A DNA stretch of 64,000 nucleotides, from contig JALCQC010000001.1 in NCBI GenBank assembly GCA_022650895.1, positions 124,001 through 188,000 of the forward strand. Direction: 5' to 3'. Within the stretch, counting starts at the first letter, position 1. Each line of letters opens with the position of its first letter. Under the pieces are notes generated by a model, which searched no databases, was not told the origin of the DNA, and saw only the letters and a list, made by a program, of their open reading frames with translations. This document shows, piece after piece, positions 1 to 64,000 of this stretch. A program made the position numbers and the translations under genes. This DNA comes from Bifidobacteriaceae bacterium (GTDB lineage: Bacteria; Actinomycetota; Actinomycetes; Actinomycetales; Bifidobacteriaceae).

Positions 1-90
1 GAGTGAGGTGGGAGTAAGGAAAGAACTCGGTCTGCAGGACGAAGACCGCTTTGGTGAGGTGTGGATAAGTGCACCAGAATAAGTGAAACA

Positions 91-177
91 GAACGGGCTG
101 GGTTTCCATCAGCCGTCAGATGATCTTCAGATCAATTTTGAGATCAATCGTCAGTTGGAGGGAAACCCAGCCCGTTC
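91..177. repeat. Long inverted repeat downstream of pyridoxal kinase
   Basis: Two perfect 17-base arms (91-107 and 161-177) are separated by 53 bases. The spacer itself contains smaller self-complementary pieces, for example TGATC/GATCA at 121-125 and 130-134. It lies 40 bases past the stop of the minus-strand kinase gene, so it may terminate or protect the 3' end of that transcript. No uridine run follows on either strand, so it is not a standard intrinsic terminator. I see no gene in positions 1-216. Confidence 0.6.
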
Positions 178-216
178 AGCAGGTTCGTTTTCCTGTTTTC
201 TACCTCACTGCGTTTT

Positions 217-1095
217 CTACTTCACCAAAGAGGTCAGCTCGCTGAGCACCGACTCGAAGCTCACGCCGCGCTCCTTGAAATGGGGCTGCTTCGCCGTCAC
301 CTGCATGGCGGAACGAACGAACTCACCTGCGATGTGGGCGGACTCGGGCAAGGTGCGTCCGGCCATGATCGCTCCCGACAGGGCGGAGGCAAAGGCGTCT
401 CCGGTGCCGTGGACCATGAAGGGGAGCTTTCCGTGGACGAGTTCTTCCTTCCCCTCGGAGCCGCTTTCGGCGGAGGCCACATAGTTGCGCAGTGTGCCGT
501 CGTTGCGGTCGATTCCCTTGAGAACGACGGATTTCGCACCGGCCTCGAGCAGTTCGTCGAGGATGCGGTTCACGGTGTCGTCGTCAACGTTCTGACCGGC
601 GTAGTCGTCTCCTGTGAGAATGGACGCTTCGGTGAGGTTCGGTGCGAGGACGTCGGCCCCGTCCACCAAATGGGCCATGGCGGCGCACAGTTCCGGGGTA
701 TAGGTGGGATAGGTCTTTCCGCCGTCGCCCATCACGGGATCCACCAAGCGAAGGGCCGTGGGGTACTCGGAGTACAGGCGCTGGATGATGCCGACCTGTT
801 CGGCGTTTCCGAGGAATCCGGAATAGATGCCGTCCAGTTCGACGCCTTCCTTCTGCCATGCATCGAGGTAGGCGGGAAGCATCTCCGTGGTGTCATGGAA
901 GGTGTAGTCCTTATACATGGTGTGCGCGGAGAAAAGTGCCGTGGGCACGGGGCATACGTCGCAGCCAGCGGCTGAGAGGATGGGGATGGCGGCGGTGAGA
1001 GAACATTTCCCGTATCCGCACATGTCATGGACCGCGGCCACACGGGGAATGTAATCGGGATCGCGCTGGTAGAGTGCCGAATTATTGAGTGTCAT
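217..1095 (-). CDS. pdxY: Pyridoxal/pyridoxamine kinase (PdxK/PdxY family)
   Basis: A 292-residue ribokinase-superfamily enzyme that phosphorylates pyridoxal, pyridoxine or pyridoxamine at the 5'-OH in the vitamin B6 salvage pathway, in the cytoplasm. Family signatures are DPVMGDGG at residues 119-126, APNLTEA at 151-157, and the anion-hole/catalytic segment HGTGDAFASAL at 229-239, where Asp233 is the expected base. Length is typical (about 285-290). The ATG is preceded by AAGG five bases upstream. It is transcribed divergently from metY, whose product is PLP-dependent, so a shared cofactor theme is possible but only inferred. PdxK and PdxY cannot be separated by eye. Confidence 0.9.
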   Translation of the reverse strand: MTLNNSALYQRDPDYIPRVAAVHDMCGYGKCSLTAAIPILSAAGCDVCPVPTALFSAHTMYKDYTFHDTTEMLPAYLDAWQKEGVELDGIYSGFLGNAEQVGIIQRLYSEYPTALRLVDPVMGDGGKTYPTYTPELCAAMAHLVDGADVLAPNLTEASILTGDDYAGQNVDDDTVNRILDELLEAGAKSVVLKGIDRNDGTLRNYVASAESGSEGKEELVHGKLPFMVHGTGDAFASALSGAIMAGRTLPESAHIAGEFVRSAMQVTAKQPHFKERGVSFESVLSELTSLVK

Positions 1096-1332
1096 ATCAA
1101 CCTTATTTTGAAATCAACTTACGTGTCTCATGGAGCCACGCCGGCAGTATCGACCACGGCGAGTGCACTGTGCTGCGCCTATCCGCAGTGTGTGCGACAC
1201 GCATGAATCGATGCCACCCCACACCATAGCAGCCGCGGTGGTTACGAGCATTGAAATTTCACTTTCGATGAGGAGAGCGTGAGGTCGGAGGTTGCGGAAA
1301 TATGCGGCCCTTGAGGAAGCCATAAATAACCC

Positions 1333-1433
1333 CGATAACGAAAAGCCGTTTCCAACTTGATTGCATGTGGAAACCGGCGTTATCGTCACATCAGCAGCAC
1401 ATGGCGGAGACTACCCGCCCACCCCAAAAGGAG
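1333..1433 (+). promoter_or_regulatory. Structured 5' leader of metY
   Basis: Positions 1333-1385 form a long imperfect hairpin. CGATAACG (1333-1340) pairs with CGTTATCG (1378-1385), and an inner stem (1346-1354 with 1368-1377, one bulge) closes a 13-base loop. A second hairpin, GGCGG (1403-1407) with CCGCC (1415-1419), ends just before the ribosome-binding site AAAAGGAG (1427-1434). A stable domain followed by a small stem next to the ribosome-binding site has the outline of a translational riboswitch or protein-binding leader. I cannot assign it to a known class. The rest of the pdxY-metY gap (1096-1332) shows nothing recognisable. Confidence 0.45.
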
Positions 1434-1438
1434 ACATC

Positions 1439-2749
1439 ATGGCAGACAAGAAATATCGTTTTGAAACACTCCAGCTACACGTTGGTCAGGAGCAGGCGGA
1501 TCCTGCCACCGACTCGCGTGCCGTACCGATCTACGCGACGACCAGCTACGTCTTCCATGATTTCGACCATGCCGAGGCGCGCTTCGGCCTCAAAGACGCC
1601 GGAAACATCTACGGCCGTCTCACCAATTCCACGCAGGGCGTTTTCGAGGATCGCATCGCAGCCCTCGAAGGTGGCACTGCCGGTCTCGCCGTCGCCTCTG
1701 GCGCCGCAGCCGTTGACTACGCGGTTCGCAACATCACACAGAACGGCGACCACATCGTCTCCTCCAAGAACATCTATGGCGGAACCTTCAACCTCTTCGA
1801 GCACACTTTGCCACGTGACGGCGTCACCACCACGTTCGTCGACCCCGCCGACCCTCAGAACTTTGAGAACGCGATTCAGGACAACACCAAGCTCGTCTTC
1901 TTCGAAACCTTTGGCAACCCGAACGCCGACCTTCCGGATTTCGAAGCCATCAGCGAGATCGCTCACCGCCATCATCTTCCGGTGATCGTCGACAACACCT
2001 TTGCCACGCCTTACCTGTTCCGCCCATTGGAGCACGGCGCTGACATCGTCGTCGAATCCGCCACGAAGTTCATCGGCGGCCACGGCACCACACTCGGCGG
2101 CGTCGTCGTCGAGGGTGGCAACTTCAACTGGGCCGAGGTCGAGGGCAAATTCCCGACTCTGACCACCCCGGACCCGAGCTATCACGGCCTCAACTTCTAC
2201 GAGGCTTTGGGTGGGTCTGCGTTCGTCACCCGTATTCGCGCCATCCTCCTCCGCGATACGGGTGCGACGATCTCTCCGTTCGCCGCCTTCCTGCTGCTGC
2301 AGGGCACCGAGACCCTCAGTCTGCGCGTCGAGCGTCACGTCGAGAACGCGCTGAAGGTCGTCGAATACCTTCAGACGGTTCCGGAAGTCGAATCGGTGAG
2401 CCACCCCGCCATCGAAGGCCGCCGTGACCACGAACTGTACAAGAAGTACTTCCCGAAGGGTGCGGGCTCCATCTTCACCTTCGAAATCAAGGGCGGAAGG
2501 CCGGCGGCACGCGTCTTCATCAACAATCTGCACCTGTTCTCCCTGCTCGCCAACGTGGCGGACGTCAAGAGCCTCGTCATTCACCCGGCGTCCACGACCC
2601 ACGCCCAGGAGACCAAGGAGGAGCTTGAGGACCAGGGAATTCATGAGTCCACCATCCGTCTCTCTATCGGTACCGAGAACATCGAGGATATCCTTGATGA
2701 CCTCAAGGGTGGCTTCGAAGCCGTTCGCGCTTCTGGGTTGGCGAAGTAA
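1439..2749 (+). CDS. metY: O-acetylhomoserine sulfhydrylase (aminocarboxypropyltransferase)
   Basis: PLP enzyme that makes homocysteine from O-acetylhomoserine and sulfide in methionine synthesis. The 436-residue protein has the Cys/Met-metabolism family signatures: IYGRLTNST near residue 57, VDNTFATP at 184-191, and SATKFIGGHG around Lys210, the expected PLP lysine. The length of about 430 residues separates MetY from the roughly 390-residue MetB/MetC proteins. The reading frame is open upstream to 1361, but the ATG at 1439 is chosen because AAAAGGAG lies five bases before it and the protein then starts with the usual MADKKYRFET. A hairpin leader precedes it and a terminator follows, so it is probably monocistronic. 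Confidence 0.93.
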   Translation: MADKKYRFETLQLHVGQEQADPATDSRAVPIYATTSYVFHDFDHAEARFGLKDAGNIYGRLTNSTQGVFEDRIAALEGGTAGLAVASGAAAVDYAVRNITQNGDHIVSSKNIYGGTFNLFEHTLPRDGVTTTFVDPADPQNFENAIQDNTKLVFFETFGNPNADLPDFEAISEIAHRHHLPVIVDNTFATPYLFRPLEHGADIVVESATKFIGGHGTTLGGVVVEGGNFNWAEVEGKFPTLTTPDPSYHGLNFYEALGGSAFVTRIRAILLRDTGATISPFAAFLLLQGTETLSLRVERHVENALKVVEYLQTVPEVESVSHPAIEGRRDHELYKKYFPKGAGSIFTFEIKGGRPAARVFINNLHLFSLLANVADVKSLVIHPASTTHAQETKEELEDQGIHESTIRLSIGTENIEDILDDLKGGFEAVRASGLAK

Positions 2750-2777
2750 GCCGCACCTAGGCATCGTCTCCTTCCCT

Positions 2778-2838
2778 CTCTGAAGAGAGTTTTCTGATTG
2801 CCAGAGCCGTCTCATCCTCATGGACGAGGCGGCTTTTT
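2778..2838 (+). terminator. Rho-independent terminator(s) after metY
   Basis: A small hairpin, CTCTC-TGAA-GAGAG followed by TTTT, is followed by a stronger one. In the second, AGCCGTCTCATCC (2804-2816) pairs with GGACGAGGCGGCT (2822-2834) and is followed by a T run. They sit 30-90 bases past the metY stop and isolate it from the ABC exporter genes. Confidence 0.85.
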
Positions 2839-2931
2839 CATGCCTGGAAACTCAGCCATAAGCCCTATGTGATGTTTCACCGGCATCCCTTAGATTCAAG
2901 ACAGATATGTTTTGCAGTCGAAAGGAAAATG

Positions 2932-3777
2932 ATGTCGGAAACTCAGTTCGGAATTCCTCCGAAACCCGCAGATATCGCCATGAAGTATTCGCTCGCACAG
3001 ACGTCTCCCACCGCAGTGCAGGCGGTGGAGCTCGTGAAGGACTATGGTTCCGGAGAATCGACCGTCCATGCCTTACGTGGTGTGAACGTGAGTTTCGCGC
3101 AGGGTGCCTTCACAGCGATCATGGGGCCCTCGGGATCCGGTAAATCCACGTTGATGCACACCCTCGCAGGCCTTGATTCCGCAACTTCGGGCCGCATTCT
3201 TTTCGAAGGCAGGGACATCACCCATCTCAAGGACAACGATCTCACTCTGCTGCGCCGTGAAAGCATCGGCTTCATTTTCCAGTCCTTCAACCTCCTGCCT
3301 ATGTTCACGGCCGAGCAGAACATCCTCATGCCCCTCACCCTCGCCGGCAAGAAACCGGATCGCGCCTGGTTTGCGCGGCTCGTGGCCACGCTCGGGCTTG
3401 GAGACCGGCTGGGGCACAGGCCGAACGAGCTCTCCGGCGGTCAGCAGCAGCGCGTCGCCATCGCACGGGCTCTCATCACCAAGCCGACGGTGGTCTTCGC
3501 CGACGAACCCACCGGTAATCTCGATTCCGTTTCGAGCGCGGAGGTCCTTGATTTTCTTCGCACCTCGGTCAAGGAGCTCGGTCAGACCGTCATCATGGTC
3601 ACCCACGATGCCGTTGCCGCCTCCTATGCCGACCGTGCGATCGTCTTTTCAGACGGACGGATCGTGGCCGACCAGCCCGACCCACAGGCCGAACGGATGA
3701 GCGAGCTCCTCAACGAAGTGCGCCTTGACCTGCTGCAGAACACCGTTTCGGCGAACGTCACCGCCGAACAGAACTGA
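2932..3777 (+). CDS. ABC transporter ATP-binding protein (LolD/MacB type)
   Basis: Nucleotide-binding subunit of an exporter-type ABC system that pairs with the FtsX-family permease directly downstream. All ATPase motifs are present: Walker A GPSGSGKS (65-72), Q-loop Gln117, signature LSGGQ (167-171), Walker B VVFADEP (187-193) and an H-loop in MVTHD. The family of MacB/LolD/BceA-like ATPases handles antimicrobial peptides, lipoproteins or cell-wall stress. The frame is open from 2869, but the ATG at 2932 is best placed behind AAAGGA. A later ATG (2980, MKYSLAQ) is also possible. The stop lies seven bases before the permease start, so the two are an operon. Confidence 0.9.
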   Translation: MSETQFGIPPKPADIAMKYSLAQTSPTAVQAVELVKDYGSGESTVHALRGVNVSFAQGAFTAIMGPSGSGKSTLMHTLAGLDSATSGRILFEGRDITHLKDNDLTLLRRESIGFIFQSFNLLPMFTAEQNILMPLTLAGKKPDRAWFARLVATLGLGDRLGHRPNELSGGQQQRVAIARALITKPTVVFADEPTGNLDSVSSAEVLDFLRTSVKELGQTVIMVTHDAVAASYADRAIVFSDGRIVADQPDPQAERMSELLNEVRLDLLQNTVSANVTAEQN

Positions 3778-3784
3778 GGCAGAA

Positions 3785-6541
3785 ATGTTGAGCATTACTC
3801 TCAAGATGATGCGCAAGAATCTGCGCCTTCTCATCCCCGCCGGCATTGCCATCCTCATCGGCACCGCTTTTATCTCCGCCACGTTCCTCTTCAGCAACGC
3901 ACTCAACTCTTCCTTGTCGAAAAACGTCACTGCGCAGTACGGCGGGGCAAACTATGTGGTGGCTCCTTCGAGCGACGACGGCTACGCGACCTTGGCGGAC
4001 TTCGACCTCGACTCGTTGCGGAACCTTGATGCGGTCAAGGGAGTTCGAGAGGATTCCTCTACCCAGGCTTCGTTGGTGAAAGGCTCGGACAGTTCTGTGT
4101 CGCTGGTGCTGCCCATGTCTTCTCAGGAAGGCGACGCGGCCCTCATGCCCGTTCGCCTCGCCAAGGGAGCATGGCCGCAGAAGAGCGGTGAGATCGCGGT
4201 GACGCAGGAAACCGCCAACCGTCTCTCGGTGGGTGTCGGCGATCGTATCAAGCTCACTGCCACCACCTACGACGGTTCCAAGGAGAACACCGCACAGGAG
4301 AAAGTCGTCGGCTTCACTGTCGATCCGGATAATGCCTACAGCTATTACGCGGGCGCTTCGGTCCTGCCGGAAGCTGATTTCTACTCCCTGCTGAATCTCA
4401 CCCATCACATGGATCAGAAATACGTGGCCTCGGTGTATCTGCTTCTCGACACCGACGGCAAGACGCAGGCCGAGACCGAGGCGATACTCTCTCAGATAAA
4501 GCAGAAGATTCCGAAGGACTTCGAGATCCAGTCGCGCGCGGAAGCAGCTACCAAGGCCATTGAGTCCGTTGGGCAGGGCCAGAACGTGATGACGACCTTC
4601 CTTTTGATTTTCGGCATCATCGCTTTGCTGGTGGCGGCCCTCGTCATTGCGAACACCTTCCAGGTTCTGGTGGCGCAGCGTCGCAGAACCTTGGCGTTGC
4701 TGCGCACGATCGGCGCACGAAAGGGGCAGCTCTACCGTAGTGTTCTTGTCGAAGCAGGCGTGCTGGGCCTCATTGCCTCTGCGTTGGGTGTCGTTGTCGC
4801 GATTGCGTTGATGTGGGTCATGTCGCTCTTCCATGTTGGTTCTGCCACTGCCGGATCCAGCCAAATGACGCTGGCAGGGACAGGCGGAGGATTGGAATTG
4901 GTGATCGATTGGCGCGTGGTGGTCCTCCCGCTCGTCTTCGGAATTCTCATGACGATGGTCGCCTCTCTGAGCTCCGCTCGCATGGCGACGAGTGTGACGC
5001 CGCTGGAGGCACTGCGTCCTCTTGAAACCATGCAGAACAAGAAGGCGGGAGTCGTCCGCGCTCTGCTCTCCATGGTTGGTATCTTCGGTGGAGGTGCCCT
5101 CGCGACTTTCGCCGTGCTCGGTGTCATGCACATGTCGGAAGACAGTACGGATTTCGCCTCCTTCAACCTCTATTTGTTGATGGCGATCGGGGGAGCGGCC
5201 ATTCTCTTCCTCGGTCTCATACTGTCGGCGGTCTGGTGGATGCCATGGCTGATGCGTGGCGCGGGCAGCGTCATCTCCCATACGGGGCCCTCCGCGAAGA
5301 TCGCCGCAGCGAATGTGCAGAAAAATCCGCGCAGAGTTGCAGCCACAGGAGTCGCCTTGCTGATCGGGGTTACCTTGGTCACCACCATCTCGACAGGTGC
5401 CGCTTCCGCGAAGCAAACCCTTGTCGACACCATGGCGGGAAAGTACGCTGTCGACGTCCAGATCTCCGGCGACAGCCTCAATGAGGGGGCCTTGAAAGCG
5501 GTGGAGAAGGTCAAGGGCGTGAAGTCGGCCTCTCTGCTCGACTCAGTGGTGACTTCGGTGAGCCCCAAGGATGCGAAAACTGTCTCAGGGTCCAAGAAGG
5601 ATTCCACTGATGACATCAGCGTGGGGATGGTGGGCATTTCGGAGCAGCAGCGCAAGGACCTGATCCGTGCCGACGTCTCCACGGAGTCCACGGCCGACAC
5701 CGTCGTCATGAACGAAACGCTTCTGACGGGAGAGAAGAATCCCTACAAGGACGGCGATAAGGTCACCTTCGCTTTCCAAGATGCGCAGGGGAAGAAACGG
5801 AGCGTCGCGCTTACCGCTGTGCTCAAGGACTTCAACTCCATGACGACCGGTCAGATCACCGCTTTGGTGGATCCGTCAGTTTTGCAAGGGGCAGCTGGAA
5901 GCTCCGGCACCGATAAAACTAGTGAGGCTGCTGACGCGACTGGAACTGGAACTTCTGAGGCGGCAACTGGCACCGCTGGATCCGCTCGCTCCGGTCACCC
6001 GCTCATTTGGGTGCAAGTGAATGATGACGCGGCGGCAGTGCAGCTCATCAGCGACATCCAAACCATTTTGAAGAGGTATCCAGAAGTGAGCGTTACGGGA
6101 CCCTTCGCCGAGCGCGAGATGTGGGAGACCTCCATCAACACCGTTCTCATGATCCTCGTTGGCCTCTTGGCGGTATCCGTGATCATTGCGTTGATCGGCG
6201 TGGCCAACACCCTGTCGCTGTCGGTGATCGAGCGGACGCGCGAATCGGCCACGCTGCGAGCCATCGGCATGACCAAGAAACAGTTGCGCACCTCTCTGGG
6301 GGTGGAGGCGCTGATTATCTCACTGGTCTCCGGGATTGCGGGAGTGCTGCTCGGCATCGCCTTCGGCTGGTTGGGCTCGACAGTCGTCCTGTGGAGCATG
6401 GGAACGGTGAGCTTGCGCATCGACTGGGTCATGTGCTCGGTCATCCTTGTCATCGCCATTGCGGCGGCGCTTGTTTCGAGCATCATTCCGGCACGAAGAG
6501 CGGTCAAGACGCCTCCGGTGGTTGCGCTCGCCGAGGCATAG
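3785..6541 (+). CDS. ABC transporter permease, two-FtsX-domain type
   Basis: Membrane subunit of 918 residues in the MacB/FtsX superfamily. One membrane segment lies near residues 14-34, followed by an extracytoplasmic MacB-like domain. A cluster of segments follows at about 270-345 and 375-400, more at about 420-540, a second extracytoplasmic domain, and three final segments after about 780. This is the ten-segment architecture of large FtsX-like permeases. The second external domain holds a Gly/Ser/Thr-rich patch (about 700-735). The start at 3785 leaves the upstream ATPase stop just outside. The pair converges on a two-component system ending 73 bases away, a common arrangement for self-regulated exporters; substrate unknown. 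Confidence 0.88.
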   Translation: MLSITLKMMRKNLRLLIPAGIAILIGTAFISATFLFSNALNSSLSKNVTAQYGGANYVVAPSSDDGYATLADFDLDSLRNLDAVKGVREDSSTQASLVKGSDSSVSLVLPMSSQEGDAALMPVRLAKGAWPQKSGEIAVTQETANRLSVGVGDRIKLTATTYDGSKENTAQEKVVGFTVDPDNAYSYYAGASVLPEADFYSLLNLTHHMDQKYVASVYLLLDTDGKTQAETEAILSQIKQKIPKDFEIQSRAEAATKAIESVGQGQNVMTTFLLIFGIIALLVAALVIANTFQVLVAQRRRTLALLRTIGARKGQLYRSVLVEAGVLGLIASALGVVVAIALMWVMSLFHVGSATAGSSQMTLAGTGGGLELVIDWRVVVLPLVFGILMTMVASLSSARMATSVTPLEALRPLETMQNKKAGVVRALLSMVGIFGGGALATFAVLGVMHMSEDSTDFASFNLYLLMAIGGAAILFLGLILSAVWWMPWLMRGAGSVISHTGPSAKIAAANVQKNPRRVAATGVALLIGVTLVTTISTGAASAKQTLVDTMAGKYAVDVQISGDSLNEGALKAVEKVKGVKSASLLDSVVTSVSPKDAKTVSGSKKDSTDDISVGMVGISEQQRKDLIRADVSTESTADTVVMNETLLTGEKNPYKDGDKVTFAFQDAQGKKRSVALTAVLKDFNSMTTGQITALVDPSVLQGAAGSSGTDKTSEAADATGTGTSEAATGTAGSARSGHPLIWVQVNDDAAAVQLISDIQTILKRYPEVSVTGPFAEREMWETSINTVLMILVGLLAVSVIIALIGVANTLSLSVIERTRESATLRAIGMTKKQLRTSLGVEALIISLVSGIAGVLLGIAFGWLGSTVVLWSMGTVSLRIDWVMCSVILVIAIAAALVSSIIPARRAVKTPPVVALAEA

Positions 6542-6570
6542 CAGTGGAGATCACTGAGGCATAGTGAAAA

Positions 6571-6604
6571 TCGCGCGCGGGCGCTGACAGTGGTCGCGCG
6601 CGGG
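6571..6604. repeat. GC-rich direct repeat in a convergent gap
   Basis: TCGCGCGCGGG occurs twice (6571-6581 and 6594-6604). The CGCGCG cores are self-complementary and could form a hairpin between the convergent permease and response-regulator genes. There is no T run, so its role as a terminator is uncertain. Confidence 0.4.
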
Positions 6605-6613
6605 AAAGTCTGG

Positions 6614-7537
6614 TCAGTCGACAAGGCCCACTTCATAGGCGAAAACCACTGCCTGCACACGGTCTCGCGCGTTGATCTTCGCTAGGAGATGCGCCACATG
6701 GGTTTTAACGGTCGGCAAGCTCACGAAGAGCTTGTCGGCTATTTCTTGATTCGACAGTCCATGGGCGATCTCAAGGAGCACCTCCCGTTCCCGCTCCGTC
6801 AGGGAATCGAGTTCGGGGCTTGATATAGTCCGGTTTTCGCCGCCGCCGGAGAGTTGACTGTCGGTTCCGGCGGCAGTCTGAGAGGAAGTGGTTCCGCGGG
6901 CACTCTGAGGGTCGCGCGTACCCGTATTGGTGCTGAAAGCGCCGTTCCAATCCTGTTGTGTTTGCTGTTGGTTGGCAACAGGAACGATGAGTTTTTCGAT
7001 GAGTCGCTTGGTGGCGGAGGGGGCGATGATGGCATTGCCCCGGTACACGGTTCGGATGGACGAAAGCATGTCCTCCGGACTCGTGTCCTTCAGCAGGAAG
7101 CCCGAGGCGCCGGCGCGGATGGCGTTCATCACATACTCGTCAAGGTCGAAAGTGGTGAGGATGATGACCCTGGTATGAAGGTTCTCCGTCGAATCCATCG
7201 CGGTGATTTCCGCGGTTGCGGAGATTCCGTCCTCGATGGGCATGCGGACATCCATGAGCACAACGTCCGGCTTCAGTTGGCGGGTCATGCTGACAGCGAC
7301 TTTTCCATCTGCCGCTTCTCCGACGACGCGCATGTCCGGCTGGGAATTGATTACCATTGCAAAGCCGGCGCGAATGAGACTTTGATCATCGGCTATCAGA
7401 ACGGAAATGGGGGCATTACCCTGATCGGTATCTGAAAGAGCTCCGTTCGTTGTGGTGCCGTTCGTTGTGGTACCGTCATGTGCTGAGTCGCGGTCGGTGG
7501 TGCCGCCGTTCGCGGTGTTGTCAAGTGCTGAGGTCAT
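6614..7537 (-). CDS. NarL/LuxR-type response regulator
   Basis: Phosphorylation-controlled DNA-binding protein of 307 residues, partner of the kinase encoded just upstream. The receiver domain begins with VLIADDQ near residue 46 and has the acceptor Asp96 in VLMDVRMP. The LuxR-type helix-turn-helix is at the C-terminus (LTEREREVLLEIA, then EIADKLFVSLPTVKTHV). Two features are odd: about 42 Thr/Asn/Gly-rich residues precede the receiver, and a linker of roughly 60 polar residues separates receiver and HTH, making it about 90 residues longer than usual. The ATG overlaps the kinase stop by four bases (ATGA), indicating translational coupling. The likely target is the convergent ABC exporter, by inference. 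Confidence 0.9.
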   Translation of the reverse strand: MTSALDNTANGGTTDRDSAHDGTTTNGTTTNGALSDTDQGNAPISVLIADDQSLIRAGFAMVINSQPDMRVVGEAADGKVAVSMTRQLKPDVVLMDVRMPIEDGISATAEITAMDSTENLHTRVIILTTFDLDEYVMNAIRAGASGFLLKDTSPEDMLSSIRTVYRGNAIIAPSATKRLIEKLIVPVANQQQTQQDWNGAFSTNTGTRDPQSARGTTSSQTAAGTDSQLSGGGENRTISSPELDSLTEREREVLLEIAHGLSNQEIADKLFVSLPTVKTHVAHLLAKINARDRVQAVVFAYEVGLVD

Positions 7538-9855
7538 TGCTGCATATGCTTTCCGTCTTCGGTGAGGCGTGTCTGTGGCGTTGTCTCCATGATAGGGCTC
7601 AGTTGCGGACGGTTCGCCTCTTCCGGTGTCTCGTTTTGGCGCAGTATGCCGAGCAGCTCGCGCATTTGTGCCAGGGCAGTGCGTCCGATGCTGGCGATGC
7701 TGGCGAAGGCTTCCTGGATGGTCGTTGAATCCTCTTCCGGCAGTTGGATCGGTGCTGCGGACTTCCCTTTCTGCTCGGCTTCTCTTGTGATGGCATCATG
7801 GCGATCCTTGATGTCTTTCAAGACGGCGATGCGGGAATCTGCGGAATGAAGGACCCTTCCCAAGGTATCGGTCACCTCTTTCTGGATCTGTTCCGAAATG
7901 CGGGCGCGTTCCAAGTTTGCGGCAAGGGCGGCCTGTTGTTCCTGTTGATGGAGCAGCGCCTCCTCGCGGGAGCGCAGCAGTACCACGTTGGAGCCTCGCG
8001 ACCTTCTCCACAGCGCGAAAAAGATGATGCCGATGCAAGTGATGGCGATCAGTATGGCGATGAAGGTGCAGGAAAATAACGTTTGGGTATCACTGAAGTA
8101 GACGATATCTGAATTTTTTCTCTCTGCTTCCGACATTGCCAGCCATGTCTCATTTTTGGCTTGGATGTAATTCCATTCGTTGATGGTTGCCAGTCCGATG
8201 ACGCACACGCAGGTGGGATACACCCACTTCGTGGCGGAGCGTGGACCATAGGCGATGACCGAGTAGAGGGAGAACAGGGCGATGATCGGCCCGTCCGACT
8301 GCAGACCGGGAAGGGTAAGAAGCGAGATGATGAGAAAGCCCGCAACGAGTGCCGCACTCAGCTGCGGGAAAGCGCGTCGCATGGACAGTGCCGCACAGAA
8401 GGCGATGCACAGGATGATCTCCCATGCCACATTGCCATCGTCCGCCGCTATGTATTCGCTGAGGACGAGGAAAAGCGCAAGAAGGGTGCAGCAGACGATG
8501 TCGACGAGTACGAAGTGCGTCTGTGTCCAGAGGGAGATGCGTTCAATGACGTTCGGTTTCTCCTGTCCCTCCAGAGCGTCGCTGCCGTTTGCGGTTTCCG
8601 TCAGAGGAAGGGTGGCGAGTATAGAAAAACCGTGGTCCGTGGGTGAAACATAAAGAGTTCCGCCGAGGGAGGTCACCCGCTCGCGCATGCCGATGAGCCC
8701 GTAGCCGGGATGATGACCGTCCTTGTTGGCCGCCGCTCCCTTCCCGTCATCCGTGATGCTCAGCGTGACCTCTTCCTTGTCCCACACCTCCACGATGTCG
8801 ACATGAACCCCATTGCCCGCGTATTTACGCACGTTGCTCAGAGCCTCCTGCACCGTGCGGAACAGCACTCGACCCAGATCCTTGCGCAGAGTAGCGAGAG
8901 GGGGCTTTCCGTGGATTGTCCGTTCGATGACAAGGTTGCTGCCACTCGCCGCTTGAGCTTCATGAATCAGTGCGTCGATGGATGCGTAGTCCACTACCAG
9001 CTCCGGCGGCTTTCGTCGTGGTATCTGCGCATCGTCAAGGGTCCCCAGCAGTCCATGCATGCCGGAGAGCGCATGACCGGCCTCCTCGTGAATGGTATGC
9101 ATGGTGGAGAGTGCAACGTCGGGATCCTGAGCGCCCGCATACCGGCCACCATCTGCCTGAACGATGATGATGGACAGCGTGTGCGCCACCACGTCATGCA
9201 TATCGCGGGCGATGCGGGAGCGTTCCGCGAGCGTCGCGATATGCGCCTCCTCCTTCTGGCTCTCCTCCAACACACGATTGCGCTCGCGGAGCAAGTTAAG
9301 TTGTGCGAGCCGTGCACGTCGCCAGTATCCGAACGCAGCGGCACTGAGGAGGAAAGTCTCGAGCGTGAGTGCCATGATTGGCACACCGAGGTAAAAGCTG
9401 CTGTCGAAGGAAACAGCAGAGCTGGCTTCACCGCTGAAAAAGGGAGGGCGGTGTGCACTGACGGTGTTGATGAGGGAGACGGCCACACCCAACACGAGGG
9501 CTGTGAGGAGATAGCGACGGGAATTGCGCGGATTCCCATAGACGATGGCCGAATACAGCATAACGACAGCGGTCATGTCTGTGACGATGAGCGATGGTCC
9601 GAAGATGAGCTGAAGTCCACTGATGACGATGAGACAGATGGCGCCGGCGTCGGCATGGGTGCGGCGAACGGCCATGGGGAAGATATAGAGAAGTGACCAC
9701 ACCGCTACGGCGTAGCCGTTTTGAGGGAAGAGAAGTGCATCGTACGTGATGCTGCTAGAAAGAATGGTCAGGAACCCGACCCCGATGACGGCCTTGAGAG
9801 CATCGTAGAACTGTTGGCGTCTCGGTGAGCGGATGCGCGCAGATCTTTGGTGCAT
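7534..9855 (-). CDS. Sensor histidine kinase with a second degenerate kinase-like module
   Basis: A 773-residue membrane kinase. Module 1 has membrane segments (about 20-170), the HisKA_3 motif ERSRIARDMHD with phospho-acceptor His220, and a HATPase_c domain (QEALSN around 336-341, ITDDGKG at 367-373, GYGLIGM at 384-390). Module 2 (about 430-773) repeats the layout: membrane segments at about 447-467, 480-550 and 595-615, a coiled region, then ERARISEQIQKEV, in which the acceptor His is replaced by Gln658 and the next Asp by Lys659. No ATPase domain follows. It probably signals to the response regulator encoded just downstream; module 2 is likely an input or scaffold unit. It is divergent from sdaA. 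Confidence 0.88.
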   Translation of the reverse strand: MHQRSARIRSPRRQQFYDALKAVIGVGFLTILSSSITYDALLFPQNGYAVAVWSLLYIFPMAVRRTHADAGAICLIVISGLQLIFGPSLIVTDMTAVVMLYSAIVYGNPRNSRRYLLTALVLGVAVSLINTVSAHRPPFFSGEASSAVSFDSSFYLGVPIMALTLETFLLSAAAFGYWRRARLAQLNLLRERNRVLEESQKEEAHIATLAERSRIARDMHDVVAHTLSIIIVQADGGRYAGAQDPDVALSTMHTIHEEAGHALSGMHGLLGTLDDAQIPRRKPPELVVDYASIDALIHEAQAASGSNLVIERTIHGKPPLATLRKDLGRVLFRTVQEALSNVRKYAGNGVHVDIVEVWDKEEVTLSITDDGKGAAANKDGHHPGYGLIGMRERVTSLGGTLYVSPTDHGFSILATLPLTETANGSDALEGQEKPNVIERISLWTQTHFVLVDIVCCTLLALFLVLSEYIAADDGNVAWEIILCIAFCAALSMRRAFPQLSAALVAGFLIISLLTLPGLQSDGPIIALFSLYSVIAYGPRSATKWVYPTCVCVIGLATINEWNYIQAKNETWLAMSEAERKNSDIVYFSDTQTLFSCTFIAILIAITCIGIIFFALWRRSRGSNVVLLRSREEALLHQQEQQAALAANLERARISEQIQKEVTDTLGRVLHSADSRIAVLKDIKDRHDAITREAEQKGKSAAPIQLPEEDSTTIQEAFASIASIGRTALAQMRELLGILRQNETPEEANRPQLSPIMETTPQTRLTEDGKHMQQ

Positions 9856-9903
9856 AACTCTAGCGTAAGCTCGTCAATGGAATTCGTCAGATAGGGGAGT
9901 TGC

Positions 9904-11424
9904 ATGCTCAGTTCACTTGACATGTTCAGCATCGGAATCGGTCCGTCGTCATCGCACACGGTGGGACCCATGCGGGCGGCAGGGGCCTTTCTGCGAGATC
10001 TGACACAACGGAATCTTCTCGATCGCGTCTCCAGGGTTCATATCACCCTCTATGGTTCCCTCGCCCTCACCGGACGCGGGCATGGAACCGATCGCGCGGT
10101 CTTCGCAGGGCTTGAAGGCCATAATCCGGAGACCGTCGATCCGAAATACGTCACCACCGGTCTCGATGAGGCGTCGGCAACGGGGACGATTCTCCTGGCC
10201 GGAAAGAGGAAACTCGCTTTTCAGCGCGGCGACATTGAGTTCAATCTGAAGAAGCCGTTGCCGCTCCATCCCAATGGCATGCGTTTCCAAGCGTTCGCCG
10301 CCGACGGCTCTCTTTTGACGGAGCAGGTGATGTACTCCACCGGCGGCGGTTTCATCGCCACCCAGGAGGAGATGGAGCGGACTGCCGCAGAACAGGCCGC
10401 TACGCACGTTCCTGCAGGACAACAGAACGCGGCAGCGGAGCCCCACTCCACCGAGGAAGAAGACGCGGAGGAGATAGGTCCCTCGGGACATCCCTACCCG
10501 TACCCTTTCACCTCGGGTACCGAGCTGGTGGACATCTGTGAGAGGGAACAGCTCAGTGTCGCACAGGTGATGTGGATCAACGAGATCTCGCAACGGCCTG
10601 CCGACGAGGTTCACACGAGACTTCTCGCCATCTGGGAGGCGATGCGCGAATGTGTCCGCAATGGTTGTAACGCCAAGGATTCCATGCTTCCCGGTGTGCT
10701 TCGCGTGCGCCGCCGTGCCCCGGGAATTTACCAGCGTCTCCGCGACGACCATGACGATCTTTTCGCCGACACCGCGGAAGGCTCCTACCGGCTTCAAACC
10801 CTGCGCACACGTCCGGGCTGCCTCGTCGAGGCCTCCGAATGGGTGGCTCTCTTCGCCCTCGCCGTCAACGAGGAGAACGCGAGCGGCGGACGCATCGTCA
10901 CCGCTCCAACGAATGGTGCGGCCGGCATCATTCCCGCGGTTCTGCATTATTACTGGAGCTTTGTGGAGAATGCGGACGAGCAGGGAGTCATTGATTTCCT
11001 TCTGACGGCTTCCGCGGTCGGTTTCCTTTTCAAGCGCAACGGCTCCATCTCGGGTGCGGAGGTCGGTTGCCAAGGAGAGGTCGGTTCTGCCTGTTCCATG
11101 GCGGCTGCGGGCATGTGTGCGGTTCTGGGCGGAAGTCCCCGTCAAGTCGAGAATGCCGCGGAAATCGGCATCGAACACAATCTGGGACTCACTTGCGACC
11201 CGGTGGGTGGCCTCGTTCAGATTCCCTGTATTGAGCGCAACGCCATCGCGTCCAACACCGCCATCAATGCGGCGCGGGTCGCGTTACTGGGCGACGGTCA
11301 TCACATCGTTTCGCTCGATCAGGCGATCCAGACCATGAAGCAGACCGGTGCCGACATGATGGCCAAGTACAAGGAGACCTCGCGTGGAGGACTTGCAGTC
11401 ACTGTGCGCGTGGTGGAGTGCTGA
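9904..11424 (+). CDS. sdaA: L-serine ammonia-lyase (single-chain, iron-sulfur type)
   Basis: Deaminates L-serine to pyruvate and ammonia with an oxygen-labile iron-sulfur cluster. The N-terminal signature [18 protein letters not shown] starts at residue 6. The C-terminal alpha domain carries the cluster cysteines in [14 protein letters not shown] and LTCDPVGG. At 506 residues it is about 45 longer than the E. coli enzyme; the extra length is an acidic, low-complexity stretch at about 158-195, between the two domains. AGGGGAG lies five bases before the ATG. It is divergent from the histidine kinase and its last 26 bases overlap the convergent PAP2 gene. Confidence 0.93.
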
Positions 11425-12046
11425 CGAAGCGCTTCCACAAAATGTCGATGGCGATGACGAAGAGCGGGCAGACGATGAGCGACGCCAGGACGTCGGTGGG
11501 GAAGTGAACGGCCAGAACGAGGCGTGAGAAGGCGGTGATGAGCACCAGCAGCGTTCCCAAGATGCGGACGGCCCATCGCAGGCCCTTCCGTGCTGTGGCG
11601 GTGGCGATCATCAGCGTCACCATCATCACCGTGACCGCGGCGGTGTGCCCACTCGGAAAGCTGTAGTCGTTGGGAACGAGGTGCGAAACCGTCACATCCA
11701 GTGCGGGACGGGGGCGGGCCACAAGGTGTTTCACGCCCATCAGGTAGATCAGTGGAATCGCCAACATCAACGTGTAATGCAGGGCCACGGGCCCCGACCT
11801 TTTCCTCCACACAGCTGCGCCAACGACAATCATTATCATGATGCTCCCCACAGTGCTGAAAAGTGCCGCGAGGAGAGCGGATCCCTGTGAAATCCACCCA
11901 TGTGCCCGTGGGATTGCCAGCAGTATGCTTTCGTCCCATGCCGTGACGGCCGCGTGGTGGGTGATGAAGACTCCCGCAACGGGTAAGAGGACTACGGCAA
12001 GGGCGGCGGCGAACAATTCAAGACGTTGTGTAATGCTGAGAGTCAT
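11399..12046 (-). CDS. PAP2-family phosphatase, membrane-bound
   Basis: A 215-residue integral membrane phosphatase of the PAP2/undecaprenyl-pyrophosphatase superfamily. The three-part active site is visible: KHLVARPRPA (KXXXXXXRP), PSGHTAAV (PSGH), and SRLVLAVHFPTD (SRXXXXXHXXXD). Five or six hydrophobic segments surround these motifs. Substrates in the family include undecaprenyl, phosphatidic acid and phosphatidylglycerol phosphates; which applies is not clear. The frame opens at 12091, but the ATG at 12046 gives a normal N-terminus (MTLSITQRLELF). Neither start has a good Shine-Dalgarno, so the start is uncertain. The 3' end overlaps sdaA by 26 bases. Confidence 0.85.
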   Translation of the reverse strand: MTLSITQRLELFAAALAVVLLPVAGVFITHHAAVTAWDESILLAIPRAHGWISQGSALLAALFSTVGSIMIMIVVGAAVWRKRSGPVALHYTLMLAIPLIYLMGVKHLVARPRPALDVTVSHLVPNDYSFPSGHTAAVTVMMVTLMIATATARKGLRWAVRILGTLLVLITAFSRLVLAVHFPTDVLASLIVCPLFVIAIDILWKRFVSTPPRAQ

Positions 12047-12100
12047 GTCATGAGTATGGCAGATACGACAGAAGTCCAGTATTTGCGTCACATTTGGTCT

Positions 12101-13459
12101 ATGACATCAGCAAGCGACTATTACATTCCCGGCCTTCACGTGGAGGACCACACGATCACCGTTCCTCTTGACTGGCGGGGGGTGGAGCCGTCCGATTTTC
12201 GTGCCGTCGAGGCGGCCTGTGACACGGAGTCCCTGCGCCTTTTCTACCGCGTGGTCACGGCTCCCGACAAGGTGCACGAGGATCTTCCCTTGCTGATATT
12301 CCTTCAGGGTGGGCCAGGAGGTTCGGGGCCACGGCCCCTCAACGCCACTGACGAGGGTTGGATCGGCGAGGCTGTGAAGCACTTTCGTGTGGTGTTACCC
12401 GACCAGCGCGGCACGGGTCGTTCATCGCAGGTGTCACCGGCCGTCATCGCCAGGCGCGGCACGCCTCAGCAGCAGGCCGACTTCCTCAAGAGATTCCTTG
12501 CGGACTCCATCGTGCGTGACTTCGAGTACCTGCGCCTCACCGAGTTTGGCGGCCGCGCGTGGGCGAGCGAGGGCCAGAGCTATGGTGGTTTCCTCACGCT
12601 GACGTATCTTTCACTGTTTCCCCAAGCCCTTCAGGTCTGCTTCACCACCGGTGGCATTCCAGGTGTTCCCGCCAGTGCCGACGCCGTCTACCAGCACACC
12701 TATCCGCGAGTTCTTTCCAAGACGATGCAGTATTATCGCCGCTATCCGCAGGATGAGGAGATCATTGCAAGGCTTGCCGACAGGCTTGCGGAGGGCAACG
12801 TCGTCCTTCCCAACGGAGACCCGTTCTCGGTGCAGCGGCTGCAGTCGTTGGGCCAAGGCTTTGGCATGAAACCTGGCTGGGAACGCCTGCACTGGCTTCT
12901 CGACGACGCCTTTGATGCCGACGACAACATCTCAGACGGCTTCCTCATGAAGGTTCTTGCCACCACGGGATCCGCCGGCAAGGCGCTCTATTGGACGCTG
13001 CAGGAATTCATCTATGCGGACGGAGGCGACTCGGGGAAGTGCGAGCCGGTGCGCTGGTCTGCGCAGCGGGAACTGGCGAAGCATCCTGAATTTGATGTCG
13101 GCAATCGGCCACTGATCTTCACCGGCGAAATGTGCTACCCGTGGATGTTCGAGGAGGATTCCGCGCTGAAGCCCTTCAAGGCTGCCGTGGACCTCATGAT
13201 GGAATCCGGCGAGTGGGGGAAGATCTACGACGAGAACCAGTTGCGACGCAACGAGGTTCCGCTTCAGGCCGGCATCTACTACGACGACATGTATGTGGAT
13301 TCAGGCATTCAGGTCGACACTCTGAGTCGCATCGGCAATTCACATTATTGGATGACGAACGACTTCGAACACGATGGCGTCCACGGAGCCTCCGTCTTCC
13401 CGCACCTCTATCAGTTGGCGCTGGAGCGGGGCGATTTGGAAGGCCTGTTCAGTCGCTGA
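12101..13459 (+). CDS. Proline iminopeptidase-like S33 alpha/beta hydrolase
   Basis: A 452-residue cytoplasmic serine hydrolase that probably releases N-terminal proline from peptides. The oxyanion-hole segment is FLQGGPGGSG (the family HGGPG motif), and the nucleophile elbow GQSYGG places Ser160 as catalytic. The C-terminal Asp and His are expected in the DDMYVD and HDGVHGA regions. The frame is open from 12026 with ATGs at 12050 and 12056, both overlapping the divergent PAP2 start. The ATG at 12101 (MTSASDYYIPGLHV) best matches the usual N-terminus of this family, but no clear ribosome-binding site is seen. The 3' end overlaps murI by 11 bases. Confidence 0.85.
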   Translation: MTSASDYYIPGLHVEDHTITVPLDWRGVEPSDFRAVEAACDTESLRLFYRVVTAPDKVHEDLPLLIFLQGGPGGSGPRPLNATDEGWIGEAVKHFRVVLPDQRGTGRSSQVSPAVIARRGTPQQQADFLKRFLADSIVRDFEYLRLTEFGGRAWASEGQSYGGFLTLTYLSLFPQALQVCFTTGGIPGVPASADAVYQHTYPRVLSKTMQYYRRYPQDEEIIARLADRLAEGNVVLPNGDPFSVQRLQSLGQGFGMKPGWERLHWLLDDAFDADDNISDGFLMKVLATTGSAGKALYWTLQEFIYADGGDSGKCEPVRWSAQRELAKHPEFDVGNRPLIFTGEMCYPWMFEEDSALKPFKAAVDLMMESGEWGKIYDENQLRRNEVPLQAGIYYDDMYVDSGIQVDTLSRIGNSHYWMTNDFEHDGVHGASVFPHLYQLALERGDLEGLFSR

Positions 13460-14264
13460 AACCGTACTCGAAGAGTCTTCTGTAGAGCGCCAGCTCGTCC
13501 GCTGTGTTCTTGCTGCTCATGAACTCGACGGACTGGGTGTGTGAAGCGCCGTGGCTGGAACCTGCGGCGCGCAGAAGGCCGTGGTTGGCGAGCTGACGTT
13601 TGAGGTTGCGTCCCAGTCCCTCGTAGCCCGTGAAGAGTTCCACGGAGCTGCCGAGCTGTTCTGCGATGATGTCGGAGATGAACGGGTAGTGGGTGCAGCC
13701 GAGAACTGCGGCGTCAAGCGGCTGTTTCCAGCTTTTCCGCGCCGAGGAAAGCAATCCCTTCAAGTAGCTACGAATCTCGGGAAGTCCGGCTGGCCCCTTT
13801 TCGATGAGTTCGGCGAGACGGGGACAGGGGAGCGGGTAGATATTCGCACTGCTGCCGAAGCGTTCTTCCTGCTGATGGAATTTATCAAGGCTCAATGTCA
13901 GCGGCGTCGCCATGACGAGGATGTTCTTCTTGCCGGAATCCACTGCCTGCTTGGTCGCTGGTTCGATTCCCAGGAAGGGCAGGTCGGTGTAGAGCTTCAT
14001 CAGCTCGGGTTTTGCGGCGCTGGTGGCGGTGTTGCAGGCGATGACGACGGCTTTGACGTGGTGTTCACGCAGGTGGTCGACGGCAGCACGGGTGAGGTCG
14101 TAGACGCGCGAAGCGCTTTTCTCCCCGTAGGGCGCGTTCGCGGAATCCCCGTAGAAAATGAAGTCTTCGTGGGGAAGCATTCTCGTCAGAGTTCGTAGGG
14201 TGCTGATGCCGCCGACTCCCGAATCGAATACCCCAATGGCATTTTGCTGATCAACCAATGACAT
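13449..14264 (-). CDS. murI: Glutamate racemase
   Basis: Interconverts L- and D-glutamate to supply D-Glu for peptidoglycan. It has 271 residues, the standard size. The N-terminal GVFDSGVGGIST motif (11-22) includes Asp14. The two catalytic cysteines are Cys77 in VVIACNTATSA and Cys190 in LGCTHYPF. The gene converges on the S33 peptidase with an 11-base overlap of coding ends, which leaves no room for a dedicated terminator. Its 5' end faces the divergent ychF. Confidence 0.95.
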   Translation of the reverse strand: MSLVDQQNAIGVFDSGVGGISTLRTLTRMLPHEDFIFYGDSANAPYGEKSASRVYDLTRAAVDHLREHHVKAVVIACNTATSAAKPELMKLYTDLPFLGIEPATKQAVDSGKKNILVMATPLTLSLDKFHQQEERFGSSANIYPLPCPRLAELIEKGPAGLPEIRSYLKGLLSSARKSWKQPLDAAVLGCTHYPFISDIIAEQLGSSVELFTGYEGLGRNLKRQLANHGLLRAAGSSHGASHTQSVEFMSSKNTADELALYRRLFEYGFSD

Positions 14265-14413
14265 TCTCGCTTTTGCTTGCGCTGTGCGTCCTATAGACGA
14301 TGTTTATCTTTCCTTCGCAAGGACTCTACCACCGGTGCCGTTCGCTGGCAGTGTGCCCCGGTCCTTCGGCACCGCTTATGCACAGGCACAACAGGAGGCG
14401 AGGACGGTGGCGG

Positions 14414-14441
14414 TTCGGGTGGTGACCCGTCTCGCTAAAGT
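14414..14441 (+). promoter_or_regulatory. Candidate leaderless promoter of ychF
   Basis: TTCGGG (14414-14419) and TAAAGT (14436-14441) are 16 bases apart. The -10-like hexamer ends seven bases before the ATG at 14449, where transcription would be expected to start. There is no Shine-Dalgarno, so a leaderless mRNA is the simplest reading. The -35 is weak. Confidence 0.4.
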
Positions 14442-14448
14442 GTTCGGT

Positions 14449-15534
14449 ATGTCTTTAACTATTGGAATCGTCGGGCTTCCCAACGTCGGTAAATCGACGC
14501 TGTTCAATGCGTTGACCCGCAACAACGTGCTTGCAGAGAACTATCCGTTCGCCACCATCGAACCCAACACGGGCATTGTGCCGCTGCCGGACGAGCGCCT
14601 ACAGAAGCTTGCCTCGATCGTCAACACCACCAAGATCGTGCCCGCCACCGTCACCTTCGTCGACATTGCCGGCATTGTGAAGGGCGCTTCCGAGGGAGAG
14701 GGACTGGGGAATCAGTTCCTCGCCAATATCCGTGAGGCCGATGCCATCTGCGAGGTCACCCGTGTCTTCGAGGACGATGACATCGTGCACGTCGACGGTC
14801 GTGTCGACCCGAACGCGGACATCGAGACCATCAACACGGAGCTCATCCTTGCGGATCTGCAGACCATCGAGAACGCTCTGCCGAAGCTGGAGAAGGATCT
14901 GCGCGGCAAGAAGATCAAGCAGGAGTATTTCGACGCCGTGACGCAGGCCAAGGAGATTCTCGAGGCTGGCGAGACCATCGATCACGCTGCGGCCGCTGGA
15001 AAGATCGACAAGGACGCTGTCTACGATTTGCATCTCATGACGGCGAAGCCCTTCATCTATGTCTTCAACGTCGACGATGACGAACTCACCAACGATGACC
15101 TGAAGAAGAAGCTTGCGGACTCGGTGGCGCCCGCTCCCTCCATCTTCCTCAACGCCCAGTTCGAATCCGAGCTTACAGAGCTTGACGAGGCCGATGCCCG
15201 CGAGATGCTGGAAGATGCGGGACTCAAGGAATCCGGTCTCGATCAGCTGGCGCGCGTCGGCTTTGACACCCTCGGCCTCCAGACCTTCCTCACCGCGGGG
15301 GAGAAGGAAGTACGTGCCTGGACCATCCACAAGGGTTGGACCGCTCCGAAGGCTGCTGGCGTCATCCACACCGATTTCGAGAAGGGCTTCATCAAGGCGG
15401 AGATCGTCTCCTACGACGACCTCGTCGCCGCAGGCTCCTACGCCAAGGTCAAGGACGAGGGCAAACTGCGTCTGGAAGGCAAAGACTACGTGATGCAGGA
15501 CGGAGACATCGTCGAGTTCCGCTTCAACGTCTGA
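14449..15534 (+). CDS. ychF: Redox-regulated ribosome-associated ATPase YchF (OLA1 family)
   Basis: Obg-related P-loop protein of 361 residues (family about 363) that prefers ATP and binds ribosomes. G1 is GLPNVGKST (9-17) and the G3 region is [18 protein letters not shown] coiled-coil insert follows at about 130-200, and the C-terminal TGS domain is recognised by [15 protein letters not shown]. The open frame runs back to 14284, but conservation starts exactly at [12 protein letters not shown], so 14449 is chosen. It has no ribosome-binding site, consistent with a leaderless transcript. It is divergent from murI. Confidence 0.95.
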
Positions 15535-15703
15535 GAGCCTGTGGCGTGCGGAAGAGCTCGGAGACATGAGTGTATATGAAATCCGCTTAGGGAATAGTGT
15601 TAGCAATTCGTCAGGGTTATCGGCTACAAAGTAGAGAAGCAATTGACGTGTTCATTCCACGCGGATTGCTGCGCTGAGAAACCGAAACCAAGAAAGTGAA
15701 CCG

Positions 15704-18034
15704 ATGCTCTCACTCAAACACATCAAGAAGTCCTATAACGTTGGTGGGACGATCACGAAGGCTCAGGATGATGTCTCCGTCTCCTTCCGAAAACAAGAAT
15801 TCGTAGCGATTCTCGGCCCCAGCGGCTCGGGAAAAACCACCATGCTGAACATCATTGGTGGTCTGGATCGCTACGATTCCGGCGATCTCATCATCAAGGG
15901 GAAGTCCACCAAGAACTTCAAGGATGCCGACTGGGACGCCTACCGCAACAATTCCATCGGTTTCATTTTCCAGTCCTATAACCTCATCTCGCACCTTTCG
16001 ATCATGGCGAATGTCGAAATGGGCATGACGCTCTCGGGTGTCTCCAAGGCGGAGAAGACGAAGCGTGCCGAAGACGCATTGATTCGCGTAGGGTTGAAGG
16101 ACCACATGCACAAGAAGCCGTCGCAGCTGTCAGGTGGGCAGATGCAGCGCGTGGCCATCGCACGTGCCATCGCGAATGACCCCGAAATCCTGCTCGCGGA
16201 CGAACCGACGGGTGCACTGGATTCGGAGACCTCGGAAGAGATCATCAAGCTGATCAAGGAGCTCTCCAAGGAGCGCCTCGTCATCATGGTGACGCACAAC
16301 CCCCAGCTTGCGCATCAGTACGCGGACCGCGTCATCGAATTCTCCGACGGCAAGGTGAGAACCGACTCCAACCCCTACTCGGAGAAGGAGTACAAGGACG
16401 AGTTCAAGCTGAAGCGTACGAAGATGAGCTATCTCACCGCGCTCTCGCTCAGCTTCAACAACATTCGCACCAAGAAGGGTCGCACCTTCCTGACGGTGTT
16501 CGCCTCCAGCATTGGCATCATTGGTATCGCGGTGGTGCTTGCCCTCTCGAATGGCTTCCAGCAACAGATAGACACCACGCAGAGCGAGGCCATGGCGTCC
16601 ATGCCGGTCACCATCTCCCGATCGAACACCGACACCTCCTCTCTGATGACCGGAACGGAGACGAAGACCTTCTCGACGTCGAAGCAGGTCACCGCCGAAA
16701 AGAGCGATGCCGACAAGGCCCAGCACACCAACAAGCTGACCGATGAGTATCTCGACTACGTGAATAAGCTGCCCGAATCAGACGCAGAGAACATCGCCGT
16801 GACCTATGGAACCGGCATGAACCTGATCCGCGAGGTGGACGGCAAATATCAGACCGTCTCCTTCTCCAACGCGAGCAAGACCAGCGGCACCATAGACGCA
16901 CAGGCAATGATGAGCACCGCCACCGGCGTGGGCGGCAGCGTCTATCCGGTTGACCGCAGCGGCGGACAGTCGTTCCTCAAGACCTATTACAAGGTGATGG
17001 AGGGCAGCTATCCCAAGAGCGACACCGATGTGGTTCTCGTTATCGGCAAGGACAATACCGTCAACATCAACGCGCTGAAGAACCTCGGTTTCGACGTCAA
17101 GGAAGGCCAGAAGTTCGACTTCGACGACCTTGTGGGAACCAAGGTGAAACTGGTGGCCAACGACGATTATTACGAGAAGTCTCCCATCGGCACCTATATG
17201 CCGTCCGACGACTATTCCACGATGGCCGATTCGGACTCGACGAAGACCCTGACGGTGAGTGGAATCGTCCGAGTGAAAGCGAAGAACTCGGATGGGCTGC
17301 TGTCCAGCGGAATCGCCTACAGTTCCGAGCTCACCAAGAGCGTTCTGACGGAGAACAAGGATTCCGATATCGTCGATGCTCAGAAGGACTCTGATACCAA
17401 CGTCATCACGGGCGCGAAGATGGATTCCGACACCAAGGACGCCTTCCTCGAGACCCTCGGGGGCTCGGACACCCCGACCTCCATACAGATCTACCCGACG
17501 ACCTTCAAGAAGAAGGACGCCGTGCTGAGCTACCTTGACAAGTACAACAAGGACAAGGACAGCGCAGACCAGGTCAAGTACACCGACATGGCAGGAACCG
17601 TCAGTGACATGACTGGTGGGCTCATGGACGCCATCACCTATGTGCTTGTGGCGTTTGCGGCCATCAGCTTGGTGACCTCCATGATCATGATCGCCATCCT
17701 GACCTACACCAGTGTTCTCGAGAGGACGAAGGAAATCGGAATCCTCAAGGCACTGGGTGCGCGCAAGAAGGACATCACGCGCGTCTTCGATGCCGAGACG
17801 TTCATTCTTGGCTTTGGTGCGGGAATCTTCGGAATCGTGGTGGCGTGGCTGCTGACCTTCCCGATCAACTCGCTGCTGGAGACCTATACGGGCTTGGCGG
17901 GCGTTGCGGTCCTCAATCCGGTGCACGCCGTGGCCCTGGTCATCATCAGCACGATACTGACGCTCCTCGGTGGTCATATCCCGGCTCGCATGGCCGCCAA
18001 GAAGGATGCGGCAGTTGCTCTGAGAACCGAGTAA
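15704..18034 (+). CDS. Fused ABC transporter ATPase-FtsX permease (MacB-like)
   Basis: A single 776-residue chain with an N-terminal ATPase and C-terminal permease. The ATPase (1-225) has Walker A GPSGSGKT (38-45), Q-loop Gln90, signature LSGGQ (142-146) and Walker B LLADEP (163-168). One membrane segment follows at about 260-285, then a large Asp/Ser/Lys-rich external domain (about 290-640) and three terminal segments (about 645-765), as in MacB. Family members export peptides, lipoproteins or antibiotics; the substrate here is unknown. It stands alone, with a strong terminator downstream. Confidence 0.9.
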   Translation: MLSLKHIKKSYNVGGTITKAQDDVSVSFRKQEFVAILGPSGSGKTTMLNIIGGLDRYDSGDLIIKGKSTKNFKDADWDAYRNNSIGFIFQSYNLISHLSIMANVEMGMTLSGVSKAEKTKRAEDALIRVGLKDHMHKKPSQLSGGQMQRVAIARAIANDPEILLADEPTGALDSETSEEIIKLIKELSKERLVIMVTHNPQLAHQYADRVIEFSDGKVRTDSNPYSEKEYKDEFKLKRTKMSYLTALSLSFNNIRTKKGRTFLTVFASSIGIIGIAVVLALSNGFQQQIDTTQSEAMASMPVTISRSNTDTSSLMTGTETKTFSTSKQVTAEKSDADKAQHTNKLTDEYLDYVNKLPESDAENIAVTYGTGMNLIREVDGKYQTVSFSNASKTSGTIDAQAMMSTATGVGGSVYPVDRSGGQSFLKTYYKVMEGSYPKSDTDVVLVIGKDNTVNINALKNLGFDVKEGQKFDFDDLVGTKVKLVANDDYYEKSPIGTYMPSDDYSTMADSDSTKTLTVSGIVRVKAKNSDGLLSSGIAYSSELTKSVLTENKDSDIVDAQKDSDTNVITGAKMDSDTKDAFLETLGGSDTPTSIQIYPTTFKKKDAVLSYLDKYNKDKDSADQVKYTDMAGTVSDMTGGLMDAITYVLVAFAAISLVTSMIMIAILTYTSVLERTKEIGILKALGARKKDITRVFDAETFILGFGAGIFGIVVAWLLTFPINSLLETYTGLAGVAVLNPVHAVALVIISTILTLLGGHIPARMAAKKDAAVALRTE

Positions 18035-18097
18035 CAGTGCGTGGGAAAGTCCTGTAGGAAGAACGTCCTATGGGATAGACGTTCTGCAGAAACGGAA

Positions 18098-18137
18098 AAG
18101 CGGCGATCTCCTCATTCTTGGAGATCGCCGCTTTTTT
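18098..18137 (+). terminator. Rho-independent terminator after the fused ABC gene
   Basis: AAGCGGCGATCTCC (18098-18111) and GGAGATCGCCGCTT (18120-18133) form a perfect stem followed by a T run. A weaker perfect stem, GAACGTC/GACGTTC (18061-18084), precedes it. It separates this gene from the convergent metal-binding lipoprotein gene. Confidence 0.93.
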
Positions 18138-18223
18138 GCTCTCTGAATCTTTTTGTTGCCTCATCGTTGGTGGGTGGTGACGAAAACCACATTATGGTGA
18201 TTGCGGGCTGCGGTCCGTGAGGG

Positions 18224-19186
18224 TTACTTCTGTGCCGCGTCGCTGAAGTCGCTCACCAGTGCCTCCACCCATGCCGTCAGATCCGTGTAGTCCTCGGGCA
18301 TCGATTCTGTGAGGCGCACGATCGGTACGCCGGCCTTTTCCGCCGACTTGCTGATCATGTCGGTGGTGGAGTTCGTCTCCTGCTCGTTGAGAACCAGCAT
18401 GTCGATGGAACCTGCGGCGAGCTGCTTTTGGAAGGCCGAGATGTCACCGGGTGAGGGCTCGCTCTCATTAGTGGTCGCCTGTGCATAGCCGGTCGGCGTG
18501 GCATCCTTCATGCCGAGATCCTCGGCGAGGTAATAGGCAACCGATTCGGTGGCGGCGTACGCCAGCCCCTTCGTCGTCTTCTTGGCCTCCGTGATGGCGT
18601 CCTCGAGCTTGGATTCGCTCTGCTCCCACTTCTTGTACTGTGCGTCGAAGTAGTCCGCGTCGGCGGCGTCAACCTTCTTCAGCTGTTCGACATAGCTCTT
18701 GGCGGTTGCCTTGCGCACTTCCGCAGAGAACCAGATGTGGGGGTTGGCTCCCTCCTTGATTCCAGCTGCGTCGGCGGCGTTGACCACGGTGACATTGGCG
18801 TTTGCTGCTGCCTTGGTTGCCCACGGATCATAGTCGGCACCGTTGGCAACGACAATTTTCGCCTTGGAGATCTTTGCGACATCCGATGGTTGTGGCTCGA
18901 AGTCGTGAGCCTCGACATTCTGGTTTGACAGGATGGCGGATACGGAGACCTTGTCGCCTCCGATCTGTTCGGCGAGGGACTTCCATTGGTTGACGCTCAC
19001 GGCGACGTTGACCTGTTCCGCCGATGTGGAACCTGCGCTGGCCTTCGAACTCGTTGAGGCAGCGTCGGTGGCGGAGGAGGTTCCGCAGGCTGCCGCGAAC
19101 ATCAGAGCTGCCGAAATGCCGAGGGCCGCTCCTGTGCGGACCACGCGTGACATGGCGTTCCGGAGTTTTTGTGAATTTCTCATCAT
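18224..19186 (-). CDS. Metal-binding lipoprotein (ZnuA/TroA-like, cluster A-1 family)
   Basis: A 320-residue substrate-binding protein for zinc or manganese uptake. The signal peptide ends in the lipobox FAAAC with Cys34 as the lipidated residue. Expected metal ligands are His94 in VEAHDFEPQ and His150 in GANPHIWFS. The acidic/His-rich loop of many ZnuA proteins is absent. No permease or ATPase gene adjoins it, so it must borrow subunits encoded elsewhere. A Zur/Fur-like palindrome overlaps its promoter, which favours zinc, or iron/manganese, repression. Confidence 0.88.
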   Translation of the reverse strand: MMRNSQKLRNAMSRVVRTGAALGISAALMFAAACGTSSATDAASTSSKASAGSTSAEQVNVAVSVNQWKSLAEQIGGDKVSVSAILSNQNVEAHDFEPQPSDVAKISKAKIVVANGADYDPWATKAAANANVTVVNAADAAGIKEGANPHIWFSAEVRKATAKSYVEQLKKVDAADADYFDAQYKKWEQSESKLEDAITEAKKTTKGLAYAATESVAYYLAEDLGMKDATPTGYAQATTNESEPSPGDISAFQKQLAAGSIDMLVLNEQETNSTTDMISKSAEKAGVPIVRLTESMPEDYTDLTAWVEALVSDFSDAAQK

Positions 19187-19297
19187 TCCTTTTTCTGCAC
19201 TCTCTATATCTACATTCTGGATATCGCCGCAACCTGCGGACCGAGAGTTCGGTTCGAGGTTGGGCTCTTTGCGGAGGCGGCGGTTGCCGCATATGAA

Positions 19298-19326
19298 ACT
19301 ATATCAGTAATGATAATCATTATCAA
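19298..19326 (-). promoter_or_regulatory. Promoter with Zur/Fur-like operator for the metal-binding lipoprotein
   Basis: On the minus strand, TTGATA (19326-19321) and TATAGT (19303-19298) are exactly 17 bases apart, a near-consensus sigma70-type promoter. A perfect 7-1-7 palindrome, TGATAATCATTATCA (19311-19325), covers the -35 and spacer and resembles known Zur and Fur boxes. Binding here would block RNA polymerase. The promoter is about 110 bases upstream of the start codon. Confidence 0.8.
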
Positions 19327-19416
19327 AACGAGAGAGAAAGTGTCTGTCGTGAAAAGTCGGTCAAGAGGGTTGGTCGTAAGGAGACGATCATAAGGAGCTG
19401 GTCTGGCCATATAAAA

Positions 19417-19459
19417 GAAAAAGGGTCCGGGCAGCGGATTTTCCGCGTGTCCAGACCCT
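19417..19459 (-). terminator. Terminator of the amino acid ABC operon
   Basis: On the minus strand a GC-rich hairpin (outer arms at 19454-19458 and 19423-19427, inner GCGGA/TCCGC) is followed by TTTTTC. It lies about 50 bases past the stop of the solute-binding protein gene. Confidence 0.8.
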
Positions 19460-19505
19460 GATGGTTGCCTCTCGAGGGGGAAGGCAAAGGCAAGATCTCA
19501 GAAGA

Positions 19506-20354
19506 TTATTCGACGATGACGTCCTCGGCCTTGATGTCCGAAGTGAAAGAGGGGGCGAGTTCGGTTTCGTAGGCCTTCTCGAAGAAGCCGTTTCCGGACA
19601 GTGTCTTGATTTCACCGTTGACCCACTTCAGCAGGCTGGCGTTCCCCTTCTTGACCGCTGGAGCGATGGTCTGGTCCGGTCCCAGATTCTTGATACCCAC
19701 CACATAGTCGGGGTTGTCCTTCGCCCAGGCGTACAGATAGGTGTTATCGTCGGCGAGTGCGGCGGCGCGTCCATCCTTGAACGCTTGGAACTGCTGGGTC
19801 TTGGAGTCAAACTTCTGCTGTTGGACGTCCGGGTACTTCTGGGTGAAGTAGGTCTCCGCGGTCGTTCCCTTGTTGACGGCGAGCACCTTGCCATTGAGTT
19901 GGTCGGCGCTGGTGATTTTCGCTTTCTTCGGCGAGGCAACACCGATCGATACCTTCATGTAGGGACTGGCGAAGTCCACGACCTGTTTGCGCTCGTCCGT
20001 CACGGTGAAGTTGGCAAGAACCAGATCGACCTTATCGGACTTGAGGGCGTCCACACGGGCGTCGGCGTTGACCTGGACCCAGCTGATCTTGACGTCGAGG
20101 TCCTTGGCCAGCTGCTCGGCAAGTGCCACGTCGTAGCCGGCGCGGGTGCCGTCATTCTTCACATAGCCGTAGGGAGGCAGGTCTCCAAAGGTGGCGACTT
20201 TGAGGGTCCCGTCCTTTTTGATCTGCTCAACCGTGCGTCCCTCGTTGGTGGAAGTAGTGGCCGATGCCGTCGTGCCCGACCCTCCGCAGGCGCTCAGTGC
20301 GAGAACTGCGGTGGACGCTACGAGAAGGCTGAGTGCCTTGATGGTGTTTTTCAT
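19506..20354 (-). CDS. Polar amino acid ABC transporter substrate-binding lipoprotein
   Basis: A 282-residue family-3 solute-binding protein. The signal peptide ends in LALSAC, with Cys23 the lipid anchor. The SBP_bac_3 fold begins at GTLKVATFGDLPPYGYV, and the GYDVALAEQLAKDL and LANFTVTDERKQVVDFASPY motifs are typical of cystine, glutamine or glutamate binders. It is the last gene of a permease-permease-ATPase-SBP set, but 267 bases separate it from the ATPase gene. That gap contains no gene and may hold a separate promoter (TATAGA overlapping an imperfect palindrome at 20377-20390), allowing the binding protein to be made in excess. Substrate not determinable by eye. Confidence 0.88.
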   Translation of the reverse strand: MKNTIKALSLLVASTAVLALSACGGSGTTASATTSTNEGRTVEQIKKDGTLKVATFGDLPPYGYVKNDGTRAGYDVALAEQLAKDLDVKISWVQVNADARVDALKSDKVDLVLANFTVTDERKQVVDFASPYMKVSIGVASPKKAKITSADQLNGKVLAVNKGTTAETYFTQKYPDVQQQKFDSKTQQFQAFKDGRAAALADDNTYLYAWAKDNPDYVVGIKNLGPDQTIAPAVKKGNASLLKWVNGEIKTLSGNGFFEKAYETELAPSFTSDIKAEDVIVE

Positions 20355-20621
20355 TGTTTTCTCTTCTTTCTATACAGAAAATTGATGGGTGTGCTTCCGG
20401 TTGCTGAGTCTTGGAACGGTCGGCGTGTGTGGCGTGTCGTGGGTACGAATATGGAGGTGCATTACAGTGTGGTTCATTGCAATTGTGCGTGCCGCGTGTG
20501 TGGCGTCGTCGAAGGGTTTGGTGAACACATCCGTCCGCATAGATTTTTCCGGACCGTTCTGCCATGCTCGTTCCGCTTTTTCGACCGTCGTTTGTGGCTG
20601 TGAAAAAGTTTTCGGCTTCTT

Positions 20622-21386
20622 TTAGTCCACTGAATCGATGGGCGACATGCTGTGAAGGAAGGCCTGGGCGCGTTCGGTTGAGGGACAGTCGAAGAATTCC
20701 TCTCCCGTTTGCTGCTCAACCACCACGCCGTTCTCAAGAAACAGGACGTTGTCGGCCACGCGGCGGGCGAATTCCATCTCATGGGTCACCACGATCATGG
20801 TCATCTTCTGCCGCGCCAAGCCGAGCATGAGCTCGAGGACCTCGCGAACCATCTCGGGATCCAGTGAAGCGGTGACTTCATCGAACAGCATGACATCGGG
20901 GTTCATCGCGAGCGCACGCACAATGGCGATGCGCTGCTTTTGACCTCCTGACAGTTCGCGCGGATAGGAATTGCGGTATTCACTCAGTTGCACTTCGTCC
21001 AACAGACTGTTCATTTGCTGTTCCACCTCGTGACGGTCTCGCTTCTGTACCTTGAGCGGACCGAGACAGATGTTTTGCGCAACGGTGAGGTTGGGGAACA
21101 GGTCGTAGCTCTGGAACACCATGCCGATGCGGGTGCGTAGCTCGCGCCAGTCCTTCTCCTTTCGGCCGGAGATGGTATTTCCTTCGAATTCGATGCTTCC
21201 GGACTGGATGTCTTCGAGGCCGTTGAGGCAACGAATCAGCGTTGATTTGCCGGAGCCGGAGGGACCGAGCAGTACGAGCACCTCACCTTTAGCGACGGAG
21301 AAACTGACATTCTTGAGAACCTCATGTTCGCCATAGCTTTTGCAGACGTCGGTGACCCGGAGAAGAGGGGTTGATGCATCAGTCAC
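20622..21386 (-). CDS. Polar amino acid ABC transporter ATP-binding protein (GlnQ type)
   Basis: Importer ATPase of 254 residues. Walker A GPSGSGKS (41-48), Q-loop in MVFQSYDLFPNLT, signature LSGGQKQR, Walker B VMLFDEVTASLDP and H-loop VVTHEM are all present. In place of the usual DEPTSALDP the Walker B reads DEVTASLDP. The open frame begins at 21425, but GTG at 21386 is chosen because AAAGGAG sits seven bases before it, giving an 8-base overlap with the upstream permease gene, as expected for coupled ABC genes. Confidence 0.9.
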   Translation of the reverse strand: MTDASTPLLRVTDVCKSYGEHEVLKNVSFSVAKGEVLVLLGPSGSGKSTLIRCLNGLEDIQSGSIEFEGNTISGRKEKDWRELRTRIGMVFQSYDLFPNLTVAQNICLGPLKVQKRDRHEVEQQMNSLLDEVQLSEYRNSYPRELSGGQKQRIAIVRALAMNPDVMLFDEVTASLDPEMVREVLELMLGLARQKMTMIVVTHEMEFARRVADNVLFLENGVVVEQQTGEEFFDCPSTERAQAFLHSMSPIDSVD

Positions 21387-22089
21387 GATTACGCTCCTTT
21401 GCACGTTTCTCGAGTGCTTTCGCAATCATCGAGAGAGGCCAGCACACGATGAAGTAGAGAAGGAAGATGAATCCGTACACCCAGAAGGCCGCGTCGGGAT
21501 GTGCCATGCGATTGGTTTCCATGATCTGCTGGCCGACGGTGACGACGTCGATGACGCTGATCAGCAACAGCAGCGAGGTCGTCTTGACGACACGCGTGGC
21601 GAGGTTGAGCACCGCGGGGATCATCAGATTGATCGACTGTGGAAGGCGTACGTACCACAGCAGTTGGAAGCCACTCATTCCCAGTGCCTTGCCGGTTTCA
21701 ATCTGGTGGTCGGGTACGGAAATCAAACCCGAGCGCACTACATCGCTGATTTCGGCCGCGACCCAGAGTGCAAAGGCGATGACGGCGATGGTCTTCCCAT
21801 CGATCTGAATTCCCATTTCCCTCGGAAGGATGTAATAGAAAAGGAAGAGGACCACCAGTGTCGGAACGATGCGGAAGAACTCGAGATACACCCTCAGGAT
21901 TCCACGCAACACCCAATTATCGACGATTCTCAACGATCCCAGAAGGATGCCCAAGGGCAAACCAATGAGCAGCGCCAGCCCTGAGATGGCGAGCGATGTG
22001 CCGAGTCCTCCCAACAGCCGGGAGAAATTGTCGCCGAGAAAAAGGACCTGAGCGCCTGATGCGGCGGATTCAACGAGCAAAGGTGCCAC
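21379..22089 (-). CDS. Polar amino acid ABC transporter permease (HisM/GlnP type)
   Basis: A 236-residue BPD_transp_1 membrane protein with about five helices. The cytoplasmic EAA-type loop is SGLISVPDHQIETGKALGMSG, followed by QLLWYVRLPQS. The start is GTG with AAAGGAG six to eight bases upstream. It overlaps the preceding permease by 20 bases and the following ATPase by eight. With its partner it forms the heterodimeric channel of the importer. Confidence 0.88.
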   Translation of the reverse strand: MAPLLVESAASGAQVLFLGDNFSRLLGGLGTSLAISGLALLIGLPLGILLGSLRIVDNWVLRGILRVYLEFFRIVPTLVVLFLFYYILPREMGIQIDGKTIAVIAFALWVAAEISDVVRSGLISVPDHQIETGKALGMSGFQLLWYVRLPQSINLMIPAVLNLATRVVKTTSLLLLISVIDVVTVGQQIMETNRMAHPDAAFWVYGFIFLLYFIVCWPLSMIAKALEKRAKERNRD

Positions 22090-22729
22090 GGCGGACTCTC
22101 CTTTCCAACAGCGTGAGAATGATGGACAGCGGGATGAGGATGATGGCGTATCCGATCACGAGCGTCAGTAGGTATTCGTCACTGCGGTAGTACATGCCGA
22201 TGAGGTCGCGTGCGGTATTGGTCAGCTCCGGAACGGCGATGACGGTGAAGATGGAGGTCTCCTTCACCAGGAAGATGGCGTTCGCAGCCAGTGCGGGAAC
22301 GCTGCGCGCTAGACCCTGCGGAAGGGTGACGTAGCGCACCATTTGCAGCTGGGACAACCCCAGCGCCCGCGCGGATTCGAGTTGCGAGGTGGGAATTCCG
22401 CTGAACCCTCCGAGGAATCCACCAGCCATGTAAGCGCCGCCGAGCAGGGAGGCGCCGATGACAGCGCAGGTTTCGGCAGAGAGTTTGACGCCGATGGACG
22501 GCAGCCCGTAATACAGGAAGAACAGCTGAATCAGCAGGGGAGTGTTGCGGAAGAGCTCTTCGTACGCGGCGAAGAACTGTGAGAGAACCGGAGTGCGGAA
22601 ATGCTGGATCACGGCCGCAACGAGTCCGATGATCGTGGAAGCGATGATGACGAGTGCGGAAAGTCTCAGCGTTACGCCAAAGGCGCGCACGAAGAGCGGA
22701 AGGCTCTGCTGTATGTAGCTGAAGTCCAC
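22070..22729 (-). CDS. Polar amino acid ABC transporter permease (HisQ/GlnP type)
   Basis: First gene of the importer operon, 219 residues, with five predicted helices. The EAA-type loop reads GGFSGIPTSQLESARALGLSQ, then QMVRYVTLPQG. GGGGAGG precedes the ATG. The two permeases are paralogous but differ in sequence, implying a heterodimer. The 141-base gap to the upstream lacI gene should carry the operon promoter; no convincing hexamers were found. Confidence 0.88.
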   Translation of the reverse strand: MDFSYIQQSLPLFVRAFGVTLRLSALVIIASTIIGLVAAVIQHFRTPVLSQFFAAYEELFRNTPLLIQLFFLYYGLPSIGVKLSAETCAVIGASLLGGAYMAGGFLGGFSGIPTSQLESARALGLSQLQMVRYVTLPQGLARSVPALAANAIFLVKETSIFTVIAVPELTNTARDLIGMYYRSDEYLLTLVIGYAIILIPLSIILTLLERRVRRGTFAR

Positions 22730-22870
22730 ATGCCCTCCCCATTGATTTCCGGCGACGCCGTTGAGTTCAGCATAGGGGCTGCAGGGCGTAAAGGCTCCTC
22801 GTGCAACGTGATTTGGGTATGCGAATTCTTTATTACCGGCTATTAGGTGCCTGAAAAATCAAGGATCTGA

Positions 22871-23938
22871 TTACTCGTCCGCGGGTTCGGCCATGTCGGA
22901 GGAACCGAAGCCGGGACGGTCCGTTGAACTGCGTTCCACGATCTTGGGTGCCAACGCGACGTGGGCGGCAAGCCAGCCACGCATTCCCTTGGAATGACCG
23001 TTCTCCACGATTCTGAGAGCTTCATCCGCCATGAGTTCGAAGGGTGGGCGGATGGAGGTCAGTGGGGGGTAGGTCAGCGCTGCCGCGGCACTGTCTCCAT
23101 AGCCAACGATCAGGAGGTCTTTGGGAATGGAGATGTTGTTCTGAGCGCAGGCAAGTAGAACGCCACGTGCCTGGAGATCGTCCGCGCACACCACGGCATC
23201 TGGCAGTACGAGTCCCTCCGTCAGCTTGGCGGTCATGGTGGCATGGGCCTCACCGAGAGTGGAGTTGCCCAGCATCACCCACTCGGGATCGTAGGTCATG
23301 TCATTCTGCTCGGCGCATTGGGAAAAGCTTGCGAAGTAATCCGACTGGACATTCCCATTGGGGTTGGGGCCCATATATCCCAGTCTGGAGACGTCCTTCT
23401 GGAGGAGCAGATCAAAAACAAGGCGCATGGAGGCGTTGATATCGGTACCCACCCAGTTCACATGGAGCGGTGGCGCACTCCCGTTTATCTGGATGATGGG
23501 GACCTGCATGGCCTGCTGCTTCAACGATGAGGGGAGACTGGTGGAACGCCGTGCCACGATGACGATGCCGTCGCAGCGGCGCGCAAGAATCTGATCGACC
23601 CTTTCACTCAGCCGTCTGCCGGTGTTTCCGTAGAAGCCGAGGTAGATCTTGCGTCCGGAATCGTTGACGGCCGTTTCGAATTCCAGAGCGAACTGGGCGG
23701 CATACGAGTCCTCGGTGTCGGGAATAAGCAGCCCGATTGTTCCCGAGGTGGAGCCACGCAGGGCACTCGCCGCGAAGTCTGCCGAGTAATGAAGTGATTC
23801 CGCTGCCTTGCGAACACGCCGAGCGATGTCATCGTCCTTGTCACGCGTTCCCGAAAGTACACGGGAAACGGTGGCGGTGGAGACATGTGCCTTCGCGGCG
23901 ACGTCCGAGATGGAGGCTTTGGAAGATCTGCGGATCAT
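22871..23938 (-). CDS. LacI-family transcriptional regulator
   Basis: A 355-residue sugar-responsive repressor. The N-terminal helix-turn-helix is clear (SISDVAAKAHVSTATVSRVL at about 9-28), followed by the hinge region and a periplasmic-binding-like effector domain beginning GTIGLLIPDTEDS. The ATG overlaps the stop of the HPr gene by four bases (ATGA), so the two are translationally coupled. The operator GAAAACGATTAC in the divergent HPr-ptsI promoter region is the obvious target, so it probably represses this PTS locus in the absence of substrate. Its effector may be the transported sugar or its phosphate. Confidence 0.9.
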   Translation of the reverse strand: MIRRSSKASISDVAAKAHVSTATVSRVLSGTRDKDDDIARRVRKAAESLHYSADFAASALRGSTSGTIGLLIPDTEDSYAAQFALEFETAVNDSGRKIYLGFYGNTGRRLSERVDQILARRCDGIVIVARRSTSLPSSLKQQAMQVPIIQINGSAPPLHVNWVGTDINASMRLVFDLLLQKDVSRLGYMGPNPNGNVQSDYFASFSQCAEQNDMTYDPEWVMLGNSTLGEAHATMTAKLTEGLVLPDAVVCADDLQARGVLLACAQNNISIPKDLLIVGYGDSAAAALTYPPLTSIRPPFELMADEALRIVENGHSKGMRGWLAAHVALAPKIVERSSTDRPGFGSSDMAEPADE

Positions 23939-24204
23939 TTCACGGTGGTGAGCACACTCGCTAGATGCTCGACAGTTGTCTCGGCCTCGTTGTCCGCTTC
24001 GACGGTGATGACAACTTCATCGCCTTGCGTGATTCCCAAACTCATCACCGACAGAATGCTCGTGGCATCCACGGGAGTTCCCTCGCCCTTTGCAAGGGTG
24101 ACCTTTGCGCCTGACGCTGCTGCAGCCTGTGAGAATTCCGAGGCAGGACGTGCATGGATTCCTACAGGGTCCGTAATGGTGATCCGCTTCGTTGCTGTGC
24201 TCAT
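23935..24204 (-). CDS. ptsH: Phosphocarrier protein HPr
   Basis: Small PTS phosphocarrier of 89 residues that passes phosphate from Enzyme I to EIIA. The active-site segment is VGIHARPAS, with His at residue 17 of this start. The regulatory-serine region reads ATSILSVMSLG, so a Ser equivalent to Ser46 is present, although no HPr kinase lies in the window. A GTG immediately upstream (24207) is an alternative start; the ATG has GAGGGAG six bases before it. HPr is normally encoded beside ptsI in the same direction; here it is divergent and joined to lacI. Confidence 0.93.
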   Translation of the reverse strand: MSTATKRITITDPVGIHARPASEFSQAAAASGAKVTLAKGEGTPVDATSILSVMSLGITQGDEVVITVEADNEAETTVEHLASVLTTVK

Positions 24205-24237
24205 CACAATCTCCCTCGTTGAGAAACTTTTATGAAA

Positions 24238-24319
24238 AGTGTACCAAGAAACATGAATAGAGAAAACGATTACCGTTGGAAAATAACAATTTGCAGAGTG
24301 TTATTTGAAACGCTAGTGT
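24238..24319. promoter_or_regulatory. Divergent HPr/ptsI promoters with LacI-type operator
   Basis: GAAAACGATTAC (24262-24273) fits the LacI-family operator pattern GnAAnCGnTTnC exactly. It overlaps the candidate minus-strand -35 (TTTTCT, 24266-24261) of an HPr promoter whose -10 is TACACT (24243-24238). A plus-strand promoter, TTGCAG (24291-24296)-17-TAGTGT (24314-24319), leads to ptsI. A weaker operator-like TGAAACGCTAG is centred at 24311-24312, 44 bases from the first, about four helical turns. The arrangement suits one repressor controlling both sides. Confidence 0.6.
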
Positions 24320-24359
24320 TGAGATTACATTCACAAAGCGGTGAACAAGGAGCACAACC

Positions 24360-26015
24360 ATGGTCATCAAAGGTGTTGGTATTGGCAGGGGAGCGGCAGT
24401 CGCTCCCGTTCTTCACATGGCACCGGCATTGCCCGAGCCCGCAGACGAACCTCGTGACCCCGCACTTTCGACGACTTCGGAAAAAGAGCGCATCGCGGCT
24501 GCCATGAAGAAGGTTCAGGAAAATCTGATGCAGCGCTCTCAGGCGGCAGCTCAGCATGAGAACACAAAGGAAGCCGCCCCCATTCTGGCGGCGTTGTCCC
24601 AGATGGCCGTGGACCCGGCTCTGACGACGAAAATCGATGACGGCGTCGACTCCGGAAAGACCGCCGATCGCGCCACCTATGAGGGATTCTCCAGCTTCGA
24701 GCAGCAGCTGCACGCACTCGGTGGCTACATGGCGGAGCGGGCGGGTGACCTGCGCGATGTGGGTCAGCGTGTCATCGCCTTGCTAACCGGTGCCGCGCAG
24801 CCGGGAATACCCGAAAGCGACACCCCCTATGTCCTTGTGGCGCAGGATCTCTCCCCAGCTGACACGGCGGCACTCGATCTCGACAAAGTTCAGGCCATCG
24901 TGACGGCGGAGGGTGGTCCCACCAGCCACACCGCCATTCTGGCGCGCTCTCGGGGAATCGTTGCCGTCGTTGCGGCTGCGGGGGCACAGGGCATTCCAAA
25001 CGGCACCCTCGTCGCCGTCAATGCCGCCACAGGCGAGGTGATTCCAGACCCCAGCGACACCGAGATCGCACAAGCGCATAAGCAGAACGAGGCAGTGGCA
25101 AAGGCGGCGACGTTGCGTGGAAAGCCCGGTGCCCTGAAGGACGGTACGCTCCTTCCTCTGCTCGCCAATGTCGGGAAACCGGAAGACGGTGCCCAGGCCT
25201 TGAAATTTGGGGCTGAGGGCGTCGGGCTTTTCCGTACTGAGTTCCTTTTCCTCTCCTCGGAGGAGGCCCCCAGTGTGGAGGTTCAGGCGGCCGCCTATGA
25301 GAAGCTGTTGGCGCAGTTCCCGGGGAAGAAGGTTGTCATTCGCCTTCTGGATGCCGGAGCCGATAAGCCTCTCGCCTTCCTCACGCCCGAAGACGAGCCG
25401 AACCCCGCGCTCGGCGTCCGTGGATTGCGTGCCTTGCGCGTTCACAAGAATATCTTGGAGGATCAGCTCGAGGCCCTCGCCCGCGCGGATGCGGCGACGG
25501 AAGCGGATCTGTGGGTGATGGCACCCATGGTGGCCGATGCTCCCGAGGCAAAGTACTTCACCGATCTGGGTCATTCGTACGGTCTCAAAAAAGTCGGTGT
25601 CATGGCAGAGGTTCCCTCCATTGCCATCATGGCGGATCAGGTGGCGAAGGTCACTGATTTCGTGAGCATCGGCACCAACGATCTGACTCAGTACACACTG
25701 GCGGCGGACCGGACATTGGGCTCCGTCAGCCATTATCAGACGGTGTGGCATCCCGCTGTGCTTCGCGCCATCAAGATGATCGCCGATGCTGGTGCCGCCC
25801 AGGGAATGCCTGTGGGGGTGTGTGGCGAGGCGGCCGCGGATCCGCAGATGGCGGTGGTGCTCGCCGGGGTAGGAGTCACATCGCTGTCAATGTCGGCGGC
25901 CTCTCTCGACGCCGTCCGCGCCGAACTGGCGGAGCATACCCTAGCCGAGGCTCAGGAGAAGGCCGCAGCTGCCCTTGATGGCGCACAGTACAAGCCGTAC
26001 GAGCCGGAGGAATAA
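24360..26015 (+). CDS. ptsI: Phosphoenolpyruvate-protein phosphotransferase (Enzyme I)
   Basis: General PTS enzyme that takes phosphate from PEP and passes it to HPr. At 551 residues it is slightly short of the usual 570-575. The phospho-His signature GGPTSHTAILARS places the active His at residue 190. The PEP-binding barrel follows, with GVGLFRTEFLF, VRLLDAGADKP-type sequence, FVSIGTNDLTQYTLAADR and the catalytic Cys in VGVCGEAAADP. AAGGAG lies before the ATG. It is the first gene of a plus-strand operon with EIIA, EIIB and EIIC. Confidence 0.95.
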   Translation: MVIKGVGIGRGAAVAPVLHMAPALPEPADEPRDPALSTTSEKERIAAAMKKVQENLMQRSQAAAQHENTKEAAPILAALSQMAVDPALTTKIDDGVDSGKTADRATYEGFSSFEQQLHALGGYMAERAGDLRDVGQRVIALLTGAAQPGIPESDTPYVLVAQDLSPADTAALDLDKVQAIVTAEGGPTSHTAILARSRGIVAVVAAAGAQGIPNGTLVAVNAATGEVIPDPSDTEIAQAHKQNEAVAKAATLRGKPGALKDGTLLPLLANVGKPEDGAQALKFGAEGVGLFRTEFLFLSSEEAPSVEVQAAAYEKLLAQFPGKKVVIRLLDAGADKPLAFLTPEDEPNPALGVRGLRALRVHKNILEDQLEALARADAATEADLWVMAPMVADAPEAKYFTDLGHSYGLKKVGVMAEVPSIAIMADQVAKVTDFVSIGTNDLTQYTLAADRTLGSVSHYQTVWHPAVLRAIKMIADAGAAQGMPVGVCGEAAADPQMAVVLAGVGVTSLSMSAASLDAVRAELAEHTLAEAQEKAAAALDGAQYKPYEPEE

Positions 26016-26076
26016 CCAATGGACTCCCTCATCTCCACTCTTCACCGAACGTCACCCCTCACTGAAAGGAATTGAT

Positions 26077-26526
26077 ATGACGACAGAGATGCAGCAGTAC
26101 CTTCCCGATGAGGCCTTCGACCTCGATGTCGAGGCAGCGGATTGGCGAGAGGCCATTCGCCTTTCCGGTGATCGGCTCGTCGCCGCAGGTTTCACCACCG
26201 AGGCCTATACGCAGGCCATGATCGAGACCGTGGAAAAGATGGGGCCATACATCGTCATCGCTCCGGGTCTGGCCCTGGCTCATTCGCGTCCCTCCGAAGC
26301 GGTCCTGAATACTGGCCTGAGCTGGGTGCGCCTGTCCACTCCGGTGGAGTTCGGCAACAAGGACAACGATCCCGTGTCTCTGGTCATCGGTCTTGCGGGG
26401 CGGAACGAAGAAGAACACGTTCATGTGATGAGCGCCATCGCAGGAGCGCTGTCGAGCGCGGAAAAGCGCAAGAAGCTCGAGGAAGCGCCCACGGCTGCAG
26501 CCATCAGAACGATTCTGGAAGCGTAA
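26077..26526 (+). CDS. PTS EIIA component (mannitol/fructose-ascorbate EIIA_2 type)
   Basis: A 149-residue cytoplasmic protein that receives phosphate from HPr and passes it to EIIB. The EIIA type-2 active-site segment APGLALAHSRPSEAV contains His69. The open frame extends to 25975 within the end of ptsI, but the ATG at 26077 has GAAAGGA six bases upstream. It lies 61 bases after ptsI and 63 before EIIB. The A-B-C order matches ascorbate-type (Ula/Sga) systems. Confidence 0.92.
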   Translation: MTTEMQQYLPDEAFDLDVEAADWREAIRLSGDRLVAAGFTTEAYTQAMIETVEKMGPYIVIAPGLALAHSRPSEAVLNTGLSWVRLSTPVEFGNKDNDPVSLVIGLAGRNEEEHVHVMSAIAGALSSAEKRKKLEEAPTAAAIRTILEA

Positions 26527-26589
26527 TTGAACTGCCGTGGCACAGCAGTGCTGCAGCAGTCACCACACATCACCAATAAAGGAAACATC

Positions 26590-26859
26590 ATGGATATTCT
26601 CTGTGTTTGCGGAAATGGCATCGGAACATCGGTGCTTCTCAAAGCCAATGTGGAACAGGTCGCTTCACAGCTTGACATGGACGTCAACGTCTCCACGGCC
26701 GACATCGGCACTGCGCCAGGAACCGCGGTGACTCAGGACCTTGTCCTGACCTCCGCGCAGCTGGCCCCGGAGCTCGAGGGAGTGAGCACACCCGTCCGAG
26801 TCGTTCACAATTTCATGGATCTCAACGAGATTCAGCAAGTGCTCGAAGACGCCGAATAA
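26590..26859 (+). CDS. PTS EIIB component (ascorbate/lactose EIIB type)
   Basis: An 89-residue protein with the phosphorylated cysteine in the P-loop-like start MDILCVCGNGIGTS. Cys7, directly before GNG, is the expected phospho-acceptor, and Cys5 is also present. The frame runs back to 26527, but AAAGGA precedes the ATG at 26590. It transfers phosphate to the substrate carried by the EIIC encoded 95 bases downstream. Confidence 0.92.
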   Translation: MDILCVCGNGIGTSVLLKANVEQVASQLDMDVNVSTADIGTAPGTAVTQDLVLTSAQLAPELEGVSTPVRVVHNFMDLNEIQQVLEDAE

Positions 26860-26954
26860 TCGCCGGTCCGGCAGGGTCCTGCATCGCTGAAGCTGCAGAA
26901 AACATCATGTAACCCTGCGGAACTGGTAATGACGGCAAAGGAAAGGAGAACAAA

Positions 26955-28487
26955 ATGGACGCAGTAATGGCCGTGCTGAATTTCATCAGCCAGCAGATCC
27001 TCAACGTCCCGGCCTATCTCATCGGAATTGTTGCCGCTATTGGCCTCATCGCACTGAAGAAGAGTGCGGGCCAGGTCATTGCGGGAGGCCTCAAGGCCGC
27101 GTTAGGCTACCTGATTCTGGGCGCCGGCGCAACCGTTGTCACGGGAGCGTTGACCCCATTCGGAGATTTGGTGCTCAAGTCCACGGGCGCACACGGCGTG
27201 GTGCCGACCAACGAGGTGATCACCGCGCAGGCGACGAGCCAGTTCGGAACGAGTTCGGCCTACATCATCGTGCTGAGCTTTATCCTGATGCTGGTGTTCG
27301 CACGCTTCACACCACTCAAGTACGTGTTCCTGACTGGCCACCACATGGTGTTCATGTCGACGTTGCTGGCATTGGTACTCTCCGTTGGTTTCGGCGGACA
27401 GAACCAGCTGCTCGTCATCCTCATCGGTGCCGTTCTCATGGCAGTGATCATGGTGGTGATGCCGGCGTTCGCCCAGCCCTTCATGAATCGTGTGACCGGC
27501 GGTGACCAACTGTCCATCGGTCACTTCAACACCTTGGGTTACATCGCCTCGGGTGCCGTGGGTGCGGCAGTGGGAAAGAAGTCCAAGTCCACCGAGGATC
27601 TCAACTTCCCCAAGGGATTGAGCTTCCTGCGTGACTCCATGGTCTCTACCACGCTGCTCATGGTGGTGCTCTACATCATCTTCGCCATCTGGGGCGCCAT
27701 CGTTCTGCCGGCAGATGAGGCCTTCGCCATTTTCGCCTCCAGTGCTACTGTCACCGATTACGGCGCCTACATCATGGCCGCTTTCGCTCAGGCGCTGCAG
27801 TTCGGCATTGGCGTCAGCATCATTCTTTACGGCGTTCGCATCATTCTGGGCGAGCTGGTTCCCGCCTTCCAGGGCATTGCCAACAAGGTGGTTCCCGGTG
27901 CTAAGCCCGCTCTGGATATCCCGATCGTGTTCCCCTACGGTGCCAATGCATCGCTCATCGGCTTCCTTTCCTCCTTCGTGGGTGGATTGGTCGCGCTGGG
28001 CATCATTGCGGTATGGCTCGGACCTGTCTTCGGACTCGCACTGATCCTGCCTGGCATGGTTCCCCACTTCTTCGATGGTGGTGGTGCCGGTGTCTTCGGA
28101 AACGCGACAGGTGGTCGCATCGGCGCAATAGTCGGTGGCTTCATCAACGGTTTGCTAATCACCTTCCTGCCCGCGTTCCTCATGATTGTCATGGGTAGCT
28201 TCGGCGTCGCCAACTCCACGTTCGGCGATGCGGACTTCGCATGGTTCGGAACCGTAGTGGGCAACATTGCGCATCTTGGTCCCGTCGGCGGCTCGATCGG
28301 CCTCGTCATCCTCGCAGTCGTGCTGTTTGGTGCGGCTTGCATCTGGCAGGTAAAGGTCGTCAACAAGGGCTGGCTGCCAGCTAGCAAGCACGCAGCTTTC
28401 ATCGATCAGGTGAAGGCCGATGAGAAGGCCGCCAAGGCCGCTGAGCGCGCTGCTGCCAAGGCCGCACGTGCTGAGTCGCAGTCATAG
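26955..28487 (+). CDS. PTS EIIC component, UlaA/SgaT type
   Basis: Integral membrane transporter of 510 residues with about eleven hydrophobic segments. It resembles the ascorbate permease family (UlaA/SgaT), with sequences such as YLIGIVAAIGLIALKK near the start and GMVPHFFDGGGAGVFGNATGG near residue 370. The C-terminus ends in an Ala/Lys/Glu-rich helix (about 480-510). GGAAAGGAGA precedes the ATG. L-ascorbate is the known substrate of the family, but no ascorbate-degradation genes (ulaDEFG-like) are in the window, so the actual sugar or sugar acid is uncertain. Confidence 0.9.
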   Translation: MDAVMAVLNFISQQILNVPAYLIGIVAAIGLIALKKSAGQVIAGGLKAALGYLILGAGATVVTGALTPFGDLVLKSTGAHGVVPTNEVITAQATSQFGTSSAYIIVLSFILMLVFARFTPLKYVFLTGHHMVFMSTLLALVLSVGFGGQNQLLVILIGAVLMAVIMVVMPAFAQPFMNRVTGGDQLSIGHFNTLGYIASGAVGAAVGKKSKSTEDLNFPKGLSFLRDSMVSTTLLMVVLYIIFAIWGAIVLPADEAFAIFASSATVTDYGAYIMAAFAQALQFGIGVSIILYGVRIILGELVPAFQGIANKVVPGAKPALDIPIVFPYGANASLIGFLSSFVGGLVALGIIAVWLGPVFGLALILPGMVPHFFDGGGAGVFGNATGGRIGAIVGGFINGLLITFLPAFLMIVMGSFGVANSTFGDADFAWFGTVVGNIAHLGPVGGSIGLVILAVVLFGAACIWQVKVVNKGWLPASKHAAFIDQVKADEKAAKAAERAAAKAARAESQS

Positions 28488-28499
28488 CTGCGTTTTCGC

Positions 28500-28619
28500 T
28501 TCTGTGGGTTCGGCCATGATTGGTTGAACCCACAGAAACCGCATCAACTCACGTAGCAACTTACAACTCAACGGGGCGGTATCCACAGGGGAATATTTCC
28601 CGCGGATACCGCCCTTTTT
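28500..28619 (+). terminator. Double hairpin ending the PTS operon
   Basis: The first element is a perfect 12-base inverted repeat, TTCTGTGGGTTC (28500-28511) and GAACCCACAGAA (28526-28537), without a T run. The second (28574-28614) is a long stem formed by GGGCGGTATCC and GGATACCGCCC, followed by TTTTT, a classic intrinsic terminator. Confidence 0.9.
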
Positions 28620-28740
28620 GAATGCGTTGAGTGATGCTGCGAGATGCAGTTGCTGTGATGGTGTGGCGTAGCGCAACTGCAGAATGGCAGCGCATGGCGT
28701 GGCGTCGCGATTAGCCGTGGCGTGGCCGTCTTGGTGCAAT

Positions 28741-28780
28741 TTCAGGAGATGTCGGGAGATCTCAGGAGATCTCAGGAGAT
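28741..28780. repeat. Four 10-base tandem repeats at the end of the L,D-transpeptidase gene
   Basis: Four consecutive 10-mers ending in GGAGAT occur: TTCAGGAGAT, GTCGGGAGAT, CTCAGGAGAT, CTCAGGAGAT. The last two are identical. They run across the stop codon of the minus-strand transpeptidase gene, so its last codons derive from the repeat. The period equals about one helical turn. No function is evident. Confidence 0.7.
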
Positions 28781-29464
28781 GTGGACAGGGGTCCCAGTGG
28801 GGACTTGCTCGAAAAACCAGCGCGCATCGGCGACGGTGAGACGGACGCAACCGTGGGAGGCGGGACTCCCGAGTTTCTCCACCTCGGATTCGATGTATTT
28901 TCCGTCTGCGTCGATGGGGACGCTGTGGAAAAGAAAAGTGCTCTTGATGAAGCCAGTCCACCAGTTTGCGCCCTGTTTTTCTTCGGCGTTGTAGAAAGTC
29001 GTTCCGCGCGTTCCGATGGTGAAGTCTCCGTGAGGAGTGGTGTCGTTGAGACCGGTGCTCGCCGTCATCGTGTAGATCACGGTGTCGTTGCTGAGTATTT
29101 CCACGTTTTGGCGCTCGAGGGACACCACAACTTTGAGATTCGTGTAGTCAGCGAGATTCGGCTGCGTGCCGGTCGGAGCCTTCCAATCGATTTGCTGTGC
29201 GTCGGGAACGGGATGCCTGTTCAGCGTCTCCGGGGTGCGCACGATGGTGCGGGACGTCTCCGAGCCCGCTGTCAGGGAGGTCATTGACTCGGCGGTTCCT
29301 GTGGTCCGTGACGTGGACTGCTCTGTGTCAAAGGACGCCGGCTGGGGGACCGCAAGACCGAAACGAGCTGCTCCGACGATGATGAAGAGCGCCGACACAG
29401 CGCTGAAAACGGGCATGCCAAAGCGCCGAACACCCTGCTGGAGCTCTGTGTAATCAAATTTCAT
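28772..29464 (-). CDS. L,D-transpeptidase (YkuD domain)
   Basis: Envelope enzyme of 230 residues that crosslinks peptidoglycan or attaches proteins to it. One N-terminal membrane anchor (about 17-39) is followed by a Thr/Ser-rich linker and the YkuD domain from about 108. The catalytic signature SHGCVRL is at 203-209, with Cys206 as nucleophile and His180 in FLFHSVP as partner. No binding module is fused. It is divergent from azlC. Confidence 0.92.
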   Translation of the reverse strand: MKFDYTELQQGVRRFGMPVFSAVSALFIIVGAARFGLAVPQPASFDTEQSTSRTTGTAESMTSLTAGSETSRTIVRTPETLNRHPVPDAQQIDWKAPTGTQPNLADYTNLKVVVSLERQNVEILSNDTVIYTMTASTGLNDTTPHGDFTIGTRGTTFYNAEEKQGANWWTGFIKSTFLFHSVPIDADGKYIESEVEKLGSPASHGCVRLTVADARWFFEQVPTGTPVHIS

Positions 29465-29639
29465 GTGCCCATGCCTTGTCGTGAGTTCCGAATACCTTTC
29501 ATCCTACCTGTTGAAGCACTGTCGAGCGCAGTTAGTGAAATCCCATAGCGAGAACGAACTTTATTACCTGACGTGCCAAGCTCACGCGCACGGGGCACAC
29601 GATGGGTATCTTCAGCAGGGCTCTTGGAGGAGGGGAACG

Positions 29640-30362
29640 GTGGTTCAGTCAGAGAGAGGTGTGGTGGTTCGCGCCTTCAAAGCTGCCTTCCCCTACACTC
29701 TTCCGATTTTCGCGGGATTCGAGTTTCTGGGACTCACCTATGGAATGTATATGAACGTGTCGGGCTTCAGTTTTCTCTACCCGCTCTTCATGAGCATGCT
29801 CATTTTCGCGGGATCCATGGAATTCATCACAGTGAGTCTGCTGCTGACCGCCTTCAACCCCCTTCAGGCCTTTCTCATGACACTCATGATCAACGCGCGT
29901 CACCTCTTCTACGGTCTTTCCATGCTGGAGAAATTCAAGGGATTGGGCTGGAAGAAGATATACCTCATCTACGGAATGTGCGACGAGACGTTCTCCATCA
30001 ACTTTTCCGCTCGGATTCCGGTTGATGTGGATCGTGGATGGTTCATGGTTTTCGTGACAGCTCTCAATCAGGTGTACTGGGTGAGCGGTGCCACGCTCGG
30101 AGGGCTCTTCGGCTCCATGATCACTCTCAACACCGAGGGCATCGATTTCGCGATGACCGCCATGTTCGTCGTCATCTTCATGGAGCAGTGGATACGCGAT
30201 CGCGATCACACCAGTTCGCTCCTCGGCCTTGCTCTCTCTTTCGTGTGCCTCCTTGTTTTCGGAGCCGACAACTTCATCATTCCTTCCATGATCGCGATTC
30301 TGCTCGTGTTGACGCTGCTTCGCTCACACTTGGAACCGCGGGGAAAGGTAGGTCTGGCATGA
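29640..30362 (+). CDS. azlC: Branched-chain amino acid exporter, large subunit AzlC
   Basis: A 240-residue membrane protein of the AzlC/YgaZ family that, with AzlD, exports branched-chain amino acids. Characteristic segments are IFAGSMEFI and [13 protein letters not shown]. The frame is open to 29463, but GTG at 29640 is chosen: GGAGGAGGGG lies four bases upstream and the protein then has the family length. The stop overlaps the azlD start (ATGA). The divergent gap to the transpeptidase gene is 175 bases and shows no clear operator. Confidence 0.88.
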
Positions 30363-30685
30363 CACTCCTTCAGCAGATCATCACCATCGGAGCGGTGGTT
30401 GTGGGAACGTTGATCACACGCTTCCTGCCCTTTCTCATTTTTCCTGCCGGCAAGGAGACTCCCCGGTATGTGAAGTATCTCGGGAAGGTTCTGCCTGCGG
30501 CGGTCTTTGGGTTGCTCGTGATTTACTGTCTTCGCAACGTCAGTGTTTTCAGTGGTTCGCACGCCATTCCAGAGCTCATTTCCATTGCCGTCGTCGTGGT
30601 GTTGCATCTGTGGAAGCGTCAGATGCTCCTCTCCATCGCCGGTGGGACTGTGTGCTATATGTTGCTGGTCCAATTGGTCTTTTGA
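30359..30685 (+). CDS. azlD: Branched-chain amino acid exporter, small subunit AzlD
   Basis: A 108-residue membrane protein with four hydrophobic segments, typical of AzlD/YgaH. The segment [13 protein letters not shown] near residue 17 is characteristic. The ATG overlaps the azlC stop by four bases, as usual for this pair. It is followed 13 bases later by a ClC channel gene in the same direction, possibly in the same transcript. Confidence 0.9.
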
Positions 30686-30697
30686 GATGATGGAGGC

Positions 30698-32110
30698 ATG
30701 ACTACGCACGTGCATGACTCCTCCGCCGATGTGGAGGAAAAGCCCACCGGCAGGCGGTCGTCGGAACGTCGCCTGGGATTGCGCGGTCGGCGGTGGCTCG
30801 CCCTGACCCTTTCCGTGATTGTTCTGGGCGTGGTGGTGGGATGCTCTTCAGGCCTGCTGAGCTTGTTTCTGGAAGTGATCCAACGCCTTTTTCTCGGATT
30901 CCAGGAGACATCGGCGGCACCGAGCCCTTCGGCCGTGGCACCGTGGCGCAGAGTCGTTTCGGTAACGGTGGGCGGCATCGTGGTTGCGGTGGCCTGGTGG
31001 CTGCTGCGCAACAAGACGCGGAGGGTTCCCTCCGTCAAGGCTGCCGTAGCGGGCAAGGAGATGCCGTGGTGGCAAACCCTTCTCCACGTGGTTGCTCAGA
31101 TGTTCTTCGTCGGCACGGGCGCTTCCATCGGTAGGGAAGTGGCGCCGCGTGAGGCCGGCTCCATGCTGGCTCAGAAGTGGATGCGGGTCGGCATTGCGCT
31201 CGGCCTGCGTCATTCGGACGGTCCGCTGCTGGTGGCCGCGGCTGCGGGCGCAGGTTTCGCGGGCGTGTACATTTCTCCTTTGACCGGCATGTTTTTCAGC
31301 GTTGAGATTCTTCTGAAACGTATCGACCACGAGACGGTTCTCGTCAGTTTCGGCATGAGTGTGATCGCGACGGTGGTGGGCGGTGCCATCAAGGGCACGG
31401 CACCGTATTATTCGGTCGGTTCGCAGTCCTTTGCGCCCTCGCTCATGGTGGTAGCCGTTCTCATCGCACTGGTGGCGGGTTGTGCGGGAGGTGCTTTCCG
31501 TAGGGCGACCCGGTGGGCAGAGTCGCATCAGACGACGTCGGCTCACATCCTGTGGCAGCTTCCGCTTGCCGGCTTGTTGACGGGTGTGGCAGCCATGTGG
31601 GCCCCGCAGTTGACGGGGAATGGTCGTGCCCTTGCACAGGCAGCTTTTGATATCACCGATGGCTTCGTGGAGACCGCGACGGGAGCTGTCGGGGATTCCT
31701 CTGTGACGGACTATCCTTCCGCCTTTACCGTAGTGGCTCTGCTTGCGGTGTGGTGTGCGATGAAGGCCATTCTCACTGTGTTGACGATACGTTCGGGGGC
31801 CTCGGGGGGAACGCTCACGCCATCCATCGCGATGGGTTCCTGCATCGGTGCGATGATGGGCATTCTCTTGGTGTCGGTCGTGCCCACCGCGGGAATTCAC
31901 GTCTGGCAGTGTGCGATGATCGGCGCCGTCTCCTTGCTTGCCGCCTCTCAGCAGGCCCCTCTCATGGCGTTGATGATGCTCATTGAGATCACCCATCTTC
32001 CGATTCAATCCGTGATTTCGTTGGGATTGGCGGCGGTGGTGTCGGTGGCGGTATCGAAGATCGTCATCAAGACACCTCCTACGACGGAGCTTGAAGGCGC
32101 GGTATCGTGA
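30698..32110 (+). CDS. ClC-family chloride channel/antiporter
   Basis: A 470-residue voltage-gated chloride channel superfamily protein. About ten helices are predicted, and the selectivity-filter segment reads GTGASIGREVAPREAG, with GREVAPR at 145-151 in place of the classical GREGP. A second conserved segment is GASGGTLTPSIAMG near 368. No CBS domains follow. GATGGAGG precedes the ATG. It may exchange chloride or fluoride for protons; the filter variant makes the ion uncertain. Confidence 0.88.
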   Translation: MTTHVHDSSADVEEKPTGRRSSERRLGLRGRRWLALTLSVIVLGVVVGCSSGLLSLFLEVIQRLFLGFQETSAAPSPSAVAPWRRVVSVTVGGIVVAVAWWLLRNKTRRVPSVKAAVAGKEMPWWQTLLHVVAQMFFVGTGASIGREVAPREAGSMLAQKWMRVGIALGLRHSDGPLLVAAAAGAGFAGVYISPLTGMFFSVEILLKRIDHETVLVSFGMSVIATVVGGAIKGTAPYYSVGSQSFAPSLMVVAVLIALVAGCAGGAFRRATRWAESHQTTSAHILWQLPLAGLLTGVAAMWAPQLTGNGRALAQAAFDITDGFVETATGAVGDSSVTDYPSAFTVVALLAVWCAMKAILTVLTIRSGASGGTLTPSIAMGSCIGAMMGILLVSVVPTAGIHVWQCAMIGAVSLLAASQQAPLMALMMLIEITHLPIQSVISLGLAAVVSVAVSKIVIKTPPTTELEGAVS

Positions 32111-32140
32111 GGCGATGAGGAGCACTTCTCAGATGTGAAT

Positions 32141-32175
32141 AAAAAGGGACCCGGATTCATATGAATCCGGGTCCC
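32141..32175 (-). terminator. Perfect 30-base palindromic terminator of the DEAD-box gene
   Basis: GGGACCCGGATTCAT (32146-32160) is followed directly by its exact complement (32161-32175). On the minus strand the stem is followed by TTTTTATT. It lies 80 bases past the helicase stop, and may also stop transcripts arriving from the ClC gene, although no T run follows on the plus strand. Confidence 0.88.
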
Positions 32176-32256
32176 TGTGAGATAACGGTCAAAAGACTGT
32201 CACGATCTGGCGATGTGGTCTGTTCCGAGGCAGTCTGTTGGCATGCTGATCAATGA

Positions 32257-34236
32257 TCAGTACCTCTTGCCACGGCGGTGTCCACCGTTGCTGTTGCCGC
32301 TGCGCTTGAAGCTGTCGTTACCGCCTGAACGCGACGACGAGGCGCTGTAGTCATTGCGACGGTTTCCGCCGCGGCGGCTATTCGACTTCGCGTGATCGCT
32401 GAAGGGATTGCCGTCCGCTTTGCGTGCGCTGGACTTTCCGCGGTATCCGCGGCGGTCCTCACTGCGGCGATCGTCGTCGTGACGGCGGTCTGAATGCTCG
32501 AAGCGCTCCGAACGGTCCGAGCGGTCGAAGTCGCGGTCGCGGTCACGACGGTCGTTGCGCTTGTAGTCGCGTCCTTTCCCGCGGTATTTGCGGTCGTCTC
32601 CGAACTGAGCCTGTCGGCGATCTCTGCGATTGCTGAAGGAACCGTCGTCCTCATGCCAGGTTCCGCGCTCATCGCGACGGGTGGCAGGGGCTTCATGGCG
32701 GCGTTCATTGAGGGAATCCTTGCGGAAGTCGTTGTGAGAATTGCGCCTTGAATCGCTGCGGAAGTCATCGTGGTCGCGATCTCTGCGGTCGCGGCGATCG
32801 CGATCATGTCCGTAGCTCTCGTGGCTGCGAGAACGGTCGTGGTTGCGCGAGCTCGACTTGCCTCCGTGACGAGGCTTTCTGCCAGCCCTGTCCTCGTTCT
32901 TTCTCCGATTGTTCAGAGAGCGCGTGAAGTCTTCGAGGGCCTTGGTGAGTTCGCGGGGATCCACGTAGTCGGCCTTGGGGCCCACAAGATCGAGAAGTTC
33001 GGGGGAGTCGCTGACGATTTCCATCGGCTTTGCCTTGATGGCAGCCTGACGCAGCATTCTGCGCGTGGAACGCTTCTGATCGGGGGTGACGAGTGTCACC
33101 ACATCGCCGGACTGACCTGCACGTGCCGTACGGCCGGAACGATGCAGGAAGGACTTGGCTTCCTTCGGCGGATCGACCTGGACGACCAGCTCGACAGCCG
33201 GGACATCCACGCCGCGGGCTGCGACATCGGTTGCGACCAAAACGTTCGCTGCACCGTTCTTGAAGACGGCCATGTTGCGGTCGCGCTGATTCTGCGAGAG
33301 GTTTCCGTGCAGCTGGGCTGAAGGGATGCCGTGCTTGGTGAGGCGTTCGGCGAGATGTTCTGCCTGATGCTTGGTGCGGGTGAACAGGATGCGCTTGCCC
33401 TTGCCGGCAGCGAGTGCTTCGATGACGTCAGACTTGTCGTTCGTCTTGATTTCGAAGACGTGCTGGGTCATGGTCTCGACCTGTGCGTTGACGGCGTCGA
33501 TCTCATGGACCTTCGCGTTGTGCAGGTAACGCTTGACCAAGGTATCGATGCCGTGATCGAGTGTCGCCGAGAAGAAGAGATGCTGACCGCCGGTGGGAAT
33601 TTGCTGCATCAGACGGTTGACGGCGGGAAGGAAGCCAAGGTCGGCCATGAGGTCGGCCTCGTCGAGAACCGTGATTTCCACGGAGTCAAGGCTGAGCGCC
33701 TTCTGCGAGAGGAGATCCTCGAGGCGGCCTGGGCAGGCGAGCACGATTTGCGCTCCTGCACGCAGTTCACCGATCTGCTTGCCGTAACGGACGCCACCGA
33801 AGATGGTGCAGGTCTTCATGCCGTAAGAGGCGGCAAGAGGCTGGATGACGTCGTTGATCTGATTGACGAGTTCGCGTGTCGGGGCCAGAATGAGTGCATG
33901 CACGGGGTTCGAGTCGCGGCTGTCGCGGCCCGATGCCTTTGCTTCCATGAGCTGCTCGCCCAGACGGACGACAAGCGGAATGGCGTAGGCGAGGGTCTTA
34001 CCGGAACCGGTTTCGCCCCGTCCAAGAACGTCTTTGCCCGCCAGAGTGTCGGGGAGGGTGTCCTGCTGAATGGGGAAGGCGGTCGTCTTTCCCTGCTGGT
34101 CCAGAACACGCACGATGCGGTCCGGAACGCCAAGCTCGGAGAAAGTGACGCCTGTCTCTTCCGCGGAAGAGGTGTTGAAAGTTTCGTTTTCAGGCGAATT
34201 AACTGAATTATCTGGCATATTGACTGACTGAGTCAC
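32257..34236 (-). CDS. DEAD-box RNA helicase with long charged C-terminal tail
   Basis: ATP-dependent RNA helicase of 659 residues. The core shows the Q motif (FPIQQDTLP), motif I GETGSGKT (74-81), Ia PTRELVNQ, II VLDEADLM, III SAT and VI HRSGRTARAG. After about residue 440 the protein becomes a 220-residue tail almost entirely of Arg, Asp, Ser, Lys, Gly and His, rich in RD/DR repeats and ending in GHRRGKRY, probably a disordered RNA-binding region. The start is GTG with AAAGG upstream; an ATG six codons later is an alternative. Bifidobacterial homologues are often linked to cold shock or ribosome assembly, which is inference here. Confidence 0.92.
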   Translation of the reverse strand: MTQSVNMPDNSVNSPENETFNTSSAEETGVTFSELGVPDRIVRVLDQQGKTTAFPIQQDTLPDTLAGKDVLGRGETGSGKTLAYAIPLVVRLGEQLMEAKASGRDSRDSNPVHALILAPTRELVNQINDVIQPLAASYGMKTCTIFGGVRYGKQIGELRAGAQIVLACPGRLEDLLSQKALSLDSVEITVLDEADLMADLGFLPAVNRLMQQIPTGGQHLFFSATLDHGIDTLVKRYLHNAKVHEIDAVNAQVETMTQHVFEIKTNDKSDVIEALAAGKGKRILFTRTKHQAEHLAERLTKHGIPSAQLHGNLSQNQRDRNMAVFKNGAANVLVATDVAARGVDVPAVELVVQVDPPKEAKSFLHRSGRTARAGQSGDVVTLVTPDQKRSTRRMLRQAAIKAKPMEIVSDSPELLDLVGPKADYVDPRELTKALEDFTRSLNNRRKNEDRAGRKPRHGGKSSSRNHDRSRSHESYGHDRDRRDRRDRDHDDFRSDSRRNSHNDFRKDSLNERRHEAPATRRDERGTWHEDDGSFSNRRDRRQAQFGDDRKYRGKGRDYKRNDRRDRDRDFDRSDRSERFEHSDRRHDDDRRSEDRRGYRGKSSARKADGNPFSDHAKSNSRRGGNRRNDYSASSSRSGGNDSFKRSGNSNGGHRRGKRY

Positions 34237-34512
34237 TGTTACCTTTCAAAAGTCATGCTCTCTGGCATGTACCGCGCGGCCTTTGGTTCTGCTCCATGGC
34301 GGCGAGCGGAGATTTTCCGCATATGTTCACTAAGAAGGTGTCATCGATTGATGTATTTTCCTCAGATGCCGCTTGAATCTTCGTCGTGAAGTGTATTCAG
34401 TCTCTTGCAGATATATTCAGCAGCACGAAAGTCCGATGTCTGGACTCCTGACTTGATAGACCTTAGCACAATGGAGCTACGAGCAGAATGTTTTCGGGGG
34501 TGCCGCCTACGG

Positions 34513-34540
34513 AAAAGGCCCCTGACAGAAGTCAGAGGCC
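34513..34540 (-). terminator. Terminator of gdhA
   Basis: On the minus strand GGCCTCTGAC-TTCT-GTCAGGGGCC forms a stem followed by TTTT. It is 48 bases past the gdhA stop. The remaining stretch up to the helicase start (34237-34512) shows no gene or clear motif; it should carry the helicase promoter. Confidence 0.85.
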
Positions 34541-34587
34541 CTGCGAAAAATCGCCAAATTACCGCTACATCACACACATCACAGAGA

Positions 34588-35961
<1,374 letters not shown>

Positions 35962-36090
35962 TCACTCGTCTTTGACAATGACGCACCTTCTGAAGCGTGA
36001 GATTATCACCTGAGCAGGAATGCACAATAGAAACATCGCGATATGGACGGGATTGTGGCTTTAGGCGACACCCTTGGCTACGCTGTTGAT

Positions 36091-39000
36091 ATGTCTTCTT
36101 TCTTTGGCTCGTTCTTTTCGAATGACAACAATGACGATCCCGTGATTGTCGACGTCGAGGCAGACGGCGAACACAACGGTGGTCAGGGCTCCTCGGGGCG
36201 GCATCGGCAGGGTGGCGGCACCGGTGGTTCCGGCCGTCAGCCTCACCTGTCCATGCCGAAGTTCTCCCATGGAGGCTTCTTCGGAAAATGGCTGTGGATT
36301 CTCCTCGCCGTACTCATCGTGGTGGTAGGGCTTGTTTTCTTCCTAGCGTATTTCGGCACAGAGGTGATGTGGTACTCGCAGCTGGGGTACGGCTCTGTGG
36401 TCTGGACCACCTGGGCCATGAAAATCGGCCTGTGGATCATCTACGCCGTCATCATGGGCGGGGTCGCGTATCTTGCGGCCACCCTGGCAATCAAGGGACG
36501 TCCCGCGGATGACGATGGCACTTCCATCGCAAGTGACGGCTCCGTCATGGAACTCATCACCAGCTTCTCGTCGAAGACGGCACGGCGCGTGGCAGTCATC
36601 GTCGCCGCGGTTGCGGGTCTCCTCTTCGGCGCTCAGTTGGTGTCCCATTGGAACGAACTGCTCCTGATGTTCCACGCGCAGTCATTTGGCAAGACCGACC
36701 CACAGTTCGGTCTTGACGTCGGTTTCTACGTCTTCATCCTTCCGAGTCTGGTGGCGATCGTCGATGCCGTTCTAACACTTTTCGTCGTCGGCCTAGTTGT
36801 CTCGGTGCTAGCGAACATCGTGCTGCACGGCATTCGCTTCCAGCTTCCGACGCGGCGTTCGGGAATTCTTGACGTGACCAAGCGTGCCCGCCGCCAGATC
36901 AGCACGTGGCTGCTTCTGGTCATGCTCATGTGGGCGTTGCGCATAGCGTTGAGCGCCTTCCAGACGTTGACGGAGCAGGGAGATCGCATCACCGGTGCGG
37001 CCTATTCGTCCGTCCATGCGACCATTCCCTCGACCTTTGCCATCGCTGCCTTGGTGGCGGCGCTGGGAATTTTCCTCTGTGTGTGGAACATGACTTCTCG
37101 TAAGTTTGCGGCAATCACCTCGGGTGTTCATGTCGGTTTCTCCACGGCCCTGAAGGCGTGGAGGCTGCCGGTCATTGCCATTGCGTCCGTCATCGTTCTC
37201 TCCATGGTGCTTTTGGGTGCGTATCCTGCCGCCCTGCAGCGTTTCAAAGTCAATCCGAATGCGCAGGAACTCGAGTCCGCCTACATTTCGCGGAACATCG
37301 CAGCCACTACCGATGCCTTCAATCTCGACAATGTGAAGACCGAAACCTATGACGCGGCGACGCAGGGCGAGAGCGGGGCACTGAGCGAGGATGCGGAGAC
37401 GACGGCGCAGATCCGCCTTTTGGATCCGCAAGTGGTGGCTCCCACCTTCCGCCAGCTGCAGCAGTCGAAGCAGTACTACGATTTCACCGACACGCTAAGC
37501 GTCGACAAATACGAGATCGACGGCGTCAGCTACGACACTGTGATTGGTGCGCGCGAACTCAACCTCGAAGGTAACGACAACCGCAACTGGACCAATGACC
37601 ACACGGTGTTCACTCATGGTTACGGAGTCGTGGCAGCATATGGCAACAAGGTGAGTCAGGACGGGCAGCCATTGTTCTTCGAGAAGAACATTCCGACCCA
37701 AGGCGTCCTCACCGACAACGAGAAGTACGAGCCCCGCATTTACTTCTCTCCCAACGCTCCCGAGTACTCGATCGTGGGAGCGCCCAAGGGCACGGAGTCG
37801 TGGGAATTCGACTATCCGACCGGCTCGAAAGGTGCAACGACCACCTTCACGGGCAACGCGGGTCCCAGCGTCGGCAACTTCCTCTCCAAGCTCCTCTATG
37901 CCATTCGGTTCGGTTCGGATCAGATTTTCTTCTCCGACCGTGTGACCAGCGACTCCCAGATCCTCTACGACCGTTCGCCTGTCGAGCGCGTGAGCAAGGT
38001 GGCTCCTTACCTTGAGCTCGATTCTCGTGTGTACCCGGCTGTGGTGGACGGGCGTGTCAAGTGGATCGTGGACGCCTACACCACCTCCGACATGTATCCC
38101 TATTCACAGAAGGTGGACTTGGACTCCGCCACCGCGGACTCGCTGACCGAATCGTCCAAGTCCATGCGCTCGCTGACGACGGGGGAGGCCAACTACATGC
38201 GCAATTCCGTCAAGGCTACAGTCGACGCCTACGATGGTTCGGTCGATCTCTACGCATGGGATCCGGACGACCCCGTTCTCAAGGCATGGGAGGGTGTTTT
38301 CCCCGGTCAGTACAAGCCGATCTCACAGATCTCCGGCGACCTCATGAGTCACATGCGCTATCCCGAGAGCATGTTCAAGGTGCAGCGCGAGTTGCTGGCC
38401 AAGTACCACGTCTCCAGCGCGAGTCAGTTCTTCTCGGGGGAGGACTTCTGGCAGACTCCCGAGGACCCCGCCCAGAAGACGACGAGCGGTGCGGCGAAGG
38501 GCGCGTTGCAGCCTCCGTATTATCTGACGATGCAGTTGCCGGAACAGAGCAATCCCACCTTCTCTCTCAGCTCCTCGTACATCCCCGCCGGCAGTGTGAC
38601 GCGTGAGATTCTCAGTGGATTCCTCTCCGTCGACTCCGACGCGGGCAGTGAGAAGGGCAAGGTGGGCAGTAACTACGGAACCCTGCGTCTGCTGGAATTG
38701 CCGAAGAACTCCACCGTTCCCGGCCCGGGCCAGGCGCAGAACAACTTCAACGCCAACGCCAATGTCTCCAAGGAACTGAACCTGTTGGAGACCGGCAGCA
38801 CCACGGTGACGCGTGGCAATCTCCTCACGTTGCCCATCGGCGGCGGTCTGGTCTATGTGCAGCCCGTCTACGTGCAGTCGTCGGGCTCCACCTCGTTCCC
38901 GCTGCTGAAGAAGGTGCTGGTCGCCTTCGGTGAGCACGTCGGTTTCGCCGATACCCTTGATGAGGCGTTGGATCAGGTGTTTGGCGGTGACTCCGGTGCT

Positions 39001-39291
39001 TCCGCAGGTGACGCCTCCAATGTGGGCAAGACAGGTGACTCGAGTTCTGGCTCTGAGGGCTCAGACTCCGATGCCGATTCCGATTCGTCGGGCAGCTCCG
39101 ATTCCACGAACGCCGACAAGAGCGGCGGCTCGTCTGGAACCTCCGACGACGTGAAGTCAGCTCTCAGCGATGCCAATCAGGCAATGAAGGATTCCGACTC
39201 CGCTCTGAAGGATGGCGACTTCACCAAGTACGGCGAAGCCCAGAACCGCCTCAAGGAAGCGATTAAGCGGGCAGTGGAGGCTTCCGAATAA
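36091..39291 (+). CDS. UPF0182 family large membrane protein
   Basis: A 1066-residue protein of the actinobacterial UPF0182 (COG1615) family, function unknown. The N-terminus is a Gly/Gln-rich cytoplasmic stretch (about 1-65) followed by seven or so membrane segments up to about residue 390, then a large extracytoplasmic domain. The C-terminus (about 970-1066) is a Ser/Asp/Gly-rich linker leading to a short charged helix (DANQAMKDSDSALKDGDFTKYGEAQ), common in this family. The frame opens at 36043, but the ATG at 36091 gives the usual MSSFFGSFF start. There is no Shine-Dalgarno; TACGCT lies six bases before the ATG. Confidence 0.88.
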   Translation: MSSFFGSFFSNDNNDDPVIVDVEADGEHNGGQGSSGRHRQGGGTGGSGRQPHLSMPKFSHGGFFGKWLWILLAVLIVVVGLVFFLAYFGTEVMWYSQLGYGSVVWTTWAMKIGLWIIYAVIMGGVAYLAATLAIKGRPADDDGTSIASDGSVMELITSFSSKTARRVAVIVAAVAGLLFGAQLVSHWNELLLMFHAQSFGKTDPQFGLDVGFYVFILPSLVAIVDAVLTLFVVGLVVSVLANIVLHGIRFQLPTRRSGILDVTKRARRQISTWLLLVMLMWALRIALSAFQTLTEQGDRITGAAYSSVHATIPSTFAIAALVAALGIFLCVWNMTSRKFAAITSGVHVGFSTALKAWRLPVIAIASVIVLSMVLLGAYPAALQRFKVNPNAQELESAYISRNIAATTDAFNLDNVKTETYDAATQGESGALSEDAETTAQIRLLDPQVVAPTFRQLQQSKQYYDFTDTLSVDKYEIDGVSYDTVIGARELNLEGNDNRNWTNDHTVFTHGYGVVAAYGNKVSQDGQPLFFEKNIPTQGVLTDNEKYEPRIYFSPNAPEYSIVGAPKGTESWEFDYPTGSKGATTTFTGNAGPSVGNFLSKLLYAIRFGSDQIFFSDRVTSDSQILYDRSPVERVSKVAPYLELDSRVYPAVVDGRVKWIVDAYTTSDMYPYSQKVDLDSATADSLTESSKSMRSLTTGEANYMRNSVKATVDAYDGSVDLYAWDPDDPVLKAWEGVFPGQYKPISQISGDLMSHMRYPESMFKVQRELLAKYHVSSASQFFSGEDFWQTPEDPAQKTTSGAAKGALQPPYYLTMQLPEQSNPTFSLSSSYIPAGSVTREILSGFLSVDSDAGSEKGKVGSNYGTLRLLELPKNSTVPGPGQAQNNFNANANVSKELNLLETGSTTVTRGNLLTLPIGGGLVYVQPVYVQSSGSTSFPLLKKVLVAFGEHVGFADTLDEALDQVFGGDSGASAGDASNVGKTGDSSSGSEGSDSDADSDSSGSSDSTNADKSGGSSGTSDDVKSALSDANQAMKDSDSALKDGDFTKYGEAQNRLKEAIKRAVEASE

Positions 39292-39385
39292 TTCCACTGC
39301 AGGCACTAAGGTAGAGACCCGGCATGTGTGGCGGCGCGGTAACGCTGACACAGGTGCCGGGTCTCGTATGTCTGATGGAGGAAGA

Positions 39386-39985
39386 ATGGCGTCTGATTTC
39401 TGGTTGATCGTTGGCTTGGGCAATCCCGGAGCCAAATACGAGGGAACGCGCCATAATCTCGGCTTCATGTGTCTCGACGAGCTGGCCGCTCGGTGGAATG
39501 TCACGCTGAGCAACCATAAAGGGCTGGCGTTGCTTGGGAAGGGAATGATGAACCTCCATTCCCGAACTATCAAGGCCTTTTTCGCAAAGCCATTGACTTA
39601 CATGAATGACTCCGGCACCGCGGTGGCGTCGATCTGCAGTTACTATGACATCCCCGTCAACCACGTCGTCGTACTGCATGACGATATGGATCTGGAATTC
39701 GGGCGCATCAAGGTCAAGGCCGGCGGTTCGGCCGGCGGCCACAACGGCATCAAATCCATCGACCGTTCTCTGGGATCACCTCGCTACAATCGGGTTCGTC
39801 TGGGAACAAGCCATTCGGCACGCGGTGGCCATGCGCATGACAACACCGTTGATTGGGTACTTGGCGGTTTCCCTCCGGCTCAGAAAAAAGAGCTTCCCGA
39901 TTTCCTTTCCGCGGGTGCCGACGCAGCGGAAACACTAGTTTTTGAAGGCCTTTCACAGGCGCAGGAAGAGTTCAATGGTCGTTAA
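39386..39985 (+). CDS. pth: Peptidyl-tRNA hydrolase
   Basis: Releases tRNA from drop-off peptidyl-tRNAs. The 199-residue protein has the family motifs GLGNPGAKYEGTRHNLGF (Asn13, His23 as catalytic residues) and VVLHDDMDL (Asp99). The open frame goes back to 39212, and an ATG at 39368 is possible, but GGAGGAAG sits just before the ATG at 39386. The stop overlaps the mfd start by 11 bases, suggesting translational coupling. Confidence 0.95.
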   Translation: MASDFWLIVGLGNPGAKYEGTRHNLGFMCLDELAARWNVTLSNHKGLALLGKGMMNLHSRTIKAFFAKPLTYMNDSGTAVASICSYYDIPVNHVVVLHDDMDLEFGRIKVKAGGSAGGHNGIKSIDRSLGSPRYNRVRLGTSHSARGGHAHDNTVDWVLGGFPPAQKKELPDFLSAGADAAETLVFEGLSQAQEEFNGR

Positions 39986-42900
39986 TCAGTCCGCCCGACA
40001 GCAACCTACCGCCCGACAGCAATCCACTGAAAAACAGAAGAAGCAGCAAGAGGCCCCGAAGTGGGAGGGGACTCTCTCTCCGTATCTGGAAGCGGCCCAA
40101 CGAGACGCGGGTGTCGCGGAGTTGGTTCACACCGCCATGGACACTACGGACAGTGACTCTCTCAAAATCGCTGCCGTCGAAGGCATTCGTCCCGTTCTTG
40201 CGGCGGTCGTCGGCGCTCACCGCCACGTCGTCGTTGTCACGCCTTCCGCACGAGACTGCGAGGGTTTCGCCGACACGGTGCGGTCGTGGTGGTCGGGGGA
40301 TCCACAGCAAGTGGCAACCCTGGACGCATGGGAGACTTTGCCCCATGAGCGGCTCTCTCCACGCGCCGACACCGTAGCGGGACGCATGGCGGTTTTCCGC
40401 AGGCTGGCCCACCCTCAGGGGAACGATCCTCTCTTCGGCGACATCCGCATCCTCGTGATGCCGGTGCGGTCGCTCATTCAGCCGATAGCCGCCGGATTGG
40501 GCGACATTGAGCCCCTGATCTTCACCGTCGGCGACTCCATGGAACTCGACGATGCTGCCAACAGGCTTGCCATGAACGCCTATGAGCGCGTGGAATTGGT
40601 GATGGACCGCGGCCAGTTCGCCGTCCGCGGCGGCATTCTCGACGTCTTTCCTCCGACCGCTCCACACCCCGTGCGCATCGAATTCTTCGGTGATGAAATC
40701 GACACCATCAAGGAATTCCATGCTTCCGACCAGCGCACGTATGGAGAGGGGATCACGCAGATTTGGGCGACGGCGTGCCGTGAGATTCAACTCGACGATT
40801 CCGTCCGGGCCCGCGCTCGCAGCCTCATTGGCGAGATCGCGAACGCCGATGAAATGCTGCAGTCCATTGCGGACGGCATTCCCGTCGAAGGAATGGAATC
40901 GTTGCTGCCTGTTCTCGTGGAGAATCTCAGCAGCGTGCAGGAGCTTTTCCCAAAGGACGCCATCGTCATGATGTCGGACCCGGAGAAGCTGCGCCGTTCA
41001 GCGGAGGATTTGACTAAGACCGCAAATGAATTTTTGGCGGCAAGCTGGCATGTCGCCGCCTCGGGGCAGGGTCAGGGAGCGCCCATCAGCTTTGACCGGG
41101 CAAGTTTCCTCCAGGTGGAGGATTGCATCGAAGATCTGCGTGAGAGCGGACACTCCCTGTGGAATCTCACGAGCTTCGGCGTCGACACGTCTCGTCCCCA
41201 TCAGCTGCGCCTCGATGCCTCGGAACCTGAGGAATTCCGTGGTTCCGAGGAAAGGGCTGCCGAAGGAATCGAAGGACTGCTCGGCCGCAATCTCACCGTC
41301 GTCGTCACTGCCGCCGGCAAGGGCACTCTCTCGCGACTTCACAGGGCCGTCAGCGACACCGGCATCACGTCGGTGGAGTATGTGCAGTCAAAGGCGATGC
41401 GTGGCTTCATCGATGTTCAGGCGGGCCTTGCGTTGCTCACCGAATCGGACATCGTCGGAAAACGTTCCGCGACCGGCGTCACCAAGGTCCCCAAGCGCCG
41501 ACGCAACACCATCGATCTTCTTGAACTCAAGCCGGGAGACTTCGTTGTCCATGAGCAGCATGGCATCGGAAAGTTTCTGCGGCTTCAGCAGCGTGTTGTC
41601 GGTTCGGGTGCGCTGAAGGCACAGCGTGAATATCTGGTGTTGGAATATGCGCCCTCGAAACGCAATGCGCCTCCGGACAAACTTTTCATCCCCACGGATC
41701 AGCTCAATCAAGTCAGCAAATACGTGGGTGCGGAGGTTCCCAAGCTCAACAAGCTGGGCGGTTCCGACTGGTCGTCAACGAAGGCGAAGGCCCGCAAACA
41801 CGTCAAGGAGATCGCTCAGGATCTGGTGAAGCTGTATTCCGCGCGCCAGCAGGCAAAGGGCTTTGCCTTCAGCCCAGACACTCCGTGGCAGAAGGAGCTC
41901 GAGGACGCCTTCCCCTATCAGGAGACCCCCGATCAGCTCACCACCATCGACGAGGTCAAAGCGGATATGGAGAAGCCGGTTCCCATGGACCGTCTCATCT
42001 CCGGCGACGTCGGTTTCGGCAAGACCGAGATCGCAGTCCGCGCCGCTTTCAAGGCGGTGCAGGATGGCAAGCAGGTGGCCGTCCTCGTCCCCACAACCCT
42101 GCTCGTACAGCAGCATGAGGAGACCTTCAAGGAGCGCTACGCCGGATTTCCCGTCAACGTCGCTCCGATGAGCCGCTTCCAGACGACGAAGGAAATCAAC
42201 GAAACCATCGAGGGGCTTGAAAAGGGAAGCGTCGATGTCGTCATCGGAACGCACAAGCTGCTCAACCCGAAAATAAAGTTCAAGGATCTGGGCCTTGTCA
42301 TCATCGACGAGGAACAGCGTTTTGGCGTGGAGCACAAGGAGACACTGAAGGCCCTGCGCACCAACGTCGACGTGCTCAGCATGTCGGCGACGCCCATTCC
42401 GCGCACCTTGGAGATGGCTATCACCGGCATTCGTGAGATGTCCACGCTTGCAACGCCTCCGGAGGATCGTCTCCCGGTGCTCACCTATGTGGGTGCCTAC
42501 GAGGATGCGCAGGTGGTGGCGGCCATCCGCCGCGAGCTGCTGCGCGGAGGCCAGGTCTTTTACGTGCACAACCGCGTACAGGACATTGAAAAGACCGCGC
42601 AGAAGGTCCGTGACCTCATTCCCGAGGCCCGCATCGGCATCGCCCACGGAAAGATGGGGGAGAAGCAGCTCGATGCGGTGATCCGCGACTTCTGGGCACG
42701 CGACATCGATGTGCTGATCTGCACCACCATCATCGAAACCGGTCTCGATATCACCAATGCGAACACACTGATCGTGGATCAGGCGGACAAATACGGTCTG
42801 AGTCAGTTGCATCAGCTGCGTGGGCGCGTGGGACGTGGGCGCGAACGCGCCTATGCCTACTTCCTCTATGATCCGACCCGTTCCATGACACAGACGGCCC

Positions 42901-43574
42901 ACAACCGCCTTGCCACCATCGCCCAGACCAACGCCTTGGGTTCCGGCTACGAGGTCGCTCTGAAGGATCTTGAGCTGCGCGGCACGGGCAATCTCCTCGG
43001 TGGCGAGCAGTCCGGGCACATCGAGGGTGTCGGTTTCGATCTCTATGTGCGCATGGTCTCGGAAGCTGTCGAGGAGTACAAGGAGCCGGAGCGCAAGACG
43101 CCGATTGCCGTGACCATCGATCTGCCGATCGAGGCCTCCATCCCCGTGGAGTACATCGATTCGGACAAGCTGCGGCTGGAGGCGTACCGCAAGATCGCCG
43201 CAGCCACCAGCGAGCGGGACTTCGCCGACATCAAGGAGGAGCTGATCGATCGCTATGGTCCGCTCCCTGCGGAGTTGAAAACGCTTTTCGACGTCGCCCG
43301 GCTTCGCAACAAGGCTCGGGAACAAGGGATCAGCGAGATTGTGTCACAGGGGTCTCGCGTGCGGTTCGCGCCGGTGGATCCGACGGAATCCGTGCAGATG
43401 AGGCTTTCGCGAATCTACCGGGGAACCGTCTACCGGCCGGTGACGCATATCGTGTTGGTTCCCGCTCCGTTCCAAGGCTCGCTCACCGGTCCCGCCTTCG
43501 ATTCGGAACAGGTCATCGAGTGGGTTGGTCAGGTTCTCGACGACCTTGCATGGAAGCATCAGCCGGGAAAGTAG
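39975..43574 (+). CDS. mfd: Transcription-repair coupling factor Mfd
   Basis: An ATP-driven translocase of 1199 residues that removes stalled RNA polymerase and recruits UvrA. In order it shows a UvrB-like N-terminal region, an RNA polymerase-interacting CarD-like domain (about 510-590, starting LKPGDFVVHEQHGIGKF), RecG-like helicase lobes with Walker A GDVGFGKTE (from Gly677) and DEEQRFG (from Asp778), and the C-terminal TRCF domain. The ATG at 39975 is preceded by AGGAAG within the end of pth; the frame opens at 39942. It carries a short Gln/Lys-rich N-terminal tail. Confidence 0.96.
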   Translation: MVVNQSARQQPTARQQSTEKQKKQQEAPKWEGTLSPYLEAAQRDAGVAELVHTAMDTTDSDSLKIAAVEGIRPVLAAVVGAHRHVVVVTPSARDCEGFADTVRSWWSGDPQQVATLDAWETLPHERLSPRADTVAGRMAVFRRLAHPQGNDPLFGDIRILVMPVRSLIQPIAAGLGDIEPLIFTVGDSMELDDAANRLAMNAYERVELVMDRGQFAVRGGILDVFPPTAPHPVRIEFFGDEIDTIKEFHASDQRTYGEGITQIWATACREIQLDDSVRARARSLIGEIANADEMLQSIADGIPVEGMESLLPVLVENLSSVQELFPKDAIVMMSDPEKLRRSAEDLTKTANEFLAASWHVAASGQGQGAPISFDRASFLQVEDCIEDLRESGHSLWNLTSFGVDTSRPHQLRLDASEPEEFRGSEERAAEGIEGLLGRNLTVVVTAAGKGTLSRLHRAVSDTGITSVEYVQSKAMRGFIDVQAGLALLTESDIVGKRSATGVTKVPKRRRNTIDLLELKPGDFVVHEQHGIGKFLRLQQRVVGSGALKAQREYLVLEYAPSKRNAPPDKLFIPTDQLNQVSKYVGAEVPKLNKLGGSDWSSTKAKARKHVKEIAQDLVKLYSARQQAKGFAFSPDTPWQKELEDAFPYQETPDQLTTIDEVKADMEKPVPMDRLISGDVGFGKTEIAVRAAFKAVQDGKQVAVLVPTTLLVQQHEETFKERYAGFPVNVAPMSRFQTTKEINETIEGLEKGSVDVVIGTHKLLNPKIKFKDLGLVIIDEEQRFGVEHKETLKALRTNVDVLSMSATPIPRTLEMAITGIREMSTLATPPEDRLPVLTYVGAYEDAQVVAAIRRELLRGGQVFYVHNRVQDIEKTAQKVRDLIPEARIGIAHGKMGEKQLDAVIRDFWARDIDVLICTTIIETGLDITNANTLIVDQADKYGLSQLHQLRGRVGRGRERAYAYFLYDPTRSMTQTAHNRLATIAQTNALGSGYEVALKDLELRGTGNLLGGEQSGHIEGVGFDLYVRMVSEAVEEYKEPERKTPIAVTIDLPIEASIPVEYIDSDKLRLEAYRKIAAATSERDFADIKEELIDRYGPLPAELKTLFDVARLRNKAREQGISEIVSQGSRVRFAPVDPTESVQMRLSRIYRGTVYRPVTHIVLVPAPFQGSLTGPAFDSEQVIEWVGQVLDDLAWKHQPGK

Positions 43575-43633
43575 CTGTTTCTGAAGCCGTTATTTGAGCG
43601 AAGAGCGCAAAGTGTGTTGTCTCGTGTCGATGA

Positions 43634-45061
<1,428 letters not shown>

Positions 45062-45138
45062 TTTTTCTCCCTGCTCGTTTCCTTCGGTGAAGGTGTGAAG
45101 GAACGCCGGTAGGGATGTGAATCCTTGTGTAAGAAGTG

Positions 45139-45177
45139 AATACCCGGGGTCTACGAGTCGTGGACTTCGGGTATTTT
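45139..45177 (+). terminator. Terminator after eno, overlapping the next promoter
   Basis: AATACCCGGGGTC (45139-45151) pairs imperfectly with GGACTTCGGGTATT (45162-45175) and is followed by TTT. The end of the element, TATTTT (45172-45177), is also a -10-like hexamer seven bases before the ATG of the FtsB-like gene. Confidence 0.7.
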
Positions 45178-45184
45178 CGTATCT

Positions 45185-45658
45185 ATGAATCCGCGCACAT
45201 CCTCCACCAAGCAACCTGCGCGGAAGCGACCCCTTCTCTCTATGATCACTGCGTTGGTGATCATTCTTATCGGTGTTGTGCAGCTTCTTGCAACAGCCCA
45301 TACCTATGCCGTGAACGTGGGGGAGCTCAATGCCCTCAAGTCGCAGGAAGCGGCGCTCGTGGAAAAGAAAGAGGACATCGAGAACGACATCAAACGCTGG
45401 AATGACAAGGCATATGTCGTCTCTCAGGCGCGTGAGCGTCTCGGTTTTGTTTTTCCTGGCGAGACTTCCGTGCTAGTCCTCAATGCCGATAAACTGATGG
45501 ACGCTCAGTCCGATTCTGACTCCTCTCAGTCCGGCGACGATGACGGATCGGATGGCTCCCAGACGCTACCGTGGTACAAGGAACTGCAATATTCGTTTGA
45601 ACAGGCCGACAAACAACAGAACGTGACCGGCGATAAATTCCAGAATGGATCTCTGTGA
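45185..45658 (+). CDS. FtsB/DivIC-like septum formation initiator
   Basis: A 157-residue bitopic division protein. A short basic cytoplasmic tail precedes one membrane helix (about 17-40), a coiled coil (about 46-75, ELNALKSQEAALVEKKEDIEND) and the family motif QARERLGFVFPGE. An acidic Ser/Asp region (about 105-127) and a 30-residue tail follow. The position after eno and before DUF501 and ppx is typical for actinobacteria. There is no ribosome-binding site; TATTTT seven bases before the ATG suggests a leaderless mRNA. Its stop overlaps the next gene by one base. Confidence 0.88.
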   Translation: MNPRTSSTKQPARKRPLLSMITALVIILIGVVQLLATAHTYAVNVGELNALKSQEAALVEKKEDIENDIKRWNDKAYVVSQARERLGFVFPGETSVLVLNADKLMDAQSDSDSSQSGDDDGSDGSQTLPWYKELQYSFEQADKQQNVTGDKFQNGSL

Positions 45659-46341
45659 TGACCAACGAAGCCTCCGATAACCTCTCCCCGAAGGTGGCAA
45701 CGGCTGCAACGACCGTGACACCGGAGCCCTCCGCTGCTGCCCCAACGGCCACAGAATCGAGTCTCTCCGCTGCGGAGAACGAGTTCTGCGTGGCTCTAGC
45801 GCGTCGAATGGAAACGCATCGAGCCAGCGCCGCCGAAATCGAGGTGGTCACGCAGCAGCTCGGCCGCTATCCACGTGGAATCGTCTCCATCGGTGCACGG
45901 TGCGTGTGCGGAACGCCGTTGGCAGTGGTGACACGGCCGCTTGTGGAAGGAAAGATTCCCTTTCCCACCACCTGCTACCTCACCAGTCCCGAAGCGGTGA
46001 AAGCGATGTCTCACCTTGAGGCGGGTGGGGCGATGAACGCCATGAATGCTGAATTGGCCCAACCGCAGAACGAGGAATTGCGGCAGGCATATCAGCGGGC
46101 GCATCAGATGTATCTGGCGTTCCGTCACGAACTTGCACGGCTTCTCGGAGATAGCGAAGACCATATCGACGGCGTCAGCGCGGGGGGCATGCCGGTGCGG
46201 GTGAAGTGCCTGCACGCCTTGTGCGCCCAGTCTCTTGTTATGGGAGAGGGCGTGAATCCGTTGGGGGATAGAGCACTGAGCCTAGCGTCCGGCGAATTCA
46301 GTCCTTCCGTTTGCAGGTGTTCGGTGCGTTTGAAACGGTAG
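45658..46341 (+). CDS. DUF501 domain protein
   Basis: A 227-residue protein of unknown function. After an Ala/Thr-rich tail of about 35 residues comes the conserved DUF501 domain: QLGRYPRGIVSIGARCVCGTPLAV, then FPTTCYLTSPEAVKAMSHLEA, and near the end a cysteine-bearing stretch (VKCLHALCAQSLVMGEGVNP) that often marks this family. The start overlaps the FtsB-like stop (TGATG); a GTG three bases earlier is also possible. The FtsB-DUF501-Ppx order is conserved in actinobacteria. Confidence 0.85.
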   Translation: MTNEASDNLSPKVATAATTVTPEPSAAAPTATESSLSAAENEFCVALARRMETHRASAAEIEVVTQQLGRYPRGIVSIGARCVCGTPLAVVTRPLVEGKIPFPTTCYLTSPEAVKAMSHLEAGGAMNAMNAELAQPQNEELRQAYQRAHQMYLAFRHELARLLGDSEDHIDGVSAGGMPVRVKCLHALCAQSLVMGEGVNPLGDRALSLASGEFSPSVCRCSVRLKR

Positions 46342-46422
46342 TGAGGGTGTTGGTGTCCTCCCCGTGATAGGGCTTGGACCTGGTGCGGCAAGAGTTGTGG
46401 AAGACGAGAGAGGAATGAGGGA

Positions 46423-47493
46423 ATGGAATCATCGGTCAGAGTTGCCGGAATTGATTGCGGGACGAATTCGATTCGCCTCATGATCGCAGACGTTTCAGAA
46501 ACCGGGATGACGGTGGTCGTCCCAAAGACGATGGAAGTGGTACGTCTCGGCCAGGATATCGACCGCACCCACCGTTTCGCTCCCGATGCTCTGGAACGAA
46601 CTTTTGCGGCTGCACGGAAATTCGCTGAAACCATTGACTCTCATCATGTCGATGCGATTCGTTTCGTGGCGACGTCGGCAACACGCGACGCCAGCAATCG
46701 TGAGTTTTTCGAAAACGAGATCGAACATATTCTCTCGGTGCGCCCCGAGGTCGTCTCCGGAACGACGGAGGCGCGGCTCAGCTTCCTCGGCGCCACTGAA
46801 GCGACCCGAACGGCAGGGGCTGTTGCGGTACGGGCTACGGGGACGGGGATTCCAGCGGCGCAACGGACTGTTGCGGCACGTGCTACGGAACTGTACCGTC
46901 CGCCTTACTTGGTGGTGGACTTGGGAGGCGGTTCCACGGAACTTGTTATGGGCGGTGGAAGCGACACTCCGGATACGGTTTCCGCGAGCATCTCCATGAA
47001 CATCGGCTCCGTGAGAATGTCGGAGCGCCATCTCCACGCAGATCCTCCGACAAATTCCCAGATCCGTGAAGCGGTCAGCGACATCGATGAGCATCTGACA
47101 CAGGCCCTATCCTCCGTGCCGCTGCACAAGACTGCCACACTGATCGGTGTCTCGGGGACCGTGACGACCATGAGCTTATTAGCGCTGGGAGAGACGGAAT
47201 ATTCGCGGGAGAAGGTTGACGGTGCCGTCGTCGGCTTTGATGCCGCTCAGCAGGTATGCGAACGCATCGCACACATGCCGCGCTCAGTGATGGCACAGAT
47301 GCCGCTCATTCATCCCGGCCGACGCGACGTCATTGCGGGTGGCGCGTTGGTGTGGTCGCGAATCCTCAAGAAACTCTCCGAGCAGGTGACGGCGGACGGT
47401 AGGATCATCGACTCGTACATCGCGTCGGAGCGTGGTCTGCTCGATGGATTGGTGCTTGACCGTGGACGCGAACTGTTGGCGCAGGGCCGCTAG
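46423..47493 (+). CDS. Exopolyphosphatase / pppGpp phosphohydrolase (Ppx/GppA family)
   Basis: A 356-residue actin-fold phosphatase that degrades polyphosphate or pppGpp. The N-terminal phosphate-1 motif is AGIDCGTNSIRLMIAD (8-23) and phosphate-2 is VVDLGGGSTELVMG around 165. The protein is short, like actinobacterial Ppx1/Ppx2, lacking the C-terminal HD domain of the E. coli enzymes. A GAGG-type ribosome-binding site precedes the ATG. About 22 residues rich in Ala/Thr/Arg (about 128-150) form an insert before the second motif. Confidence 0.9.
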   Translation: MESSVRVAGIDCGTNSIRLMIADVSETGMTVVVPKTMEVVRLGQDIDRTHRFAPDALERTFAAARKFAETIDSHHVDAIRFVATSATRDASNREFFENEIEHILSVRPEVVSGTTEARLSFLGATEATRTAGAVAVRATGTGIPAAQRTVAARATELYRPPYLVVDLGGGSTELVMGGGSDTPDTVSASISMNIGSVRMSERHLHADPPTNSQIREAVSDIDEHLTQALSSVPLHKTATLIGVSGTVTTMSLLALGETEYSREKVDGAVVGFDAAQQVCERIAHMPRSVMAQMPLIHPGRRDVIAGGALVWSRILKKLSEQVTADGRIIDSYIASERGLLDGLVLDRGRELLAQGR

Positions 47494-47590
47494 GGTCTGC
47501 CAGACTCTGCTAAACGGTGTCACGCTTTGACGAGCCGACTTGCTAAAGTCATTCACGCAAGCTTGGTTGCCATCTCGGTGAGTGAGCTTG

Positions 47591-47671
47591 GCCCCGGTGG
47601 CGAAATGGTATACGCAGCGGACTTAAAATCCTCCGTCGCAAGACATGCGGGTTCGAGCCCCGCCCGGGGCA
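47591..47671 (+). tRNA. tRNA-Leu (anticodon UAA)
   Basis: The 81-base gene folds fully. The acceptor stem is GCCCCGG/CCGGGGC with discriminator A. The anticodon is TAA in CTTAAAA, and a class II variable arm (CCGTCGCAAGACAT region) precedes the T arm GCGGG-TTCGAGC-CCCGC. The 3' CCA is not encoded. A CTTTTTT run immediately after it probably ends the transcript. Confidence 0.95.
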
Positions 47672-47850
47672 CTTTTTTGGGTGTGAGACGGCAGTAGGGA
47701 ATCGGGCGTCATACCTACTGCCGACTGGTGTTTCTATGAATATGTGAAACATCACGCACATCATGAAAATCACCCGTTTCTATACTTTTTGTGGGATTTT
47801 TGTGGGATTCCGGTGGGTGCGAAACCGTCTTGTGTCTTGTGAACGAGGAA

Positions 47851-48333
47851 TCAGCCGCGCCTGTTGTAGTCCGCGGCCAGAATGTTGAGCGCCTTGAAGA
47901 ATTTATACAGGTATACAAAGGGTCCCACAATGATGATGGAGCCGAGAATATTCCACAGCCAATAATCCGAGGCGGATAGCAGTCGCGGGTATCCACGGCG
48001 CTGCAGCTCGTTGCCGATGCGGTCGGAAAGGTTATGGAACCACACCAGCCATCCAATTCCCATGGTTGCCCAGCCGACGAGGAAGACCATCAACAGATAA
48101 TGCAGGCTGTTGCGTCCGTCATAGCGACTGGCGGCGATGTTGACGGTGTTGGTCGATTCCGTCATGACGAAAAGATCATAGATTCCGAGCGTGATGATGC
48201 CAAGGAATATGTATTTGAGGAGTGACCGGTTCGTTGCTCGCGGGATGATGGGGGATTGGTAGTACGTGTTTGCGAAGGGTGCCTCCTGGTAGGGCGATTG
48301 TGGTTGTGCGGGGTAACGCGAGGGCATCGACAT
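47851..48333 (-). CDS. Small DUF4234-type membrane protein
   Basis: A 160-residue membrane protein of unknown function. A Pro/Gln/Tyr-rich N-terminal tail (1-35) precedes three hydrophobic segments. The first, FLGIITLGIYDLFVMTEST, matches the start of DUF4234 domains. The frame continues upstream to 49020, but those 229 extra residues are His/Arg/Asp-rich antisense translation of the neighbouring gene. ATG at 48333 (or 48327) is the sensible start, behind GGAGAGAAAG. Confidence 0.75.
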   Translation of the reverse strand: MSMPSRYPAQPQSPYQEAPFANTYYQSPIIPRATNRSLLKYIFLGIITLGIYDLFVMTESTNTVNIAASRYDGRNSLHYLLMVFLVGWATMGIGWLVWFHNLSDRIGNELQRRGYPRLLSASDYWLWNILGSIIIVGPFVYLYKFFKALNILAADYNRRG

Positions 48334-48480
48334 CTTTTTCTTTCTCTCCGAAGTATCCGTGTATCCGCGAAAAATAAAAGTGAGTTCCGCGAAACGCTGT
48401 TCCTCTAGAGTAGAACACAATGAAGAGTATGGGATATGGCACTCCCGGATGATACGGATGGCATGGATGAAAGGCGCGAC

Positions 48481-49041
48481 ATGGCAGTGAAGAAAGTCCC
48501 AGGCGATGCGGTCGGGAACATTCCCCCTCTCCTCGGCAAGGTTGTCCTCGCCGCCTTTGCGATGGCGGTGTGCCAGATCATTGTCGCTCCTATCTATGTG
48601 GCGCTTTCGGGAAATCGTTTTGCGGTGATTCCCTGGATGTGCGTCATGGTTGCTGTGACGGTCTCCTTCTGCGCCGTGCTGGGATTCATCCTTTTTTGGC
48701 TGTCTGAAATCATCGCGGTGCGTATATCTCCGCGTTTCGTTCCGTTGATGTGTGCGGCAATCGGCCTTGTTTCGTTTGGCGTGTGGGGTGGCACCGTCGT
48801 TTTGGCGGTTTTCAACTCTCTGCTGGAGCCCTTGGGCGTGGCAGCGCTGAGCGGGCTCAATGCGTGGGCCGTCATCATCAACTGCGCTGTCATCGGAGCG
48901 GTGGGTTTCGCCATTGGGCAGGCCTTCTACAAACGGACGATGACGCGGTGGGTTCCCTTGGTGGTGTTGATGGCGTTCGAACTGCTGGTGACGGCTGTGG
49001 GGGTGTTCTATCTCACTCAAATGTATGCGTTCCTATACTGA
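48481..49041 (+). CDS. Hypothetical membrane protein, four to five helices
   Basis: I do not recognise the family. The 186-residue protein is strongly hydrophobic, with segments at about 17-40, 46-75, 85-115, 125-145 and 158-180, and a short basic N-terminus. The frame begins at 48436, but the ATG at 48481 has GAAAGG six bases upstream and leaves a plausible MAVKKVPGD start. It is divergent from the DUF4234 gene and 83 bases ahead of the FKBP gene. Confidence 0.65.
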   Translation: MAVKKVPGDAVGNIPPLLGKVVLAAFAMAVCQIIVAPIYVALSGNRFAVIPWMCVMVAVTVSFCAVLGFILFWLSEIIAVRISPRFVPLMCAAIGLVSFGVWGGTVVLAVFNSLLEPLGVAALSGLNAWAVIINCAVIGAVGFAIGQAFYKRTMTRWVPLVVLMAFELLVTAVGVFYLTQMYAFLY

Positions 49042-49124
49042 ACGGTGACGAAGTGAGAAGTTCTTTCAGGTTGTCTGTGAAGACGGGTACCCTGACTCAA
49101 ATAACTTTCACGAAGGAGTTAAAG

Positions 49125-49535
49125 ATGACAGACGAAACTATGCCTAAGGTCAACGCGGAGTTCGGAGCAGCTCCTGTGATCGAATTCCCTACCCCGGAGG
49201 CTCCCGCCGGTCTTAAATCCGTTGAGGTTGTTGAGGGGGATGGTCCCGTTGTCCGCAAGGGCGATACCGTCACCGTCAACTATCACGGCGTTGTCTGGGG
49301 ATCGACTGTTCCGTTCGACTCCAGTTTCGATCGTCATGAGCCTGCGAGCTTCGGCATCGGCGTCGGCCAGGTCATCAAGGGATGGGATCAGACAGTGGTC
49401 GGCCACAACGTGGGCTCCCGCCTCCTTCTCTCCATTCCGCCCGCATACGGGTACGGTTCCCGTGGAATCCCACAGGCAGGTATCGGCGGGACGGATACCT
49501 TGGTTTTCGTTGTTGACATCATTTCGACGCGCTGA
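49125..49535 (+). CDS. FKBP-type peptidyl-prolyl cis-trans isomerase
   Basis: A 136-residue cytoplasmic isomerase with no signal peptide. The FKBP domain covers about 30-136: VRKGDTVTVNYHGVVW, FDSSFDR, GVGQVIKGWDQTVVGHNVGSR and IPPAYGYGSRGIPQAGI are all characteristic. GAAGGAG lies six bases before the ATG; the open frame to 48750 upstream is accidental. It is next to greA, as is common in bifidobacteria. Confidence 0.94.
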   Translation: MTDETMPKVNAEFGAAPVIEFPTPEAPAGLKSVEVVEGDGPVVRKGDTVTVNYHGVVWGSTVPFDSSFDRHEPASFGIGVGQVIKGWDQTVVGHNVGSRLLLSIPPAYGYGSRGIPQAGIGGTDTLVFVVDIISTR

Positions 49536-49642
49536 TTTTTGATTTTTCGTCTCTCGTCACACTGATGGCGAGAGTGGGGGAAATGCTGTTTCGCGCGCTT
49601 TATACTGTAGGGGTTGAAAGACCGTGTAAGGAGTAGTTCATC

Positions 49643-50131
49643 ATGGCTAATGAAGATGATGAGAAGACCATTCTGCTGACCCAGGAGGCCTATGACAAGC
49701 TCAAGCAGGAGCTTGAATGGCGTCAGGGGGAGCTTCGCGAGGAGATTACCGAAAAGATCGCCACAGCTCGTGCTGAGGGAGACCTGAGCGAAAACGGCGG
49801 CTATCAGGCTGCGCGTGAGGCACAGGGCAAGAATGAGGGGCGCATCAACGAGCTCATCGTGAAGCTCCGCTCCGCTCAGATCCTGCAGGCACCACCTGCG
49901 GGCACCGTCGGCAATGGTTCGTTGGTGACCATCGATATAGCCGGCAATGAGGCGGTTTATGTGCTTGGCTCTCGTGACATCGCCGTCGCCACCGAACACG
50001 ATGTGATCAGCCCTGAATCTCCCATCGGAGCGGCCATCATGGGCGCGCGCAAGGGCGATAAGGTCACCTATGATGCACCGAACGGCAAGAAGATCACGGT
50101 TGAGATCAAGGATTCCCAGCCTCTTCAATAG
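49643..50131 (+). CDS. greA: Transcription elongation factor GreA
   Basis: A 162-residue factor that stimulates RNA cleavage by backtracked RNA polymerase. The N-terminal coiled coil carries the acidic tip in ARAEGDLSENGGYQAAREAQG, and the C-terminal FKBP-like domain ends VSPESPIGAA-type sequence followed by GDKVTYDAP. AAGGAG precedes the ATG, and a -10-like TATACT lies at 49601-49606. A terminator follows. Confidence 0.96.
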   Translation: MANEDDEKTILLTQEAYDKLKQELEWRQGELREEITEKIATARAEGDLSENGGYQAAREAQGKNEGRINELIVKLRSAQILQAPPAGTVGNGSLVTIDIAGNEAVYVLGSRDIAVATEHDVISPESPIGAAIMGARKGDKVTYDAPNGKKITVEIKDSQPLQ

Positions 50132-50164
50132 TCTCCGATGAAGTTGAATGGTTGAGGCTTTATC

Positions 50165-50196
50165 AAAAGGGTCCCGGCAACATGCCGGGACCCTTT
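50165..50196. terminator. Bidirectional terminator between greA and hemolysin III
   Basis: AAAAGGGTCCCGGC and GCCGGGACCCTTTT form a perfect stem with A and T runs at both ends, so it can stop greA on the plus strand and the convergent hemolysin III gene on the minus strand. Confidence 0.93.
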
Positions 50197-50230
50197 TACG
50201 TTTCTTTATGTTCCTTGGCGTGGATAACCG

Positions 50231-51055
50231 CTAGATCCGCATCATGGCAGTGACGACGAGGAAGATCGCCGTCATGTGGCAGGCGTATCCGATGACGGTG
50301 GCGCTGTGGAAAATCTCATGGAAGCCGAAGATCTTCGGGCTGGGATCGGGCCATCTGCGCGCGTAGACGATGGCGCCGAGAATGTAGATAAGGCCGCCGC
50401 TTGCAATGAGCCACACGACTGCGGGACCAGCGACGGGGGACACCCAGAAGAGCGGGAGAAAGGCCACGCCGGAGACTCCGAAGATGATGTAGACGACGGT
50501 GTAGAGCCAACGCGGCGCCGACATCCACACAAGATGGATGATGAGTGCGACGGCAGTGGACGACCACAGTGAGATGAGGATGGAGTTGCGCCAAAAGCCA
50601 TCAAGTGCAAAGGCAAGTGGGGTGTAGGTTCCTGCGATCAGCAGAAAGATGTTCATGTGGTCGAGACGGCGCAGCATCGCCGTGGTCTTGGGAGACCAGT
50701 CGCCGAGGTGATAGCACGCGGAATTTCCGAAGAGCACAAGCGAACTCACCATGTAGACGGCACACGCTGCCTTGAGCGCGGTGAAGGGTGCCAAGCAGAT
50801 CAGCACGATCCCGCCGGCAAGTGCCAGCGGAGTGGCAATGGCGTGAATCCAGCCGCGCAGAAGCGGCTTTGGGCGTCCATGGACGTCAAGGCGTACCTTT
50901 TTTCCCGTCGTGGACGTTAGGTTGTGAGAGAGTTCGGAATGCTGTCTCCGATCTTGCGTTGCAGTGTTGAATCTTTGCGCCTGCTGCGTGTCGTGACGAG
51001 CTTGTTCATTTTTTCGAGACTGTGTCATCGTGGAGTTCTGTGCGGTGCGTTCCAT
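50231..51055 (-). CDS. Hemolysin III / PAQR-like membrane protein
   Basis: A 274-residue protein. About 65 polar N-terminal residues precede seven hydrophobic segments of the HlyIII family. Likely metal-binding positions are in NSACYHLGDW, RLDHMNIFLLIAGTYTP and the C-terminal HEIFHSATVIGYACH. The frame opens upstream to 51667, antisense to the kinase gene, but the ATG at 51055 has GGAGG seven to eight bases before it. Despite the family name, cytolytic activity cannot be assumed. A tandem palindromic operator lies just upstream. Confidence 0.88.
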   Translation of the reverse strand: MERTAQNSTMTQSRKNEQARHDTQQAQRFNTATQDRRQHSELSHNLTSTTGKKVRLDVHGRPKPLLRGWIHAIATPLALAGGIVLICLAPFTALKAACAVYMVSSLVLFGNSACYHLGDWSPKTTAMLRRLDHMNIFLLIAGTYTPLAFALDGFWRNSILISLWSSTAVALIIHLVWMSAPRWLYTVVYIIFGVSGVAFLPLFWVSPVAGPAVVWLIASGGLIYILGAIVYARRWPDPSPKIFGFHEIFHSATVIGYACHMTAIFLVVTAMMRI

Positions 51056-51081
51056 GTGAGCCTCCGATCCATGAAAATAAC

Positions 51082-51111
51082 TTACGTTAACGTAACCTAC
51101 GATAGCGTAAG
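51082..51111. promoter_or_regulatory. Tandem palindromic operator between hemolysin III and PdtaS-like genes
   Basis: TTACGTTAACGTAA (51082-51095) is a perfect 14-base palindrome. Directly beside it, CCTACGATAGCGTAAG (51096-51111) is a second, imperfect copy of the same pattern (TTACG-nnn-CGTA). Their centres are 15 bases apart, and the whole block is framed by AACTTACG/CGTAAGTT. It is 27 bases upstream of the hemolysin III start. This looks like a double binding site for a dimeric, TetR-like repressor; no such gene is in the window. Confidence 0.65.
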
Positions 51112-51160
51112 TTCCTGACTTTTTCCTTAGCATATCGACCCACACCCATAGGATAGACAC

Positions 51161-52651
51161 GTGACTGACTTTGCAAAAATTATCGCCGACGCGCCCGGTC
51201 TTAATGCCACCGACCGTGAGTGGCTGCATCACTTGGTTGCGGACTGGCAGGTTATCGCGGATCTCGGCTATGCCGACTTGCTGCTGGCAATACCGGTTTC
51301 GGATGGACAGTTCATCTATGCCGGTCAGTGCAGGCCGTCCACGGTGCTTTCCGTGCGCCCCGACGACCTCGTAGGACATTTGGCGGACGATAAAATTCGT
51401 CCATTGCTCATCAAGGCTATGGGCACCCGGGACGTGGTGCGTTCCGAATCCATTCGTAAGATCGACGACTACACCATCTGCGACGTCGCGACATGCGTCT
51501 GGTACGCGGGTCGTCCGATTGCTGTCGTCATCCGCGAGACGAACCTTTCCACGCGCGCGGCGACAGGCCGGTATGAGTCGGAGAGCATCAAGGCATCCAA
51601 GCGGCTGTTCTCCATGATCTCTCGCAGCGAATTCCCCTACAAGGATTCCGTGCTGAGCCAACGGCACAACGCCCGCGTTCCCGATGGCTTCATCGTTCTC
51701 AGCGCCGACGGTTCAGTGGAATACGCTTCTCCGAATGCCGTTAGCTGCTTCAAACGCATCGGCAATAATTCCGAGATGGAAGGTACAAACCTCATCGAGC
51801 TGGGGGTGGGACTCCTTCACAAGGCGGATCCGGTTCCTGAGCAGCTTCCGCTCGTCCTTTCCGGAAAGGCACCTGTCGACTCCGATATCGAAGCCAGTGG
51901 GGGTGCAATCTCCGTTCGTTCGCTGCCGCTTTCCGATGAGAACGGTCACTGTGGTGCGGTTATCCTGTGCCGCGATGTCACGGAGCTTCGTCGACGGGAT
52001 CAGCAATTGAAAACCAAGGATGCCACGATCGCAGAGATTCACCATCGTGTGAAAAACAATCTTCAGTCGGTCTCGGCACTTCTGCGGCTACAATCGCGCA
52101 GGACGGATGATCCTGAAGTGAAGAAGGCTCTGGGGGAGGCAATGCGCCGCGTCGAGACCATTGCCGTGGTCCATGAGGGACTGAGCCAGACCGCCGACGA
52201 AGTGGTGGATTTCGATTCCGTCATCTCGAACCTGCTGCGCATGAGCGTGGATCTTGCGAGTATCGACGGTCAGCACATCGGCATCTCTTATATGGGCAGT
52301 TTCGGAATGATGCCCGCTCAAGATGCGACGCCGTTGTCTCTGGTTCTCACCGAACTTGTGACGAATGCGGTGGAGCATGGCTTTGAGGGCATGACGGAGG
52401 GGCATATCGTCATCTCGGTGGGGCGTGGGGGAAACAACCTCAACGTCGTGGTTGAAGATGACGGACGTGGTCTCGACGACGACCCGAAGCATGCTCAGGC
52501 CAGGACCCACGGAACCGGCTTGGGGACGCAGATCATCAACACCTTTGTACAATCGGATTTCGGCGGGACTGTGCGCTGGGAGCCGCGCCGGGAGGGTGGA
52601 ACGCGTGTGGTGCTCAATATCAAGCTACGCGCCGCACAGGCTGAAAACTGA
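51161..52651 (+). CDS. PdtaS-type sensor histidine kinase
   Basis: A soluble 496-residue kinase. An N-terminal GAF-like domain (about 1-145) is followed by a PAS domain (about 170-280), a HisKA_2 dimerisation domain with EIHHRVKNNLQSV (acceptor His294), and HATPase_c with LTELVTNAVEHGF, VVEDDGRGL and GTGLGTQI. This matches actinobacterial PdtaS, which phosphorylates the ANTAR antiterminator PdtaR. No response regulator or ANTAR gene is adjacent. The GTG start has no ribosome-binding site; TAGGAT (51149-51154) ends six bases before it, suggesting a leaderless mRNA. It is divergent from hemolysin III. Confidence 0.9.
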   Translation: MTDFAKIIADAPGLNATDREWLHHLVADWQVIADLGYADLLLAIPVSDGQFIYAGQCRPSTVLSVRPDDLVGHLADDKIRPLLIKAMGTRDVVRSESIRKIDDYTICDVATCVWYAGRPIAVVIRETNLSTRAATGRYESESIKASKRLFSMISRSEFPYKDSVLSQRHNARVPDGFIVLSADGSVEYASPNAVSCFKRIGNNSEMEGTNLIELGVGLLHKADPVPEQLPLVLSGKAPVDSDIEASGGAISVRSLPLSDENGHCGAVILCRDVTELRRRDQQLKTKDATIAEIHHRVKNNLQSVSALLRLQSRRTDDPEVKKALGEAMRRVETIAVVHEGLSQTADEVVDFDSVISNLLRMSVDLASIDGQHIGISYMGSFGMMPAQDATPLSLVLTELVTNAVEHGFEGMTEGHIVISVGRGGNNLNVVVEDDGRGLDDDPKHAQARTHGTGLGTQIINTFVQSDFGGTVRWEPRREGGTRVVLNIKLRAAQAEN

Positions 52652-52759
52652 GGGCGTGAAGTAGACGACTGCGAGTGCGGCCGTGACGAGACGACTTTCG
52701 CTCCGCGTGCGGCCAGCCCCACGGCAGTCACGACACCGACGCGAAGTTGGCCATATACG

Positions 52760-52789
52760 AAAAGGCCCCGGAAATTTCCGGGGCCTTTT
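52760..52789. terminator. Perfect palindromic bidirectional terminator
   Basis: AAAAGGCCCCGGAAA (52760-52774) is followed directly by its complement (52775-52789). The A and T ends let it work for both the PdtaS-like gene and the convergent whiB gene. Confidence 0.92.
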
Positions 52790-52827
52790 CGCACTTCTTT
52801 ATTTAGGACAGCAGAAGAGCTGGAGTG

Positions 52828-53109
52828 TCAGGCATTCATTTGCATTGCGGCTGAAGAACGGCGGGCACGCATCGCACGGCGCTTGAGCGCACGACGCTCG
52901 TCCTCGCTCAATCCACCCCATACGCCAGAATCCTGGTTGGTATCCAGCGCCCACTTCAGGCAGGCGTCAATCACCTTGCAGGTGCGGCATACGGCCTTTG
53001 CCTCTTCGATTTGCTGAAGGGCTGTTCCAGTGTTTCCCACTGGGAAGAACAGCTCAGGATCCTTGTCGCGACAGGCGGCTTCAGCGCGCCAATCATAAGC
53101 ATTGCTCAC
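52828..53109 (-). CDS. WhiB-family iron-sulfur regulator (WhiB1-like)
   Basis: A 93-residue Wbl protein that binds a 4Fe-4S cluster through Cys13, Cys41, Cys44 and Cys50 (AACRDKD; AVCRTCKVIDAC). The GVWGG turn (62-66) and a basic C-terminal tail (RRALKRRAMRARRSS) complete the fold. Known relatives bind sigma-A region 4 and sense nitric oxide or oxygen. The start is GTG with GAGG upstream. It lies 42 bases downstream of the EccC-like ATPase gene on the same strand and may share its transcript. Confidence 0.95.
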   Translation of the reverse strand: MSNAYDWRAEAACRDKDPELFFPVGNTGTALQQIEEAKAVCRTCKVIDACLKWALDTNQDSGVWGGLSEDERRALKRRAMRARRSSAAMQMNA

Positions 53110-53151
53110 GTGAGAACCTCGAAACTTTCACTCGAATAGAAAAATCTTCCA

Positions 53152-55170
53152 TTACTGAGATAACCATGCCTTCGACATTTTTTCAAGAGCGTTTTCCGCT
53201 GAGATGGGGAAACACTGAATATTTCGTGCTGTGGAGGCAGTTACTAGGACACCTCGTCCGGTAATATCGAAATCTTGCGCGTTCCATTCCTTTAAAAGTC
53301 CCGCGGGGATGCCGTTGAGTACATCTGCCGTGGCGTCTCCACTGGGGAAGATGAGACGCGTGGAACAGTGTTCGGGATAGCGCAGATAGCGTGCGGATGT
53401 CAGAGAGAAAATCAGTCTGCAGTCTCTATTCTGGACGGCCTGCATGAATTCCTTGGCAAGCGGAAGCTGCGACAGGGGATCGAGGAGACTATCCGCGTCG
53501 TCGACGATCCACACGCGGTAGGGGCTTCGGTCATGAGGTCCATGGTGGGATGCGTGAAAAGGTGCACGACGAGGCCCATCGCGTTCATCATGGGAATCGT
53601 ATTGGGAGAGAATCCCTTCCGGCGAGTGAACGTCTGTCATTTTGTTTTCAACTGCATCGTCGACAAAGCCTTGCGCAGTGTGCGCCGTCCATCGGACACG
53701 GCAGGAAGGTGCTTTTCGCAGCTGTATGGCCATGTTCTGTAGCACTGTCGTTTTCCCGCGTCCGGAAGCTCCGATAACCGCGAGATTTCCCTGTGAGAGG
53801 TCGAGAGTGCAGAGGTGCGTCAGCACGCCGTCGTCGATGACTCCGAGCGTCGGCTTCGTGTCGGAGGAGACGGGAGCGTCCGCCAGCTGCGACATCGAAG
53901 GTGCAAGAACGCTCGGTAATGGCGGAGAGAACAGAGGCTGTGCTGATTCGTTCCCGCAAAAACGCTGCGCTTGCAAGCACATGTGGACGATCTCTTCCTC
54001 GTCCTTGAGAACGCTGGAGCGAAATATCCGGAGGGATTCCCCATCGTTGAGTGCGGCGACGCCAGGGGTGCCAGCTGCGAACGCGCTTGCTATGGCGCTT
54101 CCAACCATCTCGGTGGACTGATAACGGTCTCGGACGCGCAGACTGATGTTGAGATTGATGTTCGCCTTCATATCCGCACTGACCTGTCCTGACGGATTCT
54201 GCGTCGCCAGGATCAGGTTCATTCCTAGGGAGCGTCCCTGTGCTGCGATCTTCACGAGATGTTCCGCATAGTCGGGCAGCGCATACCGCAGGGCATGAAA
54301 CTCGTCGACAACCACGACGATGCGCGGAGGAGGAGAGGGGAGGGCGTCGATTTCACCCACACCGGCGTCGGCGATCAGCTTCTCCCGGCGAACGAGTTCG
54401 AGTTCGATGGCCCGCAGAGCCCTGACGGCGTGGGAAAGATTGAGATCCGAGACGAAGCCCACGACGTGTGGAAGCTTCTGTATCTTTCGGAAGGTCGATC
54501 CCCCTTTGAAATCCAAAAAGATGAAATTGAGTGCAGACGGCGGCAGACTCAGTGCCAAGGCGGCGCACCATGCCTGGAGGAACATCGATTTTCCAGAGCC
54601 TGTGGTCCCGGCGATGAGGGCGTGTGGCCCCTGTGAAACGATGTTGAGAAACAATGCCTTTGGTGGAGGCCCGCTCAGGCCGATGGTCACGGTGAAGGAA
54701 TGGCGTGTCCGATTCCAGTTGCGGACCACGCTTTTCCACGAGAAGGAGAAAAAGCTTGATGAATTCTCCTGCATGGAGAGGAGCCGAGTCAACGAACTGG
54801 TGGGCAACGAGGGAATCGCGTTTCCCTCTTTCTGCGGATCACCAGGGCAGGGAGAATATGTGGAGGAGAGTGTTCCCGCTGCCTGTTGCTGCAGAGAAGT
54901 GGGATCTGTCCGTGAGGAAGCGTCAGAGGCGGCACGTGCACGACGCTCTTCCCGGGATGATGCGAGGGAGCTTGCCGCAGAGGTGGCACACATCAGGACG
55001 CCGGGGACGACCATGGCTGCAAAGAGCCAGTTCTTCTGTGTGATGGCGACGACCGCCATCACGCCCTGCGCCAACACAGGGCAGAGTGCCGTCGCTGTGC
55101 GCCAAGGGAACGCGGCGCGATTTTTCGTCGGATCGCGTCGGCGTCTGGGCTCCCGAGTGGTGAAGTGCAT
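53152..55170 (-). CDS. EccC/EssC-like FtsK/SpoIIIE ATPase
   Basis: A 672-residue membrane-anchored ATPase. Two close hydrophobic segments (about 27-44 and 48-66) precede a first FtsK/SpoIIIE domain: TVTIGLSGPPPKALFLNI, Walker A GTTGSGKS (188-195), LDFKGGSTF (219-227), Walker B VVVVDE (285-290), ATQNPSGQV. A second domain has GASGRGKT (467-474) and WIVDDAD (554-560). The motif set matches EccC/EssC motor proteins of type VII secretion, but they usually have three ATPase domains, and no WXG100, EccB, EccD or MycP genes are nearby. It is too short and too unlike FtsK (no gamma domain) for chromosome translocation. Role unknown. Confidence 0.85.
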   Translation of the reverse strand: MHFTTREPRRRRDPTKNRAAFPWRTATALCPVLAQGVMAVVAITQKNWLFAAMVVPGVLMCATSAASSLASSREERRARAASDASSRTDPTSLQQQAAGTLSSTYSPCPGDPQKEGNAIPSLPTSSLTRLLSMQENSSSFFSFSWKSVVRNWNRTRHSFTVTIGLSGPPPKALFLNIVSQGPHALIAGTTGSGKSMFLQAWCAALALSLPPSALNFIFLDFKGGSTFRKIQKLPHVVGFVSDLNLSHAVRALRAIELELVRREKLIADAGVGEIDALPSPPPRIVVVVDEFHALRYALPDYAEHLVKIAAQGRSLGMNLILATQNPSGQVSADMKANINLNISLRVRDRYQSTEMVGSAIASAFAAGTPGVAALNDGESLRIFRSSVLKDEEEIVHMCLQAQRFCGNESAQPLFSPPLPSVLAPSMSQLADAPVSSDTKPTLGVIDDGVLTHLCTLDLSQGNLAVIGASGRGKTTVLQNMAIQLRKAPSCRVRWTAHTAQGFVDDAVENKMTDVHSPEGILSQYDSHDERDGPRRAPFHASHHGPHDRSPYRVWIVDDADSLLDPLSQLPLAKEFMQAVQNRDCRLIFSLTSARYLRYPEHCSTRLIFPSGDATADVLNGIPAGLLKEWNAQDFDITGRGVLVTASTARNIQCFPISAENALEKMSKAWLSQ

Positions 55171-55273
55171 GACTCAAGAATGAGGCTCATCTGGAGCGAG
55201 TCATCACGAATGCGGCCCCTGTGGTCGAATGGGAGGTGAAGGCTGAGGAAAGAGTACAGAGGGGAAGAAAGCG

Positions 55274-56677
55274 CTACTCCAGTCCTCCCACCGTTCCCTT
55301 CGCGTGCGTTCCCTCCGCGATCTGAGAGAACAGGGAGAGGGTTTTCTCGTCGTTCAGCTTTACGGTAGAGCCAATTCCAGAAGACGGATAGTAATTCACA
55401 TCGGTGAAGTAGGGAGAGCCGGTGATTCCGTCGCTACCTGTCGCGTCTTTGAAGGCGAGAGCCATCTTTATCAAGGAGAAGGGTGTGGCGTCTTCGTCGA
55501 CCTTGATGGCGGAGAGTCCGGTACTCACCAATTTGGTCGCCTTGGAGTAGTTGAGCAGAATCTCTTTGCTTGCCGCTTTTTTCGCGACGGCCTGGATGAC
55601 CTGACGCTGACGTTTCGCGCGTCCGATATCACCCGTGGGATCAGAATAACGCATGCGGGAGAAGGCCAAGGCCGTCGTCCCGTCCGCGTTATGGCACCCG
55701 GCGGTCCACTTCAGGCCGGAATAGGCGTCATTCACGGTTTGGTCGTAGCAGAGGTTCACTCCACCTACTGCGTCGACCACGTCTTTGACACCCGAGAAAC
55801 CCACCCGGACAAGATGATCGACTTTGAGTCCACTGATCTGCTCCACCTGTGCCGTGAGCTTCTTCCATCCGTACACTTCAGCGACGGCATTGATCTTCAT
55901 GTCCGTGCCATCGACGGTCACGTAGGTGTCGCGAGGAATTGAAATGAGCGCACTGCGCCCCGACTTCGGCTTCACCAAAAGCATGATGGAATCGGTGCGC
56001 TCGCCGTCAACAGAGCCGACCTTGCCCGTTCCCGCGGTTCCGTCGCGGACGTCGGAGCCAGTGATGAGCCAAGTCTGGGAGGAGTCGTCGGCCGCATCCG
56101 TCAGGCCGTTGAAGTGCTGCAGCTGTCCGTTCACCCAGAAATATGCCATTCCCGCAAGAATCAGAGCGATGGCAATAAGACCGAGAAGAATGCCTGCGAC
56201 AATGCGACCAGGACGATGTCTCTTCGTCATGCTGGCACCGCCATTGTGAGGGCCCCGTCCTCCACCGGAATAGTTCCCGGAGTGCCCGGAGCCCCCCATT
56301 CGCGAACCTCTAGTGGCCGATCTGCCATGTGCCGGTGAGGAATCATCCTGTGAGAAAGAACGGTTGGAGGCAGGAGCGTAGGAGACGGGGGTCTGTCGGT
56401 AATTCTGCGCGTTGGGGGCAGGAAGTGTTCGGCTTGACCCTCCCGCTCTGCGCGGTTCGCGAGCGAACGTCTCCTGCTGCTTGCCTTTCACCGGTGTCTG
56501 CTCATGATTCCGCGGCATTGCTGGCTTTCCGCTTGCCTCTGAACCAGAGGGAGTGAAGCTGGGAGGTTGGGAAATGGCAGTATCGGGGGACTGACCTGCG
56601 CGCTTGCGCGAGGCCGCAGGAATGAAACTCGGTGGTGCAACCGAATCGTCTGGTGTTGACTGGGAATCTAGCGCCAT
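55274..56677 (-). CDS. LytR-CpsA-Psr (LCP) family protein
   Basis: A 467-residue protein of the family that attaches wall polymers (teichoic acid-like glycans, arabinogalactan, capsule) to peptidoglycan. A 155-residue Ser/Pro/Gly-rich cytoplasmic region precedes one membrane helix (about 158-181). The LCP domain follows with GERTDSIMLL, ALISIPRDTYV, INAVAEVYG, GGVNLCYDQ and AFSRMRYSDPTGDIGRAKRQ, which include the conserved Arg and Asp residues for polyprenyl-phosphate and metal binding. AAGGGG lies five bases before the ATG. It is 82 bases downstream of a second LCP gene on the same strand. Confidence 0.93.
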   Translation of the reverse strand: MALDSQSTPDDSVAPPSFIPAASRKRAGQSPDTAISQPPSFTPSGSEASGKPAMPRNHEQTPVKGKQQETFAREPRRAGGSSRTLPAPNAQNYRQTPVSYAPASNRSFSQDDSSPAHGRSATRGSRMGGSGHSGNYSGGGRGPHNGGASMTKRHRPGRIVAGILLGLIAIALILAGMAYFWVNGQLQHFNGLTDAADDSSQTWLITGSDVRDGTAGTGKVGSVDGERTDSIMLLVKPKSGRSALISIPRDTYVTVDGTDMKINAVAEVYGWKKLTAQVEQISGLKVDHLVRVGFSGVKDVVDAVGGVNLCYDQTVNDAYSGLKWTAGCHNADGTTALAFSRMRYSDPTGDIGRAKRQRQVIQAVAKKAASKEILLNYSKATKLVSTGLSAIKVDEDATPFSLIKMALAFKDATGSDGITGSPYFTDVNYYPSSGIGSTVKLNDEKTLSLFSQIAEGTHAKGTVGGLE

Positions 56678-56759
56678 ACGTACCCCTTGTTCTGCCCCTT
56701 CATCGCTAAGCCGTCTCTACGACTATCGCGCACGATGCGCCCACAGTGGGGAATCGGGA

Positions 56760-58265
56760 CTAATTCTGCGCAGTAACAGCACACACAGTGGCGGAGAGAT
56801 ACTGATCGGCGTACCCCATCGCGTAGCCGGTGTCGGGGTCGGTGATGACGCCCGTTTCGGGGTCTACGATGCCGCCGGTCTTGGGGTCGATGAGTTGACC
56901 GTTGGAATCGGTGTAAAGACCCGTCTTAGAGTCGACCTTTGTGCTGCTGGATCCTGAGCTCGAGTCAGAGTCAGAATCCGAACTGGAAGAGGGACTGGAT
57001 GAATTCGAGTCCTCTGTCGTAGCGTTGGAGGAGGTTGACGAATCGGTGTCGCTCGAGGTGCTGCTCGAGTCCGAGGAACCATTACTTGACGTGGAATCCG
57101 AGGAGGAACCCGATGACGTCGAACTTGAGCTCGTTGTTTTGCTGATGGGCTCGTTGTTTTTCATCTTTTTCCACAGCTCACTGGCGCCGCTGGCCCACTG
57201 CACCCGGTTGAGATCGCCCGGATATGCCTCGGTGGGAACTGTCCTGGAGTAGAGGTGTGAGGTGCTGAAGTTGCTCAGGCTGCCAGCGAGACCTGCCAAG
57301 GTACTCAGATCCGCCAAGGTTTCGCTCATCTGCAGAGCGCTGATGCCTGTGTGCACCAACTGGTAGAGCTGGTCGGAATTGGTGAGGAGGTTCTTTGAAA
57401 GTACTTGGGAGATCACCGCTTTGATGAGGTATTGCTGACGTACTGTCCTCATGATGTCGGAGCCATCGCCCATACCGTGCCTCAGCCGCGCATATTGGGT
57501 CGCCTTAGTGCCATCCAGATGCTGAAGGCCCTTGGAAAGCTTGAGACCGGTATAGGAATCGCTGACATCCTGCGGAATGCAGAGGTCGACGCCACCGATG
57601 ACGTCGATCATCTTTTTGAGTCCTTGGAAGTCGGCGACGATGAACAGAGAGAGATCGATTCCGGTGAGATCCGCCAGTGCGGTGGTGGTGCAGCTCGCCG
57701 CGGAGGCGACGTCCCCGCCGTATTGGTAGGCGGCGGCGAAGATGGAATTGAACATGACGTTGCTGCGTGCCGCCATCGTCCCCTTTGAAGTGGTGCATGC
57801 TGGCTGGTCGACAATGGAATCTCGCGGAATTGACACGAGATTGATGTACGAACGATCGGCGGCGATCTGGACGATCATGGTGGTGTCGGCGTTGTGTTCG
57901 CCCTCCAAGGAACCGCCTATGGAGGAGTTTCCTGCACCATCGCGGGTATCCTGCCCAAGCAGCACGATATTGACGGGTTTTCCGCTGTTGGGATCGGTGA
58001 TGGCTTCCTTTTCGTCGGTGGAGGTTCCGGTCACGTAGTTTTTCACACCGGCGCTTTTCACCGTATTGGCGATATCGAGGTAGGTCGCCGCCGCAAAGGT
58101 TCCCACAAAACCAAGAAGAGCAATGACGACACTGACGATGATGGTGCGGACGCGGTGTGTTTTGGCAAATTCCACGGCATGAAGAGGCTCGTTTGATGGC
58201 GTGTGCGCAAGATTCGGAAGCGCCTTATCCTTCGCCCTCTTCGGGCTGTGAGCGGGAGATGCCAT
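56760..58265 (-). CDS. LytR-CpsA-Psr (LCP) protein with Ser-rich linker and DP-TG repeats
   Basis: Second wall-polymer ligase of 501 residues. One membrane helix lies at about 40-62. The LCP domain has NIVLLGQDTRDG, SIPRDSIVDQ, IGGVDLCIPQD and QYARLRHGMGDGSDIMRTVRQQ. From about 376 to 441 the chain is almost pure Ser/Asp/Thr, followed by a 60-residue tail with short repeats of DPxTG type and a single Cys near the end. Such tails may contact the wall. The frame opens at 58361, but the ATG at 58265 has AGAAGGGA seven bases before it. It probably forms an operon with the downstream LCP gene. Confidence 0.92.
   Translation of the reverse strand: MASPAHSPKRAKDKALPNLAHTPSNEPLHAVEFAKTHRVRTIIVSVVIALLGFVGTFAAATYLDIANTVKSAGVKNYVTGTSTDEKEAITDPNSGKPVNIVLLGQDTRDGAGNSSIGGSLEGEHNADTTMIVQIAADRSYINLVSIPRDSIVDQPACTTSKGTMAARSNVMFNSIFAAAYQYGGDVASAASCTTTALADLTGIDLSLFIVADFQGLKKMIDVIGGVDLCIPQDVSDSYTGLKLSKGLQHLDGTKATQYARLRHGMGDGSDIMRTVRQQYLIKAVISQVLSKNLLTNSDQLYQLVHTGISALQMSETLADLSTLAGLAGSLSNFSTSHLYSRTVPTEAYPGDLNRVQWASGASELWKKMKNNEPISKTTSSSSTSSGSSSDSTSSNGSSDSSSTSSDTDSSTSSNATTEDSNSSSPSSSSDSDSDSSSGSSSTKVDSKTGLYTDSNGQLIDPKTGGIVDPETGVITDPDTGYAMGYADQYLSATVCAVTAQN
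56817..56933 (-). repeat. Five short protein repeats in the LCP tail
   Basis: In the tail of the preceding LCP protein (residues 445-483) five 7-8 residue units follow one another: DSKTGLYT, DSNGQLI, DPKTGGIV, DPETGVIT, DPDTGYAM. The underlying DNA shows a matching roughly 24-base period on the minus strand. Confidence 0.85.
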
Positions 58266-58453
58266 CAACTGGTCCCTTCTGTTTAAGGATTCCTGAATGA
58301 AATATGAAACAACCGTATTCCTGAATTCTGAATGGAAGTATATCCCACGGTCATGAAACAAGCAGATTGCAGTGACTGCGCTCTGATTTTTCTATACTTT
58401 TCCTCTTCTTTACCATGCCGATCCGGTAAAAATGGGCAACGACCCGGGGGAAT

Positions 58454-58482
58454 TTGACTTTTGTAAATGGCATGGGTGTAGT
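58454..58482 (+). promoter_or_regulatory. Candidate promoter of the WhiB2-like gene
   Basis: TTGACT (58454-58459) and TGTAGT (58477-58482) are 17 bases apart, close to the sigma70-type consensus, 77 bases upstream of the ATG. The 294-base divergent gap (58266-58559) holds no gene. It also has a TATACT on the minus strand near 58336-58341 that may serve the LCP operon. Confidence 0.55.
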
Positions 58483-58559
58483 TTGAAGGAAGTCAGGAAG
58501 AAAATTCGCATTGTATTTGCATTTTCAGTGCATCGGTGCGGATTGGATTCGGAGAAAGA

Positions 58560-58865
58560 ATGTTGAATTTATTCGATGAATCCTCACCTCGTGGCATTGA
58601 CGATGACGCCGATACTGGTGTGTGGGGTTTATTCGGTGCCCATGACGATGTGTCGTGGCATCTCAAGGCATTGTGTGCCCAAACTGATCCCGACGCGTTC
58701 TTTCCTGAAAAAGGCGGTTCGACGCGCGATGCGAAGAGTATCTGCGCGCACTGTGAGGTTCGCGAGCAATGTTTGAAATGGGCCATAGAGAACGATGAGC
58801 GGTTCGGAATCTGGGGCGGTATGAGCGAGCGCGAGCGCAGAAAATATAAAAAGAATCACGTCTGA
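58560..58865 (+). CDS. WhiB-family iron-sulfur regulator (WhiB2/WhmD-like)
   Basis: A 101-residue Wbl protein with cluster ligands Cys39, Cys62, Cys65 and Cys71 (ALCAQTD; ICAHCEVREQC) and the turn GIWGG (83-87). About 30 residues precede the core. The frame starts with GTG at 58536, but the ATG at 58560 has GGAGAAAG just before it. WhiB2/WhmD relatives are linked to septation, and in actinobacteria they typically sit near a glycosyltransferase gene and a metallopeptidase-like gene, as here. Confidence 0.92.
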   Translation: MLNLFDESSPRGIDDDADTGVWGLFGAHDDVSWHLKALCAQTDPDAFFPEKGGSTRDAKSICAHCEVREQCLKWAIENDERFGIWGGMSERERRKYKKNHV

Positions 58866-58956
58866 GTTTCCGCGCACACACGGGGAGCGAGTGAAATACT
58901 CGCACATATGGCTCTTTCTTTCGGGTATTCGTCGCTTCGTTTCCTAAAGTGGAACC

Positions 58957-61900
58957 GTGAATTCTGCGAACGAGAAGAACTTTCCTCTCCTGACGTGCGT
59001 GCGCGAGGCACTGGAATCACCACTGCCTCAAACTCCACGTAGAGTTGATCCGACCGTCGCCGCCGTGATAACGGTGGAAGACGATCTCACCTATTTTCCC
59101 CAGACGTTCAGTGCGGTTTTAAAGCAGTCAGTGCTGCCGGCCGTTCTCATCGTCGCGGATGTGGGAGCCCATGAGGAACAGGTTCGTCGGTTCACCCTCT
59201 CCATTCCTGGCGTGCCACGCAAAGACGGTCTCTCCAGTTCTCAGAGCATGGAGATACAAATCGTTCCCGCTCTGGGAGCCGTCAGTTTCGGAGACGCCGT
59301 GTCCAAAGGCGTTGCCGCTGGGTCCCTTCGCTCGACTACCGCGTATCTCTGGCTTTTCCACGATGACTCACGTCCCCTTGAGGCATCGGCATTGGAGACT
59401 TTGCTCGAAACCGATCGCAACTCTCCCGGAGCCCGAGTCGTCGGAACAAAGCAGGTGGATTGGGAGGCGCAGAGTCTCCACGACGTGGGGTATTTCCTGT
59501 CAAAGAACCGGCGTCGCGCCTCGCTCGTCGTCGACGGTGAGGAGGATCAGGACCAATACGACGATCGAGAAGACGTCTATGGCGTCAGCCTCGCGGGTGC
59601 GCTGGTCTCGCTGCAGACATGGATGAACCTTTCGGGAACGGATCCCTGGTACGGGACGTTTGGCGAGTCCACCGATTTCGGAAGGCGTGTCTACCTATCG
59701 GGAGGGCGTGTCATCGTCGACCCGAAGGTGGTGGTCGCGCATAGGCGCGCACGTTTCTGCGGAGTCCGCGATATTCAGGATGGGACAGCGTTGGAGGAGG
59801 GGGAAACCCCGAAAAACTCGTATGCGACGGTGGTGGCGTCCCGTGACCGTTTCGCCGCATCGGAACTCGCCGTGTGGAAGCAACCCTTCTCCTGGCTATG
59901 GAGCGTTGTGCGCGCGATCGGAGTTTTCGTCGCCTATCTCTTTGCAAAGAAGCCTTATGAAGCCGTCTGCGAACTCGTGGCACCGTGGAGGGGACTGATC
60001 CATTTCCCCCAGCTCGTCGCGGCGCGCTCGCGGCTGCGGTCGTTGCCGACGTCCGAACGCGACAGATTCGCCTCACTCACCGTCTCCACGGCGCGCATGC
60101 GTGATTGGAAGCAGCGCATCGAGGCCCATTCCGCCGAGGGCACCGCCGTTCTTCTCAGCCCCCTTGCCCAGCAGCACCTTCGGACGCTGGCGCAGCGGAG
60201 AAGACGGTGGGTCGCTCTTCTCGTACTGGCGGGACTTGCCCTCGGAGTCTCGATGTATTGGTCGCTTCTCGGTGGGATATTCTCCGGATCCTCCATCTAT
60301 TCGGCGCTCCTCGCCCCGACCGCGGCGAGCCTTTCCACCGTCGCCAAGAGCGCCACCACCATGTGGAGTTTCTCCTATCAATTGGGCGCTCCCGCGGCAC
60401 CCATGCCCTTCAACCTCGTTCTTCTCGTCCTTTCCGCCATCACGGGTGGGCATTTGGCAACCGGAATCGGAATCTTTACCCTTCTCAGCCCTGCGCTGAT
60501 GATGGTGACGTTCTGGGCGCTCGCCGGTGTTTTCACCCGGTCGAATCCACTGCGATTCGCGATGGCCCTCCTGTGGGGAGTGATTCCGGGGTTCTGCGGA
60601 ATCTACCAGAATGCGCATCTGCCCATGCTGGTCGTGTTCGTCTTTCTTCCACTGAGCTTCTACCTTGTCTTCAGGGCCGTCGGGATGTATGCAGTGGACG
60701 AACCCCGCCGGGCCCGCTCATCCATTCAGGCGTCGGCGATCGCCGGACTGTCGATGAGCTTTGTGGCGCTGAGCGAGCCACAACTCATTCTTCCGTTCTT
60801 CGTGGTCTTCGCCGTATTCCTCATCATGGTGCGGCGTCACCGTGCCATGCTTCTGCTGATGCCGCTGCCCTCCATCATCGTCCTGATGCCGACGTTCTTC
60901 AGCGTTCTTATCCATTTCAATGAGGGGTGGTGGCGCCAGCTCTTCGTCGATTCCACCGTCGTCGATCAGACTTTCCAGGGAAGTCCCGGAAACAGCGCGC
61001 TCTTCACGCGGATCGCGGACATTGTCTCTTCTCAGCTGACCGCTCTTTCAGCGAACGGATCATGGCAGGTCATTGCCGTGGGAGTGCTTCTCATCGTTCT
61101 TGCCGTACTGGTGGCAGCCGGCATCGTCTCGCTTTTCGTTCCGAGCGCGTTGAGGCTGTCGCGCATGGCGTGGATCATTCTGGCTGCCGGCGGCGTGCTT
61201 GGAATGGTGTCGCCGCGCATCGCCATCGGGCTCGATTCCAACGTTCCCGTCGCGGCCTCCGTACTTCCTGCCATTGCGTTCATGGCGGTGGGTCTGCTTC
61301 TCGCCGCATGTGCGATGACGGGAAGAGGTAACTCTCACTTCCTCGATGCCACCCGAGGCACAGGCACTGCACATACGAATACGGATACGGGTACGGGCGC
61401 AGATACAACAGATACAACGGTCTCGGGTTCGGAATCGACAGCCCACCTACACACCGGACTGATGGGATTCCTTCACTCTGCACTGTGCGTTGTCGTTCTC
61501 GTTGGCATTGCTGCGGGGATGAGTGTGGGAGCCGCGAACTGGAACGAAAACTCCACTGTCGCGGTCGCCAATGACTCCGCGTTCCCGATCATTGCCGAGG
61601 ACGATCTCGCCTCCCGCGAGGGTGCACGCATCTTTGCGCTTTCCTCCAGTGACGTGGCCTCCGTGAACTACACGGTGATGCGTACCCCCACCGGCGACTT
61701 AGTGGATGCCAATGCCACCACCCAGATACAGGGAATGCTGTCCGACGATCCGCAAGAGGACCAGTTGCAGCAGATTGCAGCACGCTTGCTCGCCTCGAAT
61801 GACGATGAGGCGGTCTCCGATTTGGCGACGCTCGGCTTCGTCGGAATCTATGTGCCGGGATCCGATGTCTCGTCTCGTGCCAACCTTGTGGCCCACATCA

Positions 61901-62127
61901 CCGCAAGCGAGGGTACGGAACAGGTTGTCAACAACGACAAGGGGCTGTACGTCCGTCTGACGACAGTCGGCGAGGCCAGTTCGCAAAGCATCGACATCAC
62001 TGGTGAGAAGGAGTCCTATGGGGATCCTCTGCGCAAACTGTGGATCGCTTTGGTATGCCTCATCGTGGTGATCTATCTCATCGTCGCCATTCCACGTACC
62101 CGGCACCTTGGTCAGGAGGAAGCATGA
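58957..62127 (+). CDS. Large membrane glycosyltransferase (GT2 family)
   Basis: A 1056-residue protein. The N-terminal GT-A domain (about 30-310) resembles family 2 transferases: AAVITVEDDLTYFPQTFSAV at the start, LWLFHDDSRP as the metal-binding DxD-like segment, and FGESTDFGRRVYLSGGRV near the acceptor site. About twelve to fourteen membrane helices follow from about 305 to 870, then an extracytoplasmic stretch and a final helix near 1030. A low-complexity Thr/Asp/Gly segment lies at about 800-825. The GTG start has no ribosome-binding site; TAAAGT ends six bases upstream. It probably builds a wall or lipid-linked glycan; acceptor unknown. The stop overlaps the next gene. Confidence 0.88.
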   Translation: MNSANEKNFPLLTCVREALESPLPQTPRRVDPTVAAVITVEDDLTYFPQTFSAVLKQSVLPAVLIVADVGAHEEQVRRFTLSIPGVPRKDGLSSSQSMEIQIVPALGAVSFGDAVSKGVAAGSLRSTTAYLWLFHDDSRPLEASALETLLETDRNSPGARVVGTKQVDWEAQSLHDVGYFLSKNRRRASLVVDGEEDQDQYDDREDVYGVSLAGALVSLQTWMNLSGTDPWYGTFGESTDFGRRVYLSGGRVIVDPKVVVAHRRARFCGVRDIQDGTALEEGETPKNSYATVVASRDRFAASELAVWKQPFSWLWSVVRAIGVFVAYLFAKKPYEAVCELVAPWRGLIHFPQLVAARSRLRSLPTSERDRFASLTVSTARMRDWKQRIEAHSAEGTAVLLSPLAQQHLRTLAQRRRRWVALLVLAGLALGVSMYWSLLGGIFSGSSIYSALLAPTAASLSTVAKSATTMWSFSYQLGAPAAPMPFNLVLLVLSAITGGHLATGIGIFTLLSPALMMVTFWALAGVFTRSNPLRFAMALLWGVIPGFCGIYQNAHLPMLVVFVFLPLSFYLVFRAVGMYAVDEPRRARSSIQASAIAGLSMSFVALSEPQLILPFFVVFAVFLIMVRRHRAMLLLMPLPSIIVLMPTFFSVLIHFNEGWWRQLFVDSTVVDQTFQGSPGNSALFTRIADIVSSQLTALSANGSWQVIAVGVLLIVLAVLVAAGIVSLFVPSALRLSRMAWIILAAGGVLGMVSPRIAIGLDSNVPVAASVLPAIAFMAVGLLLAACAMTGRGNSHFLDATRGTGTAHTNTDTGTGADTTDTTVSGSESTAHLHTGLMGFLHSALCVVVLVGIAAGMSVGAANWNENSTVAVANDSAFPIIAEDDLASREGARIFALSSSDVASVNYTVMRTPTGDLVDANATTQIQGMLSDDPQEDQLQQIAARLLASNDDEAVSDLATLGFVGIYVPGSDVSSRANLVAHITASEGTEQVVNNDKGLYVRLTTVGEASSQSIDITGEKESYGDPLRKLWIALVCLIVVIYLIVAIPRTRHLGQEEA

Positions 62128-63704
62128 CGCAAGCTCAAAATTCCACAGGTTCCACAGAACCGAAACCGTCCCCGGCGAAGGAGACCGCCAAGCATGGCGC
62201 CCGTCATCACGGCCATGGTGCTTTGTGGGTTGCTTCCATTGTGAGCGGTCTTGCCGTTGTTGCGGTGGCGGCCGCCAGCTTTGTCGCCTCTCCCGCCATT
62301 CCTCTCGTCGATACCGCAGGAAGGGGCGTGGGCGCATCGTCGCAACAGGTGAGCCAAACACTTTTGACGGGTTATTGCCCTGCACAACTGGGGTTGCAGG
62401 ATCAGGAATCATATGGCGACGCCGAATTCTCCGTTTCGCAAGGAAACCTCGCCTCCGCAGTTCGTTACTCCGCAATTGGGTCCGTGTATGGGCTCTCGGT
62501 CAGTGGGCTTGCCGGCAAGGAGACAAAGGATCTCACGACTGGCAGCGACATTCTGACGAGTGGGGGTGTGAGCGCCGAAAGCTCATCCCTGATGAGCGCC
62601 ACCCTTCTGGGAGCGGAGGATGGGACGGGTAGCACCGGAACCGTCGCCTCGTGGGCCAGCCAAGGTGATATCCAGGGACTTGCCGCGACCTCGTGCGTGG
62701 ACTCCTCCCTCACCTCCTCCTTCCTCGTCCCCTCCCCGGAAACAGGAAGAACCAACACCCTCGTCGTTGCAAACTCCTCGAACAAGCCCACCACTGTGAA
62801 TGTCCGGTTCTGGGGAACGGATTCCAACAAGGAAATCGCCGCTTCGACGGGATCGGCGCTGGCACTCGGAGCGCATTCCGAGAAGACCCTCAATCTCAGT
62901 GCTGCCGCCTCTGGGAAGAAAGGCGTCTATATCACCGTCTCCAGCACCGTGGTGCCGGTGTATTCCGTGGTGAAATCCAGTGCGGCGAGCGGACTGACCT
63001 CCAAGGGAGTCGAATATCTTCGCCCAGTCGACTCCACGAAGGGGGATACGGCGCTTGTCGGCTTCAGCACGAAGCAGGCGGTGACTTTGCGGGCATTCTC
63101 CGGTACTGACCAGGAGATATCTGCCTCATGGATGAATGGCGATGGTGTTCAGCAGACGAAGACGGTTTCGTTGTCGGCACATCAGGTGGCAGTCGCTGAC
63201 CTCGGTGAAGTGCCGGACGGTGCGACGGCGTTGCAGGTGACGTCTGCGGATCCTGTGTACGTGTCTGCCGAGGCGACGGTTTCTCTGGACGGCCAATCCG
63301 ATTTTGCATTCGTCCAGCCCACGCCTTCAGTAACGCGTAGTGCCGCCGCACTACCTGATGGAGTTTCCGGAACGCTCATTTTCGCCAATACGGGAGATCA
63401 CGACGCGTCCGTCTCCATTGAGGGATTCGACGCCCAAGGCGCCTCGCTCGGTGAGCATAAGATCACGGTGAATTCCCGGAGTTCTCGCACCATGGCGTCA
63501 AAGGATCTCGGCAAGGAGGCGAAGACGGTGACGGTTACCCATGACGGTAGTTCTGTGGAGGCGGTGACTTGGGGAGTTCAGCTCAGCGTCGATTCCCTCA
63601 GCAAGGCCAAGGTTGCGGAAGCGTCTGTTGTCGGGGCGACGAGTCTGATGCCGAGGAAAACGACGGTCATCGCCGAGCGCTCCCTTCTGGCGTCGGTGGA
63701 GTGA
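62124..63704 (+). CDS. DUF5719 family membrane-anchored protein
   Basis: A 526-residue protein of unknown function. One N-terminal membrane helix (about 33-55) anchors a long extracytoplasmic beta-rich region with repeated segments such as VYVSAEATVSL and GTLIFANTGDHDASVSI. Most of the chain is Ser/Thr/Val/Ala-rich. The ATG overlaps the glycosyltransferase stop by four bases (ATGA) behind AGGAGGA, so both are coupled. The neighbour order whiB-GT2-DUF5719-metallopeptidase-like recurs in actinobacteria, suggesting a shared job in envelope glycan assembly. Confidence 0.82.
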   Translation: MTQAQNSTGSTEPKPSPAKETAKHGARHHGHGALWVASIVSGLAVVAVAAASFVASPAIPLVDTAGRGVGASSQQVSQTLLTGYCPAQLGLQDQESYGDAEFSVSQGNLASAVRYSAIGSVYGLSVSGLAGKETKDLTTGSDILTSGGVSAESSSLMSATLLGAEDGTGSTGTVASWASQGDIQGLAATSCVDSSLTSSFLVPSPETGRTNTLVVANSSNKPTTVNVRFWGTDSNKEIAASTGSALALGAHSEKTLNLSAAASGKKGVYITVSSTVVPVYSVVKSSAASGLTSKGVEYLRPVDSTKGDTALVGFSTKQAVTLRAFSGTDQEISASWMNGDGVQQTKTVSLSAHQVAVADLGEVPDGATALQVTSADPVYVSAEATVSLDGQSDFAFVQPTPSVTRSAAALPDGVSGTLIFANTGDHDASVSIEGFDAQGASLGEHKITVNSRSSRTMASKDLGKEAKTVTVTHDGSSVEAVTWGVQLSVDSLSKAKVAEASVVGATSLMPRKTTVIAERSLLASVE

Positions 63705-63745
63705 GAAACAGTCGTTGGCGTAAAGGTCAGTCGATGGAGTAAAAG

Positions 63746-64000
63746 TCACTTTCCCCAATTGGGATCGATGTCGTCGGGGTGTCTTCCGGTCAGTTCGGCG
63801 AGGCGCAGCACGATCTCGTCTCTGATCAGCAACTGAAGATCGAAGTCGTCCTGTGCGATGGATTCCACAGGTCGCCGATAGATGACGATGCGCGCCACCT
63901 GGCCATGTTCTGCGGGAAACGCCCGTGACCGCGTCACCGTTTTCTCCTCCCATGGCAGGGGATCCGACGGCGGCACATCCTCCACCGCGCACTGTACGGA
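63746..64000 (-). CDS. Metallopeptidase-like protein, C-terminal part (cut by window end)
   Basis: Only the last 84 residues are visible; the frame is open to the window edge, so the start lies beyond it. The segment ARIVIYRRPVESIAQ and the ending HPDDIDPNWGK match the C-terminus of a family annotated as metallopeptidase in actinobacteria (Rv3259-type). The HExxH zinc motif of related proteins from other phyla is absent here, where the sequence reads IRDEIVLRLAELTG. Position after DUF5719 agrees with the conserved neighbourhood. Catalytic activity is therefore doubtful. Confidence 0.7.
   Translation of the reverse strand, partial: SVQCAVEDVPPSDPLPWEEKTVTRSRAFPAEHGQVARIVIYRRPVESIAQDDFDLQLLIRDEIVLRLAELTGRHPDDIDPNWGK

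What the first reader, a model, noticed from the sequence alone, without database searches (positions are those of the whole stretch)
53152..55170. Orphan EccC/EssC-like motor protein
The protein has the membrane anchors and motif set of the type VII secretion motor but only two ATPase domains, and no WXG100 substrates, EccB/D/E or protease are visible within 10 kb on the left or 9 kb on the right. It sits beside whiB and two LCP genes, hinting at an envelope or septum function or a minimal export system.
Basis: partly seen in the sequence, partly recalled or inferred. Interest (0 to 1): 0.65.

Follow-up and report, generated by a model that had tools for sequence, protein, structure and literature searches.

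The report
Pared-down, scattered type VII secretion system
The gene encodes a shortened version of the ATP-driven motor of type VII protein secretion; it only looks orphaned, because its likely cargo (a WXG100 protein and a lipase-like enzyme with a small partner) sits in two distant places in the genome, and motor and lipase are kept or lost together across nearly all bifidobacteria and their relatives.

Summary
The ORF is real: 53152-55170, minus strand, 672 aa, two N-terminal membrane helices, an intact EccC/EssC-type ATPase domain (D1) and one shrunken second ATPase domain. FHA, D0 and one ATPase domain of ordinary EccC/EssC are missing. It is not a DNA translocase; that FtsK is elsewhere. 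It is a core gene of Bifidobacteriaceae, in the block LCP-LCP-motor-whiB|PdtaS, and one clade; related full-length EccCs sit beside whiB|PdtaS in Arthrobacter, Rothia and Demequina. It is not truly orphan. The genome has one WXG100 gene, beside groEL on another contig, with an invariant YxxxE tail. A WxG partner plus an alpha/beta-hydrolase carrying YxxxD lie at the end of a MoxR-DUF58-VWA operon. In 189 family genomes all 150 with the short motor have this hydrolase; 38 of 39 without it lack it. In five sister genomes all three loci lost exactly these genes while flanks stayed. In reduced relatives WXG100, partner, lipase and full-length EccC form one cluster. No EccB, YukD/EccD or EssB/YukC was found. 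Best reading: a minimal, dispersed T7SS exporting WXG100 and a lipase, unlike published subtypes T7SSa-j. Secretion is inferred, not shown.

The parts
53152..55170 (-). short EccC/EssC-like motor, 672 aa
   Evidence: AlphaFold model me6543e062a88 best PDB match T. curvata EccC 4nh0 E 9e-29, ahead of FtsK 5e-17
54925..55110 (-). two membrane helices (residues 21-44 and 48-82)
   Evidence: hydropathy and model; hydrophobic pair present in the alignment of 21 orthologues
53911..54738 (-). ATPase domain 1 (residues 145-420), homologous to EccC D1
   Evidence: profile-profile E 4e-75 to D1 of full-length EccC; Walker A K194, Walker B D289/E290, T323-Q324 and R345 invariant in 21 orthologues
54586..54609 (-). 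D1 Walker A GTTGSGKS (residues 188-195)
53206..53901 (-). shrunken second EccC-type ATPase domain (residues 424-655); D2 or D3 origin not resolved
   Evidence: profile-profile to D2 E 1e-11, to D3 E 5.6e-10; Walker A missing in genus g2
53749..53772 (-). Walker A of second domain, GASGRGKT (residues 467-474)
52828..53109 (-). whiB, directly downstream of the motor (42 bp gap); conserved neighbour, not shown to be a part of the system
   Evidence: Pfam WhiB 2e-27; synteny in relatives
51161..52651 (+). PdtaS-type histidine kinase, convergent; conserved neighbour
55274..58361 (-). two LCP (LytR-CpsA-Psr) genes upstream, same strand; conserved neighbours, retained when the motor is lost in g11

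Best explanation
The protein is the membrane-bound ATPase of a pared-down type VII secretion system whose genes are dispersed over three loci. The motor is beside LCP/whiB. The core WXG100 protein (G000:C7:15758-16048) is beside groEL. A small WxG partner (G000:C7:25580-25861) and an alpha/beta-hydrolase (lipase-like, G000:C7:25858-27327) are at the end of a MoxR-DUF58-VWA operon. Proposed working: the WXG100 dimer and the partner/lipase hairpin present YxxxD/E tails to the motor; D1 hydrolyses ATP and drives the folded helical bundles through the membrane, with the second ATPase domain acting as a docking or regulatory domain. Shown by sequence: homology, domain anatomy, motifs, co-retention, co-loss and clustering in relatives. 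Inferred: substrate binding, export, hexamer and pore, and that the lipase acts outside the cell. The motor most likely arose once, by internal loss of FHA, D0 and one ATPase domain from a full-length EccC.
For: EccC/EssC identity by profile, sequence and fold. No other EccC in the genome. Single WXG100 gene with a C-terminal YxxxE, invariant in the 14 relatives examined. Lipase with conserved GHSQGG and Y158 (YxxxD/E) in 19 of 20; WxG small partner just upstream in most relatives. Motor and lipase: 150 of 150 motor-bearing genomes have the lipase, 38 of 39 motor-less genomes lack it. In g11 and g13 the motor, WXG100 and lipase are all gone while groEL, response regulator, MoxR operon, MprF-like gene and PdtaS stay; this is one clade nested among motor-bearing genomes, so a secondary loss. 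In reduced-genome family members WXG100, second WxG protein, lipase and full-length EccC are one cluster of 6-8 kb. Single clade of short motors, 100/99.
Against: No secretion data. No EccB, EccD/YukD or EssB-type membrane partner, so how a pore forms is unknown. The second ATPase domain is weakly conserved and has lost its P-loop in genus g2. The co-loss examined locus by locus is a single event; how many independent losses occurred within the largest genus was not determined. Rate co-variation of motor with WXG100 (partial r 0.52, p 0.01) and lipase (0.60, p 0.0005) is weakened by control pairs that also come out positive.
Confidence: 0.77

Rival explanations
1. A decaying remnant: the motor has lost so many parts that it no longer exports, and WXG100 and lipase have taken other roles.
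For: D0, FHA and one ATPase domain lost; second domain degenerate, P-loop lost in g2.
Against: D1 catalytic residues invariant across 21 orthologues; retained in 150 of 189 species; lost cleanly together with both cargo loci.
Confidence: 0.09
2. An envelope or septum protein working with the LCP ligases and WhiB, not a secretion motor.
For: Nearly invariant neighbourhood LCP-LCP-motor-whiB in the 20 family loci.
Against: LCP and whiB persist when the motor is lost in g11; full-length EccC beside whiB in Arthrobacter and Rothia without adjacent LCP; no rate co-variation with LCP1; co-retention is with the lipase.
Confidence: 0.06
3. A DNA translocase of the FtsK/SpoIIIE or conjugation type.
For: Shares the FtsK_SpoIIIE ATPase fold.
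Against: EccC/EssC profiles and structures score far better than FtsK; the genome has its own FtsK-like frame of 986 aa on contig C6.
Confidence: 0.03
4. The motor exports only WXG100, and the lipase is exported or used independently; the link is indirect, for example a common regulator or niche.
For: The three loci are unlinked in most genomes; the lipase N-terminal domain has no Pfam match and its partner matches EspA_EspE only weakly (E 0.003, below cut-off).
Against: Lipase, WxG partner, WXG100 and EccC are one cluster in reduced-genome relatives; 150/150 co-occurrence; YxxxD/E in the lipase N-terminal domain.
Confidence: 0.05

Closest known systems
T7SSd of Actinomycetota (Olsenella, Bifidobacterium; Garrett et al. 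2024, PMC11217815)
   Same: EccC/EssC-type motor plus one core WXG100 protein; no YukD; actinobacterial
   Different: T7SSd is one gene cluster with an FHA-bearing ATPase of four NTPase domains, a Ser/Thr kinase TsdD, TsdH and a very large TsdI; here the motor has two domains and no FHA and the genes are scattered
T7SSa / ESX-4 of mycobacteria
   Same: 2-TM motor with EccC D1, WXG100 cargo with YxxxD/E tail
   Different: no EccB and no EccD ubiquitin-like part in the genome; EccE and MycP not searched; single WXG100 instead of an EsxA/EsxB pair; short motor
T7SSb of Bacillota (EssC, EsxA; lipase effector TslA, PMC10730906)
   Same: single core WXG100, lipase-type cargo with small helical partner(s)
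   Different: no EssB/YukC or YukD; motor lacks FHA; the lipase's putative targeting part is N-terminal here, C-terminal in TslA; no immunity gene noticed beside the lipase
Full-length EccC beside whiB and PdtaS in Arthrobacter, Rothia, Demequina (found here)
   Same: same genomic address, homologous D1
   Different: 1023-1454 aa, with FHA and additional ATPase domains where examined

Membership tests
Type VII secretion system, common core (EccC/EssC motor + WXG100) | membrane-anchored EccC/EssC-type FtsK/SpoIIIE ATPase | tested here: met
Type VII secretion system, common core (EccC/EssC motor + WXG100) | WXG100 protein encoded by the genome, with C-terminal YxxxD/E signal | tested here: met
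   one gene, G000:C7:15758-16048; YxxxE invariant in 14 relatives
Type VII secretion system, common core (EccC/EssC motor + WXG100) | motor has four NTPase domains (as T7SSc-j are described, PMC11217815) | tested here: not met
   only two; NCBIfam EccC/EssC equivalog cut-offs not reached
Type VII secretion system, common core (EccC/EssC motor + WXG100) | ATP-driven export of WXG100 | not testable with these tools
   needs a secretion assay
T7SSa (ESX) | EccB | tested here: not met
   PF05108 no match in own genome and absent in nearly all family genomes
T7SSa (ESX) | EccD (ubiquitin-like part) | tested here: not met
   PF08817 no match in own or 36 family genomes
T7SSa (ESX) | EccE and MycP | not tested
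T7SSb | EssB/YukC and YukD | tested here: not met
   PF10140 and PF08817 no match; the control B. subtilis rings
T7SSd | FHA domain on the motor | tested here: not met
   no FHA match in P0001
T7SSd | Ser/Thr kinase TsdD, TsdH and large TsdI | not tested
   not searched genome-wide
FtsK DNA translocase | scores best against FtsK models | tested here: not met
   EssC 3e-57 versus FtsK 8e-15; Foldseek EccC 9e-29 versus FtsK 5e-17

The most novel reading that the evidence does not exclude
A further T7SS subtype, fixed as core genome in most Bifidobacteriaceae: a two-ATPase-domain motor that needs no dedicated EccB/D/E, EssA/B or ubiquitin-like partner, dispersed over three loci, whose main cargo is a conserved single-copy housekeeping lipase acting on the cell's own envelope rather than a toxin.
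Probability: 0.35. Interest if true: 0.82.

Novelty: new variant of a known kind. Interest (0 to 1): 0.67.

Why it matters
Type VII secretion in bifidobacteria has been reported only as gene clusters in some species (B. choerinum and B. dentium, PMC4965825; T7SSd, PMC11217815). If this is right, most bifidobacteria, major gut commensals, carry a vertically inherited T7SS that neighbourhood-based surveys miss because its genes are unlinked. It would be an unusually small T7SS motor and a natural test of which EccC domains and membrane partners are truly needed for export. A WXG100 gene of B. longum rises 31-fold in stationary phase (PMC9415070), giving an experimental handle, if it is the orthologue.

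Tried and rejected
1) D2 versus D3 identity of the second ATPase domain: a first test favoured D3, a larger one gave D2 E 1e-11 and D3 5.6e-10 with mean 17.7 and 19.5 bits; left unresolved. 2) Mirror-tree co-evolution: positive for motor-WXG100 and motor-lipase, negative for motor-LCP1, but two control pairs were also positive; treated as weak. 3) The MoxR-DUF58-VWA-DUF6466 operon as a part of the system: rejected as obligatory, since it stays in genomes that lost motor, WXG100 and lipase. 4) Counting g11 and g13 as independent losses: rejected, they are one clade in the PdtaS tree. 5) Descent of the short motor from exactly the Arthrobacter-type whiB-linked EccC: the D1 tree puts L187 and L188 (the latter whiB-linked) nearest and Arthrobacter/Rothia elsewhere; deep nodes are weak. 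6) The first scan of genome contigs with one protein found nothing; the profile scan gave named relatives B. subtile and B. tsurumiense.

Full report
What is there. The ORF 53152-55170 (minus strand) encodes 672 aa. EccC/EssC profiles are its best matches: EssC 3e-57, EccCa 2e-44, against FtsK 8e-15. The closest solved structures by sequence are T. curvata EccC, B. subtilis YukB and mycobacterial EccC5 (species of 4nh0). An AlphaFold model (mean pLDDT 75, over 90 for most of D1) shows two N-terminal membrane helices and two P-loop domains; Foldseek ranks EccC and EssC first (E 9e-29) and FtsK far behind (5e-17). D1 is complete: Walker A, Walker B, the TQ motif and R345 are invariant in 21 orthologues. 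The second domain is shrunken and its origin from D2 or D3 cannot be decided. FHA, the D0 region and one ATPase domain are absent.

Where it lies. In the 20 family loci examined the block LCP-LCP-motor-whiB with convergent PdtaS is kept, apart from a few missing whiB or LCP hits. In Arthrobacter, Rothia, Demequina and two further families of the order a full-length EccC stands beside or near whiB and PdtaS. The 23 short motors form one clade (100/99), so the shortening most simply happened once.

Partners elsewhere. The genome has no other EccC; its other hit is an FtsK-like frame of 986 aa on contig C6. It has one WXG100 gene, on contig C7 beside groEL. That position is the same in 14 relatives, and every copy ends in a YxxxE tail. 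Ten kilobases on, after MoxR-DUF58-VWA-VWA-DUF6466, come a 93-aa protein with a WQG motif (weak EspA_EspE match, E 0.003, below cut-off) and an alpha/beta-hydrolase of about 490 aa (PGAP1-like, E 1.5e-5). In 20 relatives the hydrolase keeps GHSQGG and a YxxxD/E tyrosine in its N-terminal region (19 of 20), and most have a small WxG protein just upstream.

Co-retention. In 189 family genomes the short motor (E 1e-60 or better) is in 150 and the hydrolase (E 1e-20 or better) in 151. All 150 motor-bearing genomes have the hydrolase, and of 39 without the motor only G155, a 74%-complete assembly, has it (Fisher test, which ignores relatedness). Eighteen genomes of the largest genus lack the motor, and 17 of these lack the hydrolase; the number of independent losses was not counted.

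Co-loss at three loci. In genera g11 and g13 the flanking genes of all three loci are in place but WXG100, hydrolase and motor are gone; in g13 whiB and the LCP genes are gone too, and in G036 a broken WXG100-like remnant remains. A PdtaS tree nests these five genomes as one clade among motor-bearing ones, so this is one secondary loss.

Clusters in reduced genomes. In G006, G032 and G011 a WXG100 gene, a second small protein (with a WKG motif or similar), a protein of 150-200 aa, a lipase-like protein and an EccC of 1174-1467 aa form one cluster. These EccCs are not close to the short motor, so this shows the functional set, not direct ancestry.

Missing parts. EccB, the ubiquitin-like YukD/EccD domain and YukC/EssB have no match in the genome or nearly all of the family. 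EccE, MycP and the T7SSd parts were not searched. The eight newer subtypes T7SSc-j are all described with an EccC/EssC of four NTPase domains, and T7SSa and T7SSb have the same core ATPase (PMC11217815), so this motor differs from each.

Mechanism. Most likely the motor recognises YxxxD/E tails of the WXG100 dimer and the partner/hydrolase bundle and drives their export with D1. Homology, motifs, co-retention and co-loss are shown; binding, export and pore are inferred. The hydrolase is nearly always single-copy in these genomes and has no evident immunity gene beside it in this genome, which argues (inference) for a housekeeping envelope enzyme over a polymorphic toxin. Rate co-variation supports the link only weakly.

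Verdict. Observation confirmed; 'orphan' corrected to 'dispersed'; [quoted passage not shown]

Noticed in passing
window 58536-58865 (+): A second WhiB-like gene; the listed ORF 58493-58786 (-) on the opposite strand is probably spurious.
   Followed up: partly
window 58957-62127 (+): A 1056-aa protein without any Pfam or NCBIfam match, conserved at 33-58% identity beside DUF5719 in the family loci; function unknown.
   Followed up: no
L156-L174 (lipase loci): The small WxG partner of the lipase carries a CxC motif in most relatives and the lipase a conserved cysteine (18 of 20): a possible inter-subunit disulfide.
   Followed up: no
L071 and L072 (genus g2): Short motors whose second ATPase domain has lost its Walker A motif.
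   Followed up: partly
L191 (G007), L192 (G008): Separate full-length EccC systems (1661 aa with FHA; 1498 aa) coexist with the short motor in the same genomes; the first may be T7SSd.
   Followed up: partly
L210:15377-15565 (G036): Broken WXG100-like remnant with stops beside groEL in a genome that lost motor and lipase.
   Followed up: yes
window 50231-51667 (-): HlyIII/TrhA-like gene called at 478 aa while the domain covers 266-465; the start is probably too far upstream, overlapping PdtaS.
   Followed up: no

Follow-up and report, generated by a model that had tools for sequence, protein, structure and literature searches.

LCP (LytR-CpsA-Psr) ligases are membrane-anchored enzymes that move a lipid-linked glycopolymer onto a wall acceptor; in Gram-positive bacteria, the main glycopolymers of the wall are attached by this family. 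In the crystal structure of Actinomyces oris LcpA (PDB 5V8C; PMC6381275), a disulfide bond between C179 and C365 ties the C-terminus to helix H2. According to that report's account of the mutants, the C179–C365 bond is needed for stability, cysteine mutants were undetected in the membrane, the activity of a recombinant double mutant was about 3-fold lower, and deletion of vkor lowered the stability of LcpA. The cysteine mutants still glycosylated GspA, less abundantly, so a C-terminal bond of this kind need not be essential (PMC6381275). Both cysteines are stated there to be conserved in other actinobacterial LCP homologues (Fig. S3 of PMC6381275), so a C-terminal cysteine as such is partly known. 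A second point of comparison is the LCP–LytR_C architecture of Streptomyces venezuelae CglA, in which loss of the last 99 residues is deletion-like in a salt test; the LytR_C extension is presented there as a domain of unknown function, and the main text of the report contains no mention of a cysteine or a disulfide (PMC11481543).

Here we analyse an LCP ligase, LCP1, encoded in a 64,000-nucleotide stretch of a Bifidobacteriaceae genome (the window). LCP1 shares with A. oris LcpA the LCP domain and a C-terminal cysteine, whose bond is seen in the crystal there and is proposed here. In LcpA, however, the cysteine lies close after the domain (C365, in a construct spanning residues 78–370), with neither a long linker nor a repeat domain, and its partner is on helix H2, whereas the partner in LCP1 would be C229 (PMC6381275). 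LCP1 likewise shares with CglA an LCP domain followed by an extra C-terminal domain, but the extra domain of CglA is LytR_C rather than DPxTG octads (PMC11481543). The LytR_C-type relatives collected in this analysis resemble LCP1 in having a cysteine after the extra domain. The minus-strand reading frame of LCP1 ends at 56760 and starts at TTG 58361 or, more likely, at ATG 58265; residues are numbered from M33 of the frame (ATG 58265), because most aligned relatives begin there. The features are as follows.

56760..58265, minus strand: LCP1, LCP-family glycopolymer ligase, 501 residues from M33 (Pfam PF03816, E = 3.4e-36; TIGR00350, E = 5.3e-35).
58080..58154, minus strand: N-terminal membrane helix, about residues 38–62, a hydrophobic stretch in the translation; ends estimated.
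57399..57893, minus strand: LCP catalytic domain, from the Pfam match; structure matches include TagT, TagV, Cps2A and A. oris LcpA.
57795..57797, minus strand: C157, invariant in the alignment of relatives, one of the two cysteines that define the LCP1 type.
57690..57692, minus strand: C192, in a predicted helix, putative partner of C157 and second defining cysteine of the LCP1 type.
57579..57581, minus strand: C229, putative disulfide partner of the tail cysteine, from the cysteine typing.
56946..57143, minus strand: Ser/Asp-rich linker of 66 residues (375–440), unconserved (14.2% mean pairwise identity, 82 proteins).
56814..56933, minus strand: DPxTG domain, five units of 7–8 residues (445–484), from the translation and the tail-only model.
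56763..56813, minus strand: C-terminal cap, comprising a short helix (residues 47–54 in the tail model), the invariant C495 (56781–56783; cysteine in 82/82 tail-bearing proteins) and the last six residues.
55274..56677, minus strand: LCP2, the neighbouring paralogue, with an LCP domain, no C-terminal cysteine, and two extracellular cysteines corresponding to the 229/247 pair.

The LCP domain of LCP1 scores above the curated cut-offs (PF03816, 125.1 versus 24.6 bits; TIGR00350, 120.9 versus 62.3 bits), and its fold returns 33 PDB matches at E ≤ 0.001, including TagT, TagU, TagV, Cps2A and 5v8c, along with several others titled only as putative regulators. Residues R148, D149, R260, R262, R273 and R276 are invariant among the 10 relatives aligned. 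The full-protein model places a helix at residues 30–78, with low confidence in this region.

The genes around the ligase are partly conserved. A 1056-residue membrane protein (58957–62127, plus strand), which we take to resemble a glycosyltransferase, lies beside LCP1 in 9/9 related loci; it has no match in Pfam at E ≤ 0.01 or in NCBIfam at E ≤ 0.1. This protein, LCP1 and LCP2 occur together in eight of the loci, part of which also carry WhiB genes and a PdtaS-like kinase. An FtsK/SpoIIIE ATPase (53152–55170, minus strand) lies beside the LCP pair in the window, with EssC/EccC-like scores that fall below the cut-offs of those families. An FtsK-like ATPase was found in four of the eight related loci that span this place (L003–L006) and not in the other four (L007–L009 and L011). 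In the locus of Bifidobacterium sp. ESL0682 (L011, 4995–6400), LCP1 is in two frames, split near its start.

An earlier note on this DNA had described a ligase with a C-terminal repeat tail behind a 66-residue Ser/Asp linker, and its coordinates and unit lengths agree with ours. The five units are DSKTGLYT, DSNGQLI, DPKTGGIV, DPETGVIT and DPDTGYAM, which occupy residues 445–483, exactly 56817–56933. The name given to them, DP-x-TG, fits less closely: all five units are present, but only three of the five are literal DP-x-TG, and two are degenerate. The tail also extends past the end assigned to it, since its conserved part continues for 18 further residues (GYADQYLSATVCAVTAQN) to the stop codon and includes an invariant cysteine, C495, beyond the repeats, which had been overlooked. 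The tail was rightly regarded as unfamiliar among LCP proteins: no Pfam family reaches its cut-off on it, and searches among open-licence papers on Bifidobacterium LCP proteins, on LytR_C with LCP, and on C-terminal cysteines of LCP proteins turned up no description of it. Nor did these searches yield the alternation rule for cysteines set out below or the DPxTG domain as cargo.

The tail is neither unique to one strain nor poorly conserved, the two outcomes that had been named as counting against it. LCP1 (E ≤ 1e-50) is found in 152 of 189 Bifidobacteriaceae genomes, and the tail (E ≤ 3.3e-8) in 146 of those 152, as counted by hand. Pairwise identity among 82 distinct family proteins with the tail averages 59.6% in the LCP domain, 54.6% in the tail and 14.2% in the linker. 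Furthermore, the length of the tail is almost fixed, with 52 residues ahead of the cysteine in 77/82 proteins and the cysteine itself in 82/82. A chance origin of the tail is excluded by the difference between tail and linker identity together with the 52-residue spacing.

None of the 37 family genomes lacking LCP1 carries the tail (best E, 0.0059); in one of them (G013), the ligase is partial and lies at the end of a contig. In 24 genomes of two genera (g5 and g7; e.g. G024, G031, G036, G059 and G090), the family-genome search, repeated for five genomes, found no LCP1, the sole match being at the level of LCP2 (E 1e-13 to 1e-23). Named relatives come from the Bifidobacteriaceae, including Aeriscardovia aeriphila, Bifidobacterium commune and B. 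bombi. In overlapping samples of 396 genomes from the order and 394 from the class, the matches listed outside the family include no full-length tail; those at E ≤ 1e-4 stop by profile position 41, ahead of the cap, and the weaker ones (E of 0.01 and above), which reach further, are probably due to chance. In the genome of the window itself, the single tail as query finds the ligase alone at E ≤ 10, while the tail profile gives one further 24-residue match (E 0.16) among the matches listed. The 14 tail-bearing rows sampled in a 100-row tree group together as one clade (SH-aLRT 100), which makes a single gain likely; the DPxTG stretch was probably acquired once, by the common ancestor of most Bifidobacteriaceae.

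Octads resembling DPxTG also occur elsewhere. Seven loci from other Actinomycetales (L095–L099, L101 and L102) encode short proteins with apparently a single membrane helix and roughly eight or nine C-terminal DPxTG-like octads. Two flanks of these genes (L243 and L244) contain FtsK and DUF6177, one together with EccD/YukD and the other with a GH-E nuclease, which is a type VII secretion setting. Another locus (L100) encodes a surface-type protein with near-perfect tandem DPATGYLI repeats.

The tail-only model has a mean pLDDT of 78, which is near 89 over residues 11–40 and below 50 over residues 55–61. It consists of short strands every 7–9 residues with DPxTG at the turns, followed by a helix at residues 47–54 ahead of the cysteine. 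As modelled, the DPxTG stretch is a small β-meander of octads. In Pfam scans of the window tail and of a set of 15 tails, no family reaches its cut-off. The lowest E for the window tail is that of OCRE (PF17780; 0.002, 18.6 bits against a cut-off of 24.7), and OCRE matches 5/15 tails at E ≤ 1. A Foldseek search gave no significant match, with colicin E3 first (E 0.33) and OCRE chains at ranks 5 and 6 (E 1.2). A second look with VIA-align returned 3 of 920 chains at Z ≥ 2, namely the OCRE domain of RBM10 (Z 2.7, rmsd 2.9, 42 aligned) and colicin E3 (2.1 and 2.0); we count this as a tie, which may reflect only a common arrangement. The OCRE domain of RBM5 has five imperfect octads forming six antiparallel strands and binds a proline-rich peptide, as described for that domain in PMC5127646. 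The OCRE domains of RBM5 and RBM10 thus resemble the tail in having about five imperfect octads in a small antiparallel sheet; the window tail differs in scoring below the Pfam cut-off, in belonging to an exported bacterial protein and, by the column table of the 82 proteins, in being devoid of the aromatic triplets of the OCRE octads. OCRE is therefore a possible, weak likeness of form, not a family to which the tail belongs.

Two further candidates were set aside. The plectin repeat (PF00681) matches 13/15 tails at E ≤ 1 (best E, 0.0056), and in the window tail its match (E 0.014, 15.7 bits against a cut-off of 20.5) covers 11 residues around one DPETG turn; we read these matches as a shared turn sequence. 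Desmoplakin is the best solved chain by sequence with the single tail (E 3.4e-5, no stretch passing alone), and with the profile its E is 0.65. The window protein has no LytR_C (PF13399) match at E ≤ 1, and its tail has none at E ≤ 10.

The invariant C495 led to a comparison of cysteines across LCP proteins. From 232 distinct complete LCP reading frames, taken from search-returned loci plus 60 + 20 listed places that were best-scoring or picked for spread, 26 with too little of the domain were dropped and 206 were typed. Cysteines at 157, 192, 229 and the C-terminus occur in 145 of these, 229 and 247 only in 35, 157, 192, 229 and 247 in 14, and 157, 192, 247 and the C-terminus in three. Among the nine others, three have 229 and a cysteine 32–34 residues from the end, one has two cysteines after the domain, two have neither, and three are weak. 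We define the LCP1 type by cysteines at both 157 and 192, which gives 168 proteins and leaves 38 outside, namely the 35 with 229 and 247 and the three weak proteins, which score below 70 bits and have an unpaired pattern.

Within the LCP1 type, the number of cysteines among position 229, position 247 and the region after the domain is two in 166/168 proteins and none in 2/168, with no odd case. Specifically, 229 is combined with a C-terminal cysteine in 82/82 tail-bearing proteins; among the 86 without the tail, 66 have 229 and a cysteine after the domain, 14 have 229 and 247, three have 247 and a C-terminal cysteine, one has two after the domain, and two have none. The total from the start of the domain to the end of the protein is four in 163/168, six in three and two in two. 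Another 29 proteins (28 belonging to other orders within the class and one to the same order) were judged by total cysteines, because 10/29 missed the 157 column, probably through an alignment shift; 24 have four, four have two and one has six, and the four with two cysteines lack both 229 and the C-terminal cysteine. These counts argue that the cysteines at 229, 247 and the C-terminus are interchangeable partners and that 157 and 192 form a separate pair.

The C-terminal cysteine is kept while the sequence before it changes. Six repeat-free ligases of the family, from four genera (g8, g9, g10 and g16), have a cysteine within their last five residues (6/6); the octad-free orthologues from one of these genera (L103 and L104, genus g10) end in NAKDDYVCGK or NAKDDFMCGK. 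Orthologues in other families mostly have a cysteine among the last few residues as well, after unrelated tails of low complexity or of LytR_C type, and Pfam LytR_C is over its cut-off in 5/5 long tails of relatives scanned, each with a cysteine after it. The region ahead of the cysteine thus contains LytR_C in the five scanned relatives, low-complexity linkers in others, and DPxTG octads in most Bifidobacteriaceae.

Even cysteine counts are common among exported proteins. The proteins are also related: the 100-row tree requires a minimum of 6 changes for the C-terminal cysteine (last 20 residues) and of 10 for the combined state, and an independent-pairs test, with only 4 pairs (median p = 0.5), is underpowered. 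The support for a disulfide staple therefore comes from how exactly the pattern holds and from the A. oris precedent. A VKOR match is present in 187/189 family genomes, including that of the window, and is missing in two (G166 and G188, 82% and 76% complete), both of which have a ligase with a C-terminal cysteine. A DsbA-like match (Thioredoxin_4) is present in 18/19 relatives searched, including the genome of the window (E 2.4e-6).

We propose, with a probability of about 60%, that C495 after the repeats forms a disulfide with C229 on the catalytic domain, that C157 and C192 form the other bond, and that the linker and DPxTG domain become a closed loop with a structural role. By analogy with LcpA and from the cysteine pattern, such a staple would make a single closed loop on the enzyme out of the 66-residue linker together with the DPxTG domain, the latter being lineage-specific cargo. 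The domain would most likely act as a compact module, positioning the stapling cysteine and keeping the loop in place at the C229 site. In the full-protein model, residues 490–501, including C495, have pLDDT below 50.

The pairing of the cysteines could be otherwise. Since the A. oris partner is on helix H2, where C192 also lies, the tail cysteine could pair with C192 and C157 with C229. This arrangement has the crystal structure as its precedent, in which the bond ties the C-terminus to H2, but it does not account for six proteins (L149, L162, L254, L257, L261 and L269) with 157 and 192 and neither 229 nor a C-terminal cysteine, or for the 35 with 229 and 247 and neither 157 nor 192; moreover, C179 of LcpA would lie about six residues after C192, as estimated from the match ranges to 5v8c. 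We regard it as very unlikely, and retain C495–C229.

The role of the domain could also differ from the structural one. The earlier note had suggested that the tail binds wall glycan or calcium, and our results support neither. As a ligand-binding module, the DPxTG domain would grip peptidoglycan or the glycopolymer and bring the acceptor to the active site, with the staple only fixing its place. Its conservation, nearly equal to that of the catalytic domain, and its confinement to one ligase would fit such a role, as would the peptide binding of OCRE, a nearest but weak fold match (PMC5127646). However, no wall-binding or other binding-domain family is over its cut-off in the Pfam scans, the tyrosine platform of OCRE is missing and no aromatic platform is conserved in the repeat, where one position is Tyr in 68% of the 82 proteins and the sole invariant aromatic, Y47 of the tail, is in the cap. 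Gly, Asp, Pro, Thr and aliphatic residues make up most of the best conserved positions, as for turns and core, and we consider a ligand-binding role unlikely. Still less probable, to the point of being hardly credible, is a calcium-binding repeat at the cell surface. Asp comes first in four of the five octads, in 71–100% of the 82 proteins, but the Pfam scans returned no calcium-binding family. To our knowledge, the tail contains no calcium motif. The designed hairpin chignolin (GYDPETGTWG) also has DPETG as its turn, which gives the octad Asp a structural reason.

One trait of the catalytic domain accompanies the tail. The Arg before (S)DT is found in 0/79 scorable tail-bearing proteins (3/82 unscorable) versus at least 61/78 scorable others (8/86 unscorable). 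We take this residue as the equivalent of A. oris R128, R128 and R266 having been mapped in this analysis; R128, R149 and R266 are the catalytic arginines of A. oris LcpA, whose R128A mutant kept activity in vivo (PMC6381275). Loss of the Arg together with gain of the tail may be a single coincidence, because both traits belong to one clade. A bolder proposal is that a closed loop is a feature of many LCP ligases in actinobacteria, in which a C-terminal cysteine spans tens to >150 residues of variable cargo, whether low-complexity sequence, LytR_C or DPxTG octads, and locks onto the 229/247 site (assumed to be near the active site), and that the DPxTG cargo of Bifidobacteriaceae aids catalysis or substrate choice, compensating for the lost (S)DT arginine; taken as a whole, we think this decidedly unlikely.

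The cysteine rule holds in every LCP1-type protein examined in the class and would tell where the C-terminal extensions of these ligases end and what they touch. Truncation experiments, for instance those that remove LytR_C, could then be reinterpreted as perhaps taking away a staple as well. In the Bifidobacteriaceae, the analysis points to a conserved domain whose deletion can leave the staple in place.
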